Positions 1-64,000 of a stretch of DNA of 64,000 nt are shown here, piece after piece. The stretch is taken from assembly GCF_003846185.1 (NCBI RefSeq), contig NZ_ML123034.1, forward strand, positions 62,001 to 126,000, given 5' to 3'. Under the pieces are notes generated by a model. The model saw only the letters and a program-made list of their open reading frames with translations. It did no database searches and was not told the DNA's origin. This DNA is from Streptomyces sp. ADI96-02. GTDB lineage: Bacteria; Actinomycetota; Actinomycetes; Streptomycetales; Streptomycetaceae. Within the stretch, counting starts at the first letter, position 1. The number at the start of each line of letters is the position of its first letter. The position numbers were made by a program, and so were the translations under genes.

Positions 1-2075
1 CTGAGCACCGCCGACCAGGCCCGCGGGTCCGCCTCCGCCTGGGCCAGCCGGCTCGCCAGTTCCGTCTCCTGGGCCTCCAGCTCGGTGACGTTCTTCGCGA
101 GCGCCTCCTCCTCCCCTTCGAGACGGGTGACGAGGACCTGCTGGGCGGCGACCTTGTCGGCGGTCTCCTCCGCGGGCCGGCCGATCTCGCCGAGGGTGAC
201 CGTGTCGGGGATGTCGGCGAGACGCCCGTCCCGCCCGACGCCGAAGTCGAGCGCCGCTATGCACGGCTCGGCGGTGGTGTCGCCGTCCGGGCGGGTGGGA
301 AACGCCAGCAGGACACGGGCCTGGCGTTTGGCCGGCTGCGGATCCTCCAGATAGCCGGAGACCGACTTCTCCTGCTGGTAGTAGAGGGTCGCGGAGAGCC
401 CGGCGACCGGGGTGCGGCCGGTGAGGGTGAAGCTGTCGCGGCGCACGCCGGGATGTTCGCCGACAGGGGCCTGGGAGGTCACCCACTGCGGAGGGTTGTC
501 CAGGTTGGCGTGGGCGGCGGTATCGGTCTGGTCGTACGCCTTCGTCCCGGCCGCCTCGTCGAATCGGTAGTAGGCGAGCAGGCCCGGTTCGTTGCCGATC
601 AGCCGGTAGCGACTGCTGTCGGCGATCTCGCTCTGACCCCTTGCCCGGTTCCAGATCCGCACCTCGTCGATGACACCGCTGTAATAAGGGCCGCCCGCCT
701 TGGCCCCGATGTGCAGGAGCGCACTGCCGTCGCCGGAGGTCGGGAGCGCCTTGTCGCCGCTGAACTCTCCATTGACGTAGAGGGTCGCGGTGGTGCCGTC
801 GAAGGAGGCGGCGATGTGCGCCCAGGTGTCGGCCGGGATGTTCTGGAGGGAGGTGAGGGTGCCGCCGCTGTGGTCGAGGGCCACCTGGCCGGTGCCGGTG
901 ATCCGCAGCTGGAAGCCGCCCTGGCCCGCGGTGCCGGACCAGCGGGCGAGCACGGGGCCGCCCGCCGCCCGCGGCTTGATCCATGCCTCCACCGCGTAGG
1001 CGCGGCCCTGGAACTTCAGCTTGGGCGCGTCCCCCATGTTCAGATAGGTGCTGGTGCCGTTGAACAGGAGCGCGGTCTCGGGGTGCAGGGTGTCGGGAGC
1101 GACGGGGACCAGCGGAAGGCTGGTGAACGGGCAGATCCCGGGCTGCCGCTCGTACACCGACTCCTTGTAGCGCGGGTCGGGGCTGGTCCAGTAGCGGCTG
1201 CCCTGGGTGTTGAACAGTCCGTCCGGGTCCTGCTCGATGCTGAACGCGTCGATCCGGCCGGTGACCTTGTTGTGCGCGAAGAACTGCCACCGCTGCCTGC
1301 CCATGACGGCGGTGGGGACGAGGACGGCGGTGAACCGGCCCCTGGTCAGATTCCGGATCAGGTCCAGCTCCTGGGTGGGCTCGAAGAACGACCTCCCGTC
1401 CATGTCGGCGGGGCCGAGGCTGTCCTTCGCCGACGCTGGACGCGTCTTGTGCCTGCTGCGCTTGAACCGCACCTCCGCCACCGGCTTCAGCCGACCCTCG
1501 ACCAGCAGGAACCGGTCGCACAGGAGCGTCCCGTCCACCACCGGCACCGGTACGGCGCCCGCCTTCACCACATCGGCCCGGGCGCCGTCCCCGCTGGAGC
1601 CGGAGCCGTCGGTGAGGGTGAACACCGCGTCCGCGTGATCACGGGCGATCGCCTGTCGCAGGACCACCACGTGCGAGCCGTCGGATATCACCTGGAACGG
1701 CGCGTCGGGCGCGGTCAGCCGCCCGGTGGAGGACAGGAACGGATCCGTCTCCTCCGACGTCAGGACATCGGCGGGTCCGGCTTCGGCCCGGCCGCCCTTC
1801 TTCACCACCGGCATCGCCGTCGCGCCGGCCACCGCGTAGCCGACCTTCACGACCTCACCCGGGAACGGCAACTCGGCCGGGTTCTCGGACCAGTACGCGA
1901 CGTCCAGCTCTCCCTTCTTCTCGTCGTAGGAGGACAGGTCGAGAACCGTGTAGACGATCCTCCGAGCGTCATCGATCGCGAACGCGATCACCGTCCCCTG
2001 ATGACGCACCATCGTGGTGTGCGTGTACGTACGGTCACTGTAGATCTTCAGCAGACTCTGATCAGCCGAGGTCAT
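1..2075 (-). CDS. LamG-domain protein with C-terminal coiled coil, partial (3' end outside window)
   Basis: Only the first 691 codons are present; the gene continues past base 1. The ATG at 2075 follows a purine-rich stretch (gaggacgga) at a suitable distance. Residues about 1-320 are a beta-rich region I do not recognise. Residues about 330-510 read as a concanavalin/LamG jellyroll, with the typical 'AVEAWIKP', 'WAHIAASFDG' and 'IDEVRIWNRA' blocks ending in 'YYRFDE'. The last roughly 45 residues are rich in Glu, Ala and Leu heptads, suggesting a coiled coil. No signal peptide is visible at the N-terminus, which is odd for a LamG protein and fits a cytosolic or specially exported product. Function cannot be assigned; carbohydrate or surface binding is the family expectation. 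Confident as a gene, not as a function. Confidence 0.85.
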   Translation of the reverse strand, partial: MTSADQSLLKIYSDRTYTHTTMVRHQGTVIAFAIDDARRIVYTVLDLSSYDEKKGELDVAYWSENPAELPFPGEVVKVGYAVAGATAMPVVKKGGRAEAGPADVLTSEETDPFLSSTGRLTAPDAPFQVISDGSHVVVLRQAIARDHADAVFTLTDGSGSSGDGARADVVKAGAVPVPVVDGTLLCDRFLLVEGRLKPVAEVRFKRSRHKTRPASAKDSLGPADMDGRSFFEPTQELDLIRNLTRGRFTAVLVPTAVMGRQRWQFFAHNKVTGRIDAFSIEQDPDGLFNTQGSRYWTSPDPRYKESVYERQPGICPFTSLPLVPVAPDTLHPETALLFNGTSTYLNMGDAPKLKFQGRAYAVEAWIKPRAAGGPVLARWSGTAGQGGFQLRITGTGQVALDHSGGTLTSLQNIPADTWAHIAASFDGTTATLYVNGEFSGDKALPTSGDGSALLHIGAKAGGPYYSGVIDEVRIWNRARGQSEIADSSRYRLIGNEPGLLAYYRFDEAAGTKAYDQTDTAAHANLDNPPQWVTSQAPVGEHPGVRRDSFTLTGRTPVAGLSATLYYQQEKSVSGYLEDPQPAKRQARVLLAFPTRPDGDTTAEPCIAALDFGVGRDGRLADIPDTVTLGEIGRPAEETADKVAAQQVLVTRLEGEEEALAKNVTELEAQETELASRLAQAEADPRAWSAVL

Positions 2076-2834
2076 AGGCCATCCGTCCTCAGAACGGCCC
2101 CACACCCCTCGCACAGGGAGAAGAGGCGGGGCAGGCGGGTGGAGCAGGCGCCGGGCAGGAGCACAGACCAACCTCACTCCCGCAGCGGAGACAACGAGCG
2201 GCACTGGGAAAGCAGGTAAAGGAAAGGTCATGCCGAGACGGGCACAGTCGATCACACACCACCCTCACCGAAAATCGAACAGACAGCGCAATGTCGTCGT
2301 ACGCAGACGGAATGGCGCATACCCGCACCCCACGGGCAGGGAGCACACTCGACCATGGCCGGATTCCCACCCGACACCAACCACCCGTGCCCGACACGGC
2401 GTCGCCGCTTACGGCCGGCCCCCGAACCGTCATCGGCAACCCGACCAGCGGGTATCTCCCAGAACCAACCCTCATGCCTGTCCACGGAGCGGATCCCGAT
2501 CCGGAGTCGACGTCAACGGTCCGCCGCCCGGGCATGACTCGACTTGGCGCCCCTCCTTCTCCAACGACCGGAAAGAACGGCCCGAACCCCCTCCCGAAGC
2601 CGACCGCCCCAGCGACAGGACTGCTCCTGGTGCTCGTTCCGGTGCCGGAGGCCGAGTGCCCCTCGGAGCGCCGGGGCGCGGCCGGCGGACCGCTGCCCGG
2701 CATCCGTGCGGCTGCGGCTCCCGCCTCCGGCCGTCGGCCCCGCGGAGGGGATGGGTAAGCTTCGAGGGCCGTACGGGCCCCCTGTCCGTCCCGCGGCCGG
2801 CACCACCTCTCCGATCCTCTGGAAGCCACACCCG
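2076..2834. other. Intergenic region, no recognisable gene
   Basis: This 759-base region separates the leftward LamG gene from the rightward copper operon, so it should carry both promoters. Several open frames cross it on both strands, but they lack the clean third-position GC bias of the neighbours, and part of it (about 2220-2540) is noticeably poorer in GC. I see no recognisable protein, RNA gene or repeat. Confidence 0.5.
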
Positions 2835-3497
2835 ATGCGCCAGTTCCGTTCGCAGCGATCCGCCTCTCCGGCGACCGGTGTGCTGCGCGGCATGCGCGTC
2901 GGCGGGCTGGCGGCCCTGTGCGTGCTGCTTCCGCTGGTGGGCCACGTGCTCACCCGCGGGCACGCCCCGCGCTGGGTCCTGGTGGCGGCGATGGCCGTGG
3001 TGGCGCTGCCCGGGGCCGCCGTCCTGACCCGGCGGCGGCTCACGGACACGCAGTTGCTCATCGCCCTCGCGGCCACCCAGGCCGCCTACCACGCGGCCTA
3101 CTCGCTGCCGGGGGCCTGCGCGACGGTCGGCGCACCGGGGCTCGACCCCACGGCCTGGATCGAGCACGGGGCGCCGGCCGGGCCGCCGGCGGGCGTCCTG
3201 CTCGCCGGGCACCTGGTCACGATCCTCCTCACCGCCAGGTTGCTGGGCCTGACGGAGCGCCTGCTGTGGCGGAGCAAGCCGTTGCTCAGAGCGGTACTCC
3301 GCGTCCTGCGGTTCATCCGGCCGCTCCTGAACCGCGCTCACGGTTCCGGCCCCCGGGCGGCGCTGCCGGAGGCCCCCTCCCATGTGAAGCCGGCCGTTCT
3401 GGCCCTGCTCCACGAGGGGCGCGCGCCGCCGCGCCGCGGAGGCACCTCGTTCGTCCTTCTCCGGCCGACGCCGACCGGTGGTCCCTGCCTGCCCTGA
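2835..3497 (+). CDS. Small multi-pass membrane protein preceding copC
   Basis: A 220-residue protein with at least three hydrophobic segments in its first 135 residues and a basic Arg/Pro/His-rich tail. An in-frame start exists at 2544, but the residues before 2835 are low-complexity and not coding-like, so the ATG at 2835 is preferred. It is first in line with copC, copD-ctaG, a DsbA-like gene and a carbonic anhydrase on the same strand, about 90 bases before copC. I do not recognise a domain family. The position suggests a role in copper handling or in cytochrome oxidase maturation at the membrane, which is inference from context only. Confidence 0.7.
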   Translation: MRQFRSQRSASPATGVLRGMRVGGLAALCVLLPLVGHVLTRGHAPRWVLVAAMAVVALPGAAVLTRRRLTDTQLLIALAATQAAYHAAYSLPGACATVGAPGLDPTAWIEHGAPAGPPAGVLLAGHLVTILLTARLLGLTERLLWRSKPLLRAVLRVLRFIRPLLNRAHGSGPRAALPEAPSHVKPAVLALLHEGRAPPRRGGTSFVLLRPTPTGGPCLP

Positions 3498-3584
3498 CGG
3501 GTGCGCTGCGCGGTCCGCCCGGCGGGCCGGTGCCGTACGTCCCGGCGGCTCGTACCGCCGGGGGACCACAGGAATCCCTCTGCC

Positions 3585-4193
3585 ATGTCCTTCTCCCACC
3601 GGCGTGCCGCCCTCAGCGCCGCCCGCCTCCTCGTCGTACCCGCGGCGCTCGCCGCCGTCGCCGTCGCCGCGGCTCCCGCCGCGGCCCACACCGATCTGGA
3701 GGCCAGCAGTCCGGCCGCCGACGCCGCGTTGGCGGGTCTTCCGCCGCGCATCACCCTGACGTTCAGCGATCCCATGACCCAGAAGTACGCCAAGGTCGCC
3801 GTGACCACGGCGGACGGGAAGTCGGTGGCGGAAGGCGCGCCGGAGGTCGCGGGCAAGACCGTCACGCTCGCCGTGAAGGACTCCGCTCCCGGCACCCGCT
3901 ACACCGTCGGCTACCGGGTGGTGTCGGCGGACGGGCACCCGGTCTCCGGTTCGTACGACTTCACGGTGAAGGCGGCTGCGAGCGCGCCGGCTCCGTCGCC
4001 CGACGCCGAGGACGAGCCCGCCGAGGACGCCGAGCCCAGCCCTTCCTCCTCCCCCGCCGTCGCGGGCGGCTCCGGCCCGGAACCGGCCGGTTCGAACGTG
4101 CCGGTCGTCGTCGGTGCGGTCGCCGCGGGCGCCGCTCTCCTGGCGGGTGGCGTCGTCCTCGCCCGGCGCAGGCGTGCCCGCCATGGCGTCTGA
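3585..4193 (+). CDS. copC: CopC-domain copper-binding protein, membrane anchored
   Basis: A 202-residue exported protein. It has a signal peptide ending at Ala-Ala-Ala, so that His35 becomes the first mature residue, as in CopC copper sites. A CopC immunoglobulin-like fold follows, with the conserved 'SADGHPVSG' strand (Asp116, His118), a Pro/Glu/Ser-rich linker, and a C-terminal transmembrane helix followed by basic residues. The fold is known to bind Cu(II) outside the membrane and to hand it to CopD-type proteins. Start ATG 3585 has a purine-rich site (gggg...agga) upstream. Its stop overlaps the next start (ATG at 4183), so it is translationally coupled to copD-ctaG. Confidence 0.92.
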   Translation: MSFSHRRAALSAARLLVVPAALAAVAVAAAPAAAHTDLEASSPAADAALAGLPPRITLTFSDPMTQKYAKVAVTTADGKSVAEGAPEVAGKTVTLAVKDSAPGTRYTVGYRVVSADGHPVSGSYDFTVKAAASAPAPSPDAEDEPAEDAEPSPSSSPAVAGGSGPEPAGSNVPVVVGAVAAGAALLAGGVVLARRRRARHGV

Positions 4194-6240
4194 GGCCGGT
4201 ACGCACGTCGCGGGGCGGCGGTCCCGGCTGCCCGCGGTACTCGCCGCGGGGGTGCTCTGCGCCGTCGCCGCCGCCGTGGCGGCCGTCCGGGCGGGCGGAA
4301 GCACGGCGGTGGAGGTCCCGGGGATCTCCACCGCCGGGGCGTTGACCGCGTGGGGGCTTCCCGTCGCCCGTACGCTGACCGACGCGGCGGCCGTCACCAC
4401 GGTCGGGGCGCTGTTGCTCGTCGTCGTCCTGCTTCCCGGCGGCAGAAGGCTCACCGCCGTGCAGGTGCGGTATCTCACCTGGGCCGCCGTCGCGGCGGCG
4501 GCGTGGAGCGCGACCGCGGCGGCGGCCATGGTGCTGACCCTGTCGGATCTCTTCGCGCAGCCGGTGGGCGACATCCTGACCGCCGAGGCGCTGGTCGACT
4601 TCGTCGTCACCGACGCGCAGGGCCGCTCCTACGCGCTGATGGCCGGCGCGGGCATCGTGATCTCGACGTTCTGCCTCGGCGTGACGAGGGCGCGCTGGGC
4701 GCGCCCGCTGCTCCTGGTGGCGCTGGCCGGGCTGCTTCCGCCGGCCTTCAGCGGCCACTCGGCGGCGTCCGGCAATCATGACGCGGCGGTCACCAGCCTG
4801 GCCCTGCACGTCCTGGGAGCCGGCGTGTGGGTGGGCGGCCTGGTCTTCGTGCTGGTCGTCACGGCCCGCCGGGAGGAACGGGCGGTCCAGGTGGTGCGGC
4901 GGTTCAGTCCGCTCGCGGGCTGGGCGCTGCTGGCGGTCGGGACGAGCGGCGCGGTGAACGCGATCGTCCGTCTTCCCGGTCCGGAGTCACTGGTCACCAC
5001 CCCCTACGGGCTGCTGCTCCTCGGCAAGTCCGCGGCGCTGGCCGTGCTGGGCGGAATCGGCTGGTGGCACCGGCGTCGACTGCTGCCCGCCCTCGCGGCC
5101 GGCGGACGGCGGGCCTTCATCAGGTTCGCGGCGGGCGAGCTGCTGGTGATGGCGGTGGCGCTCGGGCTGGGCGCGGGCCTGTCCCGCACCCCGGCGCCGA
5201 ACGCGGGCGGCGAGCCGGTGTCGCCCGCCGAGGAGCTGCTCGGATTCGCGATGCCGCCCCCGCTCGGGGACTTCCCGTGGACGCCGCTGTTCACCGAGTG
5301 GCACTTCGACCCGGTGTTCGCGTTCGGCACGGCCGGGGCCGGTCTGCTGTACCTGTCCGGTGTACGCAAGCTGCGGGCCCGGGGCGACCATTGGCCGGTC
5401 GGGCGTACCGTCTCGTGGCTGGCGGGCCTGGCGGTGACGGTGGTGGCCACGATGAGCGGCCTCTCCGTCTACGGCAAGGTGCTGTTCAGCGTCCACATGG
5501 GCCAGCACATGATCCTGGCCATGACGGTGCCGATCCTGCTGGTGCTGGGCGCCCCGGCCACGCTCGCCCTGCGGTCGCTGCCCGCGGCGCCCAAGGGCGA
5601 GCCGGACGGCCCGCGCGAGATGCTGACGAAGCTGCTGCACAGCCGGTACGTCGCGGTGATCTCGCATCCGGCGGTCGCCGGCGTGCTGTTCATCGGCAGC
5701 GCCTTCGCCGTCTACTACACGTCGCTGTTCGAGACCCTGATGCGCAGCCACCTGGGCCACATGTTCATGCTGGTGCACTTCCTGGCGGTCGGGCTGCTGT
5801 TCTTCTGGGTCGTCATCGGCGTCGACCCCGGACCCCGCCGCCCGCCTCATCTGGGGCGGCTGTTCGTCCTCATCCTGACCATGCCGTTCCATTCCTGGTT
5901 CAGCATCTCCCTGATGAGCTCGACCAGCCTGATCGGCGAGGGCTGGTGGTCCCTGCTGGACCGCCCCTGGGTCCGGTATCCCCTCGAAGACCAGTACGAC
6001 GCGGGAGCCATCGCCTGGGCGACGGGCGACATCCCCGTACTCATCACCACCGTCATCCTCGCCATCCAGTGGGTCCGCTCGGACCGGCGCGAGGCACGAC
6101 GCGTCGACCGGCAGATCGACCGGGGCGACGACCGAGACCCGCTGGCCGCCTACAACGCCTATCTGGCGAGCCTGCACGCCCGCGACCGGCGTCCGCCCGC
6201 ACGGGCGGCCCGGCCCTCCGACTCCACCGAGGAATCATGA
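4183..6240 (+). CDS. CopD - CtaG (cytochrome c oxidase assembly factor) fusion membrane protein
   Basis: A 685-residue polytopic protein. The N-terminal half (about 20-330) is a CopD-type copper-import domain with many transmembrane helices. The C-terminal half (about 365-640) is a caa3-type CtaG domain, recognisable by its His-rich helices: 'HMGQHMILAM', 'HLGHMFMLVHF' and 'PFHSWFSI'. The histidines are candidate copper ligands. ATG 4183 overlaps the copC stop by 11 bases, and the stop overlaps the next start (ATGA). CopD takes copper from CopC, and CtaG-like domains are linked to copper insertion into oxidase. One chain doing both would pass copper from uptake to assembly. The last 50 residues are charged and cytosolic. 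Fusion is common in actinomycetes. Confidence 0.9.
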   Translation: MASEAGTHVAGRRSRLPAVLAAGVLCAVAAAVAAVRAGGSTAVEVPGISTAGALTAWGLPVARTLTDAAAVTTVGALLLVVVLLPGGRRLTAVQVRYLTWAAVAAAAWSATAAAAMVLTLSDLFAQPVGDILTAEALVDFVVTDAQGRSYALMAGAGIVISTFCLGVTRARWARPLLLVALAGLLPPAFSGHSAASGNHDAAVTSLALHVLGAGVWVGGLVFVLVVTARREERAVQVVRRFSPLAGWALLAVGTSGAVNAIVRLPGPESLVTTPYGLLLLGKSAALAVLGGIGWWHRRRLLPALAAGGRRAFIRFAAGELLVMAVALGLGAGLSRTPAPNAGGEPVSPAEELLGFAMPPPLGDFPWTPLFTEWHFDPVFAFGTAGAGLLYLSGVRKLRARGDHWPVGRTVSWLAGLAVTVVATMSGLSVYGKVLFSVHMGQHMILAMTVPILLVLGAPATLALRSLPAAPKGEPDGPREMLTKLLHSRYVAVISHPAVAGVLFIGSAFAVYYTSLFETLMRSHLGHMFMLVHFLAVGLLFFWVVIGVDPGPRRPPHLGRLFVLILTMPFHSWFSISLMSSTSLIGEGWWSLLDRPWVRYPLEDQYDAGAIAWATGDIPVLITTVILAIQWVRSDRREARRVDRQIDRGDDRDPLAAYNAYLASLHARDRRPPARAARPSDSTEES

Positions 6241-6896
6241 AGAAGCACCTGTACGTAGCCGCGGTCATCGTGGCCTCCTTCGCCGCCGCGCTCGGCTCCT
6301 TCCTGCTGTTCTCGCCCGACGACCGCGGCAGTGGAACCCTGAACGTACGGCCGGCTGCCGAGGCCCTGCCGCTGCGCGAGTCCAGCCACCGCCTCACGAC
6401 CCCCGCCCGCAGCGAGTTGACCATCGTGGAGTTCCTCGACTTCGAGTGCGAGGCGTGCGGCGCCGTGTACCCGGTCGTCGAGAAACTGCGCGCGGAGTAC
6501 GGCGACCGGGTCACCTTCGTCGCCCGCTACTTCCCCATGCCCGGACACCGCAACGGCGAACTGGCCGCGCGCACCGCGGAGGCCGCCGCCCGGCAGGGCA
6601 AGTTCGAGGAGATGTACGGAAAACTGTTCGACACGCAGAAGCAGTGGGGCGAGGCGGCCGAGAGCAAGGAATCCGTCTTCCGCGGCTACGCCGAGCAACT
6701 CGGCCTGGACATGAAGCGGTTCGACGCCGATCTGGCCGATCCGAAGACCGCGGAACGGGTCCGGGCCGACCAGCGCGACGGCCTCGGCCTGAACGTACAG
6801 GGCACGCCGACCTTCTTCTTCGACGGAATGGCGATCAGCACGCCGGGCTCGTTCGAGGCGTTCAAGGCGGCCATCGACGAACGGCTCAAGAGGTGA
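6237..6896 (+). CDS. DsbA-family thioredoxin-fold protein, membrane anchored
   Basis: A 219-residue protein with an N-terminal signal anchor (residues about 5-26) and an extracytoplasmic thioredoxin/DsbA fold. The redox motif is Cys71-Glu-Ala-Cys74, and the cis-proline loop is seen as 'GTPTFFF' near the C-terminus. Family members oxidise, reduce or isomerise thiols of exported proteins. Within a CopC/CopD-CtaG operon, a plausible substrate is a CxxxC copper site, as in Sco or CoxB maturation; that is inference. ATG 6237 overlaps the preceding stop (ATGA), and its own stop overlaps the carbonic anhydrase start (TGATG). Confidence 0.9.
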   Translation: MKKHLYVAAVIVASFAAALGSFLLFSPDDRGSGTLNVRPAAEALPLRESSHRLTTPARSELTIVEFLDFECEACGAVYPVVEKLRAEYGDRVTFVARYFPMPGHRNGELAARTAEAAARQGKFEEMYGKLFDTQKQWGEAAESKESVFRGYAEQLGLDMKRFDADLADPKTAERVRADQRDGLGLNVQGTPTFFFDGMAISTPGSFEAFKAAIDERLKR

Positions 6897-7474
6897 TGGA
6901 ACGGGCGGAGAGCCCCCTGCGGCAGCTCATCGACCGGGCACGGGTCTACCCGGCTCTGGCCGCGGCCCACAAGGTGGCGCTGGACGACCTGGTGGCCGGG
7001 CCCATGCCCGGGGCCATGGTCATCTCGTGCTCGGACGCCCGGGTGGTGCCCGCGTTCGTCATGGCGGGATGCCCCGGCGACCTGTTCGAACTCCGCACCT
7101 ACGGTGGCCGCGTACCGCCGTACCAGGCCGGGGCGACGACCGGGGAGGCCCGGACCATCGAGTACGCGGTCAACGAGCTGAAGGTCTCGGACATCATCGT
7201 CTACGGCCACTCGCACTGCGAGGCCGTCGTCCCCGTCCACGACCGCAGGACGACAGAGGTGACGGATGCCTCGGACGCGACGACCGCGACCGGAGAACTG
7301 ACGGCCGCCGGACACTGGCACGTCCTGCGGCAGCTCGACGCGCTCGGCGGCTATCCGTGCGTCGTGCCGCTGCTGGCCGCGGGGTCGTTGCGCCTGCACG
7401 CCTGGTTCCACGAGATGGAAACCGGTACGACCCTGGCCCACCGCCCGCGGGCCAACGCGTTTTTGCCGCTGTGA
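6896..7474 (+). CDS. Beta-class carbonic anhydrase
   Basis: A 192-residue cytosolic protein that should interconvert CO2 and bicarbonate with zinc. The ligands of a beta-class enzyme are all visible: Cys45-x-Asp47-x-Arg49 (the Asp/Arg dyad), then His105-x-x-Cys108. The loop after the last Cys reads Glu-Ala instead of the usual Gly-Ala/Gly, and the chain is on the short side. Start ATG 6896 overlaps the DsbA-like stop by one base. It is the last gene of the copper operon, an unusual companion that could supply bicarbonate or balance pH near the respiratory membrane (inference). Confidence 0.9.
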   Translation: MERAESPLRQLIDRARVYPALAAAHKVALDDLVAGPMPGAMVISCSDARVVPAFVMAGCPGDLFELRTYGGRVPPYQAGATTGEARTIEYAVNELKVSDIIVYGHSHCEAVVPVHDRRTTEVTDASDATTATGELTAAGHWHVLRQLDALGGYPCVVPLLAAGSLRLHAWFHEMETGTTLAHRPRANAFLPL

Positions 7475-7641
7475 GAGGCCGTTGGGCGACTGCCTCGCGG
7501 TTACCAGCTCGTGACGGGACCATGACCGTGTCGAGGGAACGCCTTCGGCCCTCGCTGCCGTCTTGTTGTCTGCACAGCGCAGTTGGCATCGTGCGCGTGC
7601 TCGACCGGCCCGCGCGCATCACCAGGAACAAGGGGATTTCC

Positions 7642-8265
7642 ATGGGCTTCACCGACTCCACCGCATCCGTTCGATCCGTGTTCGTGCGGGCCGGCAGGGT
7701 TCCCGTAGCCGTGACGGCCGCCGCGGCTTTGACCCTCACCCTCGGTGCCTTCACCGCCGAGGACGCGAACGCCGCGGGCGGTACGGGGACGCGCACCGCC
7801 GCCGCTGCCACCCCGGCCTGTACCGGCGCGGAGGTCAAGCCGTCGATCGTGCACGGAACGGACGCCGACCCGGACCCGCACGCCGGCCAGACCTCGGCCG
7901 TCCTGCTTCTCACCAACATCGGGAAGCGGACCTGCACGGTCAAGGGCCACATGGGGGTCGACCTGATCGCCGCGAACAAGGACCGCTGGAGCCTCGCCCG
8001 GCAGAAGAAGGTCTCCGAGCGGATCACTCTGAGGCCGGGCACGGCCACCATGGCCGAGCTCACCTTCCTGCCCTGGAACGCCGAGGAGCAGGAGGGTTCC
8101 GGCGCTGAGGAGTTCAAGCCCGTGAAGGTGGCGATGACCCCGCCGAACACCACCACCACGACCACGGTCTCCTGGCCTTGGCCGAGCCTCGGCCTGATCC
8201 GGCAGGACGGGGCCACGCACCCCGGCACCTGGGTGAGCCCGCTGGAGGGCACGGCGACGTCCTGA
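7642..8265 (+). CDS. Secreted DUF4232 protein
   Basis: A 207-residue protein with a cleavable signal peptide (positive N-terminus, hydrophobic stretch about 20-36, Ala-rich cleavage region). A DUF4232 beta-sandwich follows, recognisable by two cysteines ('PACTGAEV' and 'KRTCTVKG') that probably form a disulfide. DUF4232 proteins are abundant exported proteins of Streptomyces with no established function. ATG 7642 has a good site (aagggga) eight bases upstream. It is a monocistronic unit 167 bases after the carbonic anhydrase, and ends at a perfect palindromic terminator. Confidence 0.88.
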   Translation: MGFTDSTASVRSVFVRAGRVPVAVTAAAALTLTLGAFTAEDANAAGGTGTRTAAAATPACTGAEVKPSIVHGTDADPDPHAGQTSAVLLLTNIGKRTCTVKGHMGVDLIAANKDRWSLARQKKVSERITLRPGTATMAELTFLPWNAEEQEGSGAEEFKPVKVAMTPPNTTTTTTVSWPWPSLGLIRQDGATHPGTWVSPLEGTATS

Positions 8266-8310
8266 CTCGCCGGGGCCGGTGACCACCCTGTGTAGGGGAC
8301 ACCGGCCGTG

Positions 8311-8344
8311 AAGGGGGCCCGGGGCCATGGCCCCGGGCCCCCTT
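8311..8344. terminator. Perfect 34-bp palindrome, bidirectional terminator
   Basis: Seventeen-base arms, centred between 8327 and 8328, match perfectly (aagggggcccggggcca and its complement), followed by T's. It lies between the convergent DUF4232 and DUF2071 genes and would stop transcripts from both sides. Confidence 0.85.
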
Positions 8345-8434
8345 TCCCGTTCCTGATCCCCGCGTCCGCGTGCTCGTCCGGGAAGCGGGCGCGGGCCGTG
8401 GCAATGCCTCGTCGGCGCCCGGACGGCGAACCGG

Positions 8435-9172
8435 TCAGGCTGAGGCGCCGCCGCGGACCAGGGCCGGGAGTGGTCGCCAGTCGGCGGGGACGCCGCGCAT
8501 GACCAGAGCACAGTCCAGGGTCGCGCTGCCCGGCGGGAAGCGGTCCGGGTCGTCGAAGAAGGACGACGCGGCGGAGCGGATCCGGACGGCTTCCATGTGC
8601 CAGGCATCGGTGCGCAGTTCCATGCCGTCCAGGTGGCGGCCGGAGCTGGTGGCCGAGAAGCCCCTCGGCCCGCCTCGGAAGAAGCGGGAAGCCTCGGCGA
8701 GATCGGCGAAGAGCTCGCTGTCTCGCACCTCGTCGGACAGTTCGGCGGTGACGTCCACTCGGGTGTCGCCGTCCCGGGTCGCCAGGGCGACGCGTATCCG
8801 ACCGGGTGTCTCGTGCACCTCGAAGTCGGCTCGGCCGTGTTCGCCGGGGAAGAGGCGACCGCCGGCCCATGCGTTGATCCGGGAGGCGGTGTCGCGTCGT
8901 GGGGTGTAGACGCCGGTCTCGACTCCGTCCGGCCCGTCCCATTCGACGGCGATCCGGTGTGCCGCGTTCTCGCTCCGCAGTCCGAACGCCCGGGGCGCCC
9001 GAGCGGGCCGGACACTTCCCAGGCGCAGCAGGCAGATGCCCGCCACCGCGTAGCCGTTGACCAGTTGCGGGCGCAGGGGCCCGGGGAGCAGGCGTGCCGC
9101 CGCATCCGGGGCCACGCGGTAGTTCACCAGCAGCCGTCGTTCGACGACGCTGGACAGTCGTGGCTGCCTCAT
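8435..9172 (-). CDS. DUF2071 family protein
   Basis: A 245-residue soluble protein of the DUF2071 (YqjF-like) family, whose fold resembles acetoacetate decarboxylase-type ligand-binding proteins. The family pattern is visible as the 'LVNYRV...LLPGPLRPQLVNGYAVAGICLLRL' beginning. No catalytic residue is assigned for the family. The start at 9172 overlaps the stop of the upstream ArsR reading frame by four bases (ATGA), so the pair was once translationally coupled. Actinomycetes often pair DUF2071 with an ArsR repressor. Here the repressor is broken, so this gene may be deregulated or weakly translated. Confidence 0.85.
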   Translation of the reverse strand: MRQPRLSSVVERRLLVNYRVAPDAAARLLPGPLRPQLVNGYAVAGICLLRLGSVRPARAPRAFGLRSENAAHRIAVEWDGPDGVETGVYTPRRDTASRINAWAGGRLFPGEHGRADFEVHETPGRIRVALATRDGDTRVDVTAELSDEVRDSELFADLAEASRFFRGGPRGFSATSSGRHLDGMELRTDAWHMEAVRIRSAASSFFDDPDRFPPGSATLDCALVMRGVPADWRPLPALVRGGASA

Positions 9173-9423
9173 GATCCCTCGCTCCGCGCCCCGGTGCGCC
9201 ACGTGGTGCGGCGCAGCACGATCTGTTCGGGGCAGACGGCGCTGAGGAACCGGCCGACGCAGGTGGCCAGGCGGTCCTCGGCCAGCGTGTAGAGAATCCG
9301 GTTGCCCTCCCGTCGCTCCGTGACCAGTCCGGCTCCCTTGAGTACGCCGAGATGCCGGGAGATGGAAGGCGCGCTGATCGTGAACCTGGCCGCGATCTCG
9401 CCGGCCGCGAGTTCACCGCCTCT
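9169..9423 (-). pseudogene. N-terminally truncated ArsR-family regulator
   Basis: The frame encodes 84 residues of an ArsR winged helix: recognition helix region 'ISAPSISRHLGVLKGAGLV', wing 'TERREGNRILY', and the usual tail. The first helix, normally about 20-25 residues ending in 'PTRR.ILELL', is missing. The frame runs open upstream into the end of the next gene but contains no ATG, GTG or TTG that would give a normal start. Its stop overlaps the DUF2071 start. This looks like a decapitated repressor left behind after a small deletion; sequencing error is the alternative. Confidence 0.75.
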
Positions 9424-9433
9424 GACCCATCGA

Positions 9434-9448
9434 CCGCCGTTTCGGCGG
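9434..9448 (-). terminator. Short GC hairpin between the GHKL-like gene and the ArsR remnant
   Basis: A six-base stem (ccgccg/cggcgg) with a three-base loop lies just downstream of the GHKL-like gene stop (9467). It sits where the missing start of the ArsR gene would be. Confidence 0.4.
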
Positions 9449-9466
9449 CGGGGCTCTGCCGTCCGG

Positions 9467-10057
9467 CTACAGATCCAGCAGCGCCCACACCCGACGCCCG
9501 TCGTCCGCCGTGTCCGTGCCGCACGACACCGCCCCCAGCCTGGTCAGTTCCCGCAGTACCGCGTCATGCGCCGCGGCAGGACCGGGGCAGTGGGACAGGG
9601 CGACGATCAGCGCCTGCCGGGACTGGTCCGCCAGGTGCACGGACACGCGGCGACCACCGTCCGCCACGGCGGTCCGCACCAGCAACTCCGTCACGCCGGC
9701 GGCGACTTGGTCGATCTCCCCGTATCCCCACTCGTGCAGCCGGCCCAGCACACGCCGCGCCGCCCTCCCCGCAGACCACGGGGCGGCCTCCAGCGCCCAG
9801 TTCGCCGACCGCCGGTTCCGCACGTGCATCCGGGGCCGCGCCGCGCCCGCAGGCCGGGTGTCCGGGCGCGGCGGAGAGATCGGCCGCTTCGGCGGGGGCG
9901 GAGTCTTCGGCGGATGGTCCGGAGTGTGCTCGACAGAGGCCATCGGGGCTCCCAGCTTCGGCGCGGACCAGCCATCGTAGACCCGGCCCGGCGGCCCACG
10001 AGCGGAACGGGACGACTCCTCCAGCCTTCCGAACTCCGCAGTGCCGGTCACAGACAT
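9467..10057 (-). CDS. GHKL-like regulatory protein with degenerate ATP site
   Basis: A 196-residue protein. The first 80 residues are Pro/Arg/Gly-rich and look disordered. Residues about 85-196 match the layout of the RsbW-like anti-sigma/ATPase proteins common in Streptomyces: 'APWSAGRAARRVLGRLHEWGYGEID' corresponds to the usual first helix. The position of the N-box, normally Glu..Asn, reads 'ELLVRTAVADG', so the magnesium-binding Asn is absent. ATP binding and kinase activity are therefore doubtful. The start at ATG 10057 is preferred over upstream ones because coding character fades before it and gaggcaggg lies upstream. A role in partner-switch signalling is inferred from the fold only. 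Confidence 0.7.
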   Translation of the reverse strand: MSVTGTAEFGRLEESSRSARGPPGRVYDGWSAPKLGAPMASVEHTPDHPPKTPPPPKRPISPPRPDTRPAGAARPRMHVRNRRSANWALEAAPWSAGRAARRVLGRLHEWGYGEIDQVAAGVTELLVRTAVADGGRRVSVHLADQSRQALIVALSHCPGPAAAHDAVLRELTRLGAVSCGTDTADDGRRVWALLDL

Positions 10058-10134
10058 GCGGCCCTGCCTCAGTCCGTGCGGCACCGCTCGGTTCCGGAGA
10101 GGTCGAGCGCGAGCGCGAGAGGTGCGGGGCAGCG

Positions 10135-10314
10135 TCAGGCGGCCGGCATGGGCACGTTGACATGCGTGCCCACGTTGTTGACGAGCCGTGTCTGGACGTG
10201 GGAGGTCGGGTCGAACTGCTCGGTCTGGTCGTTCTTGGCGGTGGTTCCGTTGTTCTGCAGAGTGAGGCGGCCGTCGTAAGGGTTCTTCAGGGGCGGCGAC
10301 GAGAATGCGGCCAT
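10135..10314 (-). CDS. Small hypothetical protein, 59 residues
   Basis: The frame from ATG 10314 encodes a polar 59-residue protein rich in Asn, Thr, Val and Gln. It has the strong C/G third-position bias of real genes, which disappears upstream of this ATG. No transmembrane helix, signal or known motif is visible, and no clear ribosome site precedes the start. It ends 77 bases before the GHKL-like gene on the same strand and may be co-transcribed with it. Function unknown. Confidence 0.5.
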   Translation of the reverse strand: MAAFSSPPLKNPYDGRLTLQNNGTTAKNDQTEQFDPTSHVQTRLVNNVGTHVNVPMPAA

Positions 10315-10761
10315 GACCGGGCAACGAATGAGCAGGGACGCGCGTCCGAAGCCTCGTTCCGGGCTATCGCCGCATCCGCCCGTTCGGTCGTCCGATACTC
10401 GACCTGAATCTCGACCGGCTTGTTGATCGTGGCTGCGTTTCCTGTGCCCGGACTGAAGAAAACCATGGAAAGCGAAGAACGCACAGCGCGGGCTTGTCCA
10501 CGCCGTCGAGGACCTGGCGCGGTGAACGCAGACGTGTACACCGCAGGCGGACAACACCCAGGTCGGGAGGGTGGAAGACCTCGGCGTCCGAGGGGCGTTC
10601 ACCGGCGGCTTCGGTGCTGCGGCCGGTAGGGGAAACCCAAACATCTGATCGTAGGATGACCCCAGCTCTCAGGCGTGCGAGGCATGTCGCGACTCTGGTC
10701 GGATACAGCGTCGCGCACCCTCGTACTGCGGCTTGAGGCAGGTGACGACATAGGGAAGTTC
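10315..10761. other. Divergent intergenic region
   Basis: About 447 bases between the leftward small protein and the rightward amidase. It should hold both promoters. Open frames here lack the codon bias of the neighbours. I could not fix a promoter with confidence; a TAGGAT box at 10652-10657 is a possible -10 element for the amidase. Confidence 0.4.
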
Positions 10762-11976
10762 ATGCAATTACGTAAGACGATCCCCGCAATTGCTTTCGGC
10801 ATGGTGTCATTGGCGACGCCTCTCGCCACCGCGAGTGCCGGCATTGCCGCGACGGCGAGTGAGGCGGCGTCAGCAGACTCCTCCCAGGTCGAGGACGCCA
10901 CGCTCACCGACGACAACGGCAAGCCCACCGGCGCGCTGTCCGCGAAGGCCGTATCACCGGCCGAGAAGGTGTTCTCCACCGGGAAGATCACCGGCGAGCA
11001 CTTCTCGTCGATCGGCCTCAGCTGGAAGAAGGAATCCGCCGTCGACGGCGGGCTGACCGCCGAGACCAGGATCCAGCGCGACGGCGTCTGGGGGTCGTGG
11101 CGGGACATTCCCCTGGAGCTTGACGAGGGTGTGGCCAGGGAAGCCAAGCGGGGAGGCGCGCCCGCTTTCTACACGGACGACGCGGACGGGGTGGAGGTCC
11201 GCTTCACCTCTCCGCAGGAACGTCTGCCGCAGGACCTGCGGCTGTCCTTCATCGATCCGGCCCAGAGCCCGACCGCAGCCGTCTCGGACCGTCAGGCGCG
11301 CTCCACGCAGGCCGGACAGCCGGAAGTCAAGCTGCGGAAGGACTGGGGGGCGAACGAGAATCTGGCCGATCCCGGGTACAAGACCCAGTCCTCGATCAAG
11401 GCCGCCCTCGTCCACCACACCGTGACGGGGAACAACTCCTACACCCAGGATCAGGTGCCGCTGATCATCAATGGCATCTACGTCCACCACATCACGAACC
11501 TCGGCTACGGCGATTTCCCGTACCACTTCATCGTCGACCGTTTCGGCGGCATCTGGGAAGGCCGCAAGGGTTCCGTCGAAATGCGGCCCGGCACCGCGAT
11601 TCCCGGCATCCTCGGCGGCCACGCGGCAGGCTTCAACACGAACACCTTCGGCGTCGCGATGCTCGGCAACTTCGAGCCGAACAACAGTGAAGGAGGAGAG
11701 AACACCGGTCCGGACCCGAAGCCGACCGAAGCCATGACCAACAGCCTGGCCGACCTGCTCGCCTGGAAGAGCGGCCAGTACCAGCTGGCGCCGGAAGGCT
11801 CCACGCAGCTCGTCTCGGCCGGCGGAGGCGGCGCCAACCCGCACCCGGTGGGCACCGTGCTCGACGTTCCGGTCATCTCCAGCCACCGGGACGTGAACGT
11901 CACGACCTGTCCGGGCGGCAAGCTCTACGAGACGCTTCCCGCCCTGCGCGAGAAGGTGGCCGAACGGCTCGGCTGA
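10762..11976 (+). CDS. Secreted peptidoglycan-recognition / N-acetylmuramoyl-L-alanine amidase
   Basis: A 404-residue exported wall hydrolase. It has a signal peptide (residues 1-32), then a roughly 150-residue N-terminal beta domain typical of Streptomyces PGRP proteins. The amidase_2/PGRP catalytic domain is at about 190-395. Zinc ligands are visible as His218/His219 in 'LVHHTV', His375 in 'SSHRDV' and Cys383 in 'TTCPGG'. The enzyme should cut the bond between MurNAc and L-Ala in peptidoglycan outside the cell. Start ATG 10762 has 'agggaag' at the right distance, so the longer frame from 10675 is rejected. It is transcribed alone and followed by a stem-loop. Confidence 0.92.
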   Translation: MQLRKTIPAIAFGMVSLATPLATASAGIAATASEAASADSSQVEDATLTDDNGKPTGALSAKAVSPAEKVFSTGKITGEHFSSIGLSWKKESAVDGGLTAETRIQRDGVWGSWRDIPLELDEGVAREAKRGGAPAFYTDDADGVEVRFTSPQERLPQDLRLSFIDPAQSPTAAVSDRQARSTQAGQPEVKLRKDWGANENLADPGYKTQSSIKAALVHHTVTGNNSYTQDQVPLIINGIYVHHITNLGYGDFPYHFIVDRFGGIWEGRKGSVEMRPGTAIPGILGGHAAGFNTNTFGVAMLGNFEPNNSEGGENTGPDPKPTEAMTNSLADLLAWKSGQYQLAPEGSTQLVSAGGGGANPHPVGTVLDVPVISSHRDVNVTTCPGGKLYETLPALREKVAERLG

Positions 11977-11988
11977 GTAACACGCCGG

Positions 11989-12026
11989 GGCGCCCGTGTT
12001 CCTCTTCCCCTCCGGACACGGGCGCC
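11989..12026 (+). terminator. Stem-loop after the amidase gene
   Basis: Eleven-base perfect arms (ggcgcccgtgt, 11989-11999, and its complement, 12016-12026) with a 16-base loop, twelve bases past the amidase stop codon. There is no T-run, as is usual in Streptomyces. Confidence 0.7.
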
Positions 12027-12262
12027 TCGGCACAACGCCGAGCGGTACGAGACGTTTCCCGGCACGGTCGCGCCGGCGAACGTCTGCCTTCACCCGATGA
12101 GGTGAAGCAGCAGGATCGAAGTCGTCTTCCTCCCGCACCGGCCGACGCCGTGCCGGCCGAGCCGCGGCCGTGCTCCGCCCGCACTCCGGCTCCGTGCGAC
12201 ACCGCATCGCCGCGCGTCACTGATGAGAACTTTATGTGCGGACGTGATTACTCTGTGCGTCC

Positions 12263-12700
12263 ATGAGGGCTGGTCCGGGTTCCCGAAACAGTCGATTCCG
12301 GCCGGGGGCCGGGACGGCGCTGCTGGTGTTGCTCGCCGCCCTCGTTCATGTGCTGGCCTGTTCCCATGGACCGACGGCCGCCACCGGGTGGCGGGCGGAC
12401 GCGATCGTGGCGGCCACGGCTCCCGCCGGCCCGCTCTCGGCGGACTCCTCTCGGCTCCCGGCCGCCCTGCTTCCCCCCACCGGCGGCGAGGACTCGGTCT
12501 GTTCGGACCTGGACGCCCCGACCCTTCAGCCGTCGCGCGACCTCCCAGCGGGGGCGCAGAGCCCCCAGGACCGTCCGCACTGCGTCGAAGCCGCGTTCCG
12601 AGCCCCGGCGGGGCCGCTGCTCCTCCCGGCTCGCGCCGCCTTCTCCGACGCGTCGTCCACGGGGCGCGCGAGGGCCCTGCTCGGCGTGTGGCGGACCTGA
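12263..12700 (+). CDS. Small secreted or membrane-anchored cysteine-containing protein
   Basis: A 145-residue protein with a basic N-terminus and one hydrophobic segment (about 17-34) that ends in 'LACSHG'. The rest is Ala/Pro/Ser-rich, with two further cysteines ('SVCSD' and 'PHCVEAA'). No catalytic domain is recognised. The ATG at 12263 has no obvious ribosome site, so a leaderless or weakly translated start is possible. It lies 165 bases before the cysteine-synthase-like gene and its MFS partner on the same strand, and probably belongs to the same unit. The Cys/His placement could suit metal or thiol binding, which is speculation. Confidence 0.65.
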   Translation: MRAGPGSRNSRFRPGAGTALLVLLAALVHVLACSHGPTAATGWRADAIVAATAPAGPLSADSSRLPAALLPPTGGEDSVCSDLDAPTLQPSRDLPAGAQSPQDRPHCVEAAFRAPAGPLLLPARAAFSDASSTGRARALLGVWRT

Positions 12701-12865
12701 TCAACGCCTGAGGGCCCCTCCCCGCGATCCCCCGCCTCGGCGGCCGTCCTCCGGACGCGCGCGGGACACCCCGGGCCGCCCGTACGGCAGTCGATCAGCT
12801 CCGTCCTTCCTCCCTCGACCCACGGCCGTGGCCCCGCGTGGCCTCCGCCGCAGGAGAGACTCGCC

Positions 12866-14041
12866 ATGGAACACCTCCGTCCTTCCGCCCTGCCCGACGA
12901 CGCCTCCCTGCCCCACGACACCGTCGTGCCCGATTCGCCGGCCCAGCTCCTGGCCCGCGTGAACCGCCCCGTCCACACCACGGCCCAACTCGTCGGCGAC
13001 ACGCCCGTCCTGTGGATCGGCGCGCCGTTCAGCGGCTCCGGTTCCGGCTTCTGGGCCAAGCTCGAAGGCCACAATCCCGGCGGCATCAAGGACCGGACCG
13101 CCCTGTACATGGTGCGCAGGGCCCGCGAGCGCGGGGCGCTCCGGCCCGGCGCCCGGATCGTCGAATCCACCTCGGGGACGCTCGGCCTCGGCCTGGCCCT
13201 GGCCGGGTCGGCGTTCGGCCATCCCCTCACCGTCGTCGGCGATCCCGGCATGGAGCCGCTGATGACGGGCCTGCTCACCGCGTACGGGGCGGAGGTCGAC
13301 CTCGTCGACCGCCCTCACCCGACCGGCGGCTGGCAGCAGGCGCGGCGCGCGCGGGTCGAGGAGATCCTCGCGGCCCACCCCGGCGCGTGGTGCCCCGACC
13401 AGTACAACAACCCGGACAACGTGGCGGCCTACGCGCCGCTCGCCCACGAACTCGTCGCGCAGCTCGGCCGGATCGACACCCTCGTCGTCTCCGTCGGCAC
13501 CGGCGGCCACTCGGCCGGCATCGCGTCCGTGCTGCGCCGGTACTTCCCCCGGCTGCGCGTGGTGGGCGTCGACACCACCGGTTCGACGATCTTCGGCCAG
13601 CTCGCCGCGCCCCGTCTGATGCGCGGCCTGGGCAGCAGCATCTATCCGCGCAACGTCTCCTACGGCCTGTTCGACGAGGTCCACTGGGTCGCCGCGCACG
13701 AAGCGGTCTGGGCGGCGCGCTCCCTGGCCCGGCAGCACTACGCCACCGGAGGCTGGAGCGTCGGAGCCGTCGCTCTGGTGGCCCGTTGGGCCGCGCGCGA
13801 ACAGCCCGCCGAGAACCGTATCGTCGCGGTCTTCCCGGACGGCCCCCAGCGGTACGTCGGCACCGTCTTCGACGACGCGTACTGCGAGGAGCACGGTCTG
13901 CTGGGCAGGCCGCCCGCCGACGATCCCGACGAGATCGACGACCCCGGCGAACGCACCGTCATCCGCTGGACGCGGTGCGCCCGGGTGAGCGATCCGCTGG
14001 CCGCCGCCGAGCCGCCCGCTCTCAGCGGAGCCGCCCGATGA
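12866..14041 (+). CDS. Cysteine synthase-like PLP-dependent enzyme (fold type II)
   Basis: A 391-residue cytosolic enzyme of the O-acetylserine sulfhydrylase/cystathionine beta-synthase family. Lys75 in 'NPGGIKDRT' is the Schiff-base lysine. 'STSGTLG' (101-107) matches the substrate carboxylate loop, and 'GTGGHSAG' holds the PLP phosphate. N- and C-terminal extensions make it about 70 residues longer than CysK. Such divergent paralogues often make special amino acids (for example diaminopropionate in siderophore pathways) rather than cysteine. The MFS exporter starts inside its last codon (ATGA), so enzyme and exporter are coupled, which favours a product or intermediate that leaves the cell. 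Confidence 0.88.
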
Positions 14042-15285
14042 AGCGGCTGTGGCGGCAGACCCGCTCCTTCCCGCCGGCCGTACGGCTGCTGATGGCCAAC
14101 CAGTTCGCCATCAACCTCGCCTTCTACATGCTCATGCCCTACCTCGCCGCGCACCTCTCGGGCGGGCTCGGGCTCGCCGCCTGGGCGGTCGGGCTCGTCC
14201 TCGGCGTACGCAACCTCTCCCAGCAGGGCATGTTCCTCATCGGCGGCACCATCGCCGACCGCTTCGGCTACAAGGCCCCCATCATGGCCGGCTGCCTCCT
14301 GCGGACCTTCGGCTTCGGCCTGCTCGGCTGGGTCGACAGCCTTCCCGCCCTCATCGCCGCCTCGGCCGCCACCGGCTTCGCGGGGGCGCTCTTCAACCCG
14401 GCGGTCCGCGCCTACCTGGCGGCCGAGGCGGGGGAGCGCCGCGTGGACGCCTTCGCCGCGTTCAACGTCTACTACCAGGCGGGCATGCTCCTCGGCCCTC
14501 TCGTCGGCCTCGCCCTGCTGGCGACCGACTTCCGCCTGGTCTGCGCCGTCGCCGCGGCCGTCTTCGCCGCCCTCACGCTCCTCCAGGCGCGCGCGCTGCC
14601 CACGCGCGGCGGAAGGAGCGCCGCCGGAAGCGGCGGAGTCCTCGCGCAGTGGCGTACGGTCGTGGCCAATCGGCCCTTCCTCCTCTTCTCCACCGCGATG
14701 ATCGGCTCCTACGTGCTGGCCTTCCAGGTGTATCTGGCTCTCCCGCTGGCCGCGGGAGAGGCCATGGGCGACGACGGGACTCTGGTCACCAGCGGGCTGT
14801 TCGTGCTCTCGGCGGCGGTCGCCGTCGTCGGCCAGCTCCGTCTGACCAGCCTGGCGAAGCGGCGGTGGACTCCCACGGCGGCGCTCGTGCGCGGTCTGAC
14901 GTGCATGGGGCTGGCCTTCGTGCCGCCGGCGCTCGCCCCGCCGGGCGTCCCCGCCGCGCTCGTCGCCGCGCTCGCCGCGGCCGTGGTGCTGCTGGCGGCG
15001 GGCGGAGCCGTGGTGTACCCCTTCGAGATGGACACGGTGGTCGCCCTGTCCGGCGACCGCCTCGTCGCCACGCACTACGGCTTCTACAACACCGTGTCGG
15101 GTGTGGGCATCACCGTGGGGAACCTCCTCACCGGCGCCCTGTGGGACTTCGCCGAACGTCACGACGCGCGCTGGCTGACCTGGTGCGCCCTGTCCTCCGT
15201 GGGACTGGCGTGCGCGGCGTCGATCGCGGCCCTCGCCCGCCGGGGCCGGCTGACGGCCCGGCGTCCGGAGCCGGCCGTCGCGTAG
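14038..15285 (+). CDS. MFS transporter coupled to the cysteine-synthase-like gene
   Basis: A 415-residue membrane protein with about 12 hydrophobic helices. An MFS signature '[13 protein letters not shown]' follows helix 2, as in MdtH-like drug/metabolite exporters. A central hydrophilic loop is near residues 180-205. The ATG at 14038 overlaps the preceding stop by four bases. Coupling suggests that it exports the product, or protects from an intermediate, of the PLP enzyme. Cysteine or a cysteine-like amino acid is one possibility. It ends at a wobble-paired stem-loop shared with the convergent gene. Confidence 0.88.
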
Positions 15286-15300
15286 CGGACTCGGCCGGGA

Positions 15301-15337
15301 CCCCGCGGTCGCGCACCGGCTCGACGCGATCGCGGGG
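15301..15337. terminator. Bidirectional stem-loop between convergent genes
   Basis: Thirteen-base arms (15301-15313 and 15325-15337) pair completely if one G-U is allowed, with an 11-base loop. It lies between the MFS stop and the Sel1-like protein stop. Confidence 0.6.
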
Positions 15338-15375
15338 GCCCGCCGTTGGGTGTCGGCCGTCCCCGGGGCGGGTCC

Positions 15376-16254
15376 TCATTCCCACGCCCTGATGGGGTGG
15401 CGGCGGGCGGACGCGATCAGGGGCCGGGAGTTCTTGGGTCTGGGCTGGAGGCCGTCGTGCGCCAGCCGGGAACGCGCCTGCTGTGCGGGGTCCGCACCGA
15501 TGAGGTTGCGGATGTGGTGGGTGAAGTCCGGGTCGGTGAGGGGGAGGTCGAAGTCGTCGACGTATCCGACGGCCGCCGGTACGTAGTCGAGGACGGCTCC
15601 CACCTCGGCGGGCACGGGTGCGGAATCCGTCTTGAGCGCGCCGAGGATGCGCAGGGCGGTGGGCAGCAGGCTCGCGTCCGTCGCGGTGACGGCCTTGAGC
15701 GCGGCGCTCACGTCATAGGGCACGTCGTCGGGCGTGTCGGAGTCGTCCGCCGGTCCGCCGCCGGAAGGGTCGTCGGACGCGTCGGTGGAGGGCGCGCTCC
15801 GGAGCAGTTCGCTCTGCTCGTGCCACCACCGGGCCGGCCCGTGCTCGCCGAGGGCAAGGTGGTGGAGATAGAGGCAGTAGGCGGAGGCCGGGTCCCCGGC
15901 CCCGGCCGCGTACTGCCACCAGAAGCGGGCGTTCTCCTCGGACTCGGCGAGTTGGAGGATGCACCCGAGGACCCGTGCGCCGGACGGTTCGGGGAGTTGG
16001 GGGGTGAGGAAGGTGTCCAGGGTGCGCAGAGCGGCGGTGTGGGTGACCACGGTCTCGCAGAGGGTCTGGAGGTTCTGGGCGGCCTCGTGTGCGGTGGGCC
16101 CGGCCGGTGGTGCCGGGATCGCGGGCGGCGGGGCCGTGTCGTAGGCGTGCAGACGGGCGAGGACACGTGCTTCGGCCGCGTCGATGTCGTCCTGCGTGTA
16201 CGGAGTGGAGACGAGGCGGGCTCGGGAGAGGAACTCGTCGACGTGGGGCGTCAT
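15376..16254 (-). CDS. Sel1/TPR-like helical protein encoded with the ECF sigma factor
   Basis: A 292-residue predicted soluble protein. Residues about 105-150 ('ENARFWWQYAAGAGDPASAYCLYLHHLALG') resemble Sel1-type helical repeats, which mediate protein contacts. An acidic linker (about 155-180) follows, and then an unassigned C-terminal region. No transmembrane segment is visible, so it is not a classical membrane anti-sigma factor. Its ATG overlaps the sigma factor stop (ATGA), so the two are made together. It may bind the sigma factor or transmit a signal to it (inference). Confidence 0.75.
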   Translation of the reverse strand: MTPHVDEFLSRARLVSTPYTQDDIDAAEARVLARLHAYDTAPPPAIPAPPAGPTAHEAAQNLQTLCETVVTHTAALRTLDTFLTPQLPEPSGARVLGCILQLAESEENARFWWQYAAGAGDPASAYCLYLHHLALGEHGPARWWHEQSELLRSAPSTDASDDPSGGGPADDSDTPDDVPYDVSAALKAVTATDASLLPTALRILGALKTDSAPVPAEVGAVLDYVPAAVGYVDDFDLPLTDPDFTHHIRNLIGADPAQQARSRLAHDGLQPRPKNSRPLIASARRHPIRAWE

Positions 16255-16820
16255 CGCTGTCCTTCCATGGTGCGGTCGGGCCCGAGGATCTCCCGGAGTC
16301 TGCGCAGGGAGTGACGGACCGTGGAGCGGACCGTGGCCTTCGTCATGCCGAGTACGGCGGCGACCTCGGGCGCGTTCATTCCGTGGAGGTAGGTCATCAC
16401 CATGACGTCCTGCTGACGGTCGGTCAGCCGGCGCATGGCCCGAAAGAGGGCGAGGGATTCGGTGATCTGACCGATGGGGTCGACGGCGTCGCGCAGGGCG
16501 ACCGTGTCGAAGGCGGCGTCGTCGATCAGCGGGGGCCGGCGCGCGCGGGCCCGGGTGTGGTCGATGACCTTGTTGCGCATGACGGTCCAGGCGTACGCCG
16601 CCGGATTCTCCTTGAGCAGCACCTGGTCCCAGCTGCGCAGCAGTTGCTCGAAGGTGCTGTCGATGGCCTCTTCGGCGTCCTGGCGGTGGTGGAGGAACGT
16701 CTCGGCGTAGTGGACGTAGTTGGCCCGGTTCATCTGGTGGAACGCCGTGAACGAGAGGTCCGGGTGCGACGGGGTCACGTGCTGGGCGCCGGAGGTGTCG
16801 CGGCTGCGGCTCTTCGTCAC
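16251..16820 (-). CDS. ECF-type RNA polymerase sigma factor
   Basis: A 189-residue sigma-70 family protein. Region 2 is at about 25-95, with the helix 'AYAWTVMRNKVIDHTRARARR' for -10 recognition. Region 4 is at about 125-180, with the helix-turn-helix 'MNAPEVAAVLGMTKATVRSTVRHSLRRL'. It has no regions 1.1 or 3, as expected for the ECF group. The start is the GTG at 16820, which overlaps the stop of a small upstream frame (GTGA). The downstream gene starts inside its stop codon. The target promoter is not evident here; autoregulation is common in the family. Confidence 0.9.
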   Translation of the reverse strand: MTKSRSRDTSGAQHVTPSHPDLSFTAFHQMNRANYVHYAETFLHHRQDAEEAIDSTFEQLLRSWDQVLLKENPAAYAWTVMRNKVIDHTRARARRPPLIDDAAFDTVALRDAVDPIGQITESLALFRAMRRLTDRQQDVMVMTYLHGMNAPEVAAVLGMTKATVRSTVRHSLRRLREILGPDRTMEGQR

Positions 16821-16975
16821 CGGCCGTCCCCGCGCGCTCGGTGGCGGCTCGTCCCGTCGACGTCTGCCCCGACCACCGCGGCCGTCGCGGTGCGCGGCGG
16901 AGCGACGGCCGCTCCCCCGCGTCCGCGCGCCGGGGCGGCGAGGATCGTCAGGTCTCCTGCGAGTCGGGTCGTCAC
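16817..16975 (-). CDS. Small leader ORF (52 residues) coupled to the ECF sigma factor
   Basis: From GTG 16975 a frame of 52 codons ends in a TGA that shares four bases with the sigma factor GTG start (GTGA). A strong purine-rich ribosome site (aggagagggg) lies just upstream, and third positions are overwhelmingly G or C. The peptide is Ala/Arg/Gly/Thr-rich with no signal or membrane helix. The arrangement is the standard actinomycete coupling. Either this is the true first gene of the operon, or it is a translated leader that controls entry of ribosomes into the sigma gene. An N-terminal extension of the sigma factor is excluded, because the frames differ. Confidence 0.5.
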   Translation of the reverse strand: MTTRLAGDLTILAAPARGRGGAAVAPPRTATAAVVGADVDGTSRHRARGDGR

Positions 16976-17160
16976 AGACGTTGGCCCCTCTCCTGTGAAG
17001 GTCCGGGCTGCGGCTGGTGTGTGCCCGGGAGTGCGCCGGAGTGCGCCTTCATCCAGAACGACGACCCAGGGGGCGCTGATGTGCAGTGGCAATCCGAAGA
17101 ATGTCACCCCGGGGCGATGCCCGGTGACCGACAGGTGTTCCCTGCGGCTTATGTCCGCCG
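16976..17160. other. Upstream region of the sigma operon, with 10-bp tandem repeat
   Basis: This region lies between the MFS gene stop and the leader ORF and must contain the sigma operon promoter. A perfect 10-bp tandem repeat (ggagtgcgcc) occupies 17028-17047. No other gene is seen. Confidence 0.4.
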
Positions 17161-18696
17161 TCAGGCCGTCGGGGCGCCCGGCGGTGCGCCGGGCTTCCCT
17201 CCCGTGCCGGCGGCGGTTCCGCCCGGTCCGCCGGTGTCGTCCGCGCCGACCACGGACAGCGGCGTCGCGATGTCCTCCAGCGACCTCTGCTCGGCGGCCA
17301 CCGCGAAGAACACGGCCACCAGGCCCGCGAGCACCATCAGGGCGGCCCCGATGCAGAACGCGAGCACGGCGTCCGCGACGACACCGCTCGACGTCAGACT
17401 GGAGAAGATGAGCGGTCCGGAGATGCCGCCGGCCGCTGTGCCGATGGCGTAGAAGAAGGCGATCGACATGGCGCGCGTCTCCATGGGGAAGATCTCGCTG
17501 ACCGTCAGGTACGCCGAACTGGCGCCCGCCGAGGCGAAGAAGAGGACCACGCACCAGCACAGGGTCATCGTGGTGGCGGTGAGCCAGCCGGCGCCGAACA
17601 TGGCCGCCGTGACGAAGAGCAGCACGCCGGAGAGGATGTACGTTCCCGCGATCATCGGGCGGCGGCCCCAGGTGTCGAACAGCCTGCCCAGCAGCAGCGG
17701 GCCGAGGAAGTTGCCGAAGGCGATGACGGCGAAGAAGTAGCCGGTCGTCCCGCTGGAGACGCCGAAGAACCTCACCAGGATCGAGCCGAAGCCGAAGGTG
17801 ATCGCGTTGTAGAGGAACGCCTGGCCGATGAAGAGCGAGAAGCCGAGCGTCGCCCGCTTGGGGTAGTCGCGGAAGACGGTCCTCCCGATCTCCAGGAAGC
17901 CCACACCGCGCCTCTGGCGGATCGTGATCTCGGTCTCGGCCTCCGGCAGCGGTCGGCCCTTCTCTGCCTCGATCTCGCGCTCGACCTCGGTGACCAGTTC
18001 CTCTGCGCCCTCGGACTTCCCGTGGATGAACATCCACCGCGGGCTCTCCGGTACGTGACGGCGCACCAGGAGGATCACCAGCCCCAGGACGAGGCCGAGG
18101 GCGAAGGTCAGGCGCCAGCCGACGTCCTTGGGGAAGATGTCCGTGTCGAGGGCGAGTACGGAGAGAAGGGCTCCGCCCATCGCGCCCAGCCAGTAGCTGC
18201 CGTTGATGATCAGGTCCACCCGGCCGCGGTACTTGCTGGGGATGAGTTCGTCGATGGCCGAGTTGATGGCCGCGTACTCGCCTCCGATGCCGAAACCGGT
18301 CAGGAAGCGGAAGAGCAGGAACCACCAGAGGGAGAAGGACAGCGCGGTCAGGGCGGTGGCGATGAGGTAGACCGCGAGGGTGACGAGGAAGAGCCTCTTG
18401 CGGCCGAAGCGGTCGGTCAGCCAGCCGAAGAAGAGGGCGCCCGCACAGGCGCCCGCCACGTAGAGCGCCGCCGCGACGCCGGTGACCTGGGCGTCGGTGA
18501 TCGGCAGTCCGCTGCCGTCCTCCGACAGCCGGCTCGCGATGTTGCCGACGATGGTCACTTCCAGACCGTCGAGGATCCACACCGTGCCGAGCCCGATGAC
18601 GATCATCCAGTGCCATCGCGACCAGGGAAGCCGGTCGAGTCTTGAGGGCACCTTGGTGGTGATGGTGGCGGCGCCTGCCAGGTCGTTGCGGCTCAT
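17161..18696 (-). CDS. MFS transporter of the sugar/organic-acid porter type
   Basis: A 511-residue membrane protein with 12 predicted helices and the sugar-porter style signatures. 'GWLTDRFGRKRLF' follows helix 2, and 'PESPRW' opens the long central loop (about 205-260, rich in Glu). 'GRLFDTWGRRP' follows helix 8. The C-terminal tail is Gly/Pro-rich. The start ATG 18696 is preceded by a near-perfect ribosome site (aggaggga). The substrate cannot be read from sequence; relatives carry sugars, aromatic acids or metabolites. It is transcribed alone, away from the ThpR gene. Confidence 0.88.
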   Translation of the reverse strand: MSRNDLAGAATITTKVPSRLDRLPWSRWHWMIVIGLGTVWILDGLEVTIVGNIASRLSEDGSGLPITDAQVTGVAAALYVAGACAGALFFGWLTDRFGRKRLFLVTLAVYLIATALTALSFSLWWFLLFRFLTGFGIGGEYAAINSAIDELIPSKYRGRVDLIINGSYWLGAMGGALLSVLALDTDIFPKDVGWRLTFALGLVLGLVILLVRRHVPESPRWMFIHGKSEGAEELVTEVEREIEAEKGRPLPEAETEITIRQRRGVGFLEIGRTVFRDYPKRATLGFSLFIGQAFLYNAITFGFGSILVRFFGVSSGTTGYFFAVIAFGNFLGPLLLGRLFDTWGRRPMIAGTYILSGVLLFVTAAMFGAGWLTATTMTLCWCVVLFFASAGASSAYLTVSEIFPMETRAMSIAFFYAIGTAAGGISGPLIFSSLTSSGVVADAVLAFCIGAALMVLAGLVAVFFAVAAEQRSLEDIATPLSVVGADDTGGPGGTAAGTGGKPGAPPGAPTA

Positions 18697-18900
18697 GCAC
18701 GTCCCTCCTGAGGTACAGCGCTCCGTTGCTGCTGCGACGCCGCGTGCGGGTACCCGACGATCAAACCGGACAAACGGGGGGCTGCCCCGTACGCCGCGCG
18801 GGCCGTGACGCCGTCCGTGGCCGCTCGCCTTCGAACTCCGCGGAACGCGGGCCGGGCCCGTGTGCCCGCCAGGTCGTCGGCGGTCAGTACCGTACGGCGG

Positions 18901-19536
18901 GTGAACGAGACACCCGAAGCCGCCGGTGAACCGCTCGTCGGCGAACGGCCGCCGCCGTCGACCACCCGCGTGTTCCTGGCGCTCGCCCCGCCCGACGACG
19001 CCAAAAGGGAGCTGGAGCGGGCGCTGCACCCCGCCTGTGCGGCGTATCCGCGCCTGCGGTGGAACCGCGTGGAGGACTGGCACATCACTCTGGCCTTCCT
19101 CGGCGAGCTGCCGGTCTCCTCGGTCCCGCTCCTGATGCCCCCGCTCGCCGGGCTCGCGGCACGGCGGGGAGCGCTGCGGCTGGCGCTGCGCGGAGGCGGC
19201 CACTTCGACGAGCGGGTCCTGTGGAGCGGGATCGGGGGTGACCTCGCGGGGCTGGACGCGCTGGCCACGGACGTCCGCGCCCTGGTCAGGGCCTGTGGCG
19301 TCGCTTTCGCCGAACGCCCGTTCCGTCCTCATCTGACGCTGGCCCGTTCCCGCAGGGGCGACCACTCGGCGATCGCGGAGGCCGCCGCGGGCCTGGCGGG
19401 GTTCTCGGGGTGCGCGTGGCCGGCCGAGCGCCTTCACCTGGTCGGCAGCAACATCGGCCGCGGTCCGGGGCCGATCCGCTACCGCGACATCGAGTCCTGG
19501 GAGTTCGGCGCGCGACCCGGTCGCCGCACGACGTAG
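18901..19536 (+). CDS. thpR: RNA 2',3'-cyclic phosphodiesterase (ThpR/LigT, 2H family)
   Basis: A 211-residue cytosolic enzyme of the 2H phosphoesterase family. Both catalytic His-x-Thr/Ser motifs are visible: His61-Ile-Thr-Leu in 'DWHITLAFLG' and a second His-Leu-Thr-Leu in 'RPHLTLARS'. The family opens 2',3'-cyclic phosphates of RNA and was first known as a tRNA 2'-5' ligase. Coding bias starts at the GTG 18901, so the longer frame from 18805 is not favoured. The first 20 residues are Pro/Glu-rich. It stands alone between a divergent MFS gene and a convergent GNAT gene. Confidence 0.88.
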   Translation: MNETPEAAGEPLVGERPPPSTTRVFLALAPPDDAKRELERALHPACAAYPRLRWNRVEDWHITLAFLGELPVSSVPLLMPPLAGLAARRGALRLALRGGGHFDERVLWSGIGGDLAGLDALATDVRALVRACGVAFAERPFRPHLTLARSRRGDHSAIAEAAAGLAGFSGCAWPAERLHLVGSNIGRGPGPIRYRDIESWEFGARPGRRTT

Positions 19537-19605
19537 CCGCGCGGGCGACGAGCTCGAACCGCGTCGAGGTCGTGGACGGCCGTGTGGCGGAAGCCCGTCG
19601 GCTGA

Positions 19606-19667
19606 CTGACCGGCGGCCCCTCTCGGCTGTCGCCTCGGCTGTCGCCTCGGCCGTCGCCGCCGGTCAG
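19606..19667. terminator. Long-loop inverted repeat with triple 12-bp repeat in the loop
   Basis: Perfect 12-base arms (ctgaccggcggc, 19606-19617, and its complement, 19656-19667) flank a loop holding three near-identical copies of tcggctgtcgcc. It lies between convergent thpR and GNAT genes and overlaps the GNAT stop codon. It is a likely shared terminator. Confidence 0.55.
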
Positions 19668-20668
19668 GTCCGGCCGGGGCCGTTCAACGGGCGGGCGTAC
19701 GTCACGGATTTCCGGTCGACCGCGAACCCGGCGTTCTCGTAGATCCCCAGCGCGCCCGACGGGTTGTCGGTGTCGACGACCAGCGACACCGTGTCGTATC
19801 CGGCGTCGCCCGCCGCGTGCAGAACATCCGTCAGCAGCGCTTGCGCCGAACCGCGTCCGCGCCGGGCGCGTCTCGTGCCGAGAAGGCTGACATGGCAGTC
19901 CCGCCGGCCCGTCGCGGCCGTCTCCGCCTCGCTCTCGTGTGCGATCAGGTAGGCCGCCACCTCGTCGCCCGCCATCAGGAGCCGTGACAGCGCGGGCCGG
20001 AACGACTCGGTGCCGGTGACCCACGTGCGCCAGTCCGCGGGGTCCATCGGGACGAAGTTCCAGTGGTCGCGAAACGCGTCGTTGTGCGCGAGCCGTGCCG
20101 CCTCGTCGTAAACGGCCTCATAGGGGATGGGCCGGGTGCCGTCGCGGTCGGCCGGGGAGCCGGCGGGGGCGTCGCCCACCGGCCGCTTCATGTCGAACCA
20201 CCAGCGGCACGGGGTGTATCCGAGCTTCTCGGTCAGCCTCAGCAGGTTCCCGTCACCGGCCTTGCCCTCCAGCAGGAGCTCGCCCGGCAGGGCCGACAGC
20301 TCCCGCTCCGCCGCGTGCTGGGCTCGGGCGCGTTCCTCCAGCCACTCGACGAGCCGGGTCCCCAGGCCGTGCCGCCGCCACTCGGGGTGGACCGCCGCGT
20401 CTCCCTGGAAACGGGCGACGTCCACCGCGCCGTGGGGGGTGTGGAGCACGGCGTACGCGGCCAGGCGCGGCCCGTCCCAGAGCCCGAGCGTGTCCTGCCG
20501 CGCGTCGAGATTCGGGGCGGCCAGGATCTCGGCCAGGTCCGTGGCGCCGACGTGCGCGCCGGTCCGGTCGACGCGTTCGGTCTCCTCCCGGAGCCTGCTC
20601 CAGGCCGCGACGCTCTCCCCGCTCAGCGGCCGAGCGTCCATGTCGCTCACGGCGCGGTCTCGTTCCAT
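19664..20668 (-). CDS. Double-GNAT acetyltransferase
   Basis: A 334-residue protein made of two GNAT folds in tandem. Each has an acetyl-CoA loop: 'HPEWRRHGLGTRLVEWL' in the first half and '[18 protein letters not shown]' in the second, which is followed by the typical 'NPSGALGIYENAGF' end. The layout resembles mycothiol synthase and related tandem GNAT proteins, but the length and sequence do not identify it as MshD. Start ATG 20668 has aaggaagg upstream. The acceptor substrate is unknown; amines, antibiotics and peptides are the usual choices. Confidence 0.85.
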   Translation of the reverse strand: MERDRAVSDMDARPLSGESVAAWSRLREETERVDRTGAHVGATDLAEILAAPNLDARQDTLGLWDGPRLAAYAVLHTPHGAVDVARFQGDAAVHPEWRRHGLGTRLVEWLEERARAQHAAERELSALPGELLLEGKAGDGNLLRLTEKLGYTPCRWWFDMKRPVGDAPAGSPADRDGTRPIPYEAVYDEAARLAHNDAFRDHWNFVPMDPADWRTWVTGTESFRPALSRLLMAGDEVAAYLIAHESEAETAATGRRDCHVSLLGTRRARRGRGSAQALLTDVLHAAGDAGYDTVSLVVDTDNPSGALGIYENAGFAVDRKSVTYARPLNGPGRT

Positions 20669-20905
20669 GGGTGCCTTCCTTTCGGGGCGACGGGAATGCC
20701 GGAGGTGCCGTGTATGCCAGGGACGCCGGGTCGAGGATCGCACCCTTTCCGCCGACGCCACGGCCGACGCACCCGGAAGGGCCCCGGCCGCCCTTGATTG
20801 CCGTATTCCGGCAACCGGACAGGGGCTCGACACTGCCGGTTCGTGTCCTGTCGCCTGGTCGTCGGCGTGTGGCTCAATGCTTCCTGAGTGAAGGGGGAAG
20901 TGAAG

Positions 20906-21748
20906 ATGATGAAGACGACTGTGCGGACGGTGGAGAAGGCGCGGCGGGGGCGGCCGGGGAGGCCGTGGCTGCGTGTCGCGGCGTGGGCGGTGCTCGGAGT
21001 GGTGTTACTGGGGTCGTCCGCGGCCCCGGGGCTGGCGGTGCCCGCCCGAGTGGCTACTGAGCGGTCCTTTCTGGACGCACGGCCGTGCGTCGGCCGGGAA
21101 GCGGCGGGGGCGGCGGGGTCGGACGCGGCGGAATCGGACTGCGTGCGTACGGTCCGAGGGAAGGTGCTCTCCGCCGAGCGCGTCAAGAGCGCCAGGACGA
21201 CGGTGTTCCGGGTGCGGTTGCGGGAGCCCGTTCCGCCGCCGGCCGACCGGGCGGTGAACCTCAGGGCGGACGGCGAGCTGGCGGCGATCGTCCGGCCCGG
21301 CGACGCGATCGAGGTCCGGACCTGGCGGGACGTGCAGGTCTCCGTCAGCCGTGACGGGGTGAGCGAGACGCTTCCCGCTCTGCCGGACGAGTCGGCCACC
21401 ATGTTCGCCGGACTCGCCCTGGTCGGTGTCTGGTTGTCGATCGTGGCGTTCCTCGCGTCGTTCGGCAGCGCCCGGCGGGCTCGCCGTATCGCCCGCGGTC
21501 TCTCCTACCCGTCCCGGATTCCGTTCGGCGCGGCGAAGCTCGCCGGTGTGGTGGCCGCACCGCTGGCCGTCGGATATCTCGCGGGCCGGGTGTGGGACGG
21601 CTGGACGGCTGTGGGGATGACGGTGGCGCTCTGGGCGCTGGTGGCGGTCTCGGCCACGCTCGGGGCCCTGCGGTGGCACCGCGAGCGGCCCGTGGTCGCG
21701 CCGCCGGTTGCGGTCCGGCCCGACGTGGAGCCCTGCGGCGCCGGCTGA
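20906..21748 (+). CDS. Membrane protein with one exported loop
   Basis: A 280-residue protein. A basic N-terminus is followed by a first hydrophobic helix (about 23-45) and an extracytoplasmic domain of about 110 residues with two cysteines ('RPCVG', 'SDCVRTV'). That domain contains a small beta-rich part ('RGKVLSAERV...FRVRL'). Three further transmembrane helices end the chain. The GTG at 20888 is also possible, but gggggaag lies just before the ATG at 20906. Family not recognised. It stands alone between divergent and convergent genes. Confidence 0.75.
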   Translation: MMKTTVRTVEKARRGRPGRPWLRVAAWAVLGVVLLGSSAAPGLAVPARVATERSFLDARPCVGREAAGAAGSDAAESDCVRTVRGKVLSAERVKSARTTVFRVRLREPVPPPADRAVNLRADGELAAIVRPGDAIEVRTWRDVQVSVSRDGVSETLPALPDESATMFAGLALVGVWLSIVAFLASFGSARRARRIARGLSYPSRIPFGAAKLAGVVAAPLAVGYLAGRVWDGWTAVGMTVALWALVAVSATLGALRWHRERPVVAPPVAVRPDVEPCGAG

Positions 21749-21816
21749 CCGGGCCGGTTGGAGGCGGCCGGTGGGGTGTGCGGCCGGCGGCCTGCCCTTC
21801 GGGATGCTCCTCGCCG

Positions 21817-22533
21817 TCAGGCGTCGGCCGGGCGGGGCATCATCGCGAGGTAGTCGCCGAACCCGCCGTGAGCGCGGGCGCGCAGACGCGGTGAGGTGAG
21901 GACAGGGCACCGTGCGGTGCGGAGCACGCGGTGGCCCCGGCGTTCGAGGGCTTCGACGAGTGCCCGGTCCTCACCGGCCGCGAGGGCGGGGAAGCCGCCG
22001 ACGTCGAGGTAGGACGCCGCGCTGACGCCGAGGTTGGCGCCGTGCACGTGCGGATGGGACCAGGGTGTCCCCCGCGGCGGCCTGGTCGCCTCGTACAGAG
22101 TGCGGTGGGGCTCGGCCAGCGGTGAGGAGGCCGGCAGGGCGACGGTGCCGACGACGGCCTGCCAGCCTTCCCGGGCTCTGGCCCGCTGGTGGGCCAGCCA
22201 GCGCCGGGGCACGACGCTGTCGGCGTCCGTGGTGACGATCCACGGGGCGGACCGGCGTACGGGAAGGCGGGCCAGGGCGTGGCGGACGCCGACGTCCCGG
22301 GCCCGGCCGGGGTTGCGGCAGTCGGTGGTGACCACCAGCGCCCCGGCTCGTCGGGCCGCCGCGGCCGTACGGTCGCGGCAGTCGTCCGCCACGACCACGG
22401 TCAGCACCCGGGTGCGGTCGAGGTCGGCGTGGCGGGCCGCGCGTGCGATGGCCGCGAGCGCGGCCGGCAGCAGCGCCTCCTCGTCGTGTGCGGGGACGAC
22501 GACCGCGATCGCGTCCGGGTCGGCGGCGCTCAC
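21817..22533 (-). CDS. Glycosyltransferase family 2 protein
   Basis: A 238-residue GT2 (GT-A fold) enzyme. It begins 'VVVPAHDEEALLPAAL', has the metal/nucleotide-sugar motif in 'TTDADSVVP', and an acceptor-side 'GANLGVSAASYLDVGGF' followed by 'GEDRALVEAL'. No transmembrane helix is seen, so it acts in the cytosol on a soluble or membrane-associated acceptor. It is the last of four genes with GTGA/ATGA overlaps. The start is GTG 22533, sharing four bases with the methyltransferase stop. Together with a deacetylase and N-methyltransferase-like gene it may build a modified aminosugar conjugate (inference). Confidence 0.88.
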   Translation of the reverse strand: MSAADPDAIAVVVPAHDEEALLPAALAAIARAARHADLDRTRVLTVVVADDCRDRTAAAARRAGALVVTTDCRNPGRARDVGVRHALARLPVRRSAPWIVTTDADSVVPRRWLAHQRARAREGWQAVVGTVALPASSPLAEPHRTLYEATRPPRGTPWSHPHVHGANLGVSAASYLDVGGFPALAAGEDRALVEALERRGHRVLRTARCPVLTSPRLRARAHGGFGDYLAMMPRPADA

Positions 22534-23156
22534 GCCAGTCCCTCCCGGGCGGCCACACCGGCCGGACGGTGGCCGCCGGCGGTGGTCTTCTGGTGGACCT
22601 GGAGGACGAAGTCCGGTTCGCGGTGGTCGGCGAGCGGGACGAGACCGGGCTGCGCGCCGACGCGTCGTGCGATGCCGTCGCCGGTGGTGAGGTGGTCGGC
22701 CACCTCGTGGTTCCAGTGGACGGTGACGAGCGTGCCCTCCGGCTCCAGCGCCGACACCGTGCGCCGCAGGAACGCGTCGAGCGTGGCGTCGTCCAGGTAG
22801 TAGAGCAGTTCGGACAGGACGATCAGGTCGAAGGAGCCCTCGGGCCATTCCTCGGGAAGCAGCAGGCGGTGGACGGAGACGTTCGGAAGGCCGGCGGTGC
22901 GACGCCGGGCCGTTTCGACGGCAGCTTCGACCCGGTCGCAGGCCAGCACCGCGTCGCAGCGGCCGGCCAGTCGGCGGGTCAGCTCGCCGACGGAGCATCC
23001 CGGTTCGAAGGCCCTCCGGTAGCGGGGCCGGGGCAGCGCGGCGACGGTCAGGTCGTACTTGCGCCGCTCGTACCAGCGCTCGGCCAGGCTCCACGGGTCC
23101 TCGGCGTCCCGGTACATGGCGTCGAAGTACGTCGCGGGCGTGCGGGGCCGGGTCAT
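22530..23156 (-). CDS. NodS-like class I SAM-dependent methyltransferase
   Basis: A 208-residue methyltransferase. Motif I reads 'FEPGCSVGELTRRLA', followed by the acidic 'ACDRVEAAV' end of strand 2 and 'GSFDLIVLSELLYYL' at strand 4. The N-terminal 'YFDAMYRDAEDPWSLAERWYERRKYDL' is characteristic of the NodS subgroup, which methylates the free amine of deacetylated chitooligosaccharides in rhizobia. Its neighbour is a PIG-L deacetylase that would create such an amine. ATG 23156 overlaps the PIG-L stop by four bases (ATGA). Confidence 0.88.
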   Translation of the reverse strand: MTRPRTPATYFDAMYRDAEDPWSLAERWYERRKYDLTVAALPRPRYRRAFEPGCSVGELTRRLAGRCDAVLACDRVEAAVETARRRTAGLPNVSVHRLLLPEEWPEGSFDLIVLSELLYYLDDATLDAFLRRTVSALEPEGTLVTVHWNHEVADHLTTGDGIARRVGAQPGLVPLADHREPDFVLQVHQKTTAGGHRPAGVAAREGLA

Positions 23157-23926
23157 ACGAAGAGCACCTCCCAGGGGCGCAGATGGTGCGCCAGTTCGTC
23201 CGGCGGCAGGACCGCGGCGTCCTCGGGGGCGGGGCCGAGCGGCCTGATCTGGGTGTCGAACCGGTCGACGGCGGCGCGTTTGCGCGCGTGCGCCGTCGGC
23301 GGGAGCGGAACGCGGAAGGCCCGGTGCCACGGCACCCGGGTGTCGCCCGGCTCCGCCCAGCGCCACATCCACACCGGGTAGAGGGCACAGGGCACACCGG
23401 CCGCGCGGGTGGCCTCCCGTGCGGCCCGCCCGGCCGCCTCGTGGTCGCCGTGCACGTCTCCCGTCCACGGGGCCAGGCAGAGTGCCGCGCCGGACACCAG
23501 GCCGGCCAGTTCCCGCGCGATCCGGTCCTCGTGGTCCTTCACGGCGGTGTCGGGCACCTTCAGCCGGACCACTTCGGCGCGGGCCGCTCCGAGCTCGTCC
23601 AGCGCCGCGAGCAGTTCGCGGGCGCGCAGCCGCGCCAGCCGCCGCGGGCTGACGACGGTGGAGCCGGGGTGGGAGCCCTCGCCGTCGGTCACCGACACCA
23701 CCGTGATGCCGAGACCGGCGTCCGCCAGGCGGGCGACGGCCCCGCCCACGCCCAGTACCTCGTCGTCGGGGTGGGCGGCCACCACGACGACCCGGCCGGC
23801 CCGCGGCAGCGTGAACTCCGGCAGCCGCTCCCAGCCGTCCCAGGCCCGCCAGCGCTCCTCGTCGGTGCCCGGGGCCTGGATCGGGTCGGCGTGCTCCTCG
23901 GAGCCGGGCCCTCGTACGGCGCTCAC
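23153..23926 (-). CDS. PIG-L family deacetylase
   Basis: A 257-residue zinc-dependent de-N-acetylase of the PIG-L/MshB family. The metal motif 'AHPDDE' is at residues 51-56, and the second ligand is in 'HGDHEAA'. Family members remove acetyl from GlcNAc-type sugars. The first 40 residues are a polar extension. GTG 23926 overlaps the stop of the acyl-CoA dehydrogenase gene. It is probably not MshB, because the companions (NodS-like methyltransferase, GT2, acyl-CoA dehydrogenase) are not mycothiol genes. Confidence 0.9.
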   Translation of the reverse strand: MSAVRGPGSEEHADPIQAPGTDEERWRAWDGWERLPEFTLPRAGRVVVVAAHPDDEVLGVGGAVARLADAGLGITVVSVTDGEGSHPGSTVVSPRRLARLRARELLAALDELGAARAEVVRLKVPDTAVKDHEDRIARELAGLVSGAALCLAPWTGDVHGDHEAAGRAAREATRAAGVPCALYPVWMWRWAEPGDTRVPWHRAFRVPLPPTAHARKRAAVDRFDTQIRPLGPAPEDAAVLPPDELAHHLRPWEVLFV

Positions 23927-25023
23927 CGCTCGTCCTCGCCGCCGCGCGCGATCAGCGCGCCCAGGGCGGCGAGATCGCGTTCGGCGTGGTGCTGGCGCAC
24001 GTAGACGGTGAGGTCCGCCGCCGCGCGGGCGTGGCGGGCGTCGTGGCACAGCGGACCCGCGCCCGTCGCACGGCCCACGTGGTCCAGCACCTCGGCGCAC
24101 ATCTCGGCCACCAGCGCGCGGACGCGCAGGGCGCGCAGCTCGGCGGTGCCCGTCGCGTCGAGCGGATCGAGGTCGATCTCCTCGGCCGCCCTGCGCAGCA
24201 CCGTGCCCGCCGTGTGCAGACGCAGGTCGACCGCGCCGACGTGGGCGTCGGTGATCGGGTCGGCACGCCGCTCGGCCCGGGTGAACAGCACCCGGGCCAC
24301 GGCCCGCGCCCCGCCGTACCAGCAGGCGGCCACGCCGACCCCGCCGTGGTGGAAGCCCGGCCGGCGCAGATACGCCTCCACCTCGCCGACCGGGGTGGCG
24401 GGCACGTCGGTGAAGCGGACGTCCGGACTGTCGCTGCCGGCCATGCCGACCGCCTGCCACGTACCGGCCACCGGGCGGCACCGGGCCGGGCCAGCGTCCG
24501 CTGCGGGCCCGGTCGCGCTCCGCGCGCCGGGGATGCCCGTGCGGACCGCGAAGAGCCGCCGTCCGTCCTCGGCCATGGCGGTGACCAGGGCGTGCGTACA
24601 GGTGTGCGCTCCGGAGCAGTACCGCTTGACCCCGTCGAGCACCCAGCGGTCCCCGGCGCGCGTGGCGGTGAGGCCGGAGCCCGGAGGCTCGGCGGCCCAG
24701 ACGCCCCAGTACTCCCCGGACGCCACGGGCCGGTGGTCCAGCTCGGACAGGATCGCCGCGGCGTCGAGATGGCCCTCCACCAGTCGGGCGGCGCACAGGT
24801 CATCCTCCGCCACCGCCGCCAGGGCGTCGAACCGCGCTGCGGTCCGTCCGCCACCGGGCAGTGGCGCCTCGGCGGCGCCCGTCGTCAGGTCGTCGGCGAA
24901 GCGGACGAACCGGGCTGCGGAGTGGTGGGCGGCGTCGTGGTGCCCGCCCCGGCCGGCGGGGGGCGGGAACGCTTCGCCGGGCGGTCTCACGCCTGTCGGC
25001 AGGGGCATCGCGTCGTGGTGCAT
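23923..25023 (-). CDS. Acyl-CoA dehydrogenase-like flavoprotein
   Basis: A 366-residue protein with the acyl-CoA dehydrogenase layout: an N-terminal helical part, a middle beta domain ('WGVWAAEPPGSGLTATRAGDRWVLDGVKRYCSGA' is the FAD/substrate region), and a C-terminal helical domain. The usual catalytic Glu near the C-terminus cannot be placed with certainty. ATG 25023 is preferred over GTG 25032, because gaggag sits eight bases before it. It is the first gene of the four-gene operon. It may oxidise an acyl chain later attached to a sugar, or hydroxylate an amine, as some family members do (inference). Confidence 0.82.
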   Translation of the reverse strand: MHHDAMPLPTGVRPPGEAFPPPAGRGGHHDAAHHSAARFVRFADDLTTGAAEAPLPGGGRTAARFDALAAVAEDDLCAARLVEGHLDAAAILSELDHRPVASGEYWGVWAAEPPGSGLTATRAGDRWVLDGVKRYCSGAHTCTHALVTAMAEDGRRLFAVRTGIPGARSATGPAADAGPARCRPVAGTWQAVGMAGSDSPDVRFTDVPATPVGEVEAYLRRPGFHHGGVGVAACWYGGARAVARVLFTRAERRADPITDAHVGAVDLRLHTAGTVLRRAAEEIDLDPLDATGTAELRALRVRALVAEMCAEVLDHVGRATGAGPLCHDARHARAAADLTVYVRQHHAERDLAALGALIARGGEDER

Positions 25024-25240
25024 GGGTGGCACTCCTCGCCGTCTCGCTGGTCATCGGTTGCCGAGGGCCCCGCCGCCCTCTCGCGCGATCAGAACCGGGT
25101 GCGTCTCCACGATCGCCCTTTCCACCGGCCCGCGCTTCTCCGTGCCCCCGGTTCTCCGCGTTACACCTGACGGCGGCGTGGCTCACGACGGGGGCCGGGA
25201 CGGGAAACCGAGGAGAGGTAGGGGGAAACGTCCGCGAACC

Positions 25241-25246
25241 TATGAT
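25241..25246 (+). promoter_or_regulatory. Possible -10 element of the BlaI operon
   Basis: TATGAT abuts the 26-bp palindrome and is the only good -10 match between 25024 and the blaI-like start. No convincing -35 was found at 17-18 bases. Confidence 0.4.
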
Positions 25247-25271
25247 GTGGTCCGCGGATCCGCGGACCACA
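25246..25271. promoter_or_regulatory. Perfect 26-bp palindrome, probable BlaI-type operator
   Basis: The sequence reads the same on both strands over 26 bases (arms tgtggtccgcgga). It overlaps the last base of the TATGAT box and ends 15 bases before the BlaI-like start codon. That is the position expected for an autorepressor site. The core GTGGTCC...GGACCAC differs from the TACA...TGTA core usual for BlaI, so the protein may have an altered specificity. Confidence 0.7.
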
Positions 25272-25286
25272 AGGAGAGGGCGGGGC

Positions 25287-25652
25287 ATGCGTCGGCTCGG
25301 CGAGCTTGAGGCGGAGATCATGGACTGCCTGTGGAAGTGGGGCAGGTCGGCGACCGTGCGCGAGGTCGTCGACGACATCAACCTGCGCCGCTCCGCCGCC
25401 TACACCACGGTGATGACCGTGGCCACCATCCTCTACGACAAGGGCTGGCTGACCAGGCGGAAGCAGGGGCAGGCGTGGCTCTACACCCCGGTGCGCAGCC
25501 GCGAGGCGTACTCGGCGGCGCTGATGGAGGACGCTCTGGGGGCCAGCCGGGACCGCTCGGCGGCCCTCGTCCACTTCGTCGAGCGGATGAGCGACGACGA
25601 GGTCGCGGCGCTGCGCGAGGCACTGCGCGCCTCCGGCCGCACCGAGCTGTGA
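25287..25652 (+). CDS. BlaI/MecI-family transcriptional repressor
   Basis: A 121-residue winged-helix repressor. The N-terminal 'RRLGELEAEIMDCLWKWGRSATVREVVDDI' and the recognition helix region 'AYTTVMTVATILYDKGWL' are typical, as is the C-terminal dimerisation helix 'LVHFVERMSDDEVAALREAL'. In BlaI systems an M56 membrane peptidase cleaves or releases the repressor on a cell-wall or beta-lactam signal. Here the peptidase gene follows with a GTGA overlap. ATG 25287 has aaggagagg upstream. Confidence 0.92.
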   Translation: MRRLGELEAEIMDCLWKWGRSATVREVVDDINLRRSAAYTTVMTVATILYDKGWLTRRKQGQAWLYTPVRSREAYSAALMEDALGASRDRSAALVHFVERMSDDEVAALREALRASGRTEL

Positions 25653-26548
25653 ACGCCGCCCCCGCGCTGGTGGCGTACGCGGCCACCGTGGGCACGCTCG
25701 CCCCGGCGGCGCTGCTGCGCAGCAGGTGGCCCCAGCGCTCGCCCGCACTGGGTGTCGCCGCCTGGTTCGCGCTGGCCGTCTCCTTCTCCCTCTGCCTCTC
25801 GCTGGCGGCGCTGCACCTCCCCACGCCAGGGGCCCACCTGGACGGACTCCTGTACTCGTGCCGCGCCGCGCTGGAATGGGCCTCGACCGCCGACAGCGCG
25901 CTCGCTCCGGCGGGGGCGGCGGCCGTCGTGGTCCTGATCGCCGCCCATCTGGCGGGCTTCGTGTCCCACGCCGTACGGGCGCGCGCCGCCCGGGCCAGGC
26001 ATCGTGACGTCCTGGACAAGGTGGGCCGGCGGTCGGCGTCCTTCGACGCCACGGTGGTGGAGCACACCGCGCCCGCCGCCTACTGCCTGCCGGGACGCCG
26101 CCCGCGGATCGTCGTCAGCACCGGAGCCGTCGATCTGCTGTCCGGCGAGGAGCTGAGCGCCGTCGTCGAGCACGAGCGCGCCCACATCGCCGGACGCCAC
26201 CACCTGGTGCTCTCGGCGGCCGGCGCGTTCGCCCGGGTGTTCCCCGGTCTGCCGCTGGCCCGGCAGGTGCGGCAGCAGGTTCCGCTGCTGCTGGAGATGG
26301 CCGCCGACGACCGCGCGCTGCGCCGGTGCTCCCGGAACGCGCTGGCGGCGGCGATGTTCGCCCTGGCGTCCGGCGAAGCGCCGCGAGGGGCCCTGGCCGC
26401 GGGCGGACCGACCGTGCTGGCCCGGCTGAAGAGGGTGCTCGTGCCCGCGCACCGGGCCCACCCCGCTCTGCGGTGCGCGGTCGGCGCCGGCGCGGCCGTG
26501 GTCCCGCTTCTCCCGGTACTGCTGGCGTGCCACGCCGGATTGGGGTGA
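25649..26548 (+). CDS. M56-family (BlaR1-like) membrane metallopeptidase
   Basis: A 299-residue protein with transmembrane segments at about 33-55 and 86-106 and a C-terminal hydrophobic helix. The zinc motif is His175-Glu-Arg-Ala-His179, preceded by 'GEELSAVVEH' as in BlaR1/MecR1. There is no C-terminal penicillin-sensor domain, so the signal is unknown, as for most actinomycete members. GTG 25649 shares bases with the BlaI stop. Its likely role is induced cleavage of the BlaI-like repressor. Confidence 0.9.
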   Translation: MNAAPALVAYAATVGTLAPAALLRSRWPQRSPALGVAAWFALAVSFSLCLSLAALHLPTPGAHLDGLLYSCRAALEWASTADSALAPAGAAAVVVLIAAHLAGFVSHAVRARAARARHRDVLDKVGRRSASFDATVVEHTAPAAYCLPGRRPRIVVSTGAVDLLSGEELSAVVEHERAHIAGRHHLVLSAAGAFARVFPGLPLARQVRQQVPLLLEMAADDRALRRCSRNALAAAMFALASGEAPRGALAAGGPTVLARLKRVLVPAHRAHPALRCAVGAGAAVVPLLPVLLACHAGLG

Positions 26549-26562
26549 CGGCCGCCGATACG

Positions 26563-26667
26563 TCACTCGTCGCGCACCAGGTCGGCGACGCCGACCGGAT
26601 CCCACTCGTCGAGGCGATGCCTCGGGCCGTTCTCGGTTCCGGGAGTCCGGGGACGCCCGCGCGCCAT
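26563..26667 (-). CDS. Possible 34-residue ORF overlapping the NlpC/P60 stop
   Basis: An ATG at 26667 lies inside the NlpC/P60 stop (ATGA overlap) and opens a 34-codon frame ending near 26563. The C-terminal 'LDEWDPVGVADLVRDE' has the look of a small cytosolic protein family with a 'WDPIGV' motif, so this may be a fragment of such a gene or a true coupled microprotein. The evidence is limited to overlap and composition. Confidence 0.3.
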   Translation of the reverse strand: MARGRPRTPGTENGPRHRLDEWDPVGVADLVRDE

Positions 26668-27704
26668 CAGATCCGTACGCCCCACATGAAGGGCATGCCG
26701 CTGCGGGCGATCGACTCGTAGCGCACCTGCGCACCCGGCTTCGGCGAATGGAGGATCTGGCCGTTCCCGGCGTAGAAGCCGACGTGGCTCAGGTCCGTCC
26801 GCATGATGATGAGGTCTCCGGGCTTCAGCGCGCTCAGGGAGTTGATCCGGGTCCCGGCGTTCGCCTGCTCCTGGGAGGTGCGCGGCAGGGAGACGCCGGC
26901 CTGGCGGAAGGCCCAGGAGGTGAGACCGGAGCAGTCGAACGAACCGGGCCCGGCTGCTCCCCACACGTAGGGCATGCCCACCCTGCTCTTCGCCGCGTCG
27001 AACGCGGAGGCCGTGCGCCCCGACGCGCTCGGCTCGTCGCCGAGTTCGACCCGTTCGCTGGAGCGGTTGGCCCGCTCCTCCTCGGCGGCTATCTTGGACC
27101 GCTCCTTCGCCGTCAGCGTGTTGAGGAGCCGTTGCGCCTCGGCGAGCTTGCCCTGGATCTCCTTCTTCTTGTTCCCCAGCTCCCGGCGGGTGTCGTCCAG
27201 GCTCTCCAGCTTCTCGCCGGCCTGGCTGCGCTGCTGCTGCAGTGCCCGCTGCTGGTCGAGGAACCGCTCCAGCGTCTCCGACTGCCGGGCGCTGAGACGG
27301 TCGAACCCGGAGGCCCGGTCCAGATAGGCGTCGGGGTCTGCCGAGAAGAGCAGTTGGACGGAGGGGTCGAGGCCGCCGGAGCGGTACTGGGCGGTGGCGA
27401 CCGAGCCCAGTTGGCGGCGAAGCTCGTTGAGGTCGCCCTGCTTGCGGGCCACCGTGTCCTGGAGGTTGTCGGCCTCGCCCTGGAGCTCGTCGGCCGCTTC
27501 CTTCGCCCCGTTGTACTTCTCCGTGGCCTGGGTGGCTTCCTCGTACAGGCGGTCGATCTGTGCCTGCACACCCTTCTTGTTCGGGTCCGGGAGAGGATCG
27601 GCCGAGGCCGACTGCGCCGACATCACGACGCTCACCGCAGCAGTCGCAGTGAGTACGGAGGCGTACGTGTGGTTCGACTGCTTAGGACGACGGTGGGACG
27701 CCAC
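26667..27704 (-). CDS. Secreted NlpC/P60 endopeptidase with coiled-coil N-terminus
   Basis: A 345-residue exported wall hydrolase. It starts at GTG 27704 with 'VASHRRPKQ', the usual beginning of these Streptomyces proteins, after aaggag. The signal peptide ends near 'SASA'. Residues about 40-215 are a long coiled coil, rich in Gln, Glu and Leu, that probably regulates the enzyme. The catalytic NlpC/P60 domain (about 230-345) has Cys in 'FDCSGLTSWAF', His in 'DLSHVGFYAG' and a following His in 'ILHSPKPG'. It should cut D-Glu-meso/LL-Dap bonds in peptidoglycan. Confidence 0.93.
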   Translation of the reverse strand: MASHRRPKQSNHTYASVLTATAAVSVVMSAQSASADPLPDPNKKGVQAQIDRLYEEATQATEKYNGAKEAADELQGEADNLQDTVARKQGDLNELRRQLGSVATAQYRSGGLDPSVQLLFSADPDAYLDRASGFDRLSARQSETLERFLDQQRALQQQRSQAGEKLESLDDTRRELGNKKKEIQGKLAEAQRLLNTLTAKERSKIAAEEERANRSSERVELGDEPSASGRTASAFDAAKSRVGMPYVWGAAGPGSFDCSGLTSWAFRQAGVSLPRTSQEQANAGTRINSLSALKPGDLIIMRTDLSHVGFYAGNGQILHSPKPGAQVRYESIARSGMPFMWGVRI

Positions 27705-27842
27705 TGCGGCGAGCTCCTTCTCCCTCGGCCGCTGCTCAAGGGCCGGGCCGGGCCCTCGAGTTCCGTGGAAAGACTGCGGATTCAGCGACGCCTCCGCCGA
27801 CACCCCGGGCGGGTGATCGACCGTGCGGAGGCCGGAGCACGC

Positions 27843-27872
27843 ATACTAATCAACTTAGTTACCGGGATCCAA
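27843..27872 (-). promoter_or_regulatory. Promoter with embedded operator-like palindrome upstream of NlpC/P60 gene
   Basis: On the minus strand, TTGGAT (27872-27867) and TAGTAT (27848-27843) are 18 bases apart, a good vegetative-type promoter about 140 bases before the NlpC/P60 start. The palindrome ACTAA-(5)-TTAGT at 27845-27859 lies over the spacer and -10 box. It is markedly AT-rich for this genome and has a MarR-like look. Confidence 0.55.
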
Positions 27873-27905
27873 GCGCGGGCCTCCGGCATCGGCGCGGGTA
27901 CCGGC

Positions 27906-29393
27906 CTACCCACCGGCGCCGGGTTCCCGCCCGGGGCCGGCCGACGTGGCGGCCGTCTCCTTGACGGGCTCCAGGAGTTCCGCCGTGCGCCGCGCGGTGC
28001 GCCCCGCCCAGGAGCCGCTCGTCAGGGCTCCCACCAGCAGCACGCACGCACCGCAGCCGGTGATGATCCACCAGGCCGGGCGGCTGGCGTCGGTGAACCC
28101 CGTGCGGTACGCGGCCGAGCCCACCGTCGCCGCGGCCCCGCCCGCCAGCACCGCGCCGACCACCGCGACACCGAGCGTCTGGCCGATCTGGCGGCTGGTG
28201 GAGGCCACGGCCGCCGCCACGCCCGCCTGGGAGCGGGGCATGCCGGAGACGGCGGTGTTGGTGATGGGGGCGTTGACCGCGCCGAAGCCCAGACCGAACA
28301 GCACGTAGCCGGTGAACAGCAACGCGGTGTCGCGCTCGGCGTCGAACCCGGCGAACAGGACTCCGCTCGCCGTCATCGCGGCCCCGGAGATCAGGAGCGG
28401 GAGACGCGGACCGCGGCTGCCGACCAGGCGGCCCGACAGCGGCGCGCAGACGAAGGTCATGCCGGCCATCGGGAGCATGTAGAGACCCGCGTGCAGGGCG
28501 GAGAGTCCTCGTACGTTCTGGAGGTAGAGCGTGTTGAGGAACAGGAATCCGCCGAGTCCCGCGAAAGCGGCCACCGCGATGACCGTGGCCCCGCTGAACG
28601 GGGCGCTGCGGAAGAACCTCAGGTCGATCAGCGGCTCGGCGCGCCTCGGCTCGTAGCGGATGAGGCCCGCCAGGGACAGCAGCGCGACCCCCACGAAGGA
28701 CAGGATCAAGGGTGAGGTCCAGCCGGCGGAGGGGGCTTCGATGATGGCGTAGGTCAGCGCGCCGAGCACGCCGATGACCAGGAGTTGGCCGACGGGGTCG
28801 GGGCGGCGGGGCTTGGCGGCCCGCGATTCGGGGACGTACCGCCAGGTCAGCAGCAGGGCCGCCACCCCGATGGGCAGGTTGATCCAGAAGATCGACCGCC
28901 AGCCGACGGAGTCCACCAGCAGCCCGCCGATCAACGGGCCGGCCGCCATCGAGATGCCCACCACGCCGCCCCAGGCTCCGATGGCGCGGGCGCGCTCGCG
29001 CGGTTCGGTGAAGGTGTTGGTGATGATCGACATCGCGACGGGGTTGAGCATCGATCCGCCGACGGCCTGCACCATGCGGAAGACGACGAGGGATTCGAGG
29101 TTCGGCGCCGCCGAGCAGAGCGCCGAGCCGATGGTGAAGAGGACGAGGCCGGTCTTGAAGACGCGGCGGCGGCCGATCCGGTCGGCCGTCGATCCCGACA
29201 GCATCAGCAGCGAGGCGAGGACGAGCGTGTAGGCGTCGATCGTCCATTGCAGCCCGGACACGGAAGCGTGCAGTTCGCGCTGCATGGAGGGCAGGGCGAC
29301 ATTGAGGATGGTGTTGTCGAGGCTGACGATGAGCAGGCTCATGCAGCAGATCGCCAGCACCAGCAGCTTCCGACGGTGGCTGAGCTCGGGCAT
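27906..29393 (-). CDS. DHA2-family (EmrB/QacA-type) MFS efflux transporter
   Basis: A 495-residue protein with 14 predicted helices. The DHA2 signature 'LDNTILNVALPSM' is in helix 1, 'TADRIGRRRVF' follows helix 2, and the antiporter motif is in 'GISMAAGPLIGGLL' (helix 5). This type expels drugs, dyes or natural products using the proton gradient. No TetR or MarR gene is adjacent to set its specificity. The start ATG 29393 faces the divergent Tat-secreted hydrolase gene across 182 bases. Confidence 0.9.
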   Translation of the reverse strand: MPELSHRRKLLVLAICCMSLLIVSLDNTILNVALPSMQRELHASVSGLQWTIDAYTLVLASLLMLSGSTADRIGRRRVFKTGLVLFTIGSALCSAAPNLESLVVFRMVQAVGGSMLNPVAMSIITNTFTEPRERARAIGAWGGVVGISMAAGPLIGGLLVDSVGWRSIFWINLPIGVAALLLTWRYVPESRAAKPRRPDPVGQLLVIGVLGALTYAIIEAPSAGWTSPLILSFVGVALLSLAGLIRYEPRRAEPLIDLRFFRSAPFSGATVIAVAAFAGLGGFLFLNTLYLQNVRGLSALHAGLYMLPMAGMTFVCAPLSGRLVGSRGPRLPLLISGAAMTASGVLFAGFDAERDTALLFTGYVLFGLGFGAVNAPITNTAVSGMPRSQAGVAAAVASTSRQIGQTLGVAVVGAVLAGGAAATVGSAAYRTGFTDASRPAWWIITGCGACVLLVGALTSGSWAGRTARRTAELLEPVKETAATSAGPGREPGAGG

Positions 29394-29575
29394 GCGTCGA
29401 CACTACGACTCCCGGTCGCGTCTTCCCGCCGGGGACACCCGCCGAGGAGGACACGGGGCGGGCGGCGGTCCGGCGGGCGCGGTCCTCGCCCGCGCTGTTC
29501 CGCGTCCGGAGAGGCCGGGCGTCGAAAGTCGCTGTGACGGCTGCGTCGAGCCGGCCCGTCCGACATGATCAACGG

Positions 29576-30472
29576 ATGAACCTCACGCGCAGACGCGCCG
29601 TCCTGACCTCCGTGGCGGCTGCCGCCGCCGGTCTGCCGATCCTCAACGACCTTGCCGGGAAGGGCGCTTCCGCCGCGGCGGCCGAGGCCGAGTTCGCCTC
29701 GAACACCGCGCTGTACAGCAGCGGTACGTATCAGGAGGGCGTCCACTGGGCGCGTCGCTTCCGCTGCGGCACGCGCCCCGATCTCCTGGACAATGCGAGC
29801 GGCGGCAGCGAGCCGGTCCGCAGCACGGCGGTGATCGCCCCGCACGGCGGCGGCATCGAAGGGGGCACGAGTGAACTGTGCCTCGCGATCGCCGGTTACA
29901 CCCTCACCGGGGCGGGAGCGACACCGCCCGCTCCGGTGGCGGGAGTGCCGCAGCGGGACTACTGGATGTTCGAGGGGCTGGCGTCCTCCTCACAGCTCCA
30001 CGTCACCTCGACCAACTGCGACGACCCGGCGGCGCTGGCCGTCTGCGCCGCCAACCTCTACGCCGTCTCCCTGCACGGCTTCGGCCCGGATACGGGCCCG
30101 GCCAAGCAGATCCTCATCGGCGGCCGGGACCAGCGGCTGACGCGCAATCTCAAGGCGGCCTTCACGAGACACGGACTGACGACCGGCACGGGCGATCCCG
30201 AACTGGAGGTGACGGTGACCGTGGCCGGCTCCGGCAGCCCGCTGAACGGCGACGATCCCGCGAACATCGTCAACCGCACCCGCAGCGCGGCGGGCGCTCA
30301 GCTCGAAATATCCACCGCCCTGCGCACGGCGATGTTCGGGGACTTCGACGGCGCGGCGAGGCGGAGGGAGACCGCGGGCGTCGGCCCCGCCCGCCAGGCC
30401 CACTTCTGGAACGGGTTCGTCGACGCCGTACGCGATGCGGTCGACCGCCACGAGCGCGGGCTCGACGCGTAG
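29576..30472 (+). CDS. Tat-secreted poly-gamma-glutamate hydrolase-like protein
   Basis: A 298-residue protein with a twin-arginine signal ('RRRAVLTSV', residues 5-30). A domain of the poly-gamma-glutamate hydrolase family follows. Zinc ligands are suggested by 'APHGGGIEGGTSEL' (about 88-101), 'SLHGFG', and Glu in 'GAQLEIST'. The family, known from phages that strip Bacillus capsules, cuts gamma-glutamyl bonds in poly-glutamate, although actinomycete members may act on other polymers. ATG 29576 is chosen because the Tat motif directly follows it. Export folded through Tat fits a zinc enzyme. Confidence 0.85.
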   Translation: MNLTRRRAVLTSVAAAAAGLPILNDLAGKGASAAAAEAEFASNTALYSSGTYQEGVHWARRFRCGTRPDLLDNASGGSEPVRSTAVIAPHGGGIEGGTSELCLAIAGYTLTGAGATPPAPVAGVPQRDYWMFEGLASSSQLHVTSTNCDDPAALAVCAANLYAVSLHGFGPDTGPAKQILIGGRDQRLTRNLKAAFTRHGLTTGTGDPELEVTVTVAGSGSPLNGDDPANIVNRTRSAAGAQLEISTALRTAMFGDFDGAARRRETAGVGPARQAHFWNGFVDAVRDAVDRHERGLDA

Positions 30473-30526
30473 GACGGCGGATTGCGGCACGGGAGCGCGC
30501 CGCGGTCCGCGGCGCGGTCGACCGCG

Positions 30527-30772
30527 TCAGTGGGTCGCGGAGTGCAGCGGGCTGTGGTCGCGCTCGTAGTTCGCCAGAGCCAGGCCCAGGGCGAAGAACG
30601 TGGGCGCCCACTCGCCGACGAAGATGCCCCACCGGTCGGCACGCGCCGTTCCGGCGGCCTCGGCCTTCATCGACCCGCACCACGAGACGACGGAGAGGCC
30701 GATCGAGACGAACGCCGCGGTGTAGGCGTGCTCGGACGTCAGACCCTTCTCATGCAACTGCTTGACGATCAT
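30527..30772 (-). CDS. Small two-helix membrane protein
   Basis: An 81-residue protein. Two hydrophobic segments ('AAFVSIGLSVVSWCGS' and 'IFVGEWAPTFFALGLAL') with charged ends suggest a small inner-membrane protein with both ends inside. The start ATG 30772 follows ctggagag. Similar small proteins are widespread in Streptomyces, to my knowledge with no assigned function. It is transcribed alone, convergent with the hydrolase gene. Confidence 0.75.
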   Translation of the reverse strand: MIVKQLHEKGLTSEHAYTAAFVSIGLSVVSWCGSMKAEAAGTARADRWGIFVGEWAPTFFALGLALANYERDHSPLHSATH

Positions 30773-31510
30773 GACTCTCCAGGAGGTAGGGGCCACTCGG
30801 TCTCCTACCACCGTCGTCCCTGAACGCCCGAGGCGCATCTTGGGCCTCTCCGGCCGCACCCCGGCGGGAACGCCCGGTCGCGAGGGCGACTTCGGCGGGC
30901 CCCCGTCCGCCCAGCGGTCGCCGCGCTCCCGGCCCGACGTCGGAGGGATGACCCTGTTCGTACCGAACTATGACGGCTCGTCATCTTGTCTTTGGTTATA
31001 GCGCCCTTGACCGCCCATAAGGGCACACGTATCCCCTGCGCACGCATTGCGAATGACCGAAAGTGCACCCGGGAAGACCTGCGCCGATCGCAGGATCTGA
31101 CCATTCAGCAACAACGAATCCGGGCGGTTGAATGGGAAACAATTAGCGTCTCACCGCATCCATCCACTCATTCCGCTAAGGATTATCATCATGCATATCG
31201 AGGGTTAAGATGCTGGTCAGACGTGCGCGACCGCCTGATCTCACACATTCCGCTTGTGCCCACTCGAACTCGCCCCGGCAGCACCAGTCACCCCGACACC
31301 AACTTTCCCTACTGGCGAGTTCGCCAGTTCTTCGACGCCGGACGGGTCGGTGGCTGCCGGATTACGGCATAGGATCAAGCCGCACCTTGAGTCCTCCCCC
31401 TTCCGAATCGGTGCGGACGAAGCGCCGTCGTTCCCCAACCCCCCACGATCGTTAACAGGTATCTGCGTGCCACTGATACTGGACACCGGTTCCCACGAGG
31501 GAGCCGCGCA
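30773..31510. other. Long, relatively AT-rich upstream region of the sensor/ABC operon
   Basis: Some 738 bases without a convincing gene, clearly lower in GC than the genes around it (especially 30960-31240). It carries the promoters of the small membrane protein and of the rightward sensor operon. Open frames crossing it have no codon bias. An 18-bp inverted repeat at 31311-31328 is the main ordered element. Confidence 0.5.
31311..31328. repeat. 18-bp inverted repeat, possible operator
   Basis: Arms actggcga and tcgccagt (8 bases each, perfect) are separated by GT. The two-base spacer is too short for a stable hairpin loop, so a protein-binding site is more likely than a terminator. It lies about 180 bases before the sensor gene. 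Confidence 0.45.
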
Positions 31511-33886
31511 GTGAAGATCAATCGCCGTCTCGCCCTGCTCGTCGCCGCACCCCTCACCGTGGCCGTCACCTTCTCGGTTCTGGCTCTCGCGCCGGCGACG
31601 AACCAGGCGCTCCAGGCCAATCGGCTCACCGCGATGGTCGATGTCGCTTCCCTGGCAGGCCGGTTGACCCACGACTTGCAGCGTGAGCGGGCCGCGGCGA
31701 CCGCGCTCGTCTCCCGCAACGGCGACGCGGAGACCTTCCGCGCCCGGTCCACCGCGACGGACGAGAGCGTCGCCGCGTTCCGCGGTCGTCTCGGGCGTCT
31801 GTCGGAAGTGCCCGGCAACGCTCAGGGCGCGCTGGACCGCATCCAGCGCTTCATCGACGACATGCCCGCGCTGCGCGCTCAGGTGCGCTCGGGCAGCAGC
31901 ACGATCTCCGCGCTCGCCTTCGGGTACCGGATCGTCATCGCCGACCTCATCGCGTACCGCGACGGCATCGCGCAGGCCGACGGCGTCGACTCCGAGATCG
32001 CGGACCGCGTACGCGCGGCAGCCGCGCTCTCGGAGGCGGCCGAGCACACCGCGCAACAGCAGGTCACCGTGGCCAGGGCGCAGGCGGCGGGCGGCTTCAC
32101 CGCGGCCTCCCAGCGGACGTTCGACGCGGGCCGGCTCGGCTACACCGATTCGATCGGGGTCATGTTCGACCTCGGCCCGGGTGAATGGCGGACCTGGCTG
32201 GAGCGCACCCTCTCCGGCGCCGAGGCTCTGGAGGCCCGCCGGCTGGAGGACCGGATCGGGCGCACCGGCACCACCAAGGACATCGATGTCACCCCCAAGG
32301 AGTGGCAGGACGCCGCGGAGGACCGGCTGACACTGCTGCGTACGGTGGAGAAGCGGGTCGACGCGTCGGTGCTCGCGACGGTGTCCGAGGCCCGCACCAC
32401 GCTCGTCTGGATAGCCGGCGGCGAAGTCGCCCTGGTGCTGCTGACCCTGGTCGGCGCGGTCGTCGTCGCGGTCCGGCTGGGCCGGGTGATGATCCACCGG
32501 CTGCGCGATCTGCGGAACGCCGCGCGCGAGGTCGCCCAGGTCGGACTGCCGGCCGTGATGAGCGAGTTGTCCCAGCCCGGTGCGCTCAGCGGCGCCACAC
32601 CCGAGCAGGTGGCCGAGCGGACCGGCAACCCGGTCACGGCCACCGGTGAGGACGAGATCGGCGAGGTCGGCGAGGCGTTCAACGCCGTCCATCACGAGGC
32701 CGTCCGGCTGGCGGCGCAACAGGCGCACGTTCACGATCAGTTCGCCGAGACCCTGGTGCGGGTGGCGCGCAGGGGCGCCCAGTTGACCACCGTCATGGTG
32801 TCCGAACTGGACGCGGTGCAGCGCGACGAGGCCGACCCGGAGCGCATGAAGACCCTCTTCGCGCTCGACCACCTCGCCATCCGCATGGAGCGCAACACCA
32901 ACAACCTCCTGGTGCTGGGTGGTTACGGACACGCACGGGTGCGCCCGCAGGACGTCGACTGCTCCACCGCCATCGTCGCGGCGGCCCAGCAGATCGAGCG
33001 CTTCGACCGCGTGTCGCTCGGCGTCGTCGAGGCCGGTATCGGCATCGCCGCCCGCGCGGTGCACGACGTGGCCCACATCCTGGCGGAACTCCTCGACAAC
33101 GCGACCCGTTTCTCGCCGCCCGAGAAGCAGGTCGGGGTCACCGTGTGGCGGCTGTCGGACCGGGCCGTCGTGCAGATCGTCGACGAGGGCGTCGGGATAC
33201 CGGCGGACCGCCGCCTCCTGCACAACGCGGCGCTGCGCGAGCCCCGCGCGGGCATCACGGACGTGCGGTCGATGGGCCTGCATGTGGTGGCACGGCTCGC
33301 CGCACGCCATGGCATCGTCGTCGAACTGCGCGACTCCGAGGGACCCGGCACCATCGCCGAGGTCACCCTGCCCGCAGGTGTGCTCGCGCCGGCCCCGAAG
33401 GTGACGGCGCCGCAGAGCACGCAGGGCCGCGGGCACGGCGGCGACGTCCGCTACGAGACCCCGCGGCCGATCACCCCGCCCGGCAGGCCCGGCGGCCCGC
33501 ACCGGCCGGATCCGGCCGGTGCGGGCGGGGCTCCCGCCCGGGGCCGCCACGACGAGGGGTCCGCCGCGGAGCGGCACGAGCGGGCGCGGCACGCCGCACC
33601 CGATCCGCGTCCCGCGCACGACGAGCCGGCCTCGCACGTCGCCGGTGTGAGCGCGTCGGGCCTGCCGTTGCGCCGGCGCGGCACGCCGCAGCACAGGCCC
33701 GCACCGGCCAGGCGGGACGGCGCCGAACAGCGGTCCAACGCCGCCTCGCCACGTACGTCGTCGCCCCGCCGCCGGGACTCCCGCCAGGTGTCCGACGTCC
33801 TGGCGGCCTACGCGCAGGGAATCAGCAGAAGCACGAACCAGCGCGGGCGCTCGACCACAGACGACGCCCCCGAACGGAGCAAGTAA
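31511..33886 (+). CDS. Nitrate/nitrite-sensing (NIT) histidine-kinase-like protein, CvnA type
   Basis: A 791-residue membrane sensor. It has an N-terminal anchor (7-30), an extracytoplasmic NIT domain (about 35-290, 'DLQRERAAATALV'), a second helix (about 298-320) and a HAMP-like linker. The GHKL ATPase follows, with N-box 'ILAELLDNATRFSPP' and G-box 'DEGVGIPADRR'. A Pro/Arg-rich tail of 170 residues ends the chain. This is the layout of conservon CvnA proteins, which signal through roadblock and GTPase partners rather than a normal response regulator. Start GTG 31511 has gaggga upstream. The next gene starts in its stop (TAATG). Confidence 0.9.
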   Translation: MKINRRLALLVAAPLTVAVTFSVLALAPATNQALQANRLTAMVDVASLAGRLTHDLQRERAAATALVSRNGDAETFRARSTATDESVAAFRGRLGRLSEVPGNAQGALDRIQRFIDDMPALRAQVRSGSSTISALAFGYRIVIADLIAYRDGIAQADGVDSEIADRVRAAAALSEAAEHTAQQQVTVARAQAAGGFTAASQRTFDAGRLGYTDSIGVMFDLGPGEWRTWLERTLSGAEALEARRLEDRIGRTGTTKDIDVTPKEWQDAAEDRLTLLRTVEKRVDASVLATVSEARTTLVWIAGGEVALVLLTLVGAVVVAVRLGRVMIHRLRDLRNAAREVAQVGLPAVMSELSQPGALSGATPEQVAERTGNPVTATGEDEIGEVGEAFNAVHHEAVRLAAQQAHVHDQFAETLVRVARRGAQLTTVMVSELDAVQRDEADPERMKTLFALDHLAIRMERNTNNLLVLGGYGHARVRPQDVDCSTAIVAAAQQIERFDRVSLGVVEAGIGIAARAVHDVAHILAELLDNATRFSPPEKQVGVTVWRLSDRAVVQIVDEGVGIPADRRLLHNAALREPRAGITDVRSMGLHVVARLAARHGIVVELRDSEGPGTIAEVTLPAGVLAPAPKVTAPQSTQGRGHGGDVRYETPRPITPPGRPGGPHRPDPAGAGGAPARGRHDEGSAAERHERARHAAPDPRPAHDEPASHVAGVSASGLPLRRRGTPQHRPAPARRDGAEQRSNAASPRTSSPRRRDSRQVSDVLAAYAQGISRSTNQRGRSTTDDAPERSK

Positions 33887-34290
33887 TGACCTCACCCACC
33901 GATCTCAGCTGGATCCTGAGCGGTTTCGCCGGGCGCATCCCCGAGGTGACCGCGGCGATAGCCGTGTCCGTCGACGGGCTGGCGCTCGCGTACACGGGCA
34001 TGGAGCGGGACGACGCGGACAGGCTCGCCGCCATCGCCTCCGGCGTCGTCAATCTGCTGTCCGCCGCGGCCCAGTTGACGAACACGGACCCGGTCGAGCA
34101 CAGCCTCACCGCCATGGACGGCGGCTACATGTTCTCGATGGCGGTCTCCAGCGGCGCTTCCCTGCTGGTGACCACCACCCGGGACGCGGACATCGGAGAG
34201 GTGAGCTACATGATGTCCGAGCTGATCAACCAGGTCGGCGACGCGCTCTCCCCCCGGGTCCGCGACGAGGGCAGCCCGGTCCCGCGCTGA
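33886..34290 (+). CDS. Roadblock/LC7-domain protein, CvnB type
   Basis: A 134-residue roadblock/LC7 protein ('LSWILSGFAGRIPEVTAAIAVSVDGLALAYT'), the MglB-like partner that in conservons acts on the CvnD GTPase. It overlaps the sensor gene stop by one base. The DUF742 (CvnC) and GTPase (CvnD) genes that normally follow are absent. An ABC-importer gene comes next after 160 bases. Either the GTPase is supplied from elsewhere, or this pair has been re-used to regulate transport. Confidence 0.9.
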   Translation: MTSPTDLSWILSGFAGRIPEVTAAIAVSVDGLALAYTGMERDDADRLAAIASGVVNLLSAAAQLTNTDPVEHSLTAMDGGYMFSMAVSSGASLLVTTTRDADIGEVSYMMSELINQVGDALSPRVRDEGSPVPR

Positions 34291-34450
34291 CCCGGGCCAC
34301 TCGCCCGGCGGCTGCCCGGTCCGGCTCCCCCGTCCGACCGTGCGGCCGGCGTCCGGCCCGCCGCCCCACGGCGGGTCGGTGTTCCTCCCCCCGGTGTTCC
34401 CCTCCTCGGTGTGTTCCTCCCCTCCCCCACTCCTCGTGATGAGAGTCCTC

Positions 34451-35653
34451 ATGTTCTTCGACACAGCGACTGCCCGCCATCGCAGATTCCGCACGGTCGG
34501 CGCCGCCGCCCTCGTTCTGGGCCTGACGGCCGCCACCGGGTGCGGCGGCGGCAGCGGCGCGGACGACGGCACGGTGAAAATCGGCCTGGTGGCCTCCCTG
34601 TCGGGCACCTACAAGCAGGTCGGCACGGAGCTGCGGGCGGGCTTCGAGCTGTACCTGGACACCCATGGAAACAAGCTCGGCGGGCGCAAGGTCGAGCTCA
34701 TCGTCGCGGACGAGGGCGACGGGCCGCCGACCGCCGTTCCCGCGGCCACCAAGCTGGTGAAGAAGGACAAGGTCGACGTCCTCACGGGCCTGGTCGGCGG
34801 CGGGTCGGTCAACGCGGTGCTTCCGCTGATCAACCAGGCCAAGATCCCCTTCCTGGGATCGAACGGCCGGCCGCCCGTCAAGGACCTGGAGTACGTGTGG
34901 ACGACGAGCTACCTGTCCGATGAACCGGGCAGGGCCATCGCCCCGTACGTCAAGGAGAAGGTCGACGGGCCGGTGTACGCGATCGGCCCCGACTACCAGG
35001 GCGGTCACGACGAACTGCGCGGATTCACCGACGAGTTCAAGCGGGTGGGCGGAAAGCTCGCCAACCCGAGCGGCAAGACCACCTGGACGCCGTTCCCGAA
35101 GACCACCAACTTCATGCCGTACTTCGCGGAGATAGCCAGGACGAACGCCAAGGCGGTCTACTGCTTCTACGCCGGCAAGGCGGCGATCGACTTCGCCAAG
35201 CAGTACGCGCAGTCGGACATCGCCGATCTGCCGCTGTACACGGCGTTCGTCACCGAGGGCAGTGCGCTCCAGGCCCAGGGCGACGCGGCGAAGGACATCT
35301 ACTCGGTCCTCAACTACGCGGCGGACCTGGACAACAAGGCCAACCGCACGTTCGCCGCGGACTGGACGGCCGAGCACGACACGCAGCCGACCACGTTCGC
35401 GATGGCGTCCTACGACGCGGCGGCCGTGCTGGACAAGGCGATCGCCGACGCCGCGAAGGGCGGCGAGGTGACGTCGCAGACCATCAACGAGGCCATCGCG
35501 GACCTGGGACAGATCGACAGCCCGCGCGGCGCCTGGGAGTTCAGCGACAAGGCGCACGCACCGGTGCAGACCTGGTACCTGCGCCAGGTCCGTCCGGACG
35601 GCAACCAGTTGGCCAACGTCATGGTCCAGGATCTGGCGACGCTCGGCGGCTGA
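34451..35653 (+). CDS. Liv-type ABC transporter substrate-binding lipoprotein
   Basis: A 400-residue lipoprotein. The signal ends in 'LTAATGC', with Cys as the lipidation site. A type-I periplasmic-binding fold of the LivJ/UrtA group follows: 'KIGLVASLSGTYKQVGTELRAGFELYLD', then 'IPFLGSNGRPP' and 'GPDYQGGHDELRGF'. The ATG at 34451 is preferred because gagag lies six bases before it; an in-frame ATG at 34439 has no site. Ligands of this group are amino acids, urea, amides or aromatic acids; the actual ligand is unknown. A NIT-domain sensor upstream makes a nitrogen compound attractive. Confidence 0.9.
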   Translation: MFFDTATARHRRFRTVGAAALVLGLTAATGCGGGSGADDGTVKIGLVASLSGTYKQVGTELRAGFELYLDTHGNKLGGRKVELIVADEGDGPPTAVPAATKLVKKDKVDVLTGLVGGGSVNAVLPLINQAKIPFLGSNGRPPVKDLEYVWTTSYLSDEPGRAIAPYVKEKVDGPVYAIGPDYQGGHDELRGFTDEFKRVGGKLANPSGKTTWTPFPKTTNFMPYFAEIARTNAKAVYCFYAGKAAIDFAKQYAQSDIADLPLYTAFVTEGSALQAQGDAAKDIYSVLNYAADLDNKANRTFAADWTAEHDTQPTTFAMASYDAAAVLDKAIADAAKGGEVTSQTINEAIADLGQIDSPRGAWEFSDKAHAPVQTWYLRQVRPDGNQLANVMVQDLATLGG

Positions 35654-35654
35654 C

Positions 35655-37670
35655 GTGGAACTCCTGGACGCACACCTCGTGCCGGCGGTGGACGGCGTGG
35701 CCTACGGGCTGCTGCTGTTCGTGGTCGCCGCCGGTCTGAGCCTCGCCTTCGGCACCGCCGGCGTACTGAACCTCTCGCACGGCATGCTGTACGCGATCGG
35801 CGCCTACACGGGGGCCGCGCTGAGCGACGGGACGTGGGGCGGTCTCGTCCTCGGGCTGGCCGCGGGGACCGCCGCGGCGTGCGTCGCCGGGGTGGTCCTG
35901 TCCGCGGCGACCGCGCCGCTGGCCCGGCGCGGGCATCTCGCCCAGGCGCTGCTGACGTTCGGGCTGGCCCTGATCGGCGGTGATCTGCTCATCCAGGTCT
36001 TCGGGGCGGACGAGCTGCCCGTGCGTGTTCCCGAGGTGCTCGACTCCTCCGTGACGCTCCTGGGCCACCGCTATCCCGCCTACCGGCTCGGTTTCATCGG
36101 GATGGCCGTGCTGCTCGCCGCGTTCGGCACGTGGGTGCTGACCCGGACCCGGGTGGGTGCGGCGGTCCGGGCCGCCGCCGACGATCCGCAGATGCTCGCG
36201 GCCACCGGACGCGATCCCCGGCTGCTGCACACCGGGGTCCTCGCGGCGGCGGGTGCGCTGGCCGGGGCGGCGGGTGTGCTCGGGGCGCCGATCATCGGCC
36301 CCGGGCCGGGCACCTCGGAGAACGTGCTGATGCTCTCGCTCGTGGTCGTCGTGCTCGGCGGGCTGCGCTCGTTGTGGGCGACGTTCTTCGCGGCGGTCGC
36401 CGTGGGCGAGGTCCAGACGCTGGGCGTCTCGGTGGCGCCGGAACTGGCGCCGTACCTCCTCTTCGCCGCCATGGCGGCGGTGCTGGTGGTCCGCGCCCGG
36501 TTCGCGGAGCCGGAACCCGCGCACGGCCCCGCCGCCCCGTCACCGGACGCGATGGACCGGCTCCGCCGCCGGATCGCGACGGCTGTGCGGGCACGGGTGC
36601 GCGGCGCGGCGGCGGACGCGGTACGCGGGTGGTTCACGCGCCGGGCCGGGGCGGGGCAGGCCGTCCCGCTGCTCGTCCTCCTCGCCGTTCTCGTCGCCCT
36701 GCCGGCGCTGCTCGACCCGTACAGCATCTCGCTGGCCGGTTCGGCTCTGGCGCTCGGGCTGCTGGCGGTCAGCGTCAGCGTCCTCACCGGCCACGCCGGA
36801 CTGCCCACGCTCGGGCAGACGGCGCCGTTCGCCGTCGGCGCGTACGCCACGGCCAACCTGGCGGAGGCCGGGTGGACGGCGGGCCCGGCGCAGATCGTGC
36901 TCTCGGCGCTCGCGGCCTGCGTCTTCTCGGCGTTGACCGGGCCCGCCGTGATCCGGGCCCGTGGCACCACCGTACTGATGATCACGCTCGCCGTCGGTGA
37001 GCTGACCGGCGCGGTCGTCAACCAGTACAAGTCCGTGACGGGCGGCGCGGACGGCCTGGTCGGCTTCCCGCCCACCCGGGCGCCGTGGGGCGGGGACGGG
37101 ATGACCGACGAGGCCGAGGTGTACGCCTACGCGCTCGTGGTGGCCGTGGCCGCCGTATCGGTCACCCTGCTCGTGCTGCGCTCGCCCGCCGGAAAGCTGC
37201 TGACCGGTGCGCGGGGCGCGGAGGCCCGGATGCGCGCCTCCGGTCACCCCGTCGGACGCTATCTGCTGGTCGCGCACATCGGCGCGGGCGCGCTGGCCGG
37301 TGTCGGCGGTTCGCTGATGGTCACGGTCCAGCAGTACCTCTCCCCCGCCGACGTCGGGTTCGAGATCGCCGCGTTCGCCCTGCTGGCGGCCGTCATCGGC
37401 GGTACGACGTCCGTGATCGGGGCGCTGCTGGGCGCGGGACTCATCGTGATCACCCGGGACTGGATCGCCGGAGCCTGGCCCGGACACGGACCCCTGCTGC
37501 TGGGCGTCCTCTTCGTCGCCTCCGTGTACCTGCTGCCCCGGGGACTGTCGGGACTGCGCGGCCGACCGGACCGCGGCACGGCGTCGTCCGGCGGCCCGCC
37601 GGACGGTCAGCGGCTCGCCGTGGCCTCCGCCTCCGCTCCCGCTCCGACGCCCGACGGGAAGGACTCCTGA
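35655..37670 (+). CDS. LivH-LivM fusion permease
   Basis: A 671-residue permease that joins both membrane subunits of a Liv-type importer in one chain. The LivH-like half (about 1-280) has the 'GLSLAFGTAGVLNLSHGMLYAIGAY' signature. After a charged linker (about 280-335), the LivM-like half has 'GHAGLPTLGQTAPFAVGAYA' and the coupling region near 'RSPAGKLLTGARGAEARMRASGHPV'. GTG 35655 follows the binding-protein stop by one base. Both halves keep their ATPase-contact loops, so the transporter should work with the two ATPases downstream. Confidence 0.9.
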   Translation: MELLDAHLVPAVDGVAYGLLLFVVAAGLSLAFGTAGVLNLSHGMLYAIGAYTGAALSDGTWGGLVLGLAAGTAAACVAGVVLSAATAPLARRGHLAQALLTFGLALIGGDLLIQVFGADELPVRVPEVLDSSVTLLGHRYPAYRLGFIGMAVLLAAFGTWVLTRTRVGAAVRAAADDPQMLAATGRDPRLLHTGVLAAAGALAGAAGVLGAPIIGPGPGTSENVLMLSLVVVVLGGLRSLWATFFAAVAVGEVQTLGVSVAPELAPYLLFAAMAAVLVVRARFAEPEPAHGPAAPSPDAMDRLRRRIATAVRARVRGAAADAVRGWFTRRAGAGQAVPLLVLLAVLVALPALLDPYSISLAGSALALGLLAVSVSVLTGHAGLPTLGQTAPFAVGAYATANLAEAGWTAGPAQIVLSALAACVFSALTGPAVIRARGTTVLMITLAVGELTGAVVNQYKSVTGGADGLVGFPPTRAPWGGDGMTDEAEVYAYALVVAVAAVSVTLLVLRSPAGKLLTGARGAEARMRASGHPVGRYLLVAHIGAGALAGVGGSLMVTVQQYLSPADVGFEIAAFALLAAVIGGTTSVIGALLGAGLIVITRDWIAGAWPGHGPLLLGVLFVASVYLLPRGLSGLRGRPDRGTASSGGPPDGQRLAVASASAPAPTPDGKDS

Positions 37671-38578
37671 TGACGCCCGGCCATGAAGGACCTCCCCTGA
37701 CGCCCGCCCCTGAGCCGTCCGCCGCCCCGGCGCTGGAACTCACCGGCCTCACCCGCAGGTTCGGCAGTCTGACCGCCGTGGACGGCGTCGGCCTGCGGCT
37801 TCCGTCAGGCGCCCGGCACGCCGTCATCGGACCCAACGGCGCCGGGAAGACCACCCTGCTCAACCTGATCGCCGGAACCGACCGGCCCGACCGGGGCACG
37901 ATCGCGCTGGACGGCCGTGACGTCACCCGCACGCCGGTCGCGCGGCGCAGCCGGCTCGGCATCGCCCGGAGCTTCCAACACCCCGTGGTGACAGGCGAAC
38001 TGACCGTGCTCGACAACGTCGTACTGGCCGGCTGGCAGCACCATCCCCAGCGCCGCGGCGCCTGGCGCAGCCCGTCCCGCTACCGGCGGCACACGGAGTC
38101 CGCGCTCCGCCGCCTGGAGGCCGTCGGGCTGGCCGCGCTGGCGCACCGGCCGGCCTCCACGCTCTCCCACGGGCAGCGGCGCATGCTCGACCTGGCCGCC
38201 GCGCTGGCGGCCGAGCCGCGTCTGCTCCTCCTGGACGAACCGGCGGCCGGGCTCACCGACGACGGTATCGGCCGCCTCCTCGTCCTCCTCTCCGGTCTTC
38301 CGGAGAACGTCACGATGGTGCTGGTCGAGCACCATGTGGAGGTCGTCGCCGAACTGGCGGACACCGTCACCGTGTTGAGGGCGGGCCAGGTGCTCGTCAC
38401 CGGGCCCACCCGGGAGGCGCTGGCCCACCCCGAGGTCCGCGACGCGTACCGCACCGCCGGCGGCGGGGACGACGGCACGAGCGACGACGCGGCGCGCGAC
38501 GAGTGCGACCCGCGGCGGCCCGAGCCGGCGGACACCGCCGCCGACACCGCCGCGCCCTGTGCCGATCCGAGAGGATGA
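37670..38578 (+). CDS. LivG-type ABC transporter ATP-binding protein
   Basis: A 302-residue ATPase. Walker A is 'GPNGAGKTT', the signature is 'LSHGQRR' (His in place of the second Gly, accepted in this group), Walker B is 'LLLLDEPAAGL' and the switch His is in 'VLVEHHVE'. Both ends carry extra low-complexity sequence: about 20 residues of Pro/Ala/Glu at the start and a 40-residue acidic tail. ATG 37670 overlaps the permease stop (TGATG). Confidence 0.92.
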   Translation: MTPGHEGPPLTPAPEPSAAPALELTGLTRRFGSLTAVDGVGLRLPSGARHAVIGPNGAGKTTLLNLIAGTDRPDRGTIALDGRDVTRTPVARRSRLGIARSFQHPVVTGELTVLDNVVLAGWQHHPQRRGAWRSPSRYRRHTESALRRLEAVGLAALAHRPASTLSHGQRRMLDLAAALAAEPRLLLLDEPAAGLTDDGIGRLLVLLSGLPENVTMVLVEHHVEVVAELADTVTVLRAGQVLVTGPTREALAHPEVRDAYRTAGGGDDGTSDDAARDECDPRRPEPADTAADTAAPCADPRG

Positions 38579-38588
38579 CCGACTTCCG

Positions 38589-39317
38589 ATGCTCGAACTC
38601 CTCGGCCTGACCGCGGGCTACCACGGCGGCACCGTCCTGCACGACCTCTCCCTGTCGGTGGAGTCCGGCACGGTGCACGCCGTGATCGGCCACAACGGCG
38701 CGGGCAAGACCACCCTCGTGCACACCGTCGCCGGGCTGACGCGTCCCAGCGCCGGATGCGTACGGGTCCACGGCCGCGACGTGACGGGGCAGCCGGCCCA
38801 CCGGATCGCACGCGCGGGTGTCGGACTCGTTCCGCAGGGCCGCCGGGTGTTCGCCGGACTCACCGTCGCCGAACACCTGCGGCTGGCCCATCGCCCGCCC
38901 CGCCGCGGCGACACGACGCGCCCCCGTGTGTGGACCCCCGAGCGCGTGCTGGAGCTTCTGCCCCGGCTCGGCGAGCGCCGGGGCAACCGGGGGGCGGACC
39001 TGTCCGGCGGCGAACAGCAGATGCTGGCCCTGGCGCGGGCGCTGCTCGGCTCGCCGAGCGTGCTCCTGCTCGACGAGCCGACCGAGGGGCTGGCGCCGCC
39101 GCTGGTGCGGCAGGTGTACGAGCTGGTGACCACGCTCGCGGACGAGGGCCTGGCCGTCCTGCTGGTGTCCCCGAGCCCGGCGCGGGCCGCCGAGTGCGCC
39201 CGTACGATCACGGTCCTCACGTCCGGCAGGCTGACGCTGCGCCTGGACGGAGCGGACGCCCGGCGCGACCCCGCCGCCCTGCACGCGGCGCTCGAACTCG
39301 CGCCGACCGCCGGCTGA
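38589..39317 (+). CDS. LivF-type ABC transporter ATP-binding protein
   Basis: A 242-residue ATPase. Walker A is 'GHNGAGKTT', the Q-loop region is 'GLVPQGRRVFAGLTVAEHL' (LivF hallmark), the signature is 'LSGGEQQ' and Walker B is 'VLLLDEPTEGL'. The switch position has 'LLVSPSPARA', where LivF normally has Gln or His, so catalysis may depend on the partner subunit. ATG 38589 lies ten bases after the LivG stop. It closes the operon, followed by a hairpin. Confidence 0.92.
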   Translation: MLELLGLTAGYHGGTVLHDLSLSVESGTVHAVIGHNGAGKTTLVHTVAGLTRPSAGCVRVHGRDVTGQPAHRIARAGVGLVPQGRRVFAGLTVAEHLRLAHRPPRRGDTTRPRVWTPERVLELLPRLGERRGNRGADLSGGEQQMLALARALLGSPSVLLLDEPTEGLAPPLVRQVYELVTTLADEGLAVLLVSPSPARAAECARTITVLTSGRLTLRLDGADARRDPAALHAALELAPTAG

Positions 39318-39336
39318 GGCCGTGACGGCACCCGGC

Positions 39337-39366
39337 GCGGGGCGGTCCGCACACCGGCCGCCCCGC
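39337..39366. terminator. Stem-loop between convergent livF and FAD monooxygenase genes
   Basis: Nine-base perfect arms (gcggggcgg at 39337-39345 and ccgccccgc at 39358-39366) with a 12-base loop, placed between the two stop codons. Confidence 0.6.
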
Positions 39367-39382
39367 ACGAATCGCCCTCGGG

Positions 39383-40600
39383 CTAAGGGGCCTTGATGCT
39401 GTGGCCGCCGAAGCCGCTGCGCCGGTCGGAGCCCCTGTTCTGGTCCTGCCACCACACGTCGAACTCCGGCTGTGCCATGCCGGACCAGTCGGGGGTGTTC
39501 TCGACCTGGACCTCGCCCATCCGGCGGGCGAGGGCGACCATGGCCGCCCCGACGCCGCCGCGAGCCGCGTCGTACGCCTGGAGGACCTCCGTCCAGCTGG
39601 TCCCGGCCGACCAGGCGCTCTCCAGTGCGGCGGCGTCCTGGAGCGCCTTCACACTGCCGCCGCCGATGTGCGGGCGGGCGACGCTGGCGGCGTCCCCGAC
39701 GAGCGCCGTGCGCCCGGCGGTGTAGTGCGGCACCTCCAGGTCGTAGATGGGCTGGATGAAGGTGGACTCGGCCGGTGTGCCGAGGATCCTGGCCGCCCAG
39801 TACGGCGGGAAGTGCTCGGAGACCAGGGCGCGCAGGCGGGCGGTGAGCTGCGCGGTGAGGCCGCCCGGCGGCAGGGAGGTCGGCGTCCGCAGGTCGGGGT
39901 GGTCCCCGTCGAGCTGCGGCGGTGCGGTGTAGAGCACCCAGTTGAGCACCTGTCCGCCGTGCCCGTCGGGAATCCGGTACGTCATGCAGTGGCCGCCGGG
40001 GAAGACGATGTTGTGCGCGTCGTGGCCGTCCGACGGGAGGCCGGTCGCGTCGCGGGAGGTGCCGCGCCAGCCGACGTAACCGGCGTACGTCGGGCCGGTC
40101 TCGGGGAACATGCTCGCGCGGACCACCGAACGGTATCCGTCGGCTCCGACCACGAGGTCGAAGCGCTCCCGTCGTCCGTCGGCGAGCAGCAGCGTGACGC
40201 CGTCGTCGTCGGACTCGGCGGCGGTGACCGGTGAGCCGGACCGGTAGTCGACGTGGTCGGGCACCCGTCGGCGCAACTCGCCCCAGAGAGCACCCCAGTT
40301 GTAGGCGCGGAACGGAAACGGCTGCACCGCGACGGCCCGGCCGCGGGGCGTGTCCCCGTCGCGTACGCTCCACACCCGTCGGGTCAGCGGAGCCCAGGGC
40401 ATCTCGGGGGCCACGTACCCGGCGTCCCTCAACTCGTCGTAGCGGTCGCTGTGGAGGGCGATTCCCACGCCTCTGTCGCGCAGTCGGGCGTCGGCGCGCT
40501 CGAAGACCGTGATCCTTTCGGCCCCGCCGCGCGCCGCGGCCAGGGCCGCGGCGCATCCCGCTATGCTCCCGCCGACCACGGCGATGCTGCCTCCACGCAT
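39383..40600 (-). CDS. FAD-dependent monooxygenase (PHBH-like)
   Basis: A 405-residue flavoprotein. The N-terminal Rossmann motif is 'IAVVGGSIAGCAAALAAARGGAERITVFER', the middle motif is 'DLVVGADGYRSVVR', and the FAD ribityl motif is 'RTALVGDAASVARPHIGGGSVKALQDAAAL'. The usual Asp-Gly after the third motif is a Gly-rich variant. Enzymes of this class hydroxylate or epoxidise aromatic substrates with NAD(P)H. The start ATG 40600 has ggagag upstream. It stands alone; the substrate is unknown. Confidence 0.9.
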   Translation of the reverse strand: MRGGSIAVVGGSIAGCAAALAAARGGAERITVFERADARLRDRGVGIALHSDRYDELRDAGYVAPEMPWAPLTRRVWSVRDGDTPRGRAVAVQPFPFRAYNWGALWGELRRRVPDHVDYRSGSPVTAAESDDDGVTLLLADGRRERFDLVVGADGYRSVVRASMFPETGPTYAGYVGWRGTSRDATGLPSDGHDAHNIVFPGGHCMTYRIPDGHGGQVLNWVLYTAPPQLDGDHPDLRTPTSLPPGGLTAQLTARLRALVSEHFPPYWAARILGTPAESTFIQPIYDLEVPHYTAGRTALVGDAASVARPHIGGGSVKALQDAAALESAWSAGTSWTEVLQAYDAARGGVGAAMVALARRMGEVQVENTPDWSGMAQPEFDVWWQDQNRGSDRRSGFGGHSIKAP

Positions 40601-40818
40601 GACTGACTCTCCACTCACTCGACGTCGGTTCTCCGTGTCCGGCCGCAGCCGAGACCGCTTCCGACCGGGACACATCCCGTGCCTCCGGGGCTCGTTGTCC
40701 CGCCGGAGCGGTCGGACCCGGCCTGAACCCTACCGAGGGGCGCACCCGTTCCCCGCGTCGCGTCTCGATGGCTGGGCTTGGCGGCGACATCGCGTGTCGG
40801 TCACCGGCTGGGTGAGGC

Positions 40819-41133
40819 GTGGAGGTGTCGGGAGATGCCGAGTGGGGGCCGTTCGTCGCGGTCGACCTCAGCAACGGCGTCACGCTGGACTTCGCCGCGA
40901 TCCCGGCGGAGCGCATCACTCCTCAGCACTACGCCTTCCTGGTGTCGCGGGACGAGTTCGAGGCGGCGTACGCACGGATCCGGGAGCGCGGAATCGAGCA
41001 CTACGCCGATCCGCGGCGGCGGCAGCCCGGCCGGGTGAACCGCAATGACGGCGGCCACGGGGTCTACTTCCTCGACCCCGTCGGCCACTTCATGGAGCTC
41101 ATCACCGTGCCGTACGGCGGCCGGCCCGCCTGA
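40819..41133 (+). pseudogene. N-terminally truncated VOC (glyoxalase-fold) protein
   Basis: The frame from GTG 40819 gives 104 residues of a vicinal-oxygen-chelate protein: 'WGPFVAVDLSNGVTLDFA', 'HYAFLVSRDEFEAAYARI', and the C-terminal 'GGHGVYFLDPVGHFMELIT'. Full-length relatives have about 30 more residues at the start, carrying the first beta strand and a metal ligand. The DNA before 40819 does not encode them in any frame. It is probably a remnant, although a short stable protein cannot be excluded. Confidence 0.6.
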
Positions 41134-41214
41134 GGGCCGTTCCGTCCGCCGCGCGGTCCCCGTGGCCGCCGGCGGGCGGGGCGGCGCGGTCTTCCCCGGC
41201 CCCGACCGGTGCGG

Positions 41215-41400
41215 TCATCCCGCCGACCGTGTCCGGGTGGCGATGACGGCGACCCGCACACGGCGTTCGACGCCGAGCTGGGCGAGGATCCGGGAGATGT
41301 TGTTCTTGACGGTCTTCTCCGCGAGGTAGAGCTTCAGCCCGATCTCCTGTGGGGGACGGCCCTGCCGGCCGGCCGCCGGATCCAGCTTCTCGGGCTCGCG
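41215..41400 (-). pseudogene. Remnant of a DevR/NarL-type response regulator
   Basis: The last 43 codons encode the end of a LuxR-type helix-turn-helix: 'LYLAEKTVKNNISRILAQLGVERR', which fits DevR/DosR-like regulators. Upstream, the expected 'LTxREREVLxLxAxGxTNxxI' helix is only faintly present and corrupted, and no receiver domain exists. The downstream VOC remnant suggests that this stretch is decaying. Confidence 0.65.
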
Positions 41401-41672
41401 CGTACCCGGGGAGGGCCGATCGGCCCTCAAGGAGGGCCCGTGGGGCACGGGTTCGCGACGCGGGTCCGCGCACCGCGGCGACCGAGGGGCGTCATGACGG
41501 CAGTACGCCTCGCGAGCGCTTCCGGTCTGGGCTTCCGGCCTGGGACGGAACACCCGGCGGCACAGTTGCCGCACGGAAATTATCGCGTCTCGGGGTGCCG
41601 TAAAAATTCCATAAGAACAGCAGGAGTGAAGGCCGGTCACCGGGGCACATGAGTGCTCGGAGGTTGATAATC

Positions 41673-41843
41673 ATGGTTCCCATCATTCTTGTTCTTCTGC
41701 TCGCCCTGATCCTCTTCGGCGCCGGTTTCGCGCTGAAGGCTCTGTGGTGGATCGCCGTCATCGTGCTCGTCGTGTGGCTGCTCGGCTTCGTCATCCGTCC
41801 GACAGCGAGCGGCGGCAAGCGGGGCCGGTGGTACCGCTGGTAG
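41673..41843 (+). CDS. Small hydrophobic membrane protein, 56 residues
   Basis: A 56-residue protein with two tightly packed hydrophobic segments ('IILVLLLALILFGAGFAL' and 'WWIAVIVLVVWLLGFVI') and a basic tail ending in 'RGRWYRW'. Small proteins of this type are common in Streptomyces and often stress-linked. The ATG at 41673 lies ten bases after ggagg; an in-frame ATG at 41649 is less likely. A 21-bp hairpin follows. Function unknown. Confidence 0.8.
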   Translation: MVPIILVLLLALILFGAGFALKALWWIAVIVLVVWLLGFVIRPTASGGKRGRWYRW

Positions 41844-41864
41844 AAAACCCCAGCTGAACCCCGA

Positions 41865-41910
41865 CATGCGGGTGGGCCACGACGAACTCTCGTCGTGGCC
41901 CACCCGCATG
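41865..41910. terminator. Perfect 21-bp hairpin
   Basis: Arms at 41865-41885 and 41890-41910 match over all 21 bases with a four-base loop (actc). The hairpin begins 22 bases after the small membrane protein gene. It is unusually long and error-free, and has no T-run. Confidence 0.85.
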
Positions 41911-42159
41911 CCGCCCCCCGGATCGCGGAGACGGCTCGGAGCGCGCCCGAACCGGGGAAATCACGTGAGCCCGGGAAATTCGGGGCAGCGGAAAGAGCCT
42001 GGACGGAGGCCGCCCTGGCGCTGGGAACCAGGGCCTCCGGCGCGGCGCATCCGGCCGTCGGGGCCTTTTTCCTCATGAGGATGTGTGAGGTCCCGCCCAC
42101 CGGGCAGGCGGCTGTTCGAGAGCGCGTCACCCTCCTTTGTTTTCCGGGGTGACGATCCG
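41911..42159. other. Intergenic region, no gene seen
   Basis: This region between the hairpin and the PRC-barrel gene has lower GC islands (tttttcc, tttgttttcc) and no coding bias. It should hold the PRC-barrel promoter, but I could not fix its boxes. Confidence 0.4.
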
Positions 42160-42183
42160 ACTTCGCGGTCACGACCGCGAAGT
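42160..42183. promoter_or_regulatory. 24-bp inverted repeat before the PRC-barrel gene
   Basis: Perfect 11-base arms (acttcgcggtc / gaccgcgaagt) separated by AC, ending 27 bases before the start codon. The two-base centre argues for a protein-binding operator rather than an RNA hairpin. Confidence 0.55.
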
Positions 42184-42210
42184 AGTTGATTTCCATGAGG
42201 GAGCCGTTTC

Positions 42211-42564
42211 ATGAGTGACAGCATCTGGGGCTACCAGCCGACCGCCGGCCACACCGCGGGTACCGACCTCGTCGGATACAAGGTCGAGGCCGCCGACGGA
42301 AGCATCGGCAAGGTCGACAAGCACTCTGACGACGTCAGCTCCTCGTACCTCGTGGTCGACACGGGTGTCTGGATCTTCGGCAAGCACGTCCTGCTGCCCG
42401 CCGGGACCGTACGCACCGTCGACGACGCCGAGCGCACCGTCCACGTCGACCTCACCAAGGAGCAGATCAAGAACTCGCCCGAGTTCGACAAGGACAAGCA
42501 CACCGGTGACGCCGGCTACCACCAGGAGATCGGTGGCTACTACGGCGGCCACCGCCACCCCTGA
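42211..42564 (+). CDS. PRC-barrel domain protein
   Basis: A 117-residue protein with a PRC-barrel fold: 'DLVGYKVEAADGSIGKVDKHSDD', then 'SYLVVDTGVWIFGKHVLLPAGTV', then 'VHVDLTKEQIKNSPEF'. PRC barrels occur in photosynthetic reaction centres, RimM and many stress proteins. In Streptomyces such short proteins are often induced by osmotic or stationary-phase stress. The C-terminus is rich in Gly, Tyr and His. ATG 42211 follows gggag. It has its own operator-like repeat and terminator. Confidence 0.88.
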   Translation: MSDSIWGYQPTAGHTAGTDLVGYKVEAADGSIGKVDKHSDDVSSSYLVVDTGVWIFGKHVLLPAGTVRTVDDAERTVHVDLTKEQIKNSPEFDKDKHTGDAGYHQEIGGYYGGHRHP

Positions 42565-42589
42565 TCCCACCAGCGACACCGCGCGATGT

Positions 42590-42638
42590 GCGACGGGTGG
42601 GGCCCGCCGAAGACTCTTCGGCGGGCCCCACCCGTCGC
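42590..42638. terminator. Perfect 23-bp hairpin with 3-base loop
   Basis: Arms 42590-42612 and 42616-42638 are fully complementary (gcgacgggtggggcccgccgaag and complement). It lies between the convergent PRC-barrel and RsbW-like genes and serves both directions. Confidence 0.85.
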
Positions 42639-42652
42639 GCGTTCCACCGAGT

Positions 42653-43084
42653 TCAGCTCAACCGGATGACGGCCTCGATGCGTTTGCCGCCGGGGTGGAC
42701 GGTGACCGACACCGTCCTGGCCAGCCGGCACACCAACGGCCAGCCGTACCCGCCGATGCGGGTCGATCCCGCCGGGGTGGCGTGACCGTTCACCGGCCGG
42801 GCCCGGCTGGCGTCGGCCACCGCGAGCCGGAGCCCTTCCCGGGTCAGCTCGGCGGCGAACCCGGTCAGTCCGCCCCCGTGCCGAATCGCGTTGGTGACCA
42901 GCTCCGACGTCACGAGAAGTGCGTCGGCCACCGCCACATCCGTCAGCCTCTCCCCCGCCGGCCCGCCGGACTGCGAGGTCAGCAGGCGCGTGACGACGTC
43001 GCGGGCGGCGGCGGCATCCTGCGGGAGAGGGACGGTAGGAGCCTCCTCCAGTTCGCCCGCGCACCCCGGGCCAGGTTCCGCCAC
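42653..43084 (-). CDS. RsbW-like anti-sigma factor / serine kinase (GHKL)
   Basis: A 143-residue GHKL ATPase. The N-box is 'LLVTSELVTNAIRHGG', with the expected Glu and Asn, and the C-terminal G-box is 'GGYGWPLVCRLA'. Proteins of this type hold a SigB-like sigma factor inactive or phosphorylate a STAS antagonist. A STAS protein gene lies 106 bases upstream in the same direction, so the two form a likely partner-switch pair. GTG 43084 is preferred over 43135, because ggggaa lies just before it. Confidence 0.88.
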   Translation of the reverse strand: MAEPGPGCAGELEEAPTVPLPQDAAAARDVVTRLLTSQSGGPAGERLTDVAVADALLVTSELVTNAIRHGGGLTGFAAELTREGLRLAVADASRARPVNGHATPAGSTRIGGYGWPLVCRLARTVSVTVHPGGKRIEAVIRLS

Positions 43085-43190
43085 GTCCGTTCCCCGTTCA
43101 TCGTTCTCATACTGTGCCCTGCCGTGGCCGCGCACCGGGCCCGCCCTGCCGCCGCTCAGCTCGCGTCGAGGGTCCGTCGCGTCCCGGTGT

Positions 43191-43544
43191 TCAGCCGGCG
43201 ATGGCCGCTTCGACGTCGTCCGCGAAGCGGAAGGCGCCGAGCGTGCCCGTGACCTCGAACAGCCGGCGCACCCTCACGCCGAGAGGACCCGCCACCACCA
43301 GCGACATTCCCAACGCGTCGTGCCGGCGCTGCCCCTGGAGCAGGGCGTGCAGGCCCGCCGAGTCGGCGAAGTCCACCCCTGACAGATCGACCACGGTTCG
43401 CCGCCCTCCGCTCCTGGCGGCGTCGGACAGCGCCTCGACCAGGTCGGCCGAGCCCGACCACCCGTCCAGACTGCCGTTGATCCGGATCAGCACTACTCCG
43501 TCGCCCGCGGTCTCCAGGACCGGACCCACTTCGTCTCCCGTCAT
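43191..43544 (-). CDS. STAS-domain anti-sigma factor antagonist (RsbV-like)
   Basis: A 117-residue STAS protein. The phosphorylation loop 'VDFADSAGLHALLQ' has the Ser that the kinase partner targets, and 'GDGVVLIRINGSLDG' is the usual first strand. In the unphosphorylated state such proteins bind the anti-sigma factor and free the sigma factor. The start ATG 43544 is the one that fits family length; the upstream frame to 43580 is extra. No sigma-B-type gene is adjacent. Confidence 0.9.
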   Translation of the reverse strand: MTGDEVGPVLETAGDGVVLIRINGSLDGWSGSADLVEALSDAARSGGRRTVVDLSGVDFADSAGLHALLQGQRRHDALGMSLVVAGPLGVRVRRLFEVTGTLGAFRFADDVEAAIAG

Positions 43545-43658
43545 ATGCCGTATCTTCCTACAGCCCTGTTCGGCAGTCACACCCGGCCCGGACCCAGGAG
43601 TCTCGCCGACCCGGGCCGGCGGTTCGGGCCGCCCGGTCAGCGCGATCCGCGCGGACCG

Positions 43659-45653
43659 TCAGCCGGTGGCCAGGACGATCACGTCGTCGTCCGCGTTCCA
43701 GCGGCGGACCTCGTCCTTCGCGGGATTGACCCGTACGCCCCGGTCCTCCCCCGGTCCCGGGTCGCGGCTGCGGTAGCCGATGGCGCACTCCCCGCGCCGC
43801 GACGCGGATTCGACGACGGTGGCGAACGACGCCCATCGCCCCGGTGCGACGTAGTGAGCGGCGGGCCTGAGGTGGATGGTGTTCCCGTAGGGCGCGAGCA
43901 GTTCCTCGAACAGGCCCGCCAGGCGCCAGTTCTGGGAGATCTGAGCCATCAGCAGTCCGATGAGCTTTCCGCTGACGATGAAGTCGGCTCCGGCCTGGAC
44001 CGGGGCCAGGACCCTGTTGCGGTCGTCGGTCATCTCGGTGACCACATGGACCGCCGTCCGCGCCGTGCGCTCCTGGTCCCGCAGGAGCAGCAGGGTGACC
44101 AGCGTCCGGTCGTCCGGCGAGGCGTCCGGGGACTCCCGGTCGGGGCCGAGGACCACGACGCCGTCCTGGCTCGCGAGGTCCAGGTCGCTCACCGTGCCGG
44201 GGAGGGTCGGGTCGCCGGGGCCGAAGGTGACGGACAGGGTGGAGGCCGCCGCCGCACCGGCGGCCCGCACCTCCGCCGCCAGGCACGCACCGCCCTCGGC
44301 CACCACGTGGAGCAGCGAGCCGGGTGCCACGTGGCCGGCCAGATGACGGACGATGTGCCGTGCGCGGCGGTTCCACCCCAGCAGGAGCAGGCGCTCGGGT
44401 GGCGCCGCCGCCGCAGGGCCGGTCACCATCGCCGACTCGTCGAAGGGCGCGGGGCCCTCGGTGAACACCGTGGTGTCGTCGTCCCGCGCGATGACGATGA
44501 GGCGGTCCGCCGGGCGGACGAGCGACGCGGCCGGCGGGTTCAGGTGCGGGGTCCCGTCCGCCCGTACGACTCCGACGACGGTGGACGTCGCGCAGGTGCG
44601 GAGGAGTTCGCCGAACGCGATGTCGGCGCGACGGGGTGCGTCGAGGACGTAGAACTCGTCGCCCGCGAAGGAGAGCAGTTCCTCGTAGACCAGGGAGAGC
44701 CCCGGCTGCCGGGCGCACTGGGCCACCAGCCGGGCCGTCACGTCGTCGACCTCCAGGACGACGGCGTGAGGGCCTGCCGCCAGCGCGGCGGCGAGCCGGT
44801 AGCGGGCGTCGCGCACGGCGGCCACGATCCGCACCCGGCTGCCGTCCCCGACGGCGGTCCGCAGGGCCAGCAGGTTCTTGACGATCCCGGCGTCCTCCTC
44901 GGGGCGGTCCGGGGGCAGTACGAGCACGACGTCCGCCGTGGCCGGGCTGACGCGGGCGAGCGCGGCCGGGTCGGTGGTCCGGCCGTTGCGGCAGACGATC
45001 CGGGTGCGGCCGGCGTCGCCCACCTCGGCGCGCAGTTCCTCCTCCATCTCGGTCTTGTCCAGGTCCGCCAGGACCGCCACGGCGGCCTTGGGCTGGTTGG
45101 CGTTGGCCGCCACGAGTTCGGCCACGACGGTGAAGGTCTGGTCGGCCCAGCCGAGGACGACCGTGTGCCCGTCCTCCAGGACGGTGGAGTGGCCGCGGCG
45201 CAGGGCGATGATCTCTTCGGTGATGGCCGTGGTGATGAGGCTGACGATGGTGGAGACGTAGAAGAGCGCGACCAGCGCCAGGAGCACCGACAGGGCGACG
45301 CGCAGCGGCGAGCCGACCTCTCCGCCCAGCCGGAGGGTCTGCCCGACGTTCCGCCATACCGCCTCGGCCTTCTCCCACAGCGTGTCGGGGGCCTGGTCGT
45401 CCGTCCACACGAGGAGCGCGCTCACCGGGACGACGACGGCCAGGCAGGCGACGGCGAGCCACCCGATGAGCGCGGCGATTCCTCGCGCCAGTGTGTTGTC
45501 GAACCAGTACCGGGCACGTTCGACCGGCCGGGCCGGGCGGAGCGGCCGATCCGGCCCCGTGGCGGCCTCCGCCGCGTCGGGGGGTGCGTCGTGCGGACCT
45601 CGCGGCCTCCCCACGCGGACGCGGGCCGCACGCCGCCGGTCCTGGTCTCTCAT
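43659..45653 (-). CDS. CASTOR/POLLUX-type ion channel with RCK-like domains
   Basis: A 664-residue protein. A basic N-terminus is followed by two transmembrane helices (about 58-83 and 118-145). Large cytosolic Rossmann-like domains follow: 'VVLGWADQTFTVVAELVAAN' and, in the second half, 'LLLLGWNRRARHIVRHLAGH'. This is the layout of the plant CASTOR/POLLUX and bacterial relatives, which pass potassium or calcium and are gated by ligand binding to the RCK-like part. The GxGxxG motifs are relaxed, so nucleotide binding is uncertain. Start 45653 or 45665 (both ATG in frame). It may share a promoter region with the divergent F420 gene. Confidence 0.87.
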   Translation of the reverse strand: MRDQDRRRAARVRVGRPRGPHDAPPDAAEAATGPDRPLRPARPVERARYWFDNTLARGIAALIGWLAVACLAVVVPVSALLVWTDDQAPDTLWEKAEAVWRNVGQTLRLGGEVGSPLRVALSVLLALVALFYVSTIVSLITTAITEEIIALRRGHSTVLEDGHTVVLGWADQTFTVVAELVAANANQPKAAVAVLADLDKTEMEEELRAEVGDAGRTRIVCRNGRTTDPAALARVSPATADVVLVLPPDRPEEDAGIVKNLLALRTAVGDGSRVRIVAAVRDARYRLAAALAAGPHAVVLEVDDVTARLVAQCARQPGLSLVYEELLSFAGDEFYVLDAPRRADIAFGELLRTCATSTVVGVVRADGTPHLNPPAASLVRPADRLIVIARDDDTTVFTEGPAPFDESAMVTGPAAAAPPERLLLLGWNRRARHIVRHLAGHVAPGSLLHVVAEGGACLAAEVRAAGAAAASTLSVTFGPGDPTLPGTVSDLDLASQDGVVVLGPDRESPDASPDDRTLVTLLLLRDQERTARTAVHVVTEMTDDRNRVLAPVQAGADFIVSGKLIGLLMAQISQNWRLAGLFEELLAPYGNTIHLRPAAHYVAPGRWASFATVVESASRRGECAIGYRSRDPGPGEDRGVRVNPAKDEVRRWNADDDVIVLATG

Positions 45654-45861
45654 CGTCCTGTGCACAGCAGCAGCGTGGGGAGCGGACGGCTCCGGCGCAC
45701 GGGGATCGGGCGTCGGTTCATCCGATAGAGATTCCGGCGGCGGACGCCGTGGTGCCGCCCTCCGCGCGCCGCGCCTGCCCTCTGCCCCCTGCCGCCTGCC
45801 GCCGTACGGATGAAAGCTCTCGCGGCGGGAATAGCGGGTAGGGGCGGCTGTTGATCACACC

Positions 45862-46752
45862 ATGACTTCTGAGAAGCGCGAAACGTTCGGCCGGATCGGC
45901 ATCTGGAGCGGCGCTCTGCACGGGTCGCGTGCGAACAGGGCGGGCAGGAAAGCGATCGAGGACGCTGTGGCCGAGTTGGACGAGCTGGGCTACGGCACGC
46001 TCTGGATCGGCGGGAGCCCGTCGCCCGACGACGCCGCCGCCGTCCTCGCCGCCACCCGCACGGTCACGGTGGCCACCGGCATCCTGAGCATCTGGGACCA
46101 CACGGCCGAGGACGCGGCGAAGCGGACCGCGGCCATCGAGGCGGAGGCCCCGGGCCGCTTCGTCCTCGGACTGGGCGTCAGCCACGGTCCGATGGTGCCG
46201 CGCTACGCGAAGCCGTACAGCACGATGGTGGCCTACCTCGACGCGCTCGACGGCGCGAACCCGCCCGTGCACCGGGGACGTCGGGTGCTGGCCGCGCTCG
46301 GCCCGAAGATGCTCCGGCTCTCGGCCGACCGCGCCCTGGGGGCCCACCCCTATCTCGTCACCACCGAGCACACGGCCGAGGCCCGCGAGGCGCTCGGCCC
46401 GGACGCGCTGCTCGCGCCGGAGCTGTCGGTCGTGCTCGGCACCGACCTCGACCGGGCGCGCACCATCGCGCGCGACATGCTCGCGATGTACCTCCGGCTG
46501 CCCAACTACACGGACAACCTGGTGCGCCTGGGTTTCACGGAGAGCGACTTCGAGGGCGGCGGCAGCGTCCGCCTGCTCGACGCCCTGTTCGCGCTGGGCG
46601 ACGTGGAGCACGTGAAGGGCCGGGCCCAGGAGTACTTCGACGCGGGCGCCGACCACGTCGCGCTCCAGGTGCTCACCGGCCAGGAACGCGGCACGGCGCT
46701 GCCGCGTGCCGAATGGCGGGAGCTGGCCGCCGTGTTCGCCGACGAACTCTGA
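45862..46752 (+). CDS. Luciferase-like (F420-type) oxidoreductase, short TIGR03620-like form
   Basis: A 296-residue TIM-barrel protein of the luciferase-like family. 'GYGTLWIGGSPSPDDAAAVLAAT', 'VATGILSIWDHTAEDAAKRTAAIE' and 'RFVLGLGVSHGP' match the short F420-dependent group of actinomycetes. It should move a hydride between F420 (or FMN) and an unknown substrate. ATG 45862 lies in an intergenic region of about 210 bases opposite the ion channel gene. No partner genes suggest the substrate. Confidence 0.88.
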   Translation: MTSEKRETFGRIGIWSGALHGSRANRAGRKAIEDAVAELDELGYGTLWIGGSPSPDDAAAVLAATRTVTVATGILSIWDHTAEDAAKRTAAIEAEAPGRFVLGLGVSHGPMVPRYAKPYSTMVAYLDALDGANPPVHRGRRVLAALGPKMLRLSADRALGAHPYLVTTEHTAEAREALGPDALLAPELSVVLGTDLDRARTIARDMLAMYLRLPNYTDNLVRLGFTESDFEGGGSVRLLDALFALGDVEHVKGRAQEYFDAGADHVALQVLTGQERGTALPRAEWRELAAVFADEL

Positions 46753-46826
46753 GGTCCGGCCGGGCGTGGGCCTTCAGGGCGGCTCGCCGATGTGTCCAGA
46801 GGTGCGTGCGGTGGGTCCCCGGGTGT

Positions 46827-47987
46827 CTACGGGGTCGCACGGGCACCCTCGGCGGTCGGCCGGCGCGCCAGCTCCGCCAGCGCGGCCGGAGCCTCCTCCA
46901 CCGTGTCGACGAGAGCGATGCGGGCTGCCATCGGGCGGTCCGCCGCGAGGGCTTGCAGCAGCGGCCAGGCGGGAAGCGTCCGCGTCCAGTGGACCCGGTC
47001 GACCAGAACCATCGGGGTGGGCTCGCCGCGCGAGGAGTAGTAGTTGGGCGTCGCGTTGTCGAAGATCTCCTGCAAGGTGCCCGCGGCGCCCGGCAGGAAG
47101 ACGACGCCCGAGGTGGAACGGGCCAGCAGGCCGTCCTCCCGGATCGCGTTGGCGAAGTACTTCGCTATGTGCCCGGCGAAGGCGTTCGGCGGCTCGTGGC
47201 CGTAGAACCAGGTGGGTACGCCGATCGAGTCGCCGCCGTCCGGCCAGCGTTCGCGGACGTCGAACGCCGCCCGCGCCCACGCGCCGACCGAGGGCGTGAA
47301 AGACGGCGCGCGGCCGAGGAGTTCGAGCGCCGCGTCCAGCATGGCGTCGTCGAAGGGCGCGGCGTACGCGCCGAGGTTCGCGGCCTCCATAGCGCCCGGC
47401 CCGCCGCCGGTCATGACGGTGAGGCCCGCGCGGGCCAGCGAGCGGCCGAGCCGGGCCGCGCCCGCGTAGGCGTCGCTGCCGCGGGCGAGGGCGTGCCCGC
47501 CCATCACTCCCACGGCGCGGTCGGTCGCGAGCCTTTCGTCGAGGGCGTCGGAGACCGCGTCGTCGTGGATGGAGCGGAGCATGGACGCGTAGACGTCACC
47601 GTCGGCGGCCGTGCGGCGGCACCACGCGTACGTCAACGCGTCCGGGGTGGCCTCGTACCCCTTCACCAGGCCGGTGAACAGTTCCTCAGCCGTGTACAGG
47701 CCGCCCCGGTACGGGTCGAAGGGCAGGCCGGGCACGGGCGGGAAGACCAGCGCGCCCTCGGCTCGCACCTTGGACTCCGCCTCGGCGGACAGCGCGCAGC
47801 CCAGGAACACGGCGTCCTCCGCGCCGCAGGCGAGCAGCGCGGAGGTACGGCCGCTCAGGTCCACCGCCTGGATGCGGAAACCGGCGAGGCTGCCGCGCAC
47901 GGCCACGACCTCGTCGAACTCCGCGAGCGTCTCGATCTCCCGGTCCACGCGGGCGGCGCCGGCCGCTGTCGTCTGCATCCGGCTCAT
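46827..47987 (-). CDS. LOG-family (Rossmann, lysine-decarboxylase-like) protein, long form
   Basis: A 386-residue protein. The C-terminal half holds a LOG-type fold: 'VMTGGGPGAMEAAN' is the phosphate loop, and 'VFLPGAAGTLQEIFD' stands in place of the usual PGGxGTxxE, so one Gly has become Ala. The N-terminal 150 residues are an extra domain not present in cytokinin-activating LOG enzymes, so nucleotide monophosphate hydrolysis is only a guess. ATG 47987 follows the MTHFR stop by one base; an in-frame ATG at 47978 with an AGGA site is an alternative. The two genes appear coupled. Confidence 0.83.
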   Translation of the reverse strand: MSRMQTTAAGAARVDREIETLAEFDEVVAVRGSLAGFRIQAVDLSGRTSALLACGAEDAVFLGCALSAEAESKVRAEGALVFPPVPGLPFDPYRGGLYTAEELFTGLVKGYEATPDALTYAWCRRTAADGDVYASMLRSIHDDAVSDALDERLATDRAVGVMGGHALARGSDAYAGAARLGRSLARAGLTVMTGGGPGAMEAANLGAYAAPFDDAMLDAALELLGRAPSFTPSVGAWARAAFDVRERWPDGGDSIGVPTWFYGHEPPNAFAGHIAKYFANAIREDGLLARSTSGVVFLPGAAGTLQEIFDNATPNYYSSRGEPTPMVLVDRVHWTRTLPAWPLLQALAADRPMAARIALVDTVEEAPAALAELARRPTAEGARATP

Positions 47988-47988
47988 C

Positions 47989-48903
47989 CTACGGAAGGGA
48001 GCGGTGGAGGCCCCCGGTGCCCTCCGTGGACGGAACTCCTTCCGCGGCCCGGAAGTCGGCGATCCATCGCGATGTGTTCTCGATCCCGCCGAAGGTGTAG
48101 AAGTGCAGCTTGAGTACGCCGTGGCGGGTCGGGTCGTAGCCGCCGGCCAGGGCGCGGATGAAGCGGTCGGGGCCGGCCGTGCCCATCAGGTTGGTGATCG
48201 AGAACCCGTACTTCCTCGCGATGGACGCGCTGGTTCCGACGCCGAAGCGGGCGGCGTACGTCAGCAGCCTCCTGATCCCGGCGGGGCCGGGGACGCCGAT
48301 GCGCACCGGCGCGTCGATGCCCCGGCCGCGTACCTCCTCGACCCAGGCGAGGACCGGGTCGGCGTCGAAGCCGAACTGCGTGATGATGTCGCCGGACAGA
48401 TCGTCCCCGGCCAGCGCCGCGGTCTTGTCCTCCATCGCCGACCAGAGCACCGGATGGGCGATCGCCGGATGGCCCTCGGGATATCCGCTGATCCCGACGT
48501 GCCGTACCCCGTGGGCCCGCAGTGCGCCGGACCGGATGAGCGCGAGGGAGTCGTCGTAGGGGCCGTGCGGGGTGGCGGGGTCGCCGCCGACCACGAAGAC
48601 GTTGTCCGCCGTGCCGTCGGAGCGCAGGGCGGCGAGGAAGGCGTCCAGCTCCGACCGCGAACGCAGACGGCGGGCCGATATGTGCGGGACCGGGACGCAC
48701 CCCGACCGCCGGACGGCGCGGGCCGCCGCCAGTCGCGTGCCCGGATCCTCGTTGCCGAGGAAGGTGATGTTGATCCGCGTCCCGGGCGGAATGCAGGCGC
48801 GGGCCCCGTCGAGGCCGCTGATGTCCTTGCCGGTCATCTCCAGGGAGAAGTCCTCCAGCAGCGGGGCGACGGCTGAGCCGGCGGCCGTGGCGAGGCTGTC
48901 CAT
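47989..48903 (-). CDS. Methylenetetrahydrofolate reductase-like protein
   Basis: A 304-residue TIM-barrel flavoprotein. 'FSLEMTGKD' near the start, 'CVPVPHISARRL', 'NVFVVGGDPATPHGPYDDSLALI', and 'ITQFGFDADPVLAWVEEVRGRGI' follow the MetF pattern. It should reduce 5,10-methylene-THF to 5-methyl-THF or run related folate chemistry. The sequence is divergent from housekeeping MetF, so it may serve a catabolic demethylation pathway (inference). Start ATG 48903 follows aaggag. The LOG-like gene follows directly. Confidence 0.85.
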   Translation of the reverse strand: MDSLATAAGSAVAPLLEDFSLEMTGKDISGLDGARACIPPGTRINITFLGNEDPGTRLAAARAVRRSGCVPVPHISARRLRSRSELDAFLAALRSDGTADNVFVVGGDPATPHGPYDDSLALIRSGALRAHGVRHVGISGYPEGHPAIAHPVLWSAMEDKTAALAGDDLSGDIITQFGFDADPVLAWVEEVRGRGIDAPVRIGVPGPAGIRRLLTYAARFGVGTSASIARKYGFSITNLMGTAGPDRFIRALAGGYDPTRHGVLKLHFYTFGGIENTSRWIADFRAAEGVPSTEGTGGLHRSLP

Positions 48904-49038
48904 GGTGCTCCTTGTTCGCGTGTGTTTCTCCCTGGGCGCGGAAGGCCAGTGTGCAGGGTCGCGCACGCGGCCGTTCGGGGAGGTCGCCGCCGAGGGGCGG
49001 GCGGCGGCCTCGCCGTACGGCGGCCCCGGACGGGAACG

Positions 49039-49075
49039 GCCCGTGACGGCGCGCACGAAACGCGCCGTCACGGGC
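49039..49075 (-). terminator. 15-bp stem-loop after the GH6 cellulase gene
   Basis: Perfect 15-base arms (49039-49053 and 49061-49075) around a seven-base loop, 25 bases beyond the cellulase stop in its direction of transcription. Confidence 0.75.
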
Positions 49076-49099
49076 TGTCATGATGCCGGGGCGGCAGGG

Positions 49100-50461
49100 T
49101 CAGGAGACCGAGCAGGCGGAACCGTTGAGCTTCACGTCAACGGGCTTGCCCGAGGCGCCGTCGGCGACGAATCCGACGGTCAGCGCCTGGCCGGCGGCGA
49201 TCTGGGTGTTGTGGGCGACGGGGGTGGCGGTGACCGTGCGTCCGCTCTGGGCGGCGGTCATGTTCCAGCTCTGGGTGATCTTCTGGTCGCCCGGGAACGT
49301 CCACGACAGGTTCCAGCCGCTCAGCGCCTTGCCGTTGTTCTCGACGGCGATCTCGGCGGTGTGGCCGCCCGACCACGACGAGCCCGGCTTGTACACGGCC
49401 TTGCAGGACTGGGTGCCCGGGTCGGGCTTGGGCGGCTCGGGAGGCGTGCCCGTGCCGGGGGAGTTCGGGCTGTTGCGGACGAGCTCGTCGGCGAGCCCCG
49501 GCTCGAAGGTGCCGGCTCCGCCGAAGCCCCGGCAACCTCCGTCGGACTCGCCGGGCGCCTTCACCCAGAGGAAGGCGTGGACGCGCGGGTCGCCGGTGTT
49601 ACGGGTCGAGCGGGCGCCGAGGCCGCGCCCGGGCGGGTTGCACCAGGTCGCCTGCGGGTCGTTGGAGGCGTAGGGGCCGTTGCCGTTGCGGCTGGTGTCG
49701 ACGATCTGGCCGAGGGAGGGCACGCCGATCGCGGCGAGCAGTTCCTTGCCGTAGGCGACCTCGTCGGCCGTCGTGCGGAAGTTGGAGACGTTGGTGACGA
49801 TGCCGTCGCCCTGGGCGACACCGGCGGCCTTGAGGTTCTGGGCCTCGACCTTCCAGCCGCTGTGTCCGGCGTCGTAGTACACCTTCGCCGCGGGGGCGAT
49901 CCTCTTGATGGTCTCGCCGGCCTTCTTGATCGCCGCCAGTCGCTGCGCGAGGCTCAGCCCGGTGGACTTGCACGCGTTGTCTTCCGTCGCCGCCTCCTTG
50001 TCCTCGCCCTGGGCGATCGCGTCCGGTTCCAGCAGGACGACGACCTCACGGCTGCCGAGCCCCTGGGCGAACTCCTGGACCCACGCCTCGTAGGCGGCGT
50101 AGTGGGGAGCGCCGCCCGCGGAGTGACTGCCGCAGTCGCGGTTGGGGATCATGTACGCGACCACGGCGGCTGTCGTGCCCGCCTTGGCCGCGCCGTCGGT
50201 GACGCCCTTCACCTGGGACCTGATGGTCTTCGGGTCGTACGCGGCGAACCAGGTGGCCCGGGGCACGTCCGCGATGTTCGCCTTGATGCCGGCGGCACGG
50301 GGGTCCGCCGTGTTGGAGTTGACCCAGTCGCTCGCCTGGGAGCCGGGCGCCAGGTAGAAGCCGGTCTCCGCGCCGGAGGCGGAGCCGGGGAGAGCGGTGA
50401 GCAGGACGGCCGGAAGGGCCAGCGGGGCGATCCACCGGCTTCTTCGTACGAGTGCGCGCAT
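49100..50461 (-). CDS. Secreted GH6 cellulase with C-terminal CBM2
   Basis: A 453-residue exported cellulase. The signal peptide ends near residue 30 ('SASG'). The GH6 barrel spans about 35-330, with Asp109 in 'NRDC' and the proton donor Asp147 in 'LEPDAIA'. 'KAPGESDG' marks the C-terminal catalytic loop. A Pro/Thr linker and a family 2 cellulose-binding module (about 355-453, with a Cys pair and exposed Trp) follow. It cuts beta-1,4-glucan. Start ATG 50461 has aagga upstream, and a CebR box precedes it, so cello-oligosaccharides should induce it. Confidence 0.93.
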   Translation of the reverse strand: MRALVRRSRWIAPLALPAVLLTALPGSASGAETGFYLAPGSQASDWVNSNTADPRAAGIKANIADVPRATWFAAYDPKTIRSQVKGVTDGAAKAGTTAAVVAYMIPNRDCGSHSAGGAPHYAAYEAWVQEFAQGLGSREVVVLLEPDAIAQGEDKEAATEDNACKSTGLSLAQRLAAIKKAGETIKRIAPAAKVYYDAGHSGWKVEAQNLKAAGVAQGDGIVTNVSNFRTTADEVAYGKELLAAIGVPSLGQIVDTSRNGNGPYASNDPQATWCNPPGRGLGARSTRNTGDPRVHAFLWVKAPGESDGGCRGFGGAGTFEPGLADELVRNSPNSPGTGTPPEPPKPDPGTQSCKAVYKPGSSWSGGHTAEIAVENNGKALSGWNLSWTFPGDQKITQSWNMTAAQSGRTVTATPVAHNTQIAAGQALTVGFVADGASGKPVDVKLNGSACSVS

Positions 50462-50476
50462 GGATGATCCTTTATG

Positions 50477-50490
50477 TGGGAGCGCTCCCA
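50477..50490. promoter_or_regulatory. CebR operator (TGGGAGCGCTCCCA)
   Basis: A perfect 14-bp palindrome identical to the consensus of the Streptomyces cellulose-utilisation repressor CebR. It is placed 16 bases before the GH6 start codon, where bound CebR would block transcription until cellobiose or cellotriose releases it. Confidence 0.9.
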
Positions 50491-50993
50491 TCTGTGCGGG
50501 TGCGCAGAGGGGGAACGGAGCCTTCAGTGGGGGAGATCAGCCGCGTGAGCGGCGACATGACGTGGTGCGGGAACGCGGGGACGGCATCCGCGGTCACTGC
50601 TCGGGCGGAAGCCGCTAGGTGCTGGCGACGAACATAGCCACAAGGACGGCCGCTCCGGGAGCCGCCGTGATCAATCGCTCATGCGGAGCGCGCGGTGGCG
50701 CGCGACCCGCCCTTCCCGGTTCCCTCGTGCCGTGGACTCCTGGAAGGGGCGAGGGAAGAGGTGAGGAAGGCGGCCGGGCCGGGAGTCGGGAACGGGCCGA
50801 CCGGCACCGGGAACTGACGGTTCGTCGCCCTGGAGCCCACGACGTCCCCTCGCCGGTCCCGGAGCGGGCGAAGTCCCCGTGCCGCCCCGGAACCGCGGCG
50901 TTTCCGTCGCCGGTCCCCGGAGCCGGCGGGGCATCCGCCACGCCCCGGAACCTGCGGCCTCCCCGTGTCAGGCGTCGGCGCCCTCCGTCTGCT
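50491..50993. other. Intergenic region between SWIM and cellulase genes
   Basis: About 500 bases of Gly/Arg-like low-complexity composition without a credible gene. It holds the cellulase promoter and the end of the MoxR island. A 24-base imperfect copy of the SWIM gene's last codons lies at 50968-50991, and a CCCCGGAACC-type direct repeat occurs at about 50895 and 50941. Short GC dyads are present, but none is convincing as a terminator. Confidence 0.45.
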
Positions 50994-51017
50994 TCAGGCG
51001 TCGGCTCCGTCCGTCTG
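50968..51017 (-). repeat. Tandem duplication across the SWIM gene stop codon
   Basis: Bases 50994-51017 (last seven codons plus TGA) are repeated at 50968-50991 with 22 of 24 bases identical. The copies are offset by 26 bases, so the second copy is out of frame and lies past the stop. Confidence 0.75.
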
Positions 51018-52922
51018 CCAGGTGGCCCTGACCAGCGCACGTTCCGTGCTGCTCAGGTACACGGCCGTGGCCAGCCAGGCGCGGGCGTAGCGGTCCGGAT
51101 CCGCCTCGCCGACACGGCCGAACACGTCCCGGTCACGTCGGTCCGCCTCCGCCGTGAGGCCGGTCGCCAGGTCGGCCGCCGTACGGAATCCGCCACGTCG
51201 CAGGGCTGCCCCGACGCCGTGCCGGTCACCGTCGCGCGCGGGCTCGGCGACGGCCCTGCGGCCTCCGGAGACCGCGACCTCGACCAGGCGTCGCAGCCGC
51301 CACAGCGGCGCCTCGGCGAGCGGATCGGTGCGCACGTCCTCGGGGCCCGAAACCGGCGGGAGTTCGTCCGGGGGCGGGAAGTGTGCGCCTTGGAGGCGGT
51401 CGTAGCCCAGGTCGGCACGGCCCTGCCACTCGGGCGGGAGGCGCAGGGTGGCCTCACCGTCCGGTGCCGGGCCGACGGCGAGGGGCACCAGAGTGGCCGC
51501 CCGGTCGGGGTCGAGCCGGCCGATCACGCGCAGCCGCAGGCCCGGACGTCGGGCGAGCTGACGGAAGTTGGCCGCATGGGCGAGGTCGGGATGCGTGCTC
51601 GCCGGGGCCAGCCGCATCAGCGGACCCTCCGTGTCGCCGCGTCCGGGGATCGACGCGCGAGCGAGCACGTGCTCCCCCGACACTCCGACGAGGACCAGGT
51701 CGCAGCCGACCGGTCGGCGGGCCCTCCGGTCCGCCTCCTGCGGATCCCGCTCCGGGGCGCCGCTCAGCCGCTCCTCGACGGCTTCGGCCGGCGGCCGGGC
51801 GAACAGGGCTGCCAGCGGGCCGTCCGTCCAGGCCAGCCCCGGTGCCGGGGTGGCTCGTACGCCCCGGCCGGAACCGAGCCGGCCGTCCGGGGAGAGCGTC
51901 GCCCCGGAGACGAGCATGCCGCCCCGGGAGAGCTGGGCGTGGCTCAGGCTGCCCGCGCCGAGGGCGACGGTCGCCGTGGCGGCTCCGCGCGCGCGGGCCA
52001 CACCTCCGGGCTTCACGTCGGCGACGGAGAACCAGCGGCCGTCGTCCGCGACGACGTGCGTCACGACACCGCCGTATCCGGTCGCGGTCACCACCGGCTC
52101 CCGGCACACCCCGTGCACCCGCAGGCTGCCGCCCGGCCGGTAGGTCCGCCGGGCTGTGCCGACGAGAGCCGGGTCCGGGTCACCGGCGGACAGGAGGCAG
52201 GTGGTGAGCAGGAGTTCGCGCACGTCGGCCACCAGGTCGGCGAGCCGGTGGCCGCCGTCGCGGGTCCGCGCGCCGCGCAGGCCGCGCACGACCCGCAGGG
52301 CGGTGGCTTCGGCCCGGTGCAGGCCGGCCAGTCGCGCCGAGTGCGCGGCGCGCAGCAGTTCCGCCTGCGGCACCGCACCCGCGGCGGGCACTCCGGCGGC
52401 GAGCACGGCCGCGGTGGCCGACCAGAGCGCCGCTGCCGCGGCCACCTGGGCGGGTAGGGGAACGGCGGGCGTCTCCGCCTGATCACTGGAGGCCGCCGAA
52501 GGTCCTTCCGCCGCGGGGACGCCCGGCGGGCCGGAGCGCGCGCCGGTGCCGGACGGCGGACCGTCGCCGGTGCCGGACGGCGGACCGTCGCCGGTGCGGT
52601 GGAGGTCCGGCTCCTCGGCCTTGGGCTCGGCGTCGGCCACCGGGCAGGCGCCCAGCACGGCTGTGCGGTGCAGGCAGCGCGGGGCCAGCAGGCAGCCGCA
52701 CACGGCCTGCCCGGCCTCGGTGACCGTGCCCGAGGGACCGGGTGCGAGGGTCACCTCGGCGTCCTCGCCGCACCGGACGCGCAGGACGGGGCCGTCGGCC
52801 GTGACCGGCAGGGCCGCGTGCGAGGCGATCGCGGCGTCCAGCTTCTTGCGCAGCCTGGTGGTCAGGCTCTCGACGGCCCCGGCGACCACGTCGGGTGCCA
52901 CCGGGGGCAGTTCGGCGCTCAT
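50994..52922 (-). CDS. SWIM zinc-finger protein of the MoxR-VWA island
   Basis: A 642-residue cytosolic protein. A SWIM-type zinc site is at Cys75-x-Cys77...Cys83-x-His85. A low-complexity linker with a 'DGPPSGTG' repeat (about 105-145) follows, then a long Ala/Arg-rich part without known enzyme motifs. SWIM fingers bind DNA or protein. The ATG at 52922 overlaps the stop of the DUF5682-VWA gene (ATGA), so it is the last gene of the island. Genes of this type regularly follow MoxR and VWA genes in actinomycetes, and the SWIM protein probably recognises the target or the nucleic acid (inference). Confidence 0.87.
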   Translation of the reverse strand: MSAELPPVAPDVVAGAVESLTTRLRKKLDAAIASHAALPVTADGPVLRVRCGEDAEVTLAPGPSGTVTEAGQAVCGCLLAPRCLHRTAVLGACPVADAEPKAEEPDLHRTGDGPPSGTGDGPPSGTGARSGPPGVPAAEGPSAASSDQAETPAVPLPAQVAAAAALWSATAAVLAAGVPAAGAVPQAELLRAAHSARLAGLHRAEATALRVVRGLRGARTRDGGHRLADLVADVRELLLTTCLLSAGDPDPALVGTARRTYRPGGSLRVHGVCREPVVTATGYGGVVTHVVADDGRWFSVADVKPGGVARARGAATATVALGAGSLSHAQLSRGGMLVSGATLSPDGRLGSGRGVRATPAPGLAWTDGPLAALFARPPAEAVEERLSGAPERDPQEADRRARRPVGCDLVLVGVSGEHVLARASIPGRGDTEGPLMRLAPASTHPDLAHAANFRQLARRPGLRLRVIGRLDPDRAATLVPLAVGPAPDGEATLRLPPEWQGRADLGYDRLQGAHFPPPDELPPVSGPEDVRTDPLAEAPLWRLRRLVEVAVSGGRRAVAEPARDGDRHGVGAALRRGGFRTAADLATGLTAEADRRDRDVFGRVGEADPDRYARAWLATAVYLSSTERALVRATWQTDGADA

Positions 52923-55900
52923 CGGTTCTCTCCACGGAGGCGGTCGCCCACCCAGCGGGCGAGGGCGAGGGGGCTGAGGGCGGCCACGGGCATTCCGGCC
53001 GATACGAGCTGCTGGGCGATCGGCACCGAGTAGCGGGGCGTTCCGGTGTCGTCCAGTGCGGCGCAGCCCATCAGATGCACTCCCGAACTCACCAGGGCCC
53101 GCACCTCGCCGAGCATTCCGCCGAGCGGGCAGCCCTCCTCGAAGTCGCTCACGACCACCACGATCGTCCGGCTGGGCACGGTCACCAGGGAGCGGGCGTG
53201 CGCCAGGCCGGCCGCGATGTGGGTGCCTCCGCCGACCCGTACCTCCAGAAGCAGCGACAGCGGGTCGTCCACCCGGTCGGAGAGATCGATCACGTCGGTC
53301 GAGAAGGCCAGGAAGTGGGTGGACAGGGTGGGCACGCCGCCGAGGACGGCGGCGGTCAGCGCGGACCAGACGACGGACGCCTCCATCGATCCGGACACGT
53401 CGACCACGAGGATGAGCCGCCAGTCCGCCTCCTTGCGCGACCGGGTGCTGAACACCGGCCGTTCGGGGACGACCACGGTCCGGCCGTCGTCCAGGCGCCG
53501 GGTGTGCTCCAGATTGGCGCGCAGGGTGCGGGGCAGGTCGAGCCGGCCGCCGGGGCGGCGGGTGGGGCGCGGCGTGTCCAGGCCCGTCAGGGCCGGGCGC
53601 AGGCGGGTGGCGAGCTCGCGGGCCAGCTCGTCGACCAGTCGGCGTACCAGAGGGCGCAGCTTGGCCAGTTGGCGCTCGGGCATCCCTCCGGCGAGGGAGA
53701 GGACGGACGTCAGCAACTCCACGGAGGGCCGCACGGCAGCGGGGTCCAGCTCCGCCAGGACGTCGGTGCGTCCCTGGTCGGCGGCGCGGGACAGCACCTC
53801 CTCGCGGACCTCGGCCCCGAACAGCGCTTCCAGTTCCTCCGACCACTCGCGGGCCGTGGGGAAGGACGCCCCCCGCCCGCCGCCCTGTCCCCGGCCGTCG
53901 TCGAGCTCTGAGGAGCCCTCGCCGCGTCCGGAGCCGTACAACTCGTCCAGGGCCTGGGCGTAGCGGCATGCTCCGGCGGAGAGTCGGTCGCTCTCCCGCC
54001 CCAGGAGGAGACGCCAGCGGTCGGCGGGATCGAGGCGGACTGCGGTGGGCCGCGGCGTGGTCGGATTGCCGGGAACCGCTGCGGCTCCGGCCGGTGCCCC
54101 GTCCGTCGACCGTCGCGCGCCGTCCTGTTCGCCGGGAGCGGAAGCCTTCGGTACGGAAGCTGTCGAACGCCTTCCGGGGCCGGGCGCGCCGGGCCCGCGT
54201 CCGGCGAGGTCTTCGCCGGGCGCGGCGGTCCCCGTACCGGCGTCCAACTCCCCTGCCCGCGCCCCTGCGGTCGCTATCGCCAGGGCGTCCGCCCCGCCCG
54301 GCAGTAGGGCCTCCACGGCCCGCAGCCCCGCCAGGTCCGCCGACGCCCACAGGGCGAGCAGGGCGGGCGAGGCGGTGAGCGAGAGGTCGGGCCGGTCGCC
54401 GAGACGTTCGGTCACGGTCGTCAGCAGGCGGTCGCGGCCGGCCGGGCTGAGGGTGTCGAAGCCGCCGCGCAGCGCGGGCAGCCGGTCGAGGAATCCGCGG
54501 TCGGTGAGCGTGTCGATCCGGTCGAGCAGGGGGTCGAGCGCGGCGGGCGCGGACTGCAGCAGCGGGGCCGCGCCGCTGAGCAGACCGGTGAGCCGCCGCG
54601 CCAGGTCGTGGCGGCGTTCGGGGCCGGTGGCGGTGTCGATCCAGCCCGCTGCCCGTGCTCCCAGGGTGTCGGGGTGGTCCAGGTCCAGGAGGACCCGGGC
54701 GGCCAGGGCGGCTCCCTGGACGAGCGGCGATCCGGTGCGGGCGAGCGCGCCGAGGGCGTCCTCCATGCGCAGTCCGAGCCGGTGTTCACCGGCCCGCGTG
54801 GACAGCTCGACCAGCGCGACGGCGTCCTCCGGCCGGTCGCTGCCCGCCAGACCGGGCAGGGCGCGGACCGCCGCGTCGAGCAGGGCGACGGCCAGCTCCG
54901 CGGCCTGTCGCCTGCTGTCCGGCTCGGCACCGGGCAGATGGCCGCGGCCCAGTGCCTCCAGCAGGTCCAGTGCCTCCAGGAGTTCGGGGAGGGTTGCGGC
55001 TGCCGGGAGCACGGCGGAGGCGTCGGCCAGCCGCTCGGTCACCAGCGCGGTGAGGTCGCAGCGGGCGGCGGCGCGCAGCCCGGAGAGGACGAGTTCACAG
55101 GTGGGTCCTCCGTCCGCCGACTCCCGGCGGAACGTCTCGCGCAGCGTGCCCTCGGCTGCCAGCGCGGCGGTGACTCCGCGTATCCCGGCCAGGTCGAGCC
55201 GGACGGGGACGGCCGGCGTCCACGACAATCGCCACCGGGTGGTGAGGGCCGTCCCGTCACCTGTACCCGCCACCGCGACGGACTCGCCGTAACCCGCGCC
55301 GCACACGGCGAGCCGTTGGAGCAGGATCTCGCGCCGGCCGTCCAGTTCGGAGCGGAGGGGGTCGAGGCGGACCTCCCGCGCCGCCGGGTCGTCGGGGCCG
55401 GGCAGGCGCAGCGCGGCGAGTTCGGCCTCCGCGGACGGCCCGAGTCCCGACCGCGGTGTGCCCGGCGCGGTGCGCCCGCGAGCGGTGCCGACGAACACCA
55501 CTTCGAGCGAACGGGCGAGGGCCCGGCCCCGGCCGAGCGGTTCGCCCTGGCCCATCACCGTCGTCAGCGCCTCCAGGACTTCGCCGCGTCCGGGGGCCGC
55601 GAGTCCGCGCAGCCGCGCCAGGTCGCACGCCATCCGCAGCGTCTCCCCCGCCTCGCCCGTACCGGCGGTGTGCCCTGCGGCACGCAGCTCCCGGCAGACG
55701 TCGGTGATCGCCCGGGCCGCGGCGGCGTGCAGGAGCTCCGGGTCGCCACCGGACGCGAACACGGCCTGCTGCCAGCGTGGATCGCGGATGCCGGCCGGGT
55801 AGCCGGAGCGCGAGTCCAGCAGATCGAAGGCGTACGGGACGAGCGAGGTGACGACGGGCGGGCGGTCGCCGGTCAGCGCATCCCGCTCGGCCGCCGGAAC

Positions 55901-56695
55901 GGCGTCCGCCGGGCGCGGGCGCCCGCCCGCGCCGGGCTCGTCCCCGCCGGGCCGCTCCCCGCCGGGCTCGTCCCCGCCGGCGGCCAGCGCCGGGGCGTGG
56001 AAGGCGCCCACGACGGCGGCCACCCTGCGCCCGCCCGCTCCCGCACGCGCGATGGTCTGCCGCATGTGCCGCTCGCGGGCCAGGTCCACGGCGGGCACGC
56101 CGCCGGCCGACTCCGCGTCGCGGCGCAGTGCCCATCCCACGCCGAGAGCGGCCCGGCGAACCGCTTCGGGAGTGCAGCCGGGCGCCAGCACTTCCACGCA
56201 CCGGTCCCAGAGGTCGTCCCCCGCACGGCCGGTGCCGGCGGCGGAGAGCGCGCCGGCGAACGTGGTGGAGGGCGCCCGCGGCGCGTCCGCGACAACGGTG
56301 CGGGTGTCCCCGGCCGGGGTGGGCCCGTCGGTGCTCCACGCCGGATCGGACATCGGCAGATCGCAGCACAGGACCTCCACGCCGCGCTCCCGGGCCCAGC
56401 GCACTGCCGCCAGCTCGGGCGAGAAGTCGGCGAACGGGTAGAAGCCCAGGCCCCCACCCGCCCGCGTTCCCGCCAGGGCGACGGGCGCGAGGGTGTCCGG
56501 GTGGGCCAGGTGCGGCAGCCAGGACTGGAAGTCGGCGGGCAGTTCCACGCACACGGCCCGGGCGCCGGAGGCGTCGAGCAGCGCGGGGACGGCTGCCGCC
56601 AGGGCGGGGCTGTGGTGCCGTACGCCCAGCAGGTACGGCTCCGTGGACTCGGCGAGCGAGGTGAGAACCGCGCGGGGTTCCTGAACGGCCGTCAC
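52919..56695 (-). CDS. DUF5682 - VWA (CoxE-like) fusion protein
   Basis: A 1258-residue protein in one uninterrupted frame. Residues about 1-815 are DUF5682, with 'YLLGVRHHSPALAAAVPALL' and 'AVCVELP', reminiscent of ChaN/TIKI-type hydrolase folds. A Pro/Ala/Gly/Ser linker covers about 815-885. Residues 886-1258 are a CoxE-like VWA part with a complete MIDAS: Asp1099-x-Ser-x-Ser in 'VVDVSGSM', Thr in 'GGGTHIAAGLAH' and Asp in 'VVSDFEEG'. Elsewhere the two parts are often separate genes. VWA proteins couple to MoxR ATPases. The start GTG 56695 overlaps the moxR stop (GTGA). Confidence 0.87.
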   Translation of the reverse strand: MTAVQEPRAVLTSLAESTEPYLLGVRHHSPALAAAVPALLDASGARAVCVELPADFQSWLPHLAHPDTLAPVALAGTRAGGGLGFYPFADFSPELAAVRWARERGVEVLCCDLPMSDPAWSTDGPTPAGDTRTVVADAPRAPSTTFAGALSAAGTGRAGDDLWDRCVEVLAPGCTPEAVRRAALGVGWALRRDAESAGGVPAVDLARERHMRQTIARAGAGGRRVAAVVGAFHAPALAAGGDEPGGERPGGDEPGAGGRPRPADAVPAAERDALTGDRPPVVTSLVPYAFDLLDSRSGYPAGIRDPRWQQAVFASGGDPELLHAAAARAITDVCRELRAAGHTAGTGEAGETLRMACDLARLRGLAAPGRGEVLEALTTVMGQGEPLGRGRALARSLEVVFVGTARGRTAPGTPRSGLGPSAEAELAALRLPGPDDPAAREVRLDPLRSELDGRREILLQRLAVCGAGYGESVAVAGTGDGTALTTRWRLSWTPAVPVRLDLAGIRGVTAALAAEGTLRETFRRESADGGPTCELVLSGLRAAARCDLTALVTERLADASAVLPAAATLPELLEALDLLEALGRGHLPGAEPDSRRQAAELAVALLDAAVRALPGLAGSDRPEDAVALVELSTRAGEHRLGLRMEDALGALARTGSPLVQGAALAARVLLDLDHPDTLGARAAGWIDTATGPERRHDLARRLTGLLSGAAPLLQSAPAALDPLLDRIDTLTDRGFLDRLPALRGGFDTLSPAGRDRLLTTVTERLGDRPDLSLTASPALLALWASADLAGLRAVEALLPGGADALAIATAGARAGELDAGTGTAAPGEDLAGRGPGAPGPGRRSTASVPKASAPGEQDGARRSTDGAPAGAAAVPGNPTTPRPTAVRLDPADRWRLLLGRESDRLSAGACRYAQALDELYGSGRGEGSSELDDGRGQGGGRGASFPTAREWSEELEALFGAEVREEVLSRAADQGRTDVLAELDPAAVRPSVELLTSVLSLAGGMPERQLAKLRPLVRRLVDELARELATRLRPALTGLDTPRPTRRPGGRLDLPRTLRANLEHTRRLDDGRTVVVPERPVFSTRSRKEADWRLILVVDVSGSMEASVVWSALTAAVLGGVPTLSTHFLAFSTDVIDLSDRVDDPLSLLLEVRVGGGTHIAAGLAHARSLVTVPSRTIVVVVSDFEEGCPLGGMLGEVRALVSSGVHLMGCAALDDTGTPRYSVPIAQQLVSAGMPVAALSPLALARWVGDRLRGENR

Positions 56696-57852
56696 CGGAG
56701 GTTCTCCCGCAGGTCCCAGAGGCGGCGCCAGAGGGCGGAGCCGTCCTCGGCGCGGCGGCGCACCGGGCCGTCCCAGTAGCCGAGGAGACGGGCGTGGTCG
56801 GCCGGGTCGTCCTTGCGGACGACACCGAGCAGATGGCCGGGCACGAGATCCAGGACGTCCCCGCCGGGAAGGTAGGCCGCGGCCACCCCGATGGAGGCGA
56901 CGACCTGCACGGCCTCGGCGGTCGACATCACCGTGCCCGGGCGCTCCACGTCCCAGCCCTCCGCCGAGCGGCCCTGGCGCAGGTCGCGGAAGACGGTGAC
57001 CAGGACGTCGAGCACCGCCTCGTCGACGCCGAAGGCCGCGCCGGTCCGCTCGACGGCGGCGGTGGCCTGCCGTCGGACCAGGGTGGTCTCGGCGTCGGCG
57101 TCGGCGATGGGGTGCACCGTCTCGAAGTTGAAGCGGCGCTTGAGGGCGGCCGACATCTCCGAGACCCCCCGGTCGCGCAGGTTGGCGGTGGCGACGACGG
57201 TGAAGCCGGGGGCGGCGGCCACCTGGGCGTGCGGTGTGCCGGACAGCTCGGGCACGCTGACACGGCGGTCGGACAGGATCGAGACCAGGGCGTCCTGCAC
57301 CTCGGGAAGGCAGCGGGTGATCTCCTCGATCCGTGCGACCCGCCCCGAGCGCATGGCGCCGAGCACCGGCGAGTCGACCAGCGCCTGCGGGGTCGGTCCC
57401 TGGGCGAGCAGGAGCGCGTAGTTCCAGCCGTAGCGGAAGGCGTCCTCGGTGGTGCCGGCGGTGCCCTGGACCGTGAGCGCGCTGGTGCCGCAGACGGCGG
57501 CCGAGAGCAGTTCGGAGAGCATCGACTTGGCGGTGCCGGGCTCTCCGACGAGAAGGAGCCCGCGCTCGCCCGCGAGGGTGACCACACACCGTTCCACCAG
57601 GGCGCGTTCGCCGACGAACTTGGGGGCGATCACCAGCCGGTCCGGCAGGTTCTCCTGGGGCCGGAGCGGCTTCAGCGTCTCGCCGCCGCTGCCGCAGACG
57701 AAGGTGACGACGGAGCGCGGCGTGAGACGCCAGCCCGGCGGCCGGGGCCCGTCGTCGTGGGCGGCGAGAAAGGCGAGTTCGGTGCCGTGGCGTTCCTCGG
57801 CGGTGAGTGTCTGCCGGGCCGGGGAGTGGGTGGCCGTGTCGGTCGGGGTCAT
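56692..57852 (-). CDS. MoxR-family AAA+ ATPase
   Basis: A 386-residue AAA+ ATPase. Walker A is 'GEPGTAKS' (103-110), Walker B is 'RIEEI', sensor 1 is 'VVATANLRDRG', and 'ALKRRFNF' carries the arginine finger. MoxR proteins form rings that remodel or activate a partner bearing a VWA domain, here encoded next with a GTGA overlap. The ATG at 57852 begins after 'aaggatttcc'. It is separated from the upstream 1629-residue gene by 131 bases with a hairpin, so it may be expressed at a different level. Confidence 0.92.
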   Translation of the reverse strand: MTPTDTATHSPARQTLTAEERHGTELAFLAAHDDGPRPPGWRLTPRSVVTFVCGSGGETLKPLRPQENLPDRLVIAPKFVGERALVERCVVTLAGERGLLLVGEPGTAKSMLSELLSAAVCGTSALTVQGTAGTTEDAFRYGWNYALLLAQGPTPQALVDSPVLGAMRSGRVARIEEITRCLPEVQDALVSILSDRRVSVPELSGTPHAQVAAAPGFTVVATANLRDRGVSEMSAALKRRFNFETVHPIADADAETTLVRRQATAAVERTGAAFGVDEAVLDVLVTVFRDLRQGRSAEGWDVERPGTVMSTAEAVQVVASIGVAAAYLPGGDVLDLVPGHLLGVVRKDDPADHARLLGYWDGPVRRRAEDGSALWRRLWDLRENLR

Positions 57853-57926
57853 GGAAATCCTTGCCAGATGGGCCGATGGGGCAGTGGGGCCATGGGTCTG
57901 TGAGATGTGGGATATGAGATGTGGTC

Positions 57927-57969
57927 GGGCGGGGCCGGGCGCCGATCGTGGTCGGCGCCCGGCCCGCCC
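57927..57969 (-). terminator. Strong hairpin between the 1629-residue gene and moxR
   Basis: Arms at 57927-57945 and 57952-57969 pair over 18 bases with one bulged G and a six-base loop. It lies 15 bases after the upstream stop in the direction of transcription. It may terminate or attenuate, setting the ratio of the large proteins to the MoxR module. Two copies of gagatgtgg (57903-57911, 57916-57924) lie between it and moxR. Confidence 0.6.
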
Positions 57970-57983
57970 TCGGCAGCCGCCCG

Positions 57984-60900
57984 TCAGCGGCGGCGGCCTC
58001 TGCGTACCGTCAGCTCCTCGAAGCGGGGTGCGTCGCCGTCGACGGCCCGCTGCCAGGCCCTGCGGTAGAGCTCGGCGGCCGGTTCGGTCGGCACGACCGC
58101 GCCGAACGGCGCGTGGTCGTCGGTCAGCAGGTCGCCGAAGAGCGGCAGCTTCCACCGCTCCAGCGGAACGCCCGGCGTCCTGAGCTCGCACCATCCGCCG
58201 GGAAGGAAGAGGGAGCGTCCGGCCCTGGTCCGACCTGCCTCGACGACCAGGTCGGTCGCGGTCAGTTCGGCCCGGGCCGCCTTGACCCGGCCCGGCTTCC
58301 AGCCCGTCCAGCGGGCCGTCAGACGGTCGGTCGGGTCGGGCATGGCGAGCAGCATCAGATAGAGCGTTGCCGCGTCCTCACCCAGGCCGTGTTCCGTGGC
58401 GGCCTCGGAGACCAGATCGGGCACGGAACGGGACGGGTCCTGCGGCCACCAGACGCCGTCCTTGTCCCGTTCACCGGCGAGCGGGTCGCCGGGGTCCGCG
58501 AGGAGGGCGGCGAAGCGCGGGTCGCGGGCGATCCGCAACGCCAGCTCCGCCGCGAACGGCTGCTGGTCCTCCAGGCGCAGCGCCGGCAGGTAGGGGTCGT
58601 GCCCGGCCGCGTCCAGGAGGGCTACGCGGACCCCGGGCGCGGGCTGGTCGTCGTGCGTGGCCAGGATGACGGCGCCGTAGCGCTCGAAGCCCGCGCCGAC
58701 TTCGGTCGGGGCGCCCGCGGCCTTGCGGAAGGCGGAGAGCCTGATGTAGCGGCCGAGGTCGAGCACCAGCCCGGGGTGGGCCAGCCGGTCGCGGACGGCG
58801 TCGAGCGCCGCGGGCAGGGCGGCCCGGACCGGGTCGCCCGCCGGTACCCGGTGGGCGAGCCATCCGAGGAGACCGATCGCGCCGGCCAGCGTATCCGCCG
58901 TGAACCCGACCTGGTCCTCCCCGACCGGGCGGACCCGGTCGCCCTTGACCGCCCACTCCAGGTCGCGGGTGAGCCGTGGTTCACCGGCCGGGTGGAGAAG
59001 CGCCGGCAGCGCCTCGCGTACCTCCCACGAGGAGGACTTGACGGCTCGTACCGCCTCGGCGAGCAGTTCCTCGGGGACGGCCGTACGCCTGCCCACCCGG
59101 CGGTTCCACACCTCCGCGGCGGCGGTCGCGTCCGGCCCCCGCGTCCACAGCGTCACGGGGTCGGCGGGCAGCAGAGCGGCCACCACCTCGGTGCGGACGC
59201 CGCTGTCCAGTGCGCGCAGTTCGTCCTTGGCGACGGCGGCGCGGACGGCCTTCACCCCGATGGCGCCGCGGGCCTCCGTCGACAGGAACGTCCTCTCGTA
59301 CGTGTCGATCCCCGGGAGACCGGCCACGTTCAGTCTGGCCATCGTCTCGGTGACGCCGGTGAGCCGGGCGAACTCCTCGGCCGCCTCGGGGAACCAGGGC
59401 GCGGGCCCCCGTGTGCTCAGCTCGGCCAGGAAGTCGCCCATGCCTCCCTTCCGCCCGTCCTCGCCCAGGGGGGCCGAATCGCGGAGGATGTAGGGCTCGG
59501 GAACCTCGAACCGCCCGGCGGGGTCGTGGAAGAGGCCGGTGAAGAGGCAGCCGCCGACGCCGGGCGCGTCGTGCCGCACGACGGCGACGAAGGCGCCGCC
59601 GCCCAGGGGCAGCAGTCCCGTCCAGTCGCCGTCCCGCCAGTCGCCCGGCAGGTGGCGGGCGTCCAGGTGGAGCCGGACCCTGCGCCACCGGTCCCCGGCG
59701 TCGAACAGCCCGAGGGCTTCGAACTCGGTGAGCAGTGTGTGCAGCACTTCGCGGTGCTCGGCGGAGGTGGTGACGGCCGCCGCCCGGTGGACCAGTGCGG
59801 TGCGGCAGCCCAGCAGGGCGTCGAGCGTCGGCTGTCCGGACGGCAGTGCGGGGCGGCCGATGTGGAGGGTGCCGGGGCCGTCCGGGGCCGGGGCCTCGTC
59901 GCGTCCGACGGCCCGGGAGATCGCCCGCAGCGACCGGAAGACGGTGTCGGCGTCGGACCGGTGGCCCCACCAGTGGCCGCCTCCCTGGCCGAGGCCGTTC
60001 ATGGCGTCCAGCAGTTCGGAGTCGGGCGGTCCGGCCGGGCCCTCCTCCGCCGCGCCGCCGTCGAGCGCCAGGGTCAGGCGGTCGGCCGCCACGTCCAGCA
60101 CGGCCTGCTGGCCCGCGGCGTGGCGCACGACTCCGGCGATGCCCGCCACCAGCGACACGTCGGTGACGGGGAGGAGCGAGCGGATCGCGTCGGGCAGCGC
60201 CTCCGTGCCGTCCTGGGCGGCCGACCGCAGCAGGGCCGCGGCGGTGTCCCGGTCGATCCGGCGCAGCGCCTCGGAGCCTTCCGGGTCGCGAGAGGTCAGG
60301 AACTGCCAGTACTGCACGGGCGGCAGCAGGAGCGAGCCCTCGCCGAACACGCCGGGAGTCCGGTCCGTCCGGGCCACCGAGGTGACGACGCCTTCCGCGT
60401 CGTACAGGTCGAGCTGCCAGCCGTTGCGGACCACCGCGCGGGGCCGCTCGTCGCCCGGGAACCGTACGATCGCGGACGGGATGCCCACGCCCGCGGGCAG
60501 CGTGACGGTGTTGCCCGCGAGGTCCTGGGAGCGCGAGGAGCCGTCGGGCAGGCTCACCACGCGCAGGCCGATCAGGCCGTCCACGGGTGCGCAGACCGGT
60601 CCGGCGCCGGCCGGAGCGGGTCGGAGCCAGCCTCCGTGGAAGGTGCTGCCGTCCGGGCAGTCGCGCAGCGCGTCGGCGAAGAAGGAGGGCGGGCCCATCC
60701 GGCCGCGCTCGCCTGATGCCGGGTCGTACTCGTACCAGCCGTAGCCCGTGCTGTCCTCGCTCTCCGTGTTCCAGACCCAGTACGAGCGGCCGTCGGTGAC
60801 CAGCGGACGCTCGTCGGGCAGCGTGGTGTCCCCGGTGTGCAGCACGCCGCCGCCGGTGGCCCGTCCGCCGCCGGGCAGCGGAAGCGTGATCACCATGGCG

Positions 60901-62873
60901 CCCTGGTACCAGTCCATCTGCGTGCCCCGGGTGCCGCGGGGGCCCTCCAGGCCCTGCGGGCGGTCGGGGTGCCGGTGCCAGTAGCCCCGGCGCTCACCGT
61001 TGCGGCTGTTCCAGTAGACGAGGAGTTCACCGTCCACGTGGTGGAAGCCCGGATCGCCCCACGCCTCGTCGGTGGGAATCCGCAGGTCGTGGGTGAGGAC
61101 GGCCCCTTCGGCTCCGATGACGCGGGCCTGGGTTCCGCCGGCGACGATGAGGTGGGGCCAGGCGTCGGCGACGATCAGGTCCTGGACGTCGGACTTGGGG
61201 ACGAGCGTCGCGGCGCCGTCCTCCCAGGCCGGCCAGCCGAGTTCGTCGAGGAGTCCGGCCCGCAGGGTCCGGGCCAGGACGGGTGCCAGGTCCGTTCCGA
61301 CGGCTGCCCTCACCTCCTCCTCGGCCAGGGCCAGCGCCTCGGCGGGGAGCCACTTGAGCCGGGTCAGGGCGTCCGGCAGCTGAGGCAGGCCCACGGCGGT
61401 GAACCGGCGTACGACCGTGCTCACCCAGCCGGCCAGCATCGTGCGTCCGCCGGGCGACGCCGCGAGCAGCCGGATGGCCCGCCGGCCGGACTCGTCGTCC
61501 CCGAACCGGTCGGCGCCGTGGTGGAAGGCGGGGAGGAAGCGGGCGTCGGCGGCGAGGGCGAGCAGGTCGCGCTGCCCGTCGCCCTGCGCCCACTGCGAGA
61601 GGAGCAGACCCTGGTCACGGACGGGGGCCGCCACCGGGATGTCCAGGGACAGCAGGAGATCGATCAGGTCGACGTCGTGCACGACCTTCAGCTCCTCGCC
61701 GGACGAGGCGAGTTCGGCGCGCAGCCGATCGGCAGCGCGCTCCACCAGGGGATACAGCTCGGGCATGCGGGTGGAGCCGCTCCACGACCGCGCCTGCTCG
61801 CGGAAGGCCAGGAAGCGGTCCAGCCAGCCCTTCGTACCGTCCTTCGGCTGCTCCTCGGCGGGCAGCGAGCCGTCGCTCAGCGCGCCCGTGGCGCCCGAGC
61901 GCTCCAGGACGTCCAGCCACAGCCCTGGCATCTCCTCCTCGTGGCAGGACGGAATCAGGTCCAGCAGCTGCCCCCGCACCCGCCGTTCGCGCCCGGCCAG
62001 GCCGACGAGCGCCGCGCGATGGCCCTTCCACCATCCCGCCGCGGCACGCAGCGTGGCCGGGAGTCCCAACAGCTCCGCGAGGTAGTCCTGTTCGGCACGG
62101 TCGGCGTCCTGGCCCGCGGCGCGCGCCAGCTTGCGCAGGTCGTTCGCCATCTGCGCGGACGGCGGCAGGCCGCCCGCCGTCCGACGCAGGCACAGCCGGG
62201 TGAAGCGCAGCAGCGCCTCCCGGGCCGGTACCCGTCCGGCCAGCTCTTTGGCGTAGGCCGAGAGGACCTTCACCGGCAGAGCGCCGGCCAGGGCGAACTC
62301 CAGGAAGACGGCGTCCAGCCGTTCCTCGTCCACCGCGAGACCGTGTTCCGCCTCCGACTTGCGGGCGCGGGTGAAGAGCTGCGCCGCGTACGTCGCGTTC
62401 TCCTCCGCGATGAAGGTCCGTCCGGCCTGCTCGTAGAACGTCGGCAGGAAGTGCGGCACCGAGGCGGCGAGCCGCGCTCCGATCTCGAGACAGGCGTCCA
62501 TGGCCGCCTTGGGGCGGGACTTCGTCTGCCGGGCGACCCGTTCCAGGTCGGGCACGACGCCGAGGGCGTGGTGCCCGTCGGCGGGGTGGTGCACGAGCAC
62601 CCATTCGGGGAAGCCGAGCGACTGGCGCGGGCCGAGGCCCACGACCGCCGGCTCCGCGTCCGGCTCCAGGCCGAGGAATCCGGCGGCCAGATCCTCCGCG
62701 GCGCCCAGCTCCCCGGCGACCAGCCGCACGACGACCCGGTCGTCCAGGCCCGGATGGCGGTAGGCCCGCGCGGTCAGCGGAACCGCCGACTCCCCCGCGC
62801 CCTCCGCGTCCGGCGGCAATACTCCGCCCGCGCTCAGCAGCTCCTCGTACGACACCTGCGTCCCCCCGTTCAT
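57984..62873 (-). CDS. Very large protein (1629 residues) of the DUF4132/MoxR island
   Basis: A 1629-residue protein without signal peptide or transmembrane helices. The first 560 residues are helical (Ala/Leu/Arg-rich, repeat-like). The middle (about 600-890) is beta-rich, with repeating Trp/Gly strands such as 'LLVYWNSRNGERRGYWHRH' and 'WYEYDPASGERGRMG', propeller-like in appearance. The C-terminal 600 residues are again helical. It has no nucleotide-binding motif. Such proteins accompany DUF4132 and MoxR/VWA genes; in databases some are called DNA-binding, without clear proof. ATG 62873 overlaps the DUF4132 stop (ATGA). It is a candidate sensor or scaffold for the island (inference). Confidence 0.85.
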   Translation of the reverse strand: MNGGTQVSYEELLSAGGVLPPDAEGAGESAVPLTARAYRHPGLDDRVVVRLVAGELGAAEDLAAGFLGLEPDAEPAVVGLGPRQSLGFPEWVLVHHPADGHHALGVVPDLERVARQTKSRPKAAMDACLEIGARLAASVPHFLPTFYEQAGRTFIAEENATYAAQLFTRARKSEAEHGLAVDEERLDAVFLEFALAGALPVKVLSAYAKELAGRVPAREALLRFTRLCLRRTAGGLPPSAQMANDLRKLARAAGQDADRAEQDYLAELLGLPATLRAAAGWWKGHRAALVGLAGRERRVRGQLLDLIPSCHEEEMPGLWLDVLERSGATGALSDGSLPAEEQPKDGTKGWLDRFLAFREQARSWSGSTRMPELYPLVERAADRLRAELASSGEELKVVHDVDLIDLLLSLDIPVAAPVRDQGLLLSQWAQGDGQRDLLALAADARFLPAFHHGADRFGDDESGRRAIRLLAASPGGRTMLAGWVSTVVRRFTAVGLPQLPDALTRLKWLPAEALALAEEEVRAAVGTDLAPVLARTLRAGLLDELGWPAWEDGAATLVPKSDVQDLIVADAWPHLIVAGGTQARVIGAEGAVLTHDLRIPTDEAWGDPGFHHVDGELLVYWNSRNGERRGYWHRHPDRPQGLEGPRGTRGTQMDWYQGAMVITLPLPGGGRATGGGVLHTGDTTLPDERPLVTDGRSYWVWNTESEDSTGYGWYEYDPASGERGRMGPPSFFADALRDCPDGSTFHGGWLRPAPAGAGPVCAPVDGLIGLRVVSLPDGSSRSQDLAGNTVTLPAGVGIPSAIVRFPGDERPRAVVRNGWQLDLYDAEGVVTSVARTDRTPGVFGEGSLLLPPVQYWQFLTSRDPEGSEALRRIDRDTAAALLRSAAQDGTEALPDAIRSLLPVTDVSLVAGIAGVVRHAAGQQAVLDVAADRLTLALDGGAAEEGPAGPPDSELLDAMNGLGQGGGHWWGHRSDADTVFRSLRAISRAVGRDEAPAPDGPGTLHIGRPALPSGQPTLDALLGCRTALVHRAAAVTTSAEHREVLHTLLTEFEALGLFDAGDRWRRVRLHLDARHLPGDWRDGDWTGLLPLGGGAFVAVVRHDAPGVGGCLFTGLFHDPAGRFEVPEPYILRDSAPLGEDGRKGGMGDFLAELSTRGPAPWFPEAAEEFARLTGVTETMARLNVAGLPGIDTYERTFLSTEARGAIGVKAVRAAVAKDELRALDSGVRTEVVAALLPADPVTLWTRGPDATAAAEVWNRRVGRRTAVPEELLAEAVRAVKSSSWEVREALPALLHPAGEPRLTRDLEWAVKGDRVRPVGEDQVGFTADTLAGAIGLLGWLAHRVPAGDPVRAALPAALDAVRDRLAHPGLVLDLGRYIRLSAFRKAAGAPTEVGAGFERYGAVILATHDDQPAPGVRVALLDAAGHDPYLPALRLEDQQPFAAELALRIARDPRFAALLADPGDPLAGERDKDGVWWPQDPSRSVPDLVSEAATEHGLGEDAATLYLMLLAMPDPTDRLTARWTGWKPGRVKAARAELTATDLVVEAGRTRAGRSLFLPGGWCELRTPGVPLERWKLPLFGDLLTDDHAPFGAVVPTEPAAELYRRAWQRAVDGDAPRFEELTVRRGRRR

Positions 62874-63736
62874 GCTTTCCCGCCCTCCTCGATCACGCGT
62901 CCCGCGAACAGCGCCGCGGCCATCCGCATCCCCTCCGACCAGGCGACGGGCCCGACGTCGCGCAGAGCCAGCGCGCGCCCGTCCTGGTCACGCCAGGACA
63001 GAGCGCCGGTCTCCACCTCGTCCTCCCAGTACGGTTCGCCGATCCACACGGAGGCCTCGACGGTCCGCCCGCCGTCGCGCACCCGCGAGGTGGCGTAGCC
63101 GCCCGAGACCTTGTGCCCGAGCGAACCGGCCCGCGCGGCCAGGGCGAACCGGGACCGGAAGGCTCCGCCGGCGAACTCCTTCACCTCCGTGGCCTTCGGG
63201 TCGAGGCCGGACGGCCGATGCCATGTGGCGCGGTGGATCTGCTCGACCCCCTGCGTGATGCCCAGCTCCGCCGCGAACTCCCGCACGTCGTCGAGGTCGG
63301 GCAGCAGGACCGGGTGCGGCAGCGTGACCGTGCGGGCCGAGAAGCGGACCGTCTCGCCGTCGAGGTTGACCACGCGCAGCTCGCCGGACCCGGTCGCGCC
63401 CCGCAGGAAACCCACCTCGTCCGGGTCGTCGCCCACCACCGCCAGATCGCGCAGGGCCGACTGCCACGCCTCGTCCGGCCAGACGCGGGCCAACAGGCCC
63501 GTGGGCACCGGCAGTGACGACACCATCCAGCCGTCTATCTGCGCTGTGCACTGCGCCGCGTGCCGGTCCAGCCATTCGGCGAACCGCCGCAGGCGGTCGA
63601 CCTCCGGATGGTCCTTGAGAGCGCGCGGCAGCGACTTCAGCTGTCGCCCCGCCGCTCGGCCCGAGGTGGCGCGTACGGCCACCCGCCCTTGCACAAGGGC
63701 GACTTCATACCCGTCACCCGCCGAAAGCCAACCCAC
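62870..63736 (-). CDS. DUF4132-domain protein
   Basis: A 288-residue protein that is almost wholly DUF4132: 'LRRFAEWLDRHAAQ', 'PVPTGLLARVWPDEAWQSALRDLAVVG', 'EVGFLRGATGSGELRVVNLDGE' and 'LPHPVLLPDLDDVREFAAELGITQGVEQIHR'. In many bacteria this domain is the C-terminal part of MolR-like proteins with WGR domains. Here it stands alone as the first gene of the island, starting at GTG 63736 after a purine-rich tract. Its stop overlaps the next start. The function of the domain is unknown; association with MoxR/VWA modules is its most constant feature. Confidence 0.85.
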   Translation of the reverse strand: MGWLSAGDGYEVALVQGRVAVRATSGRAAGRQLKSLPRALKDHPEVDRLRRFAEWLDRHAAQCTAQIDGWMVSSLPVPTGLLARVWPDEAWQSALRDLAVVGDDPDEVGFLRGATGSGELRVVNLDGETVRFSARTVTLPHPVLLPDLDDVREFAAELGITQGVEQIHRATWHRPSGLDPKATEVKEFAGGAFRSRFALAARAGSLGHKVSGGYATSRVRDGGRTVEASVWIGEPYWEDEVETGALSWRDQDGRALALRDVGPVAWSEGMRMAAALFAGRVIEEGGKA

Positions 63737-63966
63737 AGCCCCCGCCCTCCCGCATCGCGTCCACCAGAAGAAAGCACAGCTCGGCCGGGGAACACACCGG
63801 CCTCGGTGCGACTATGTGCGGAACGCTAGCGGCGGCCACTGACAATCGGCCGGGCACTCCCCCGGATCGGCCCCCGGGCGGTGGGACCGCGACCCGCGCC
63901 GGCGGTACGAGTACTCCGCCGACCGAACCGCTGCGCCGACGGGGCACGGCCCCGATACTGGCGGCA
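63737..63966. promoter_or_regulatory. Divergent promoter region of the MoxR island
   Basis: Some 230 bases between the first gene of the island and a rightward start codon at 63967. Minus-strand CATAGT (63817-63812) is a candidate -10 for the island; no clear -35 was found. Confidence 0.35.
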
Positions 63967-64000
63967 TGCACCTCGTCTTCTTCATGACTCTGCCGGGGCT
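63967..64000 (+). CDS. Possible start of a rightward gene, cut by the window end
   Basis: An ATG at 63967 opens a frame of 11 codons (MHLVFFMTLPG...) to the window end. Third positions are mostly C or G, and the position opposite the island makes a divergent gene plausible. Nothing can be said about its product. Confidence 0.35.

Follow-up and report, generated by a model that had tools for sequence, protein, structure and literature searches.

A five-gene MoxR–VWA operon of Streptomyces with a predicted PafBC-type DNA-damage promoter

Introduction

What might five closely packed genes do together that encode a MoxR AAA+ ATPase, a DUF5682–VWA protein, a SWIM zinc-finger protein, a DUF4132 domain protein and a giant of 1629 amino acids? 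We addressed this question for a stretch of 64,000 nucleotides from Streptomyces sp. ADI96-02 (the window), for which a preliminary description had stated that no described pathway explains all five genes. That statement stands only in part: the set of families is that of the E. coli operon yehI-yehL-yehM-yehP-yehQ, which had been overlooked, but this operon is itself uncharacterised, and the papers searched for the five yeh gene names, DUF4132 and DUF5682 yielded no functional study. The set of gene families being already known from E. coli, what is new here is the promoter.

Results

The five leftward open reading frames were recovered exactly where they had been described (50994-63736, minus strand), with 4-base overlaps at three of the four gene junctions and a gap of 131 nt at the fourth, between the giant and the MoxR gene. 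Median gaps in 62 related loci show the same pattern (-4, +141, -4 and -4). A strong GC-rich hairpin is predicted within the 131-nt gap (57927-57969, minus strand; MFE -59.2 kcal/mol, z -3.0), and a perfect stem of at least 9 bp occurs in 32 of 51 sister giant–MoxR gaps, compared with 0 of 51 shuffled ones. Of 80 loci, drawn from several actinobacterial genera, 65 contain all five genes in the same order, and most of the other 15 are interrupted by contig ends. Since the order is kept while the flanks of these loci are unrelated to each other, a chance grouping of the genes can be excluded; the conserved order looked for across genomes reaches beyond vertical inheritance in Streptomyces.

Gene 1 (62870-63736, minus strand) encodes a stand-alone DUF4132 domain protein of 288 aa (Pfam PF13569, E 2e-26), which aligns to columns 898-1168 of YehI (hhalign, E 7e-4) and corresponds to the C-terminal part of that protein. 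The giant encoded by gene 2 (57984-62873, minus strand) had no match in Pfam, NCBIfam or PDB by sequence, and hhalign detected no relation to YehI, to DUF5691 or within the giant itself. When residues 450-1629 were modelled with AF2 (pLDDT 86.9), the best Foldseek match was a kelch propeller (E 7e-4) and nearly all top matches were propellers, pointing to a predicted beta-propeller at residues ~540-860 amid helical regions. The giant is encoded in at least 477 genomes; it was found in 27 of 61 Streptomyces, and Actinocorallia has four copies in tandem.

The product of gene 3 (56692-57852, minus strand; 386 aa, ATG start; AAA_5, E 7e-36) belongs to the YehL subfamily of MoxR ATPases: it is 44% identical to YehL across 387 aa (E 5e-90), and the Walker A sequence GEPGTAKS is common to both. 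Its Walker A, Walker B-like, sensor-1 and Arg-finger motifs are kept in 70-71 of 71 relatives. Gene 4 (52919-56695, minus strand; 1258 aa, GTG start) fuses DUF5682 (Pfam, E 1e-205) to a CoxE-type VWA domain (VWA_CoxE, E 3e-64), and by BLASTP it matches both YehM (E 3e-25) and YehP (E 4e-60). The VWA MIDAS is complete, as described before, and its elements (DxSGS, GGGTxI and SDF) are intact in 62 of 67 relatives. For gene 5 (50994-52922, minus strand; 642 aa, ATG start), the Pfam SWIM model stayed below threshold; we identify the product as a YehQ-like SWIM zinc-finger protein because of its motif (CGCLLAPRCLH, residues 75-85), its hhalign match to the YehQ family (E 1.3e-5) and its position in the operon. 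The motif, CxCx(n)CxH, is found in 63 of 67 relatives.

In the AF2 model, the DUF5682 part begins with a ChaN/EreA-like alpha/beta domain followed by an alpha-solenoid. The resemblance to ChaN (2g5g) is modest (VIA Z 8.2, 159 residues, rmsd 4.9), and a Foldseek search with the DUF5682 model gave no match with E <0.001, the alpha-solenoid filling the match list and possibly masking other fold relatives. The ChaN/EreA/TIKI-like hydrolase group is marked by a pair of GxxH motifs together with a Glu, all located where strands end. The corresponding residues, G24-x-x-H27, E51 and G230-x-x-H233, are conserved across YehM and the cluster types A, B and C described below, whereas in type D the first G of the first GxxH is absent. 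The likeness to ChaN and TIKI proposed earlier is thus consistent with model and motifs, and we regard the N-terminal domain as a putative GxxH...E...GxxH hydrolase. Its predicted alpha/beta domain resembles ChaN and has the residues typical of the ChaN, erythromycin esterase and TIKI-TraB group, but it has no sequence-level match to that group and, here, precedes an alpha-solenoid and a VWA domain in a MoxR operon.

Like yehI-yehK-yehL-yehM-yehP-yehQ of E. coli K-12, the window operon has DUF4132 first, followed by MoxR, DUF5682, a CoxE-type VWA and SWIM. It differs in that the VWA is fused to DUF5682 (YehM and YehP are separate in E. coli), the ~1200-aa YehI is absent and only its C-terminal DUF4132 domain is present as the 288-aa protein, the unrelated propeller giant is added, yehK is missing and an actinobacterial DNA-damage promoter is predicted. 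Judged by sequence, it is a variant of the YehL-YehM-YehP-YehQ class and not a yehI-Q operon. A second point of comparison is provided by the MoxR-vWA ternary conflict systems, in which a MoxR and vWA core is joined by a variable third part (Kaur et al. 2020, PMC7159879); the idea of such a core with a variable partner is supported here. The GxxxTAKS P-loop variant is shared with their FtsH and beta-propeller types; the window vWA is C-terminal with no propeller after it. Pfam models of the VMAP, iSTAND, FtsH and vWA-beta-propeller third components had no match in the five proteins; the bpMoxR model scored 19.9 bits, under the 27-bit cut-off, and a propeller is predicted in the giant. Neither linked variable effector domains nor EADs were found in the five proteins with Pfam and PADLOC, and the main text of PMC7159879 makes no mention of SWIM, DUF4132, DUF5682 or YehL.

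The candidate promoter (63823-63845, minus strand; TTGTCAGTGGCCGCCGCTAGCGT) begins 109 bp 5' of the first start codon and reads TTGTCAGTG-N8-TAGCGT from 63845 to 63823. It fits perfectly the published RecA-NDp consensus, tTGTCRgtg-N8-TAnnnT (PMC5656591), and is the sole match within the window. Upstream of sister operons the motif was found in its strict form at 54 of 79 loci and in a loose form at 75 of 79, counts that come from kin and hence not independent loci, compared with 1 strict and 8 loose occurrences elsewhere in 3.56 Mb of strand. It is present, at least loosely, in 10 of 11 genera, and distant orphan giants lack it. A scan for sigma-70 promoters found none, and a search for other boxes upstream of 80 loci returned one LexA, one SigR and no Zur box. 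On this evidence, a RecA-NDp/PafBC-type, LexA-independent control of the operon by DNA damage is a well supported prediction.

The motif extends to other DUF5682 clusters. While window-type clusters lie toward chromosome ends and have relatives on linear and conjugative plasmids, the type A cluster, with SWIM-DUF5691 divergent from MoxR-DUF5682-VWA, is near-universal and chromosome-interior in Streptomyces, and is also the second cluster of the host genome (C1:4.13 Mb). It shares the four core families and the RecA-NDp motif (17 of 20 strict, 20 of 20 loose) with the window operon but differs in its divergent layout and in a DUF5691 HEAT-like partner that replaces DUF4132 and the giant. Type C, the truly E. 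coli-like operon of other actinobacteria, has a MoxR 63-65% identical to YehL. As the motif was also seen at most type D loci and at all three Streptomyces type C loci examined, the predicted promoter would be present at four paralogous cluster types, the window type plus A, C and D. Outside the actinobacteria, a cluster on a Deinococcus plasmid has, adjoining its first gene, a site that agrees with the DdrO motif at 13 of 15 positions, and D. radiodurans DUF4132/WGR genes go up on DdrO depletion (PMC8533742). The clusters of E. coli, Rhizobium, Allorhizobium and Iodobacter showed no recognisable damage operator in their upstream DNA; simple patterns found neither an E. coli LexA box near yehI or yehL nor alpha-proteobacterial LexA boxes at the Rhizobium and Allorhizobium clusters. 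The Iodobacter cluster, on a plasmid, has a type I restriction system alongside.

At the level of the host genome, we counted 24 RecA-NDp sites, compared with 0 for the reversed pattern. They precede RecA, UvrB, MgsA/RarA, a UvrD-helicase, UDG, HhH-GPD, HHH_RecD2, a DEAD helicase and also the second DUF5682 cluster. An ATG or GTG lies 29-32 nt from the motif start at 17 of the 24 sites, a spacing as expected of leaderless promoters, and at the strict type A sites the start codon is exactly 30 nt away in 17 of 17. Two adjacent WYL open reading frames (C1:1014919-1016076) form a PafBC-like paired locus.

Discussion

We believe that the operon probably encodes a DNA-damage-inducible MoxR-VWA machine of the YehL-YehM-YehP-YehQ class that remodels or processes proteins after genotoxic stress. 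The gene set and its order, the integrity of the motifs, the homology to yeh, the predicted promoter and its recurrence at paralogous clusters all support this framework at the sequence level; induction by damage, formation of a complex, hydrolase activity, the substrate and the role of each recognition subunit are inferred from it. Damage would expose single-stranded DNA, upon which PafBC, as the activator, would switch on the RecA-NDp promoter and the five proteins would be made. ATP hydrolysis by the MoxR ring would drive the VWA domain, whose MIDAS may grip a peptide or a partner, and because VWA and DUF5682 are fused the force could be passed to the alpha-solenoid and the ChaN/EreA/TIKI-like domain with its metal- or catalysis-type residues (G-x-x-H27H28, E51, D112, R207E208 and G-x-x-H233). 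The SWIM protein, the DUF4132 domain and the propeller giant might recognise and present the substrate, such recognition subunits being swappable. Most likely, proteins that are troublesome after genotoxic stress, perhaps those bound to DNA, would be remodelled and probably also processed by hydrolysis.

Could the operon instead be a conflict system against phages or mobile DNA, in which the giant or the SWIM protein senses the intruder, MoxR-VWA triggers a DUF5682 effector and the damage promoter primes the response since infection damages DNA? The patchy spread of the giant, sites toward chromosome ends, plasmid copies, unrelated flanks, the tandem giants of Actinocorallia, the restriction system beside the Iodobacter cluster and the precedent of MoxR-vWA conflict systems (PMC7159879) would fit. 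We nevertheless consider this unlikely, given that PADLOC 2.0 returned 0 matches in the five proteins at E <= 0.01, that 113 flanking genes showed no defence enrichment and no PADLOC family in more than two, that nearly every Streptomyces carries type A on its chromosome, that the yeh operon of E. coli occurs, whole or in part, in 5342 of 5426 genomes, and that a DUF5682-VWA query of IMG/VR gave no confirmed relative. An anti-phage function is possible but gained no specific support. A hydrolase induced to attack its own cell, causing killing or dormancy, would agree with the inducible-type promoter, the hydrolase-like conserved residues and a logic common among conflict systems (PMC7159879), yet we found no toxin-like domain or toxin-antitoxin layout and the prevalence of type A speaks against it, making this reading very improbable.

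The VWA_CoxE membership and the precedent of NorQD (PMC13036017, PMC9976466) would rather suggest a maturation chaperone that, like NorQ-NorD or CoxD-CoxE, equips a single enzyme with a metal or cofactor, with DUF5682 and SWIM handling the metal. This seems doubtful to us, as the operon has no metalloenzyme gene as a conserved neighbour and a DNA-damage promoter would be unexpected. Regulation of molybdate metabolism, derived from the MolR annotation of YehI-like proteins, deserves hardly any credence: an old annotation does tie DUF4132/WGR to MolR (quoted in PMC8533742), but moeA and moeB were not differentially expressed on DdrO depletion (PMC8533742) and the most frequent flanking families include no molybdenum genes.

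Returning to the damage-inducible machine, we tentatively suggest that the YehL-DUF5682-VWA-SWIM core may be a general bacterial DNA-damage-response machine, combining an AAA+ chaperone with a new metallo-hydrolase, brought separately under the control of PafBC in actinobacteria and of DdrO in Deinococcus, with YehI, DUF5691 or DUF4132 plus the giant as exchangeable recognition subunits. For S. venezuelae, an initial search is reported to have shown no conservation of the M. smegmatis PafBC motif (PMC9380542); our data suggest a PafBC-type damage regulon in Streptomyces, a point left open by that recent study. As a single genus has the same damage promoter predicted at four paralogous types of cluster, and Deinococcus has a site resembling a damage operator, an orphan gene set, widespread as the yeh operon and its relatives, becomes a concrete and testable DNA-damage-response hypothesis, which suggests that MoxR-VWA machines may act beyond metal insertion and respiratory assembly.

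A five-gene operon with yeh-type genes

We confirmed the preliminary description's five leftward genes at 63736–50994 (minus strand), along with its 4-base overlaps at three junctions. In order of transcription they encode a 288-aa DUF4132 protein, a 1629-aa giant, a MoxR ATPase (386 aa), a DUF5682–VWA protein (1258 aa) and a SWIM protein (642 aa). The 131-nt gap between giant and MoxR contains a strong hairpin, and a long perfect stem was present in 32/51 gaps of sister loci (the same operon in relatives) versus none in shuffled gaps. A GH6 cellulase with CBM2 (49100-50491) adjoins the operon end; no flanking gene family was conserved beside the operon in other loci.

By sequence comparison, this gene set is an already known one: E. 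coli K-12 has these families in an identical order, as yehI (DUF4132), yehK, yehL (MoxR), yehM (DUF5682), yehP (VWA) and yehQ (SWIM). The window MoxR is 44% identical (E 5e-90) to YehL, a named MoxR subfamily (PMC3893208); the VWA and DUF5682 parts match YehP (E 4e-60) and YehM (E 3e-25). Alignment also relates YehQ to the SWIM protein (E 1e-5) and the C-terminal region of YehI to the small DUF4132 protein (E 7e-4). The giant matched none of the yeh proteins compared and had no Pfam, NCBIfam or PDB sequence match. Of 5426 complete E. coli genomes, 3976 have at least 80% of the yeh operon in one place and 5342 have a part of it; the operon is wholly absent from the genome-reduced strain DGF-298 (PMC10652928) and thus dispensable there. 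The literature searched yielded no functional study of the yeh genes or these families.

Family searches and locus comparison, with distribution sampled in Actinomycetota and plasmids, uncovered, in Streptomyces and relatives, four arrangements built around MoxR–DUF5682–VWA. In type A, which is almost universal and lies in the chromosome interior, SWIM–DUF5691 and MoxR–DUF5682–VWA diverge (the window's genome also carries a copy, at 4.13 Mb); type B is the window's five-gene form; type C is a true yehI–yehL–yehM–yehP–yehQ operon, its MoxR 63–65% identical to that of E. coli; and type D is VWA–MoxR–DUF5682. Deinococcus and Rhizobium plasmids carry SWIM–DUF5691–MoxR–DUF5682–VWA, and the plasmid survey found DUF4132 forms in Iodobacter and Allorhizobium. 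The comparison therefore points to constant core families with a variable large partner. On the 77-kb mobilizable plasmid pl1 of Iodobacter fluviatilis (L126), which also has an integrase, a type I restriction system adjoins an operon of the yeh type that includes two DUF4132 genes. A 14-kb record labelled Bacteriophage sp., possibly a bacterial contig rather than a phage, encodes a YehL-like MoxR (43% identity; MT835988.1 12858-13913) near its end.

A DNA-damage promoter motif

Aligned upstream DNA of close relatives contains one conserved block, TTGTCAGTG-N8-TAGCGT, and the sole window match to RecA-NDp, a LexA-independent DNA-damage promoter motif, lies upstream of gene 1 at 63845–63823 (minus strand). 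PafBC acts at this motif (PMC6789036, PMC8223512) after single-stranded DNA binding (PMC11804915). Within 260 bp upstream of the operon, 54 of 79 sister loci had a match at the strict and 75 at the loose of two stringencies; elsewhere, 3.56 Mb of strand held 1 strict and 8 loose matches.

The window's whole genome has 24 strict matches versus 0 for the reversed pattern. Behind them lie genes for RecA, UvrB, MgsA/RarA, a UvrD-helicase and uracil-DNA glycosylase, as well as HhH-GPD, HHH_RecD2 and DEAD helicase proteins, so the motif marks a repair regulon in this genome. The start codon is 29–32 nt from the motif start in 17/24 of these sites (in many, 6-9 nt past the -10 element) and exactly 30 nt from it in 17/17 strict type A sites, a spacing that agrees with expectation for leaderless transcripts. 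Together, the 24 sites and this spacing point to a PafBC-type regulon in the window's Streptomyces-like genome, which also holds a PafBC-like tandem WYL gene pair. This result conflicts with a report on S. venezuelae, in which an initial search did not find the mycobacterial PafBC motif conserved (PMC9380542). Elsewhere in the window's genome (G000:C1), a RecA-NDp site stands immediately before the gene of a WGR-domain protein (L150, 6846270) that has a propeller-like region and recalls the Deinococcus WGR/MolR-like damage genes, and two consecutive small ORFs of 58 and 74 aa (L148 and L149, 5733294 and 5733798) are each directly preceded by their own site.

Among the loci examined, all four cluster types are carriers of the motif as judged by pattern matching: besides type B, six Streptomyces type A loci and 20 further type A genomes (17 strict, 20 loose), all three Streptomyces type C loci (L033, L036, L037) and, in strict form, most type D loci. 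Seven further loci around giant matches had no strict match; since six of them contain a distant orphan giant and no core genes, the promoter goes with the core and not with the giant. Next to the first gene of the Deinococcus taeanensis cluster, a site agreeing with 13/15 positions of the DdrO motif TATGYYHTTARCRKA directly follows a −10-like element, with ~0.14 such sites expected by chance in the whole 21.7-kb locus. DdrO depletion in D. radiodurans strongly raises expression of DUF4132- and WGR-containing genes (PMC8533742).

Mobility of type B

Type B is, from its genomic contexts, a mobile, self-contained unit. The giant is encoded in at least 477 genomes of the GTDB species set; all five genes stand in order at 65 of the 80 best type B loci (contig ends cut most others) and at 19/19 loci from the window's relatives; loci related in this way are not independent observations. 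Among 189 flanking genes from 32 loci, called with a simple GC-frame script, no family recurred in more than three loci. The median distance from the chromosome end is 12% of chromosome length for type B versus 38% for type A, and type B also occurs on linear Streptomyces plasmids. Nesting of other families among Streptomyces in the giant tree (at least 4 forced changes) suggests exchange, short of proof.

In Streptomyces ardesiacus and S. viridiviolaceus, one type B operon is without MoxR (L117, L118), and a second one elsewhere in the genome (L181, L182) is complete and could supply it. In Actinocorallia populi (NZ_PVZV01000005.1; L080, L183), four tandem giants and two DUF4132 genes precede one MoxR-DUF5682 core, and the giant array holds a second, internal RecA-NDp site. 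The MoxR-less operons and tandem giants fit a proposed role of giants as exchangeable specificity subunits sharing one core. Distant orphan giants in six Streptomyces genomes (L184-L189; ~29% identity over long aligned stretches) lack MoxR, DUF5682 and the damage promoter, and some are apparently frameshifted.

Protein features and proposed function

The MoxR Walker A (GEPGTAKS), Walker B-like, sensor 1 and Arg finger motifs are intact in 70–71/71 relatives. In the AlphaFold2 prediction (mean pLDDT 74), DUF5682 comprises an alpha/beta N-domain and an alpha-solenoid; aligned by structure, the N-domain scores Z 8.2 against ChaN and Z 9.7–9.8 against a Tetrahymena complex IV subunit, and Foldseek alone with the DUF5682 model gave nothing significant. 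H27, H28, E51, D112, R207, E208 and H233 are kept in nearly all DUF5682 sequences (types A–D and YehM) and, with G24 and G230, make up the pattern GxxH…E…GxxH at the ends of strands, the first G being absent in type D. Such patterns are known in TIKI/TraB and erythromycin-esterase-like enzymes, and the pattern makes a putative hydrolase activity of DUF5682 plausible. A model of giant residues 450–1629 (pLDDT 87) contains a beta-propeller at about 540–860.

The main rival to a damage-response function is phage defence, which would suit a mobile, patchy unit whose Iodobacter plasmid copy has a restriction system as neighbour; however, no PADLOC model fits any of the five proteins, and the flanks are without enrichment in defence genes. 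The machine might instead insert a metal or cofactor, but no cognate enzyme is encoded nearby. Its substrate and chemistry are guesses, whereas the identity of its parts is well supported and its regulation by the damage promoter strongly supported by the sequence comparisons. We favour a damage response: the operon probably encodes a MoxR–VWA machine that DNA damage would induce and that would remodel, and probably cleave, those proteins that SWIM, DUF4132 and the giant recognise.
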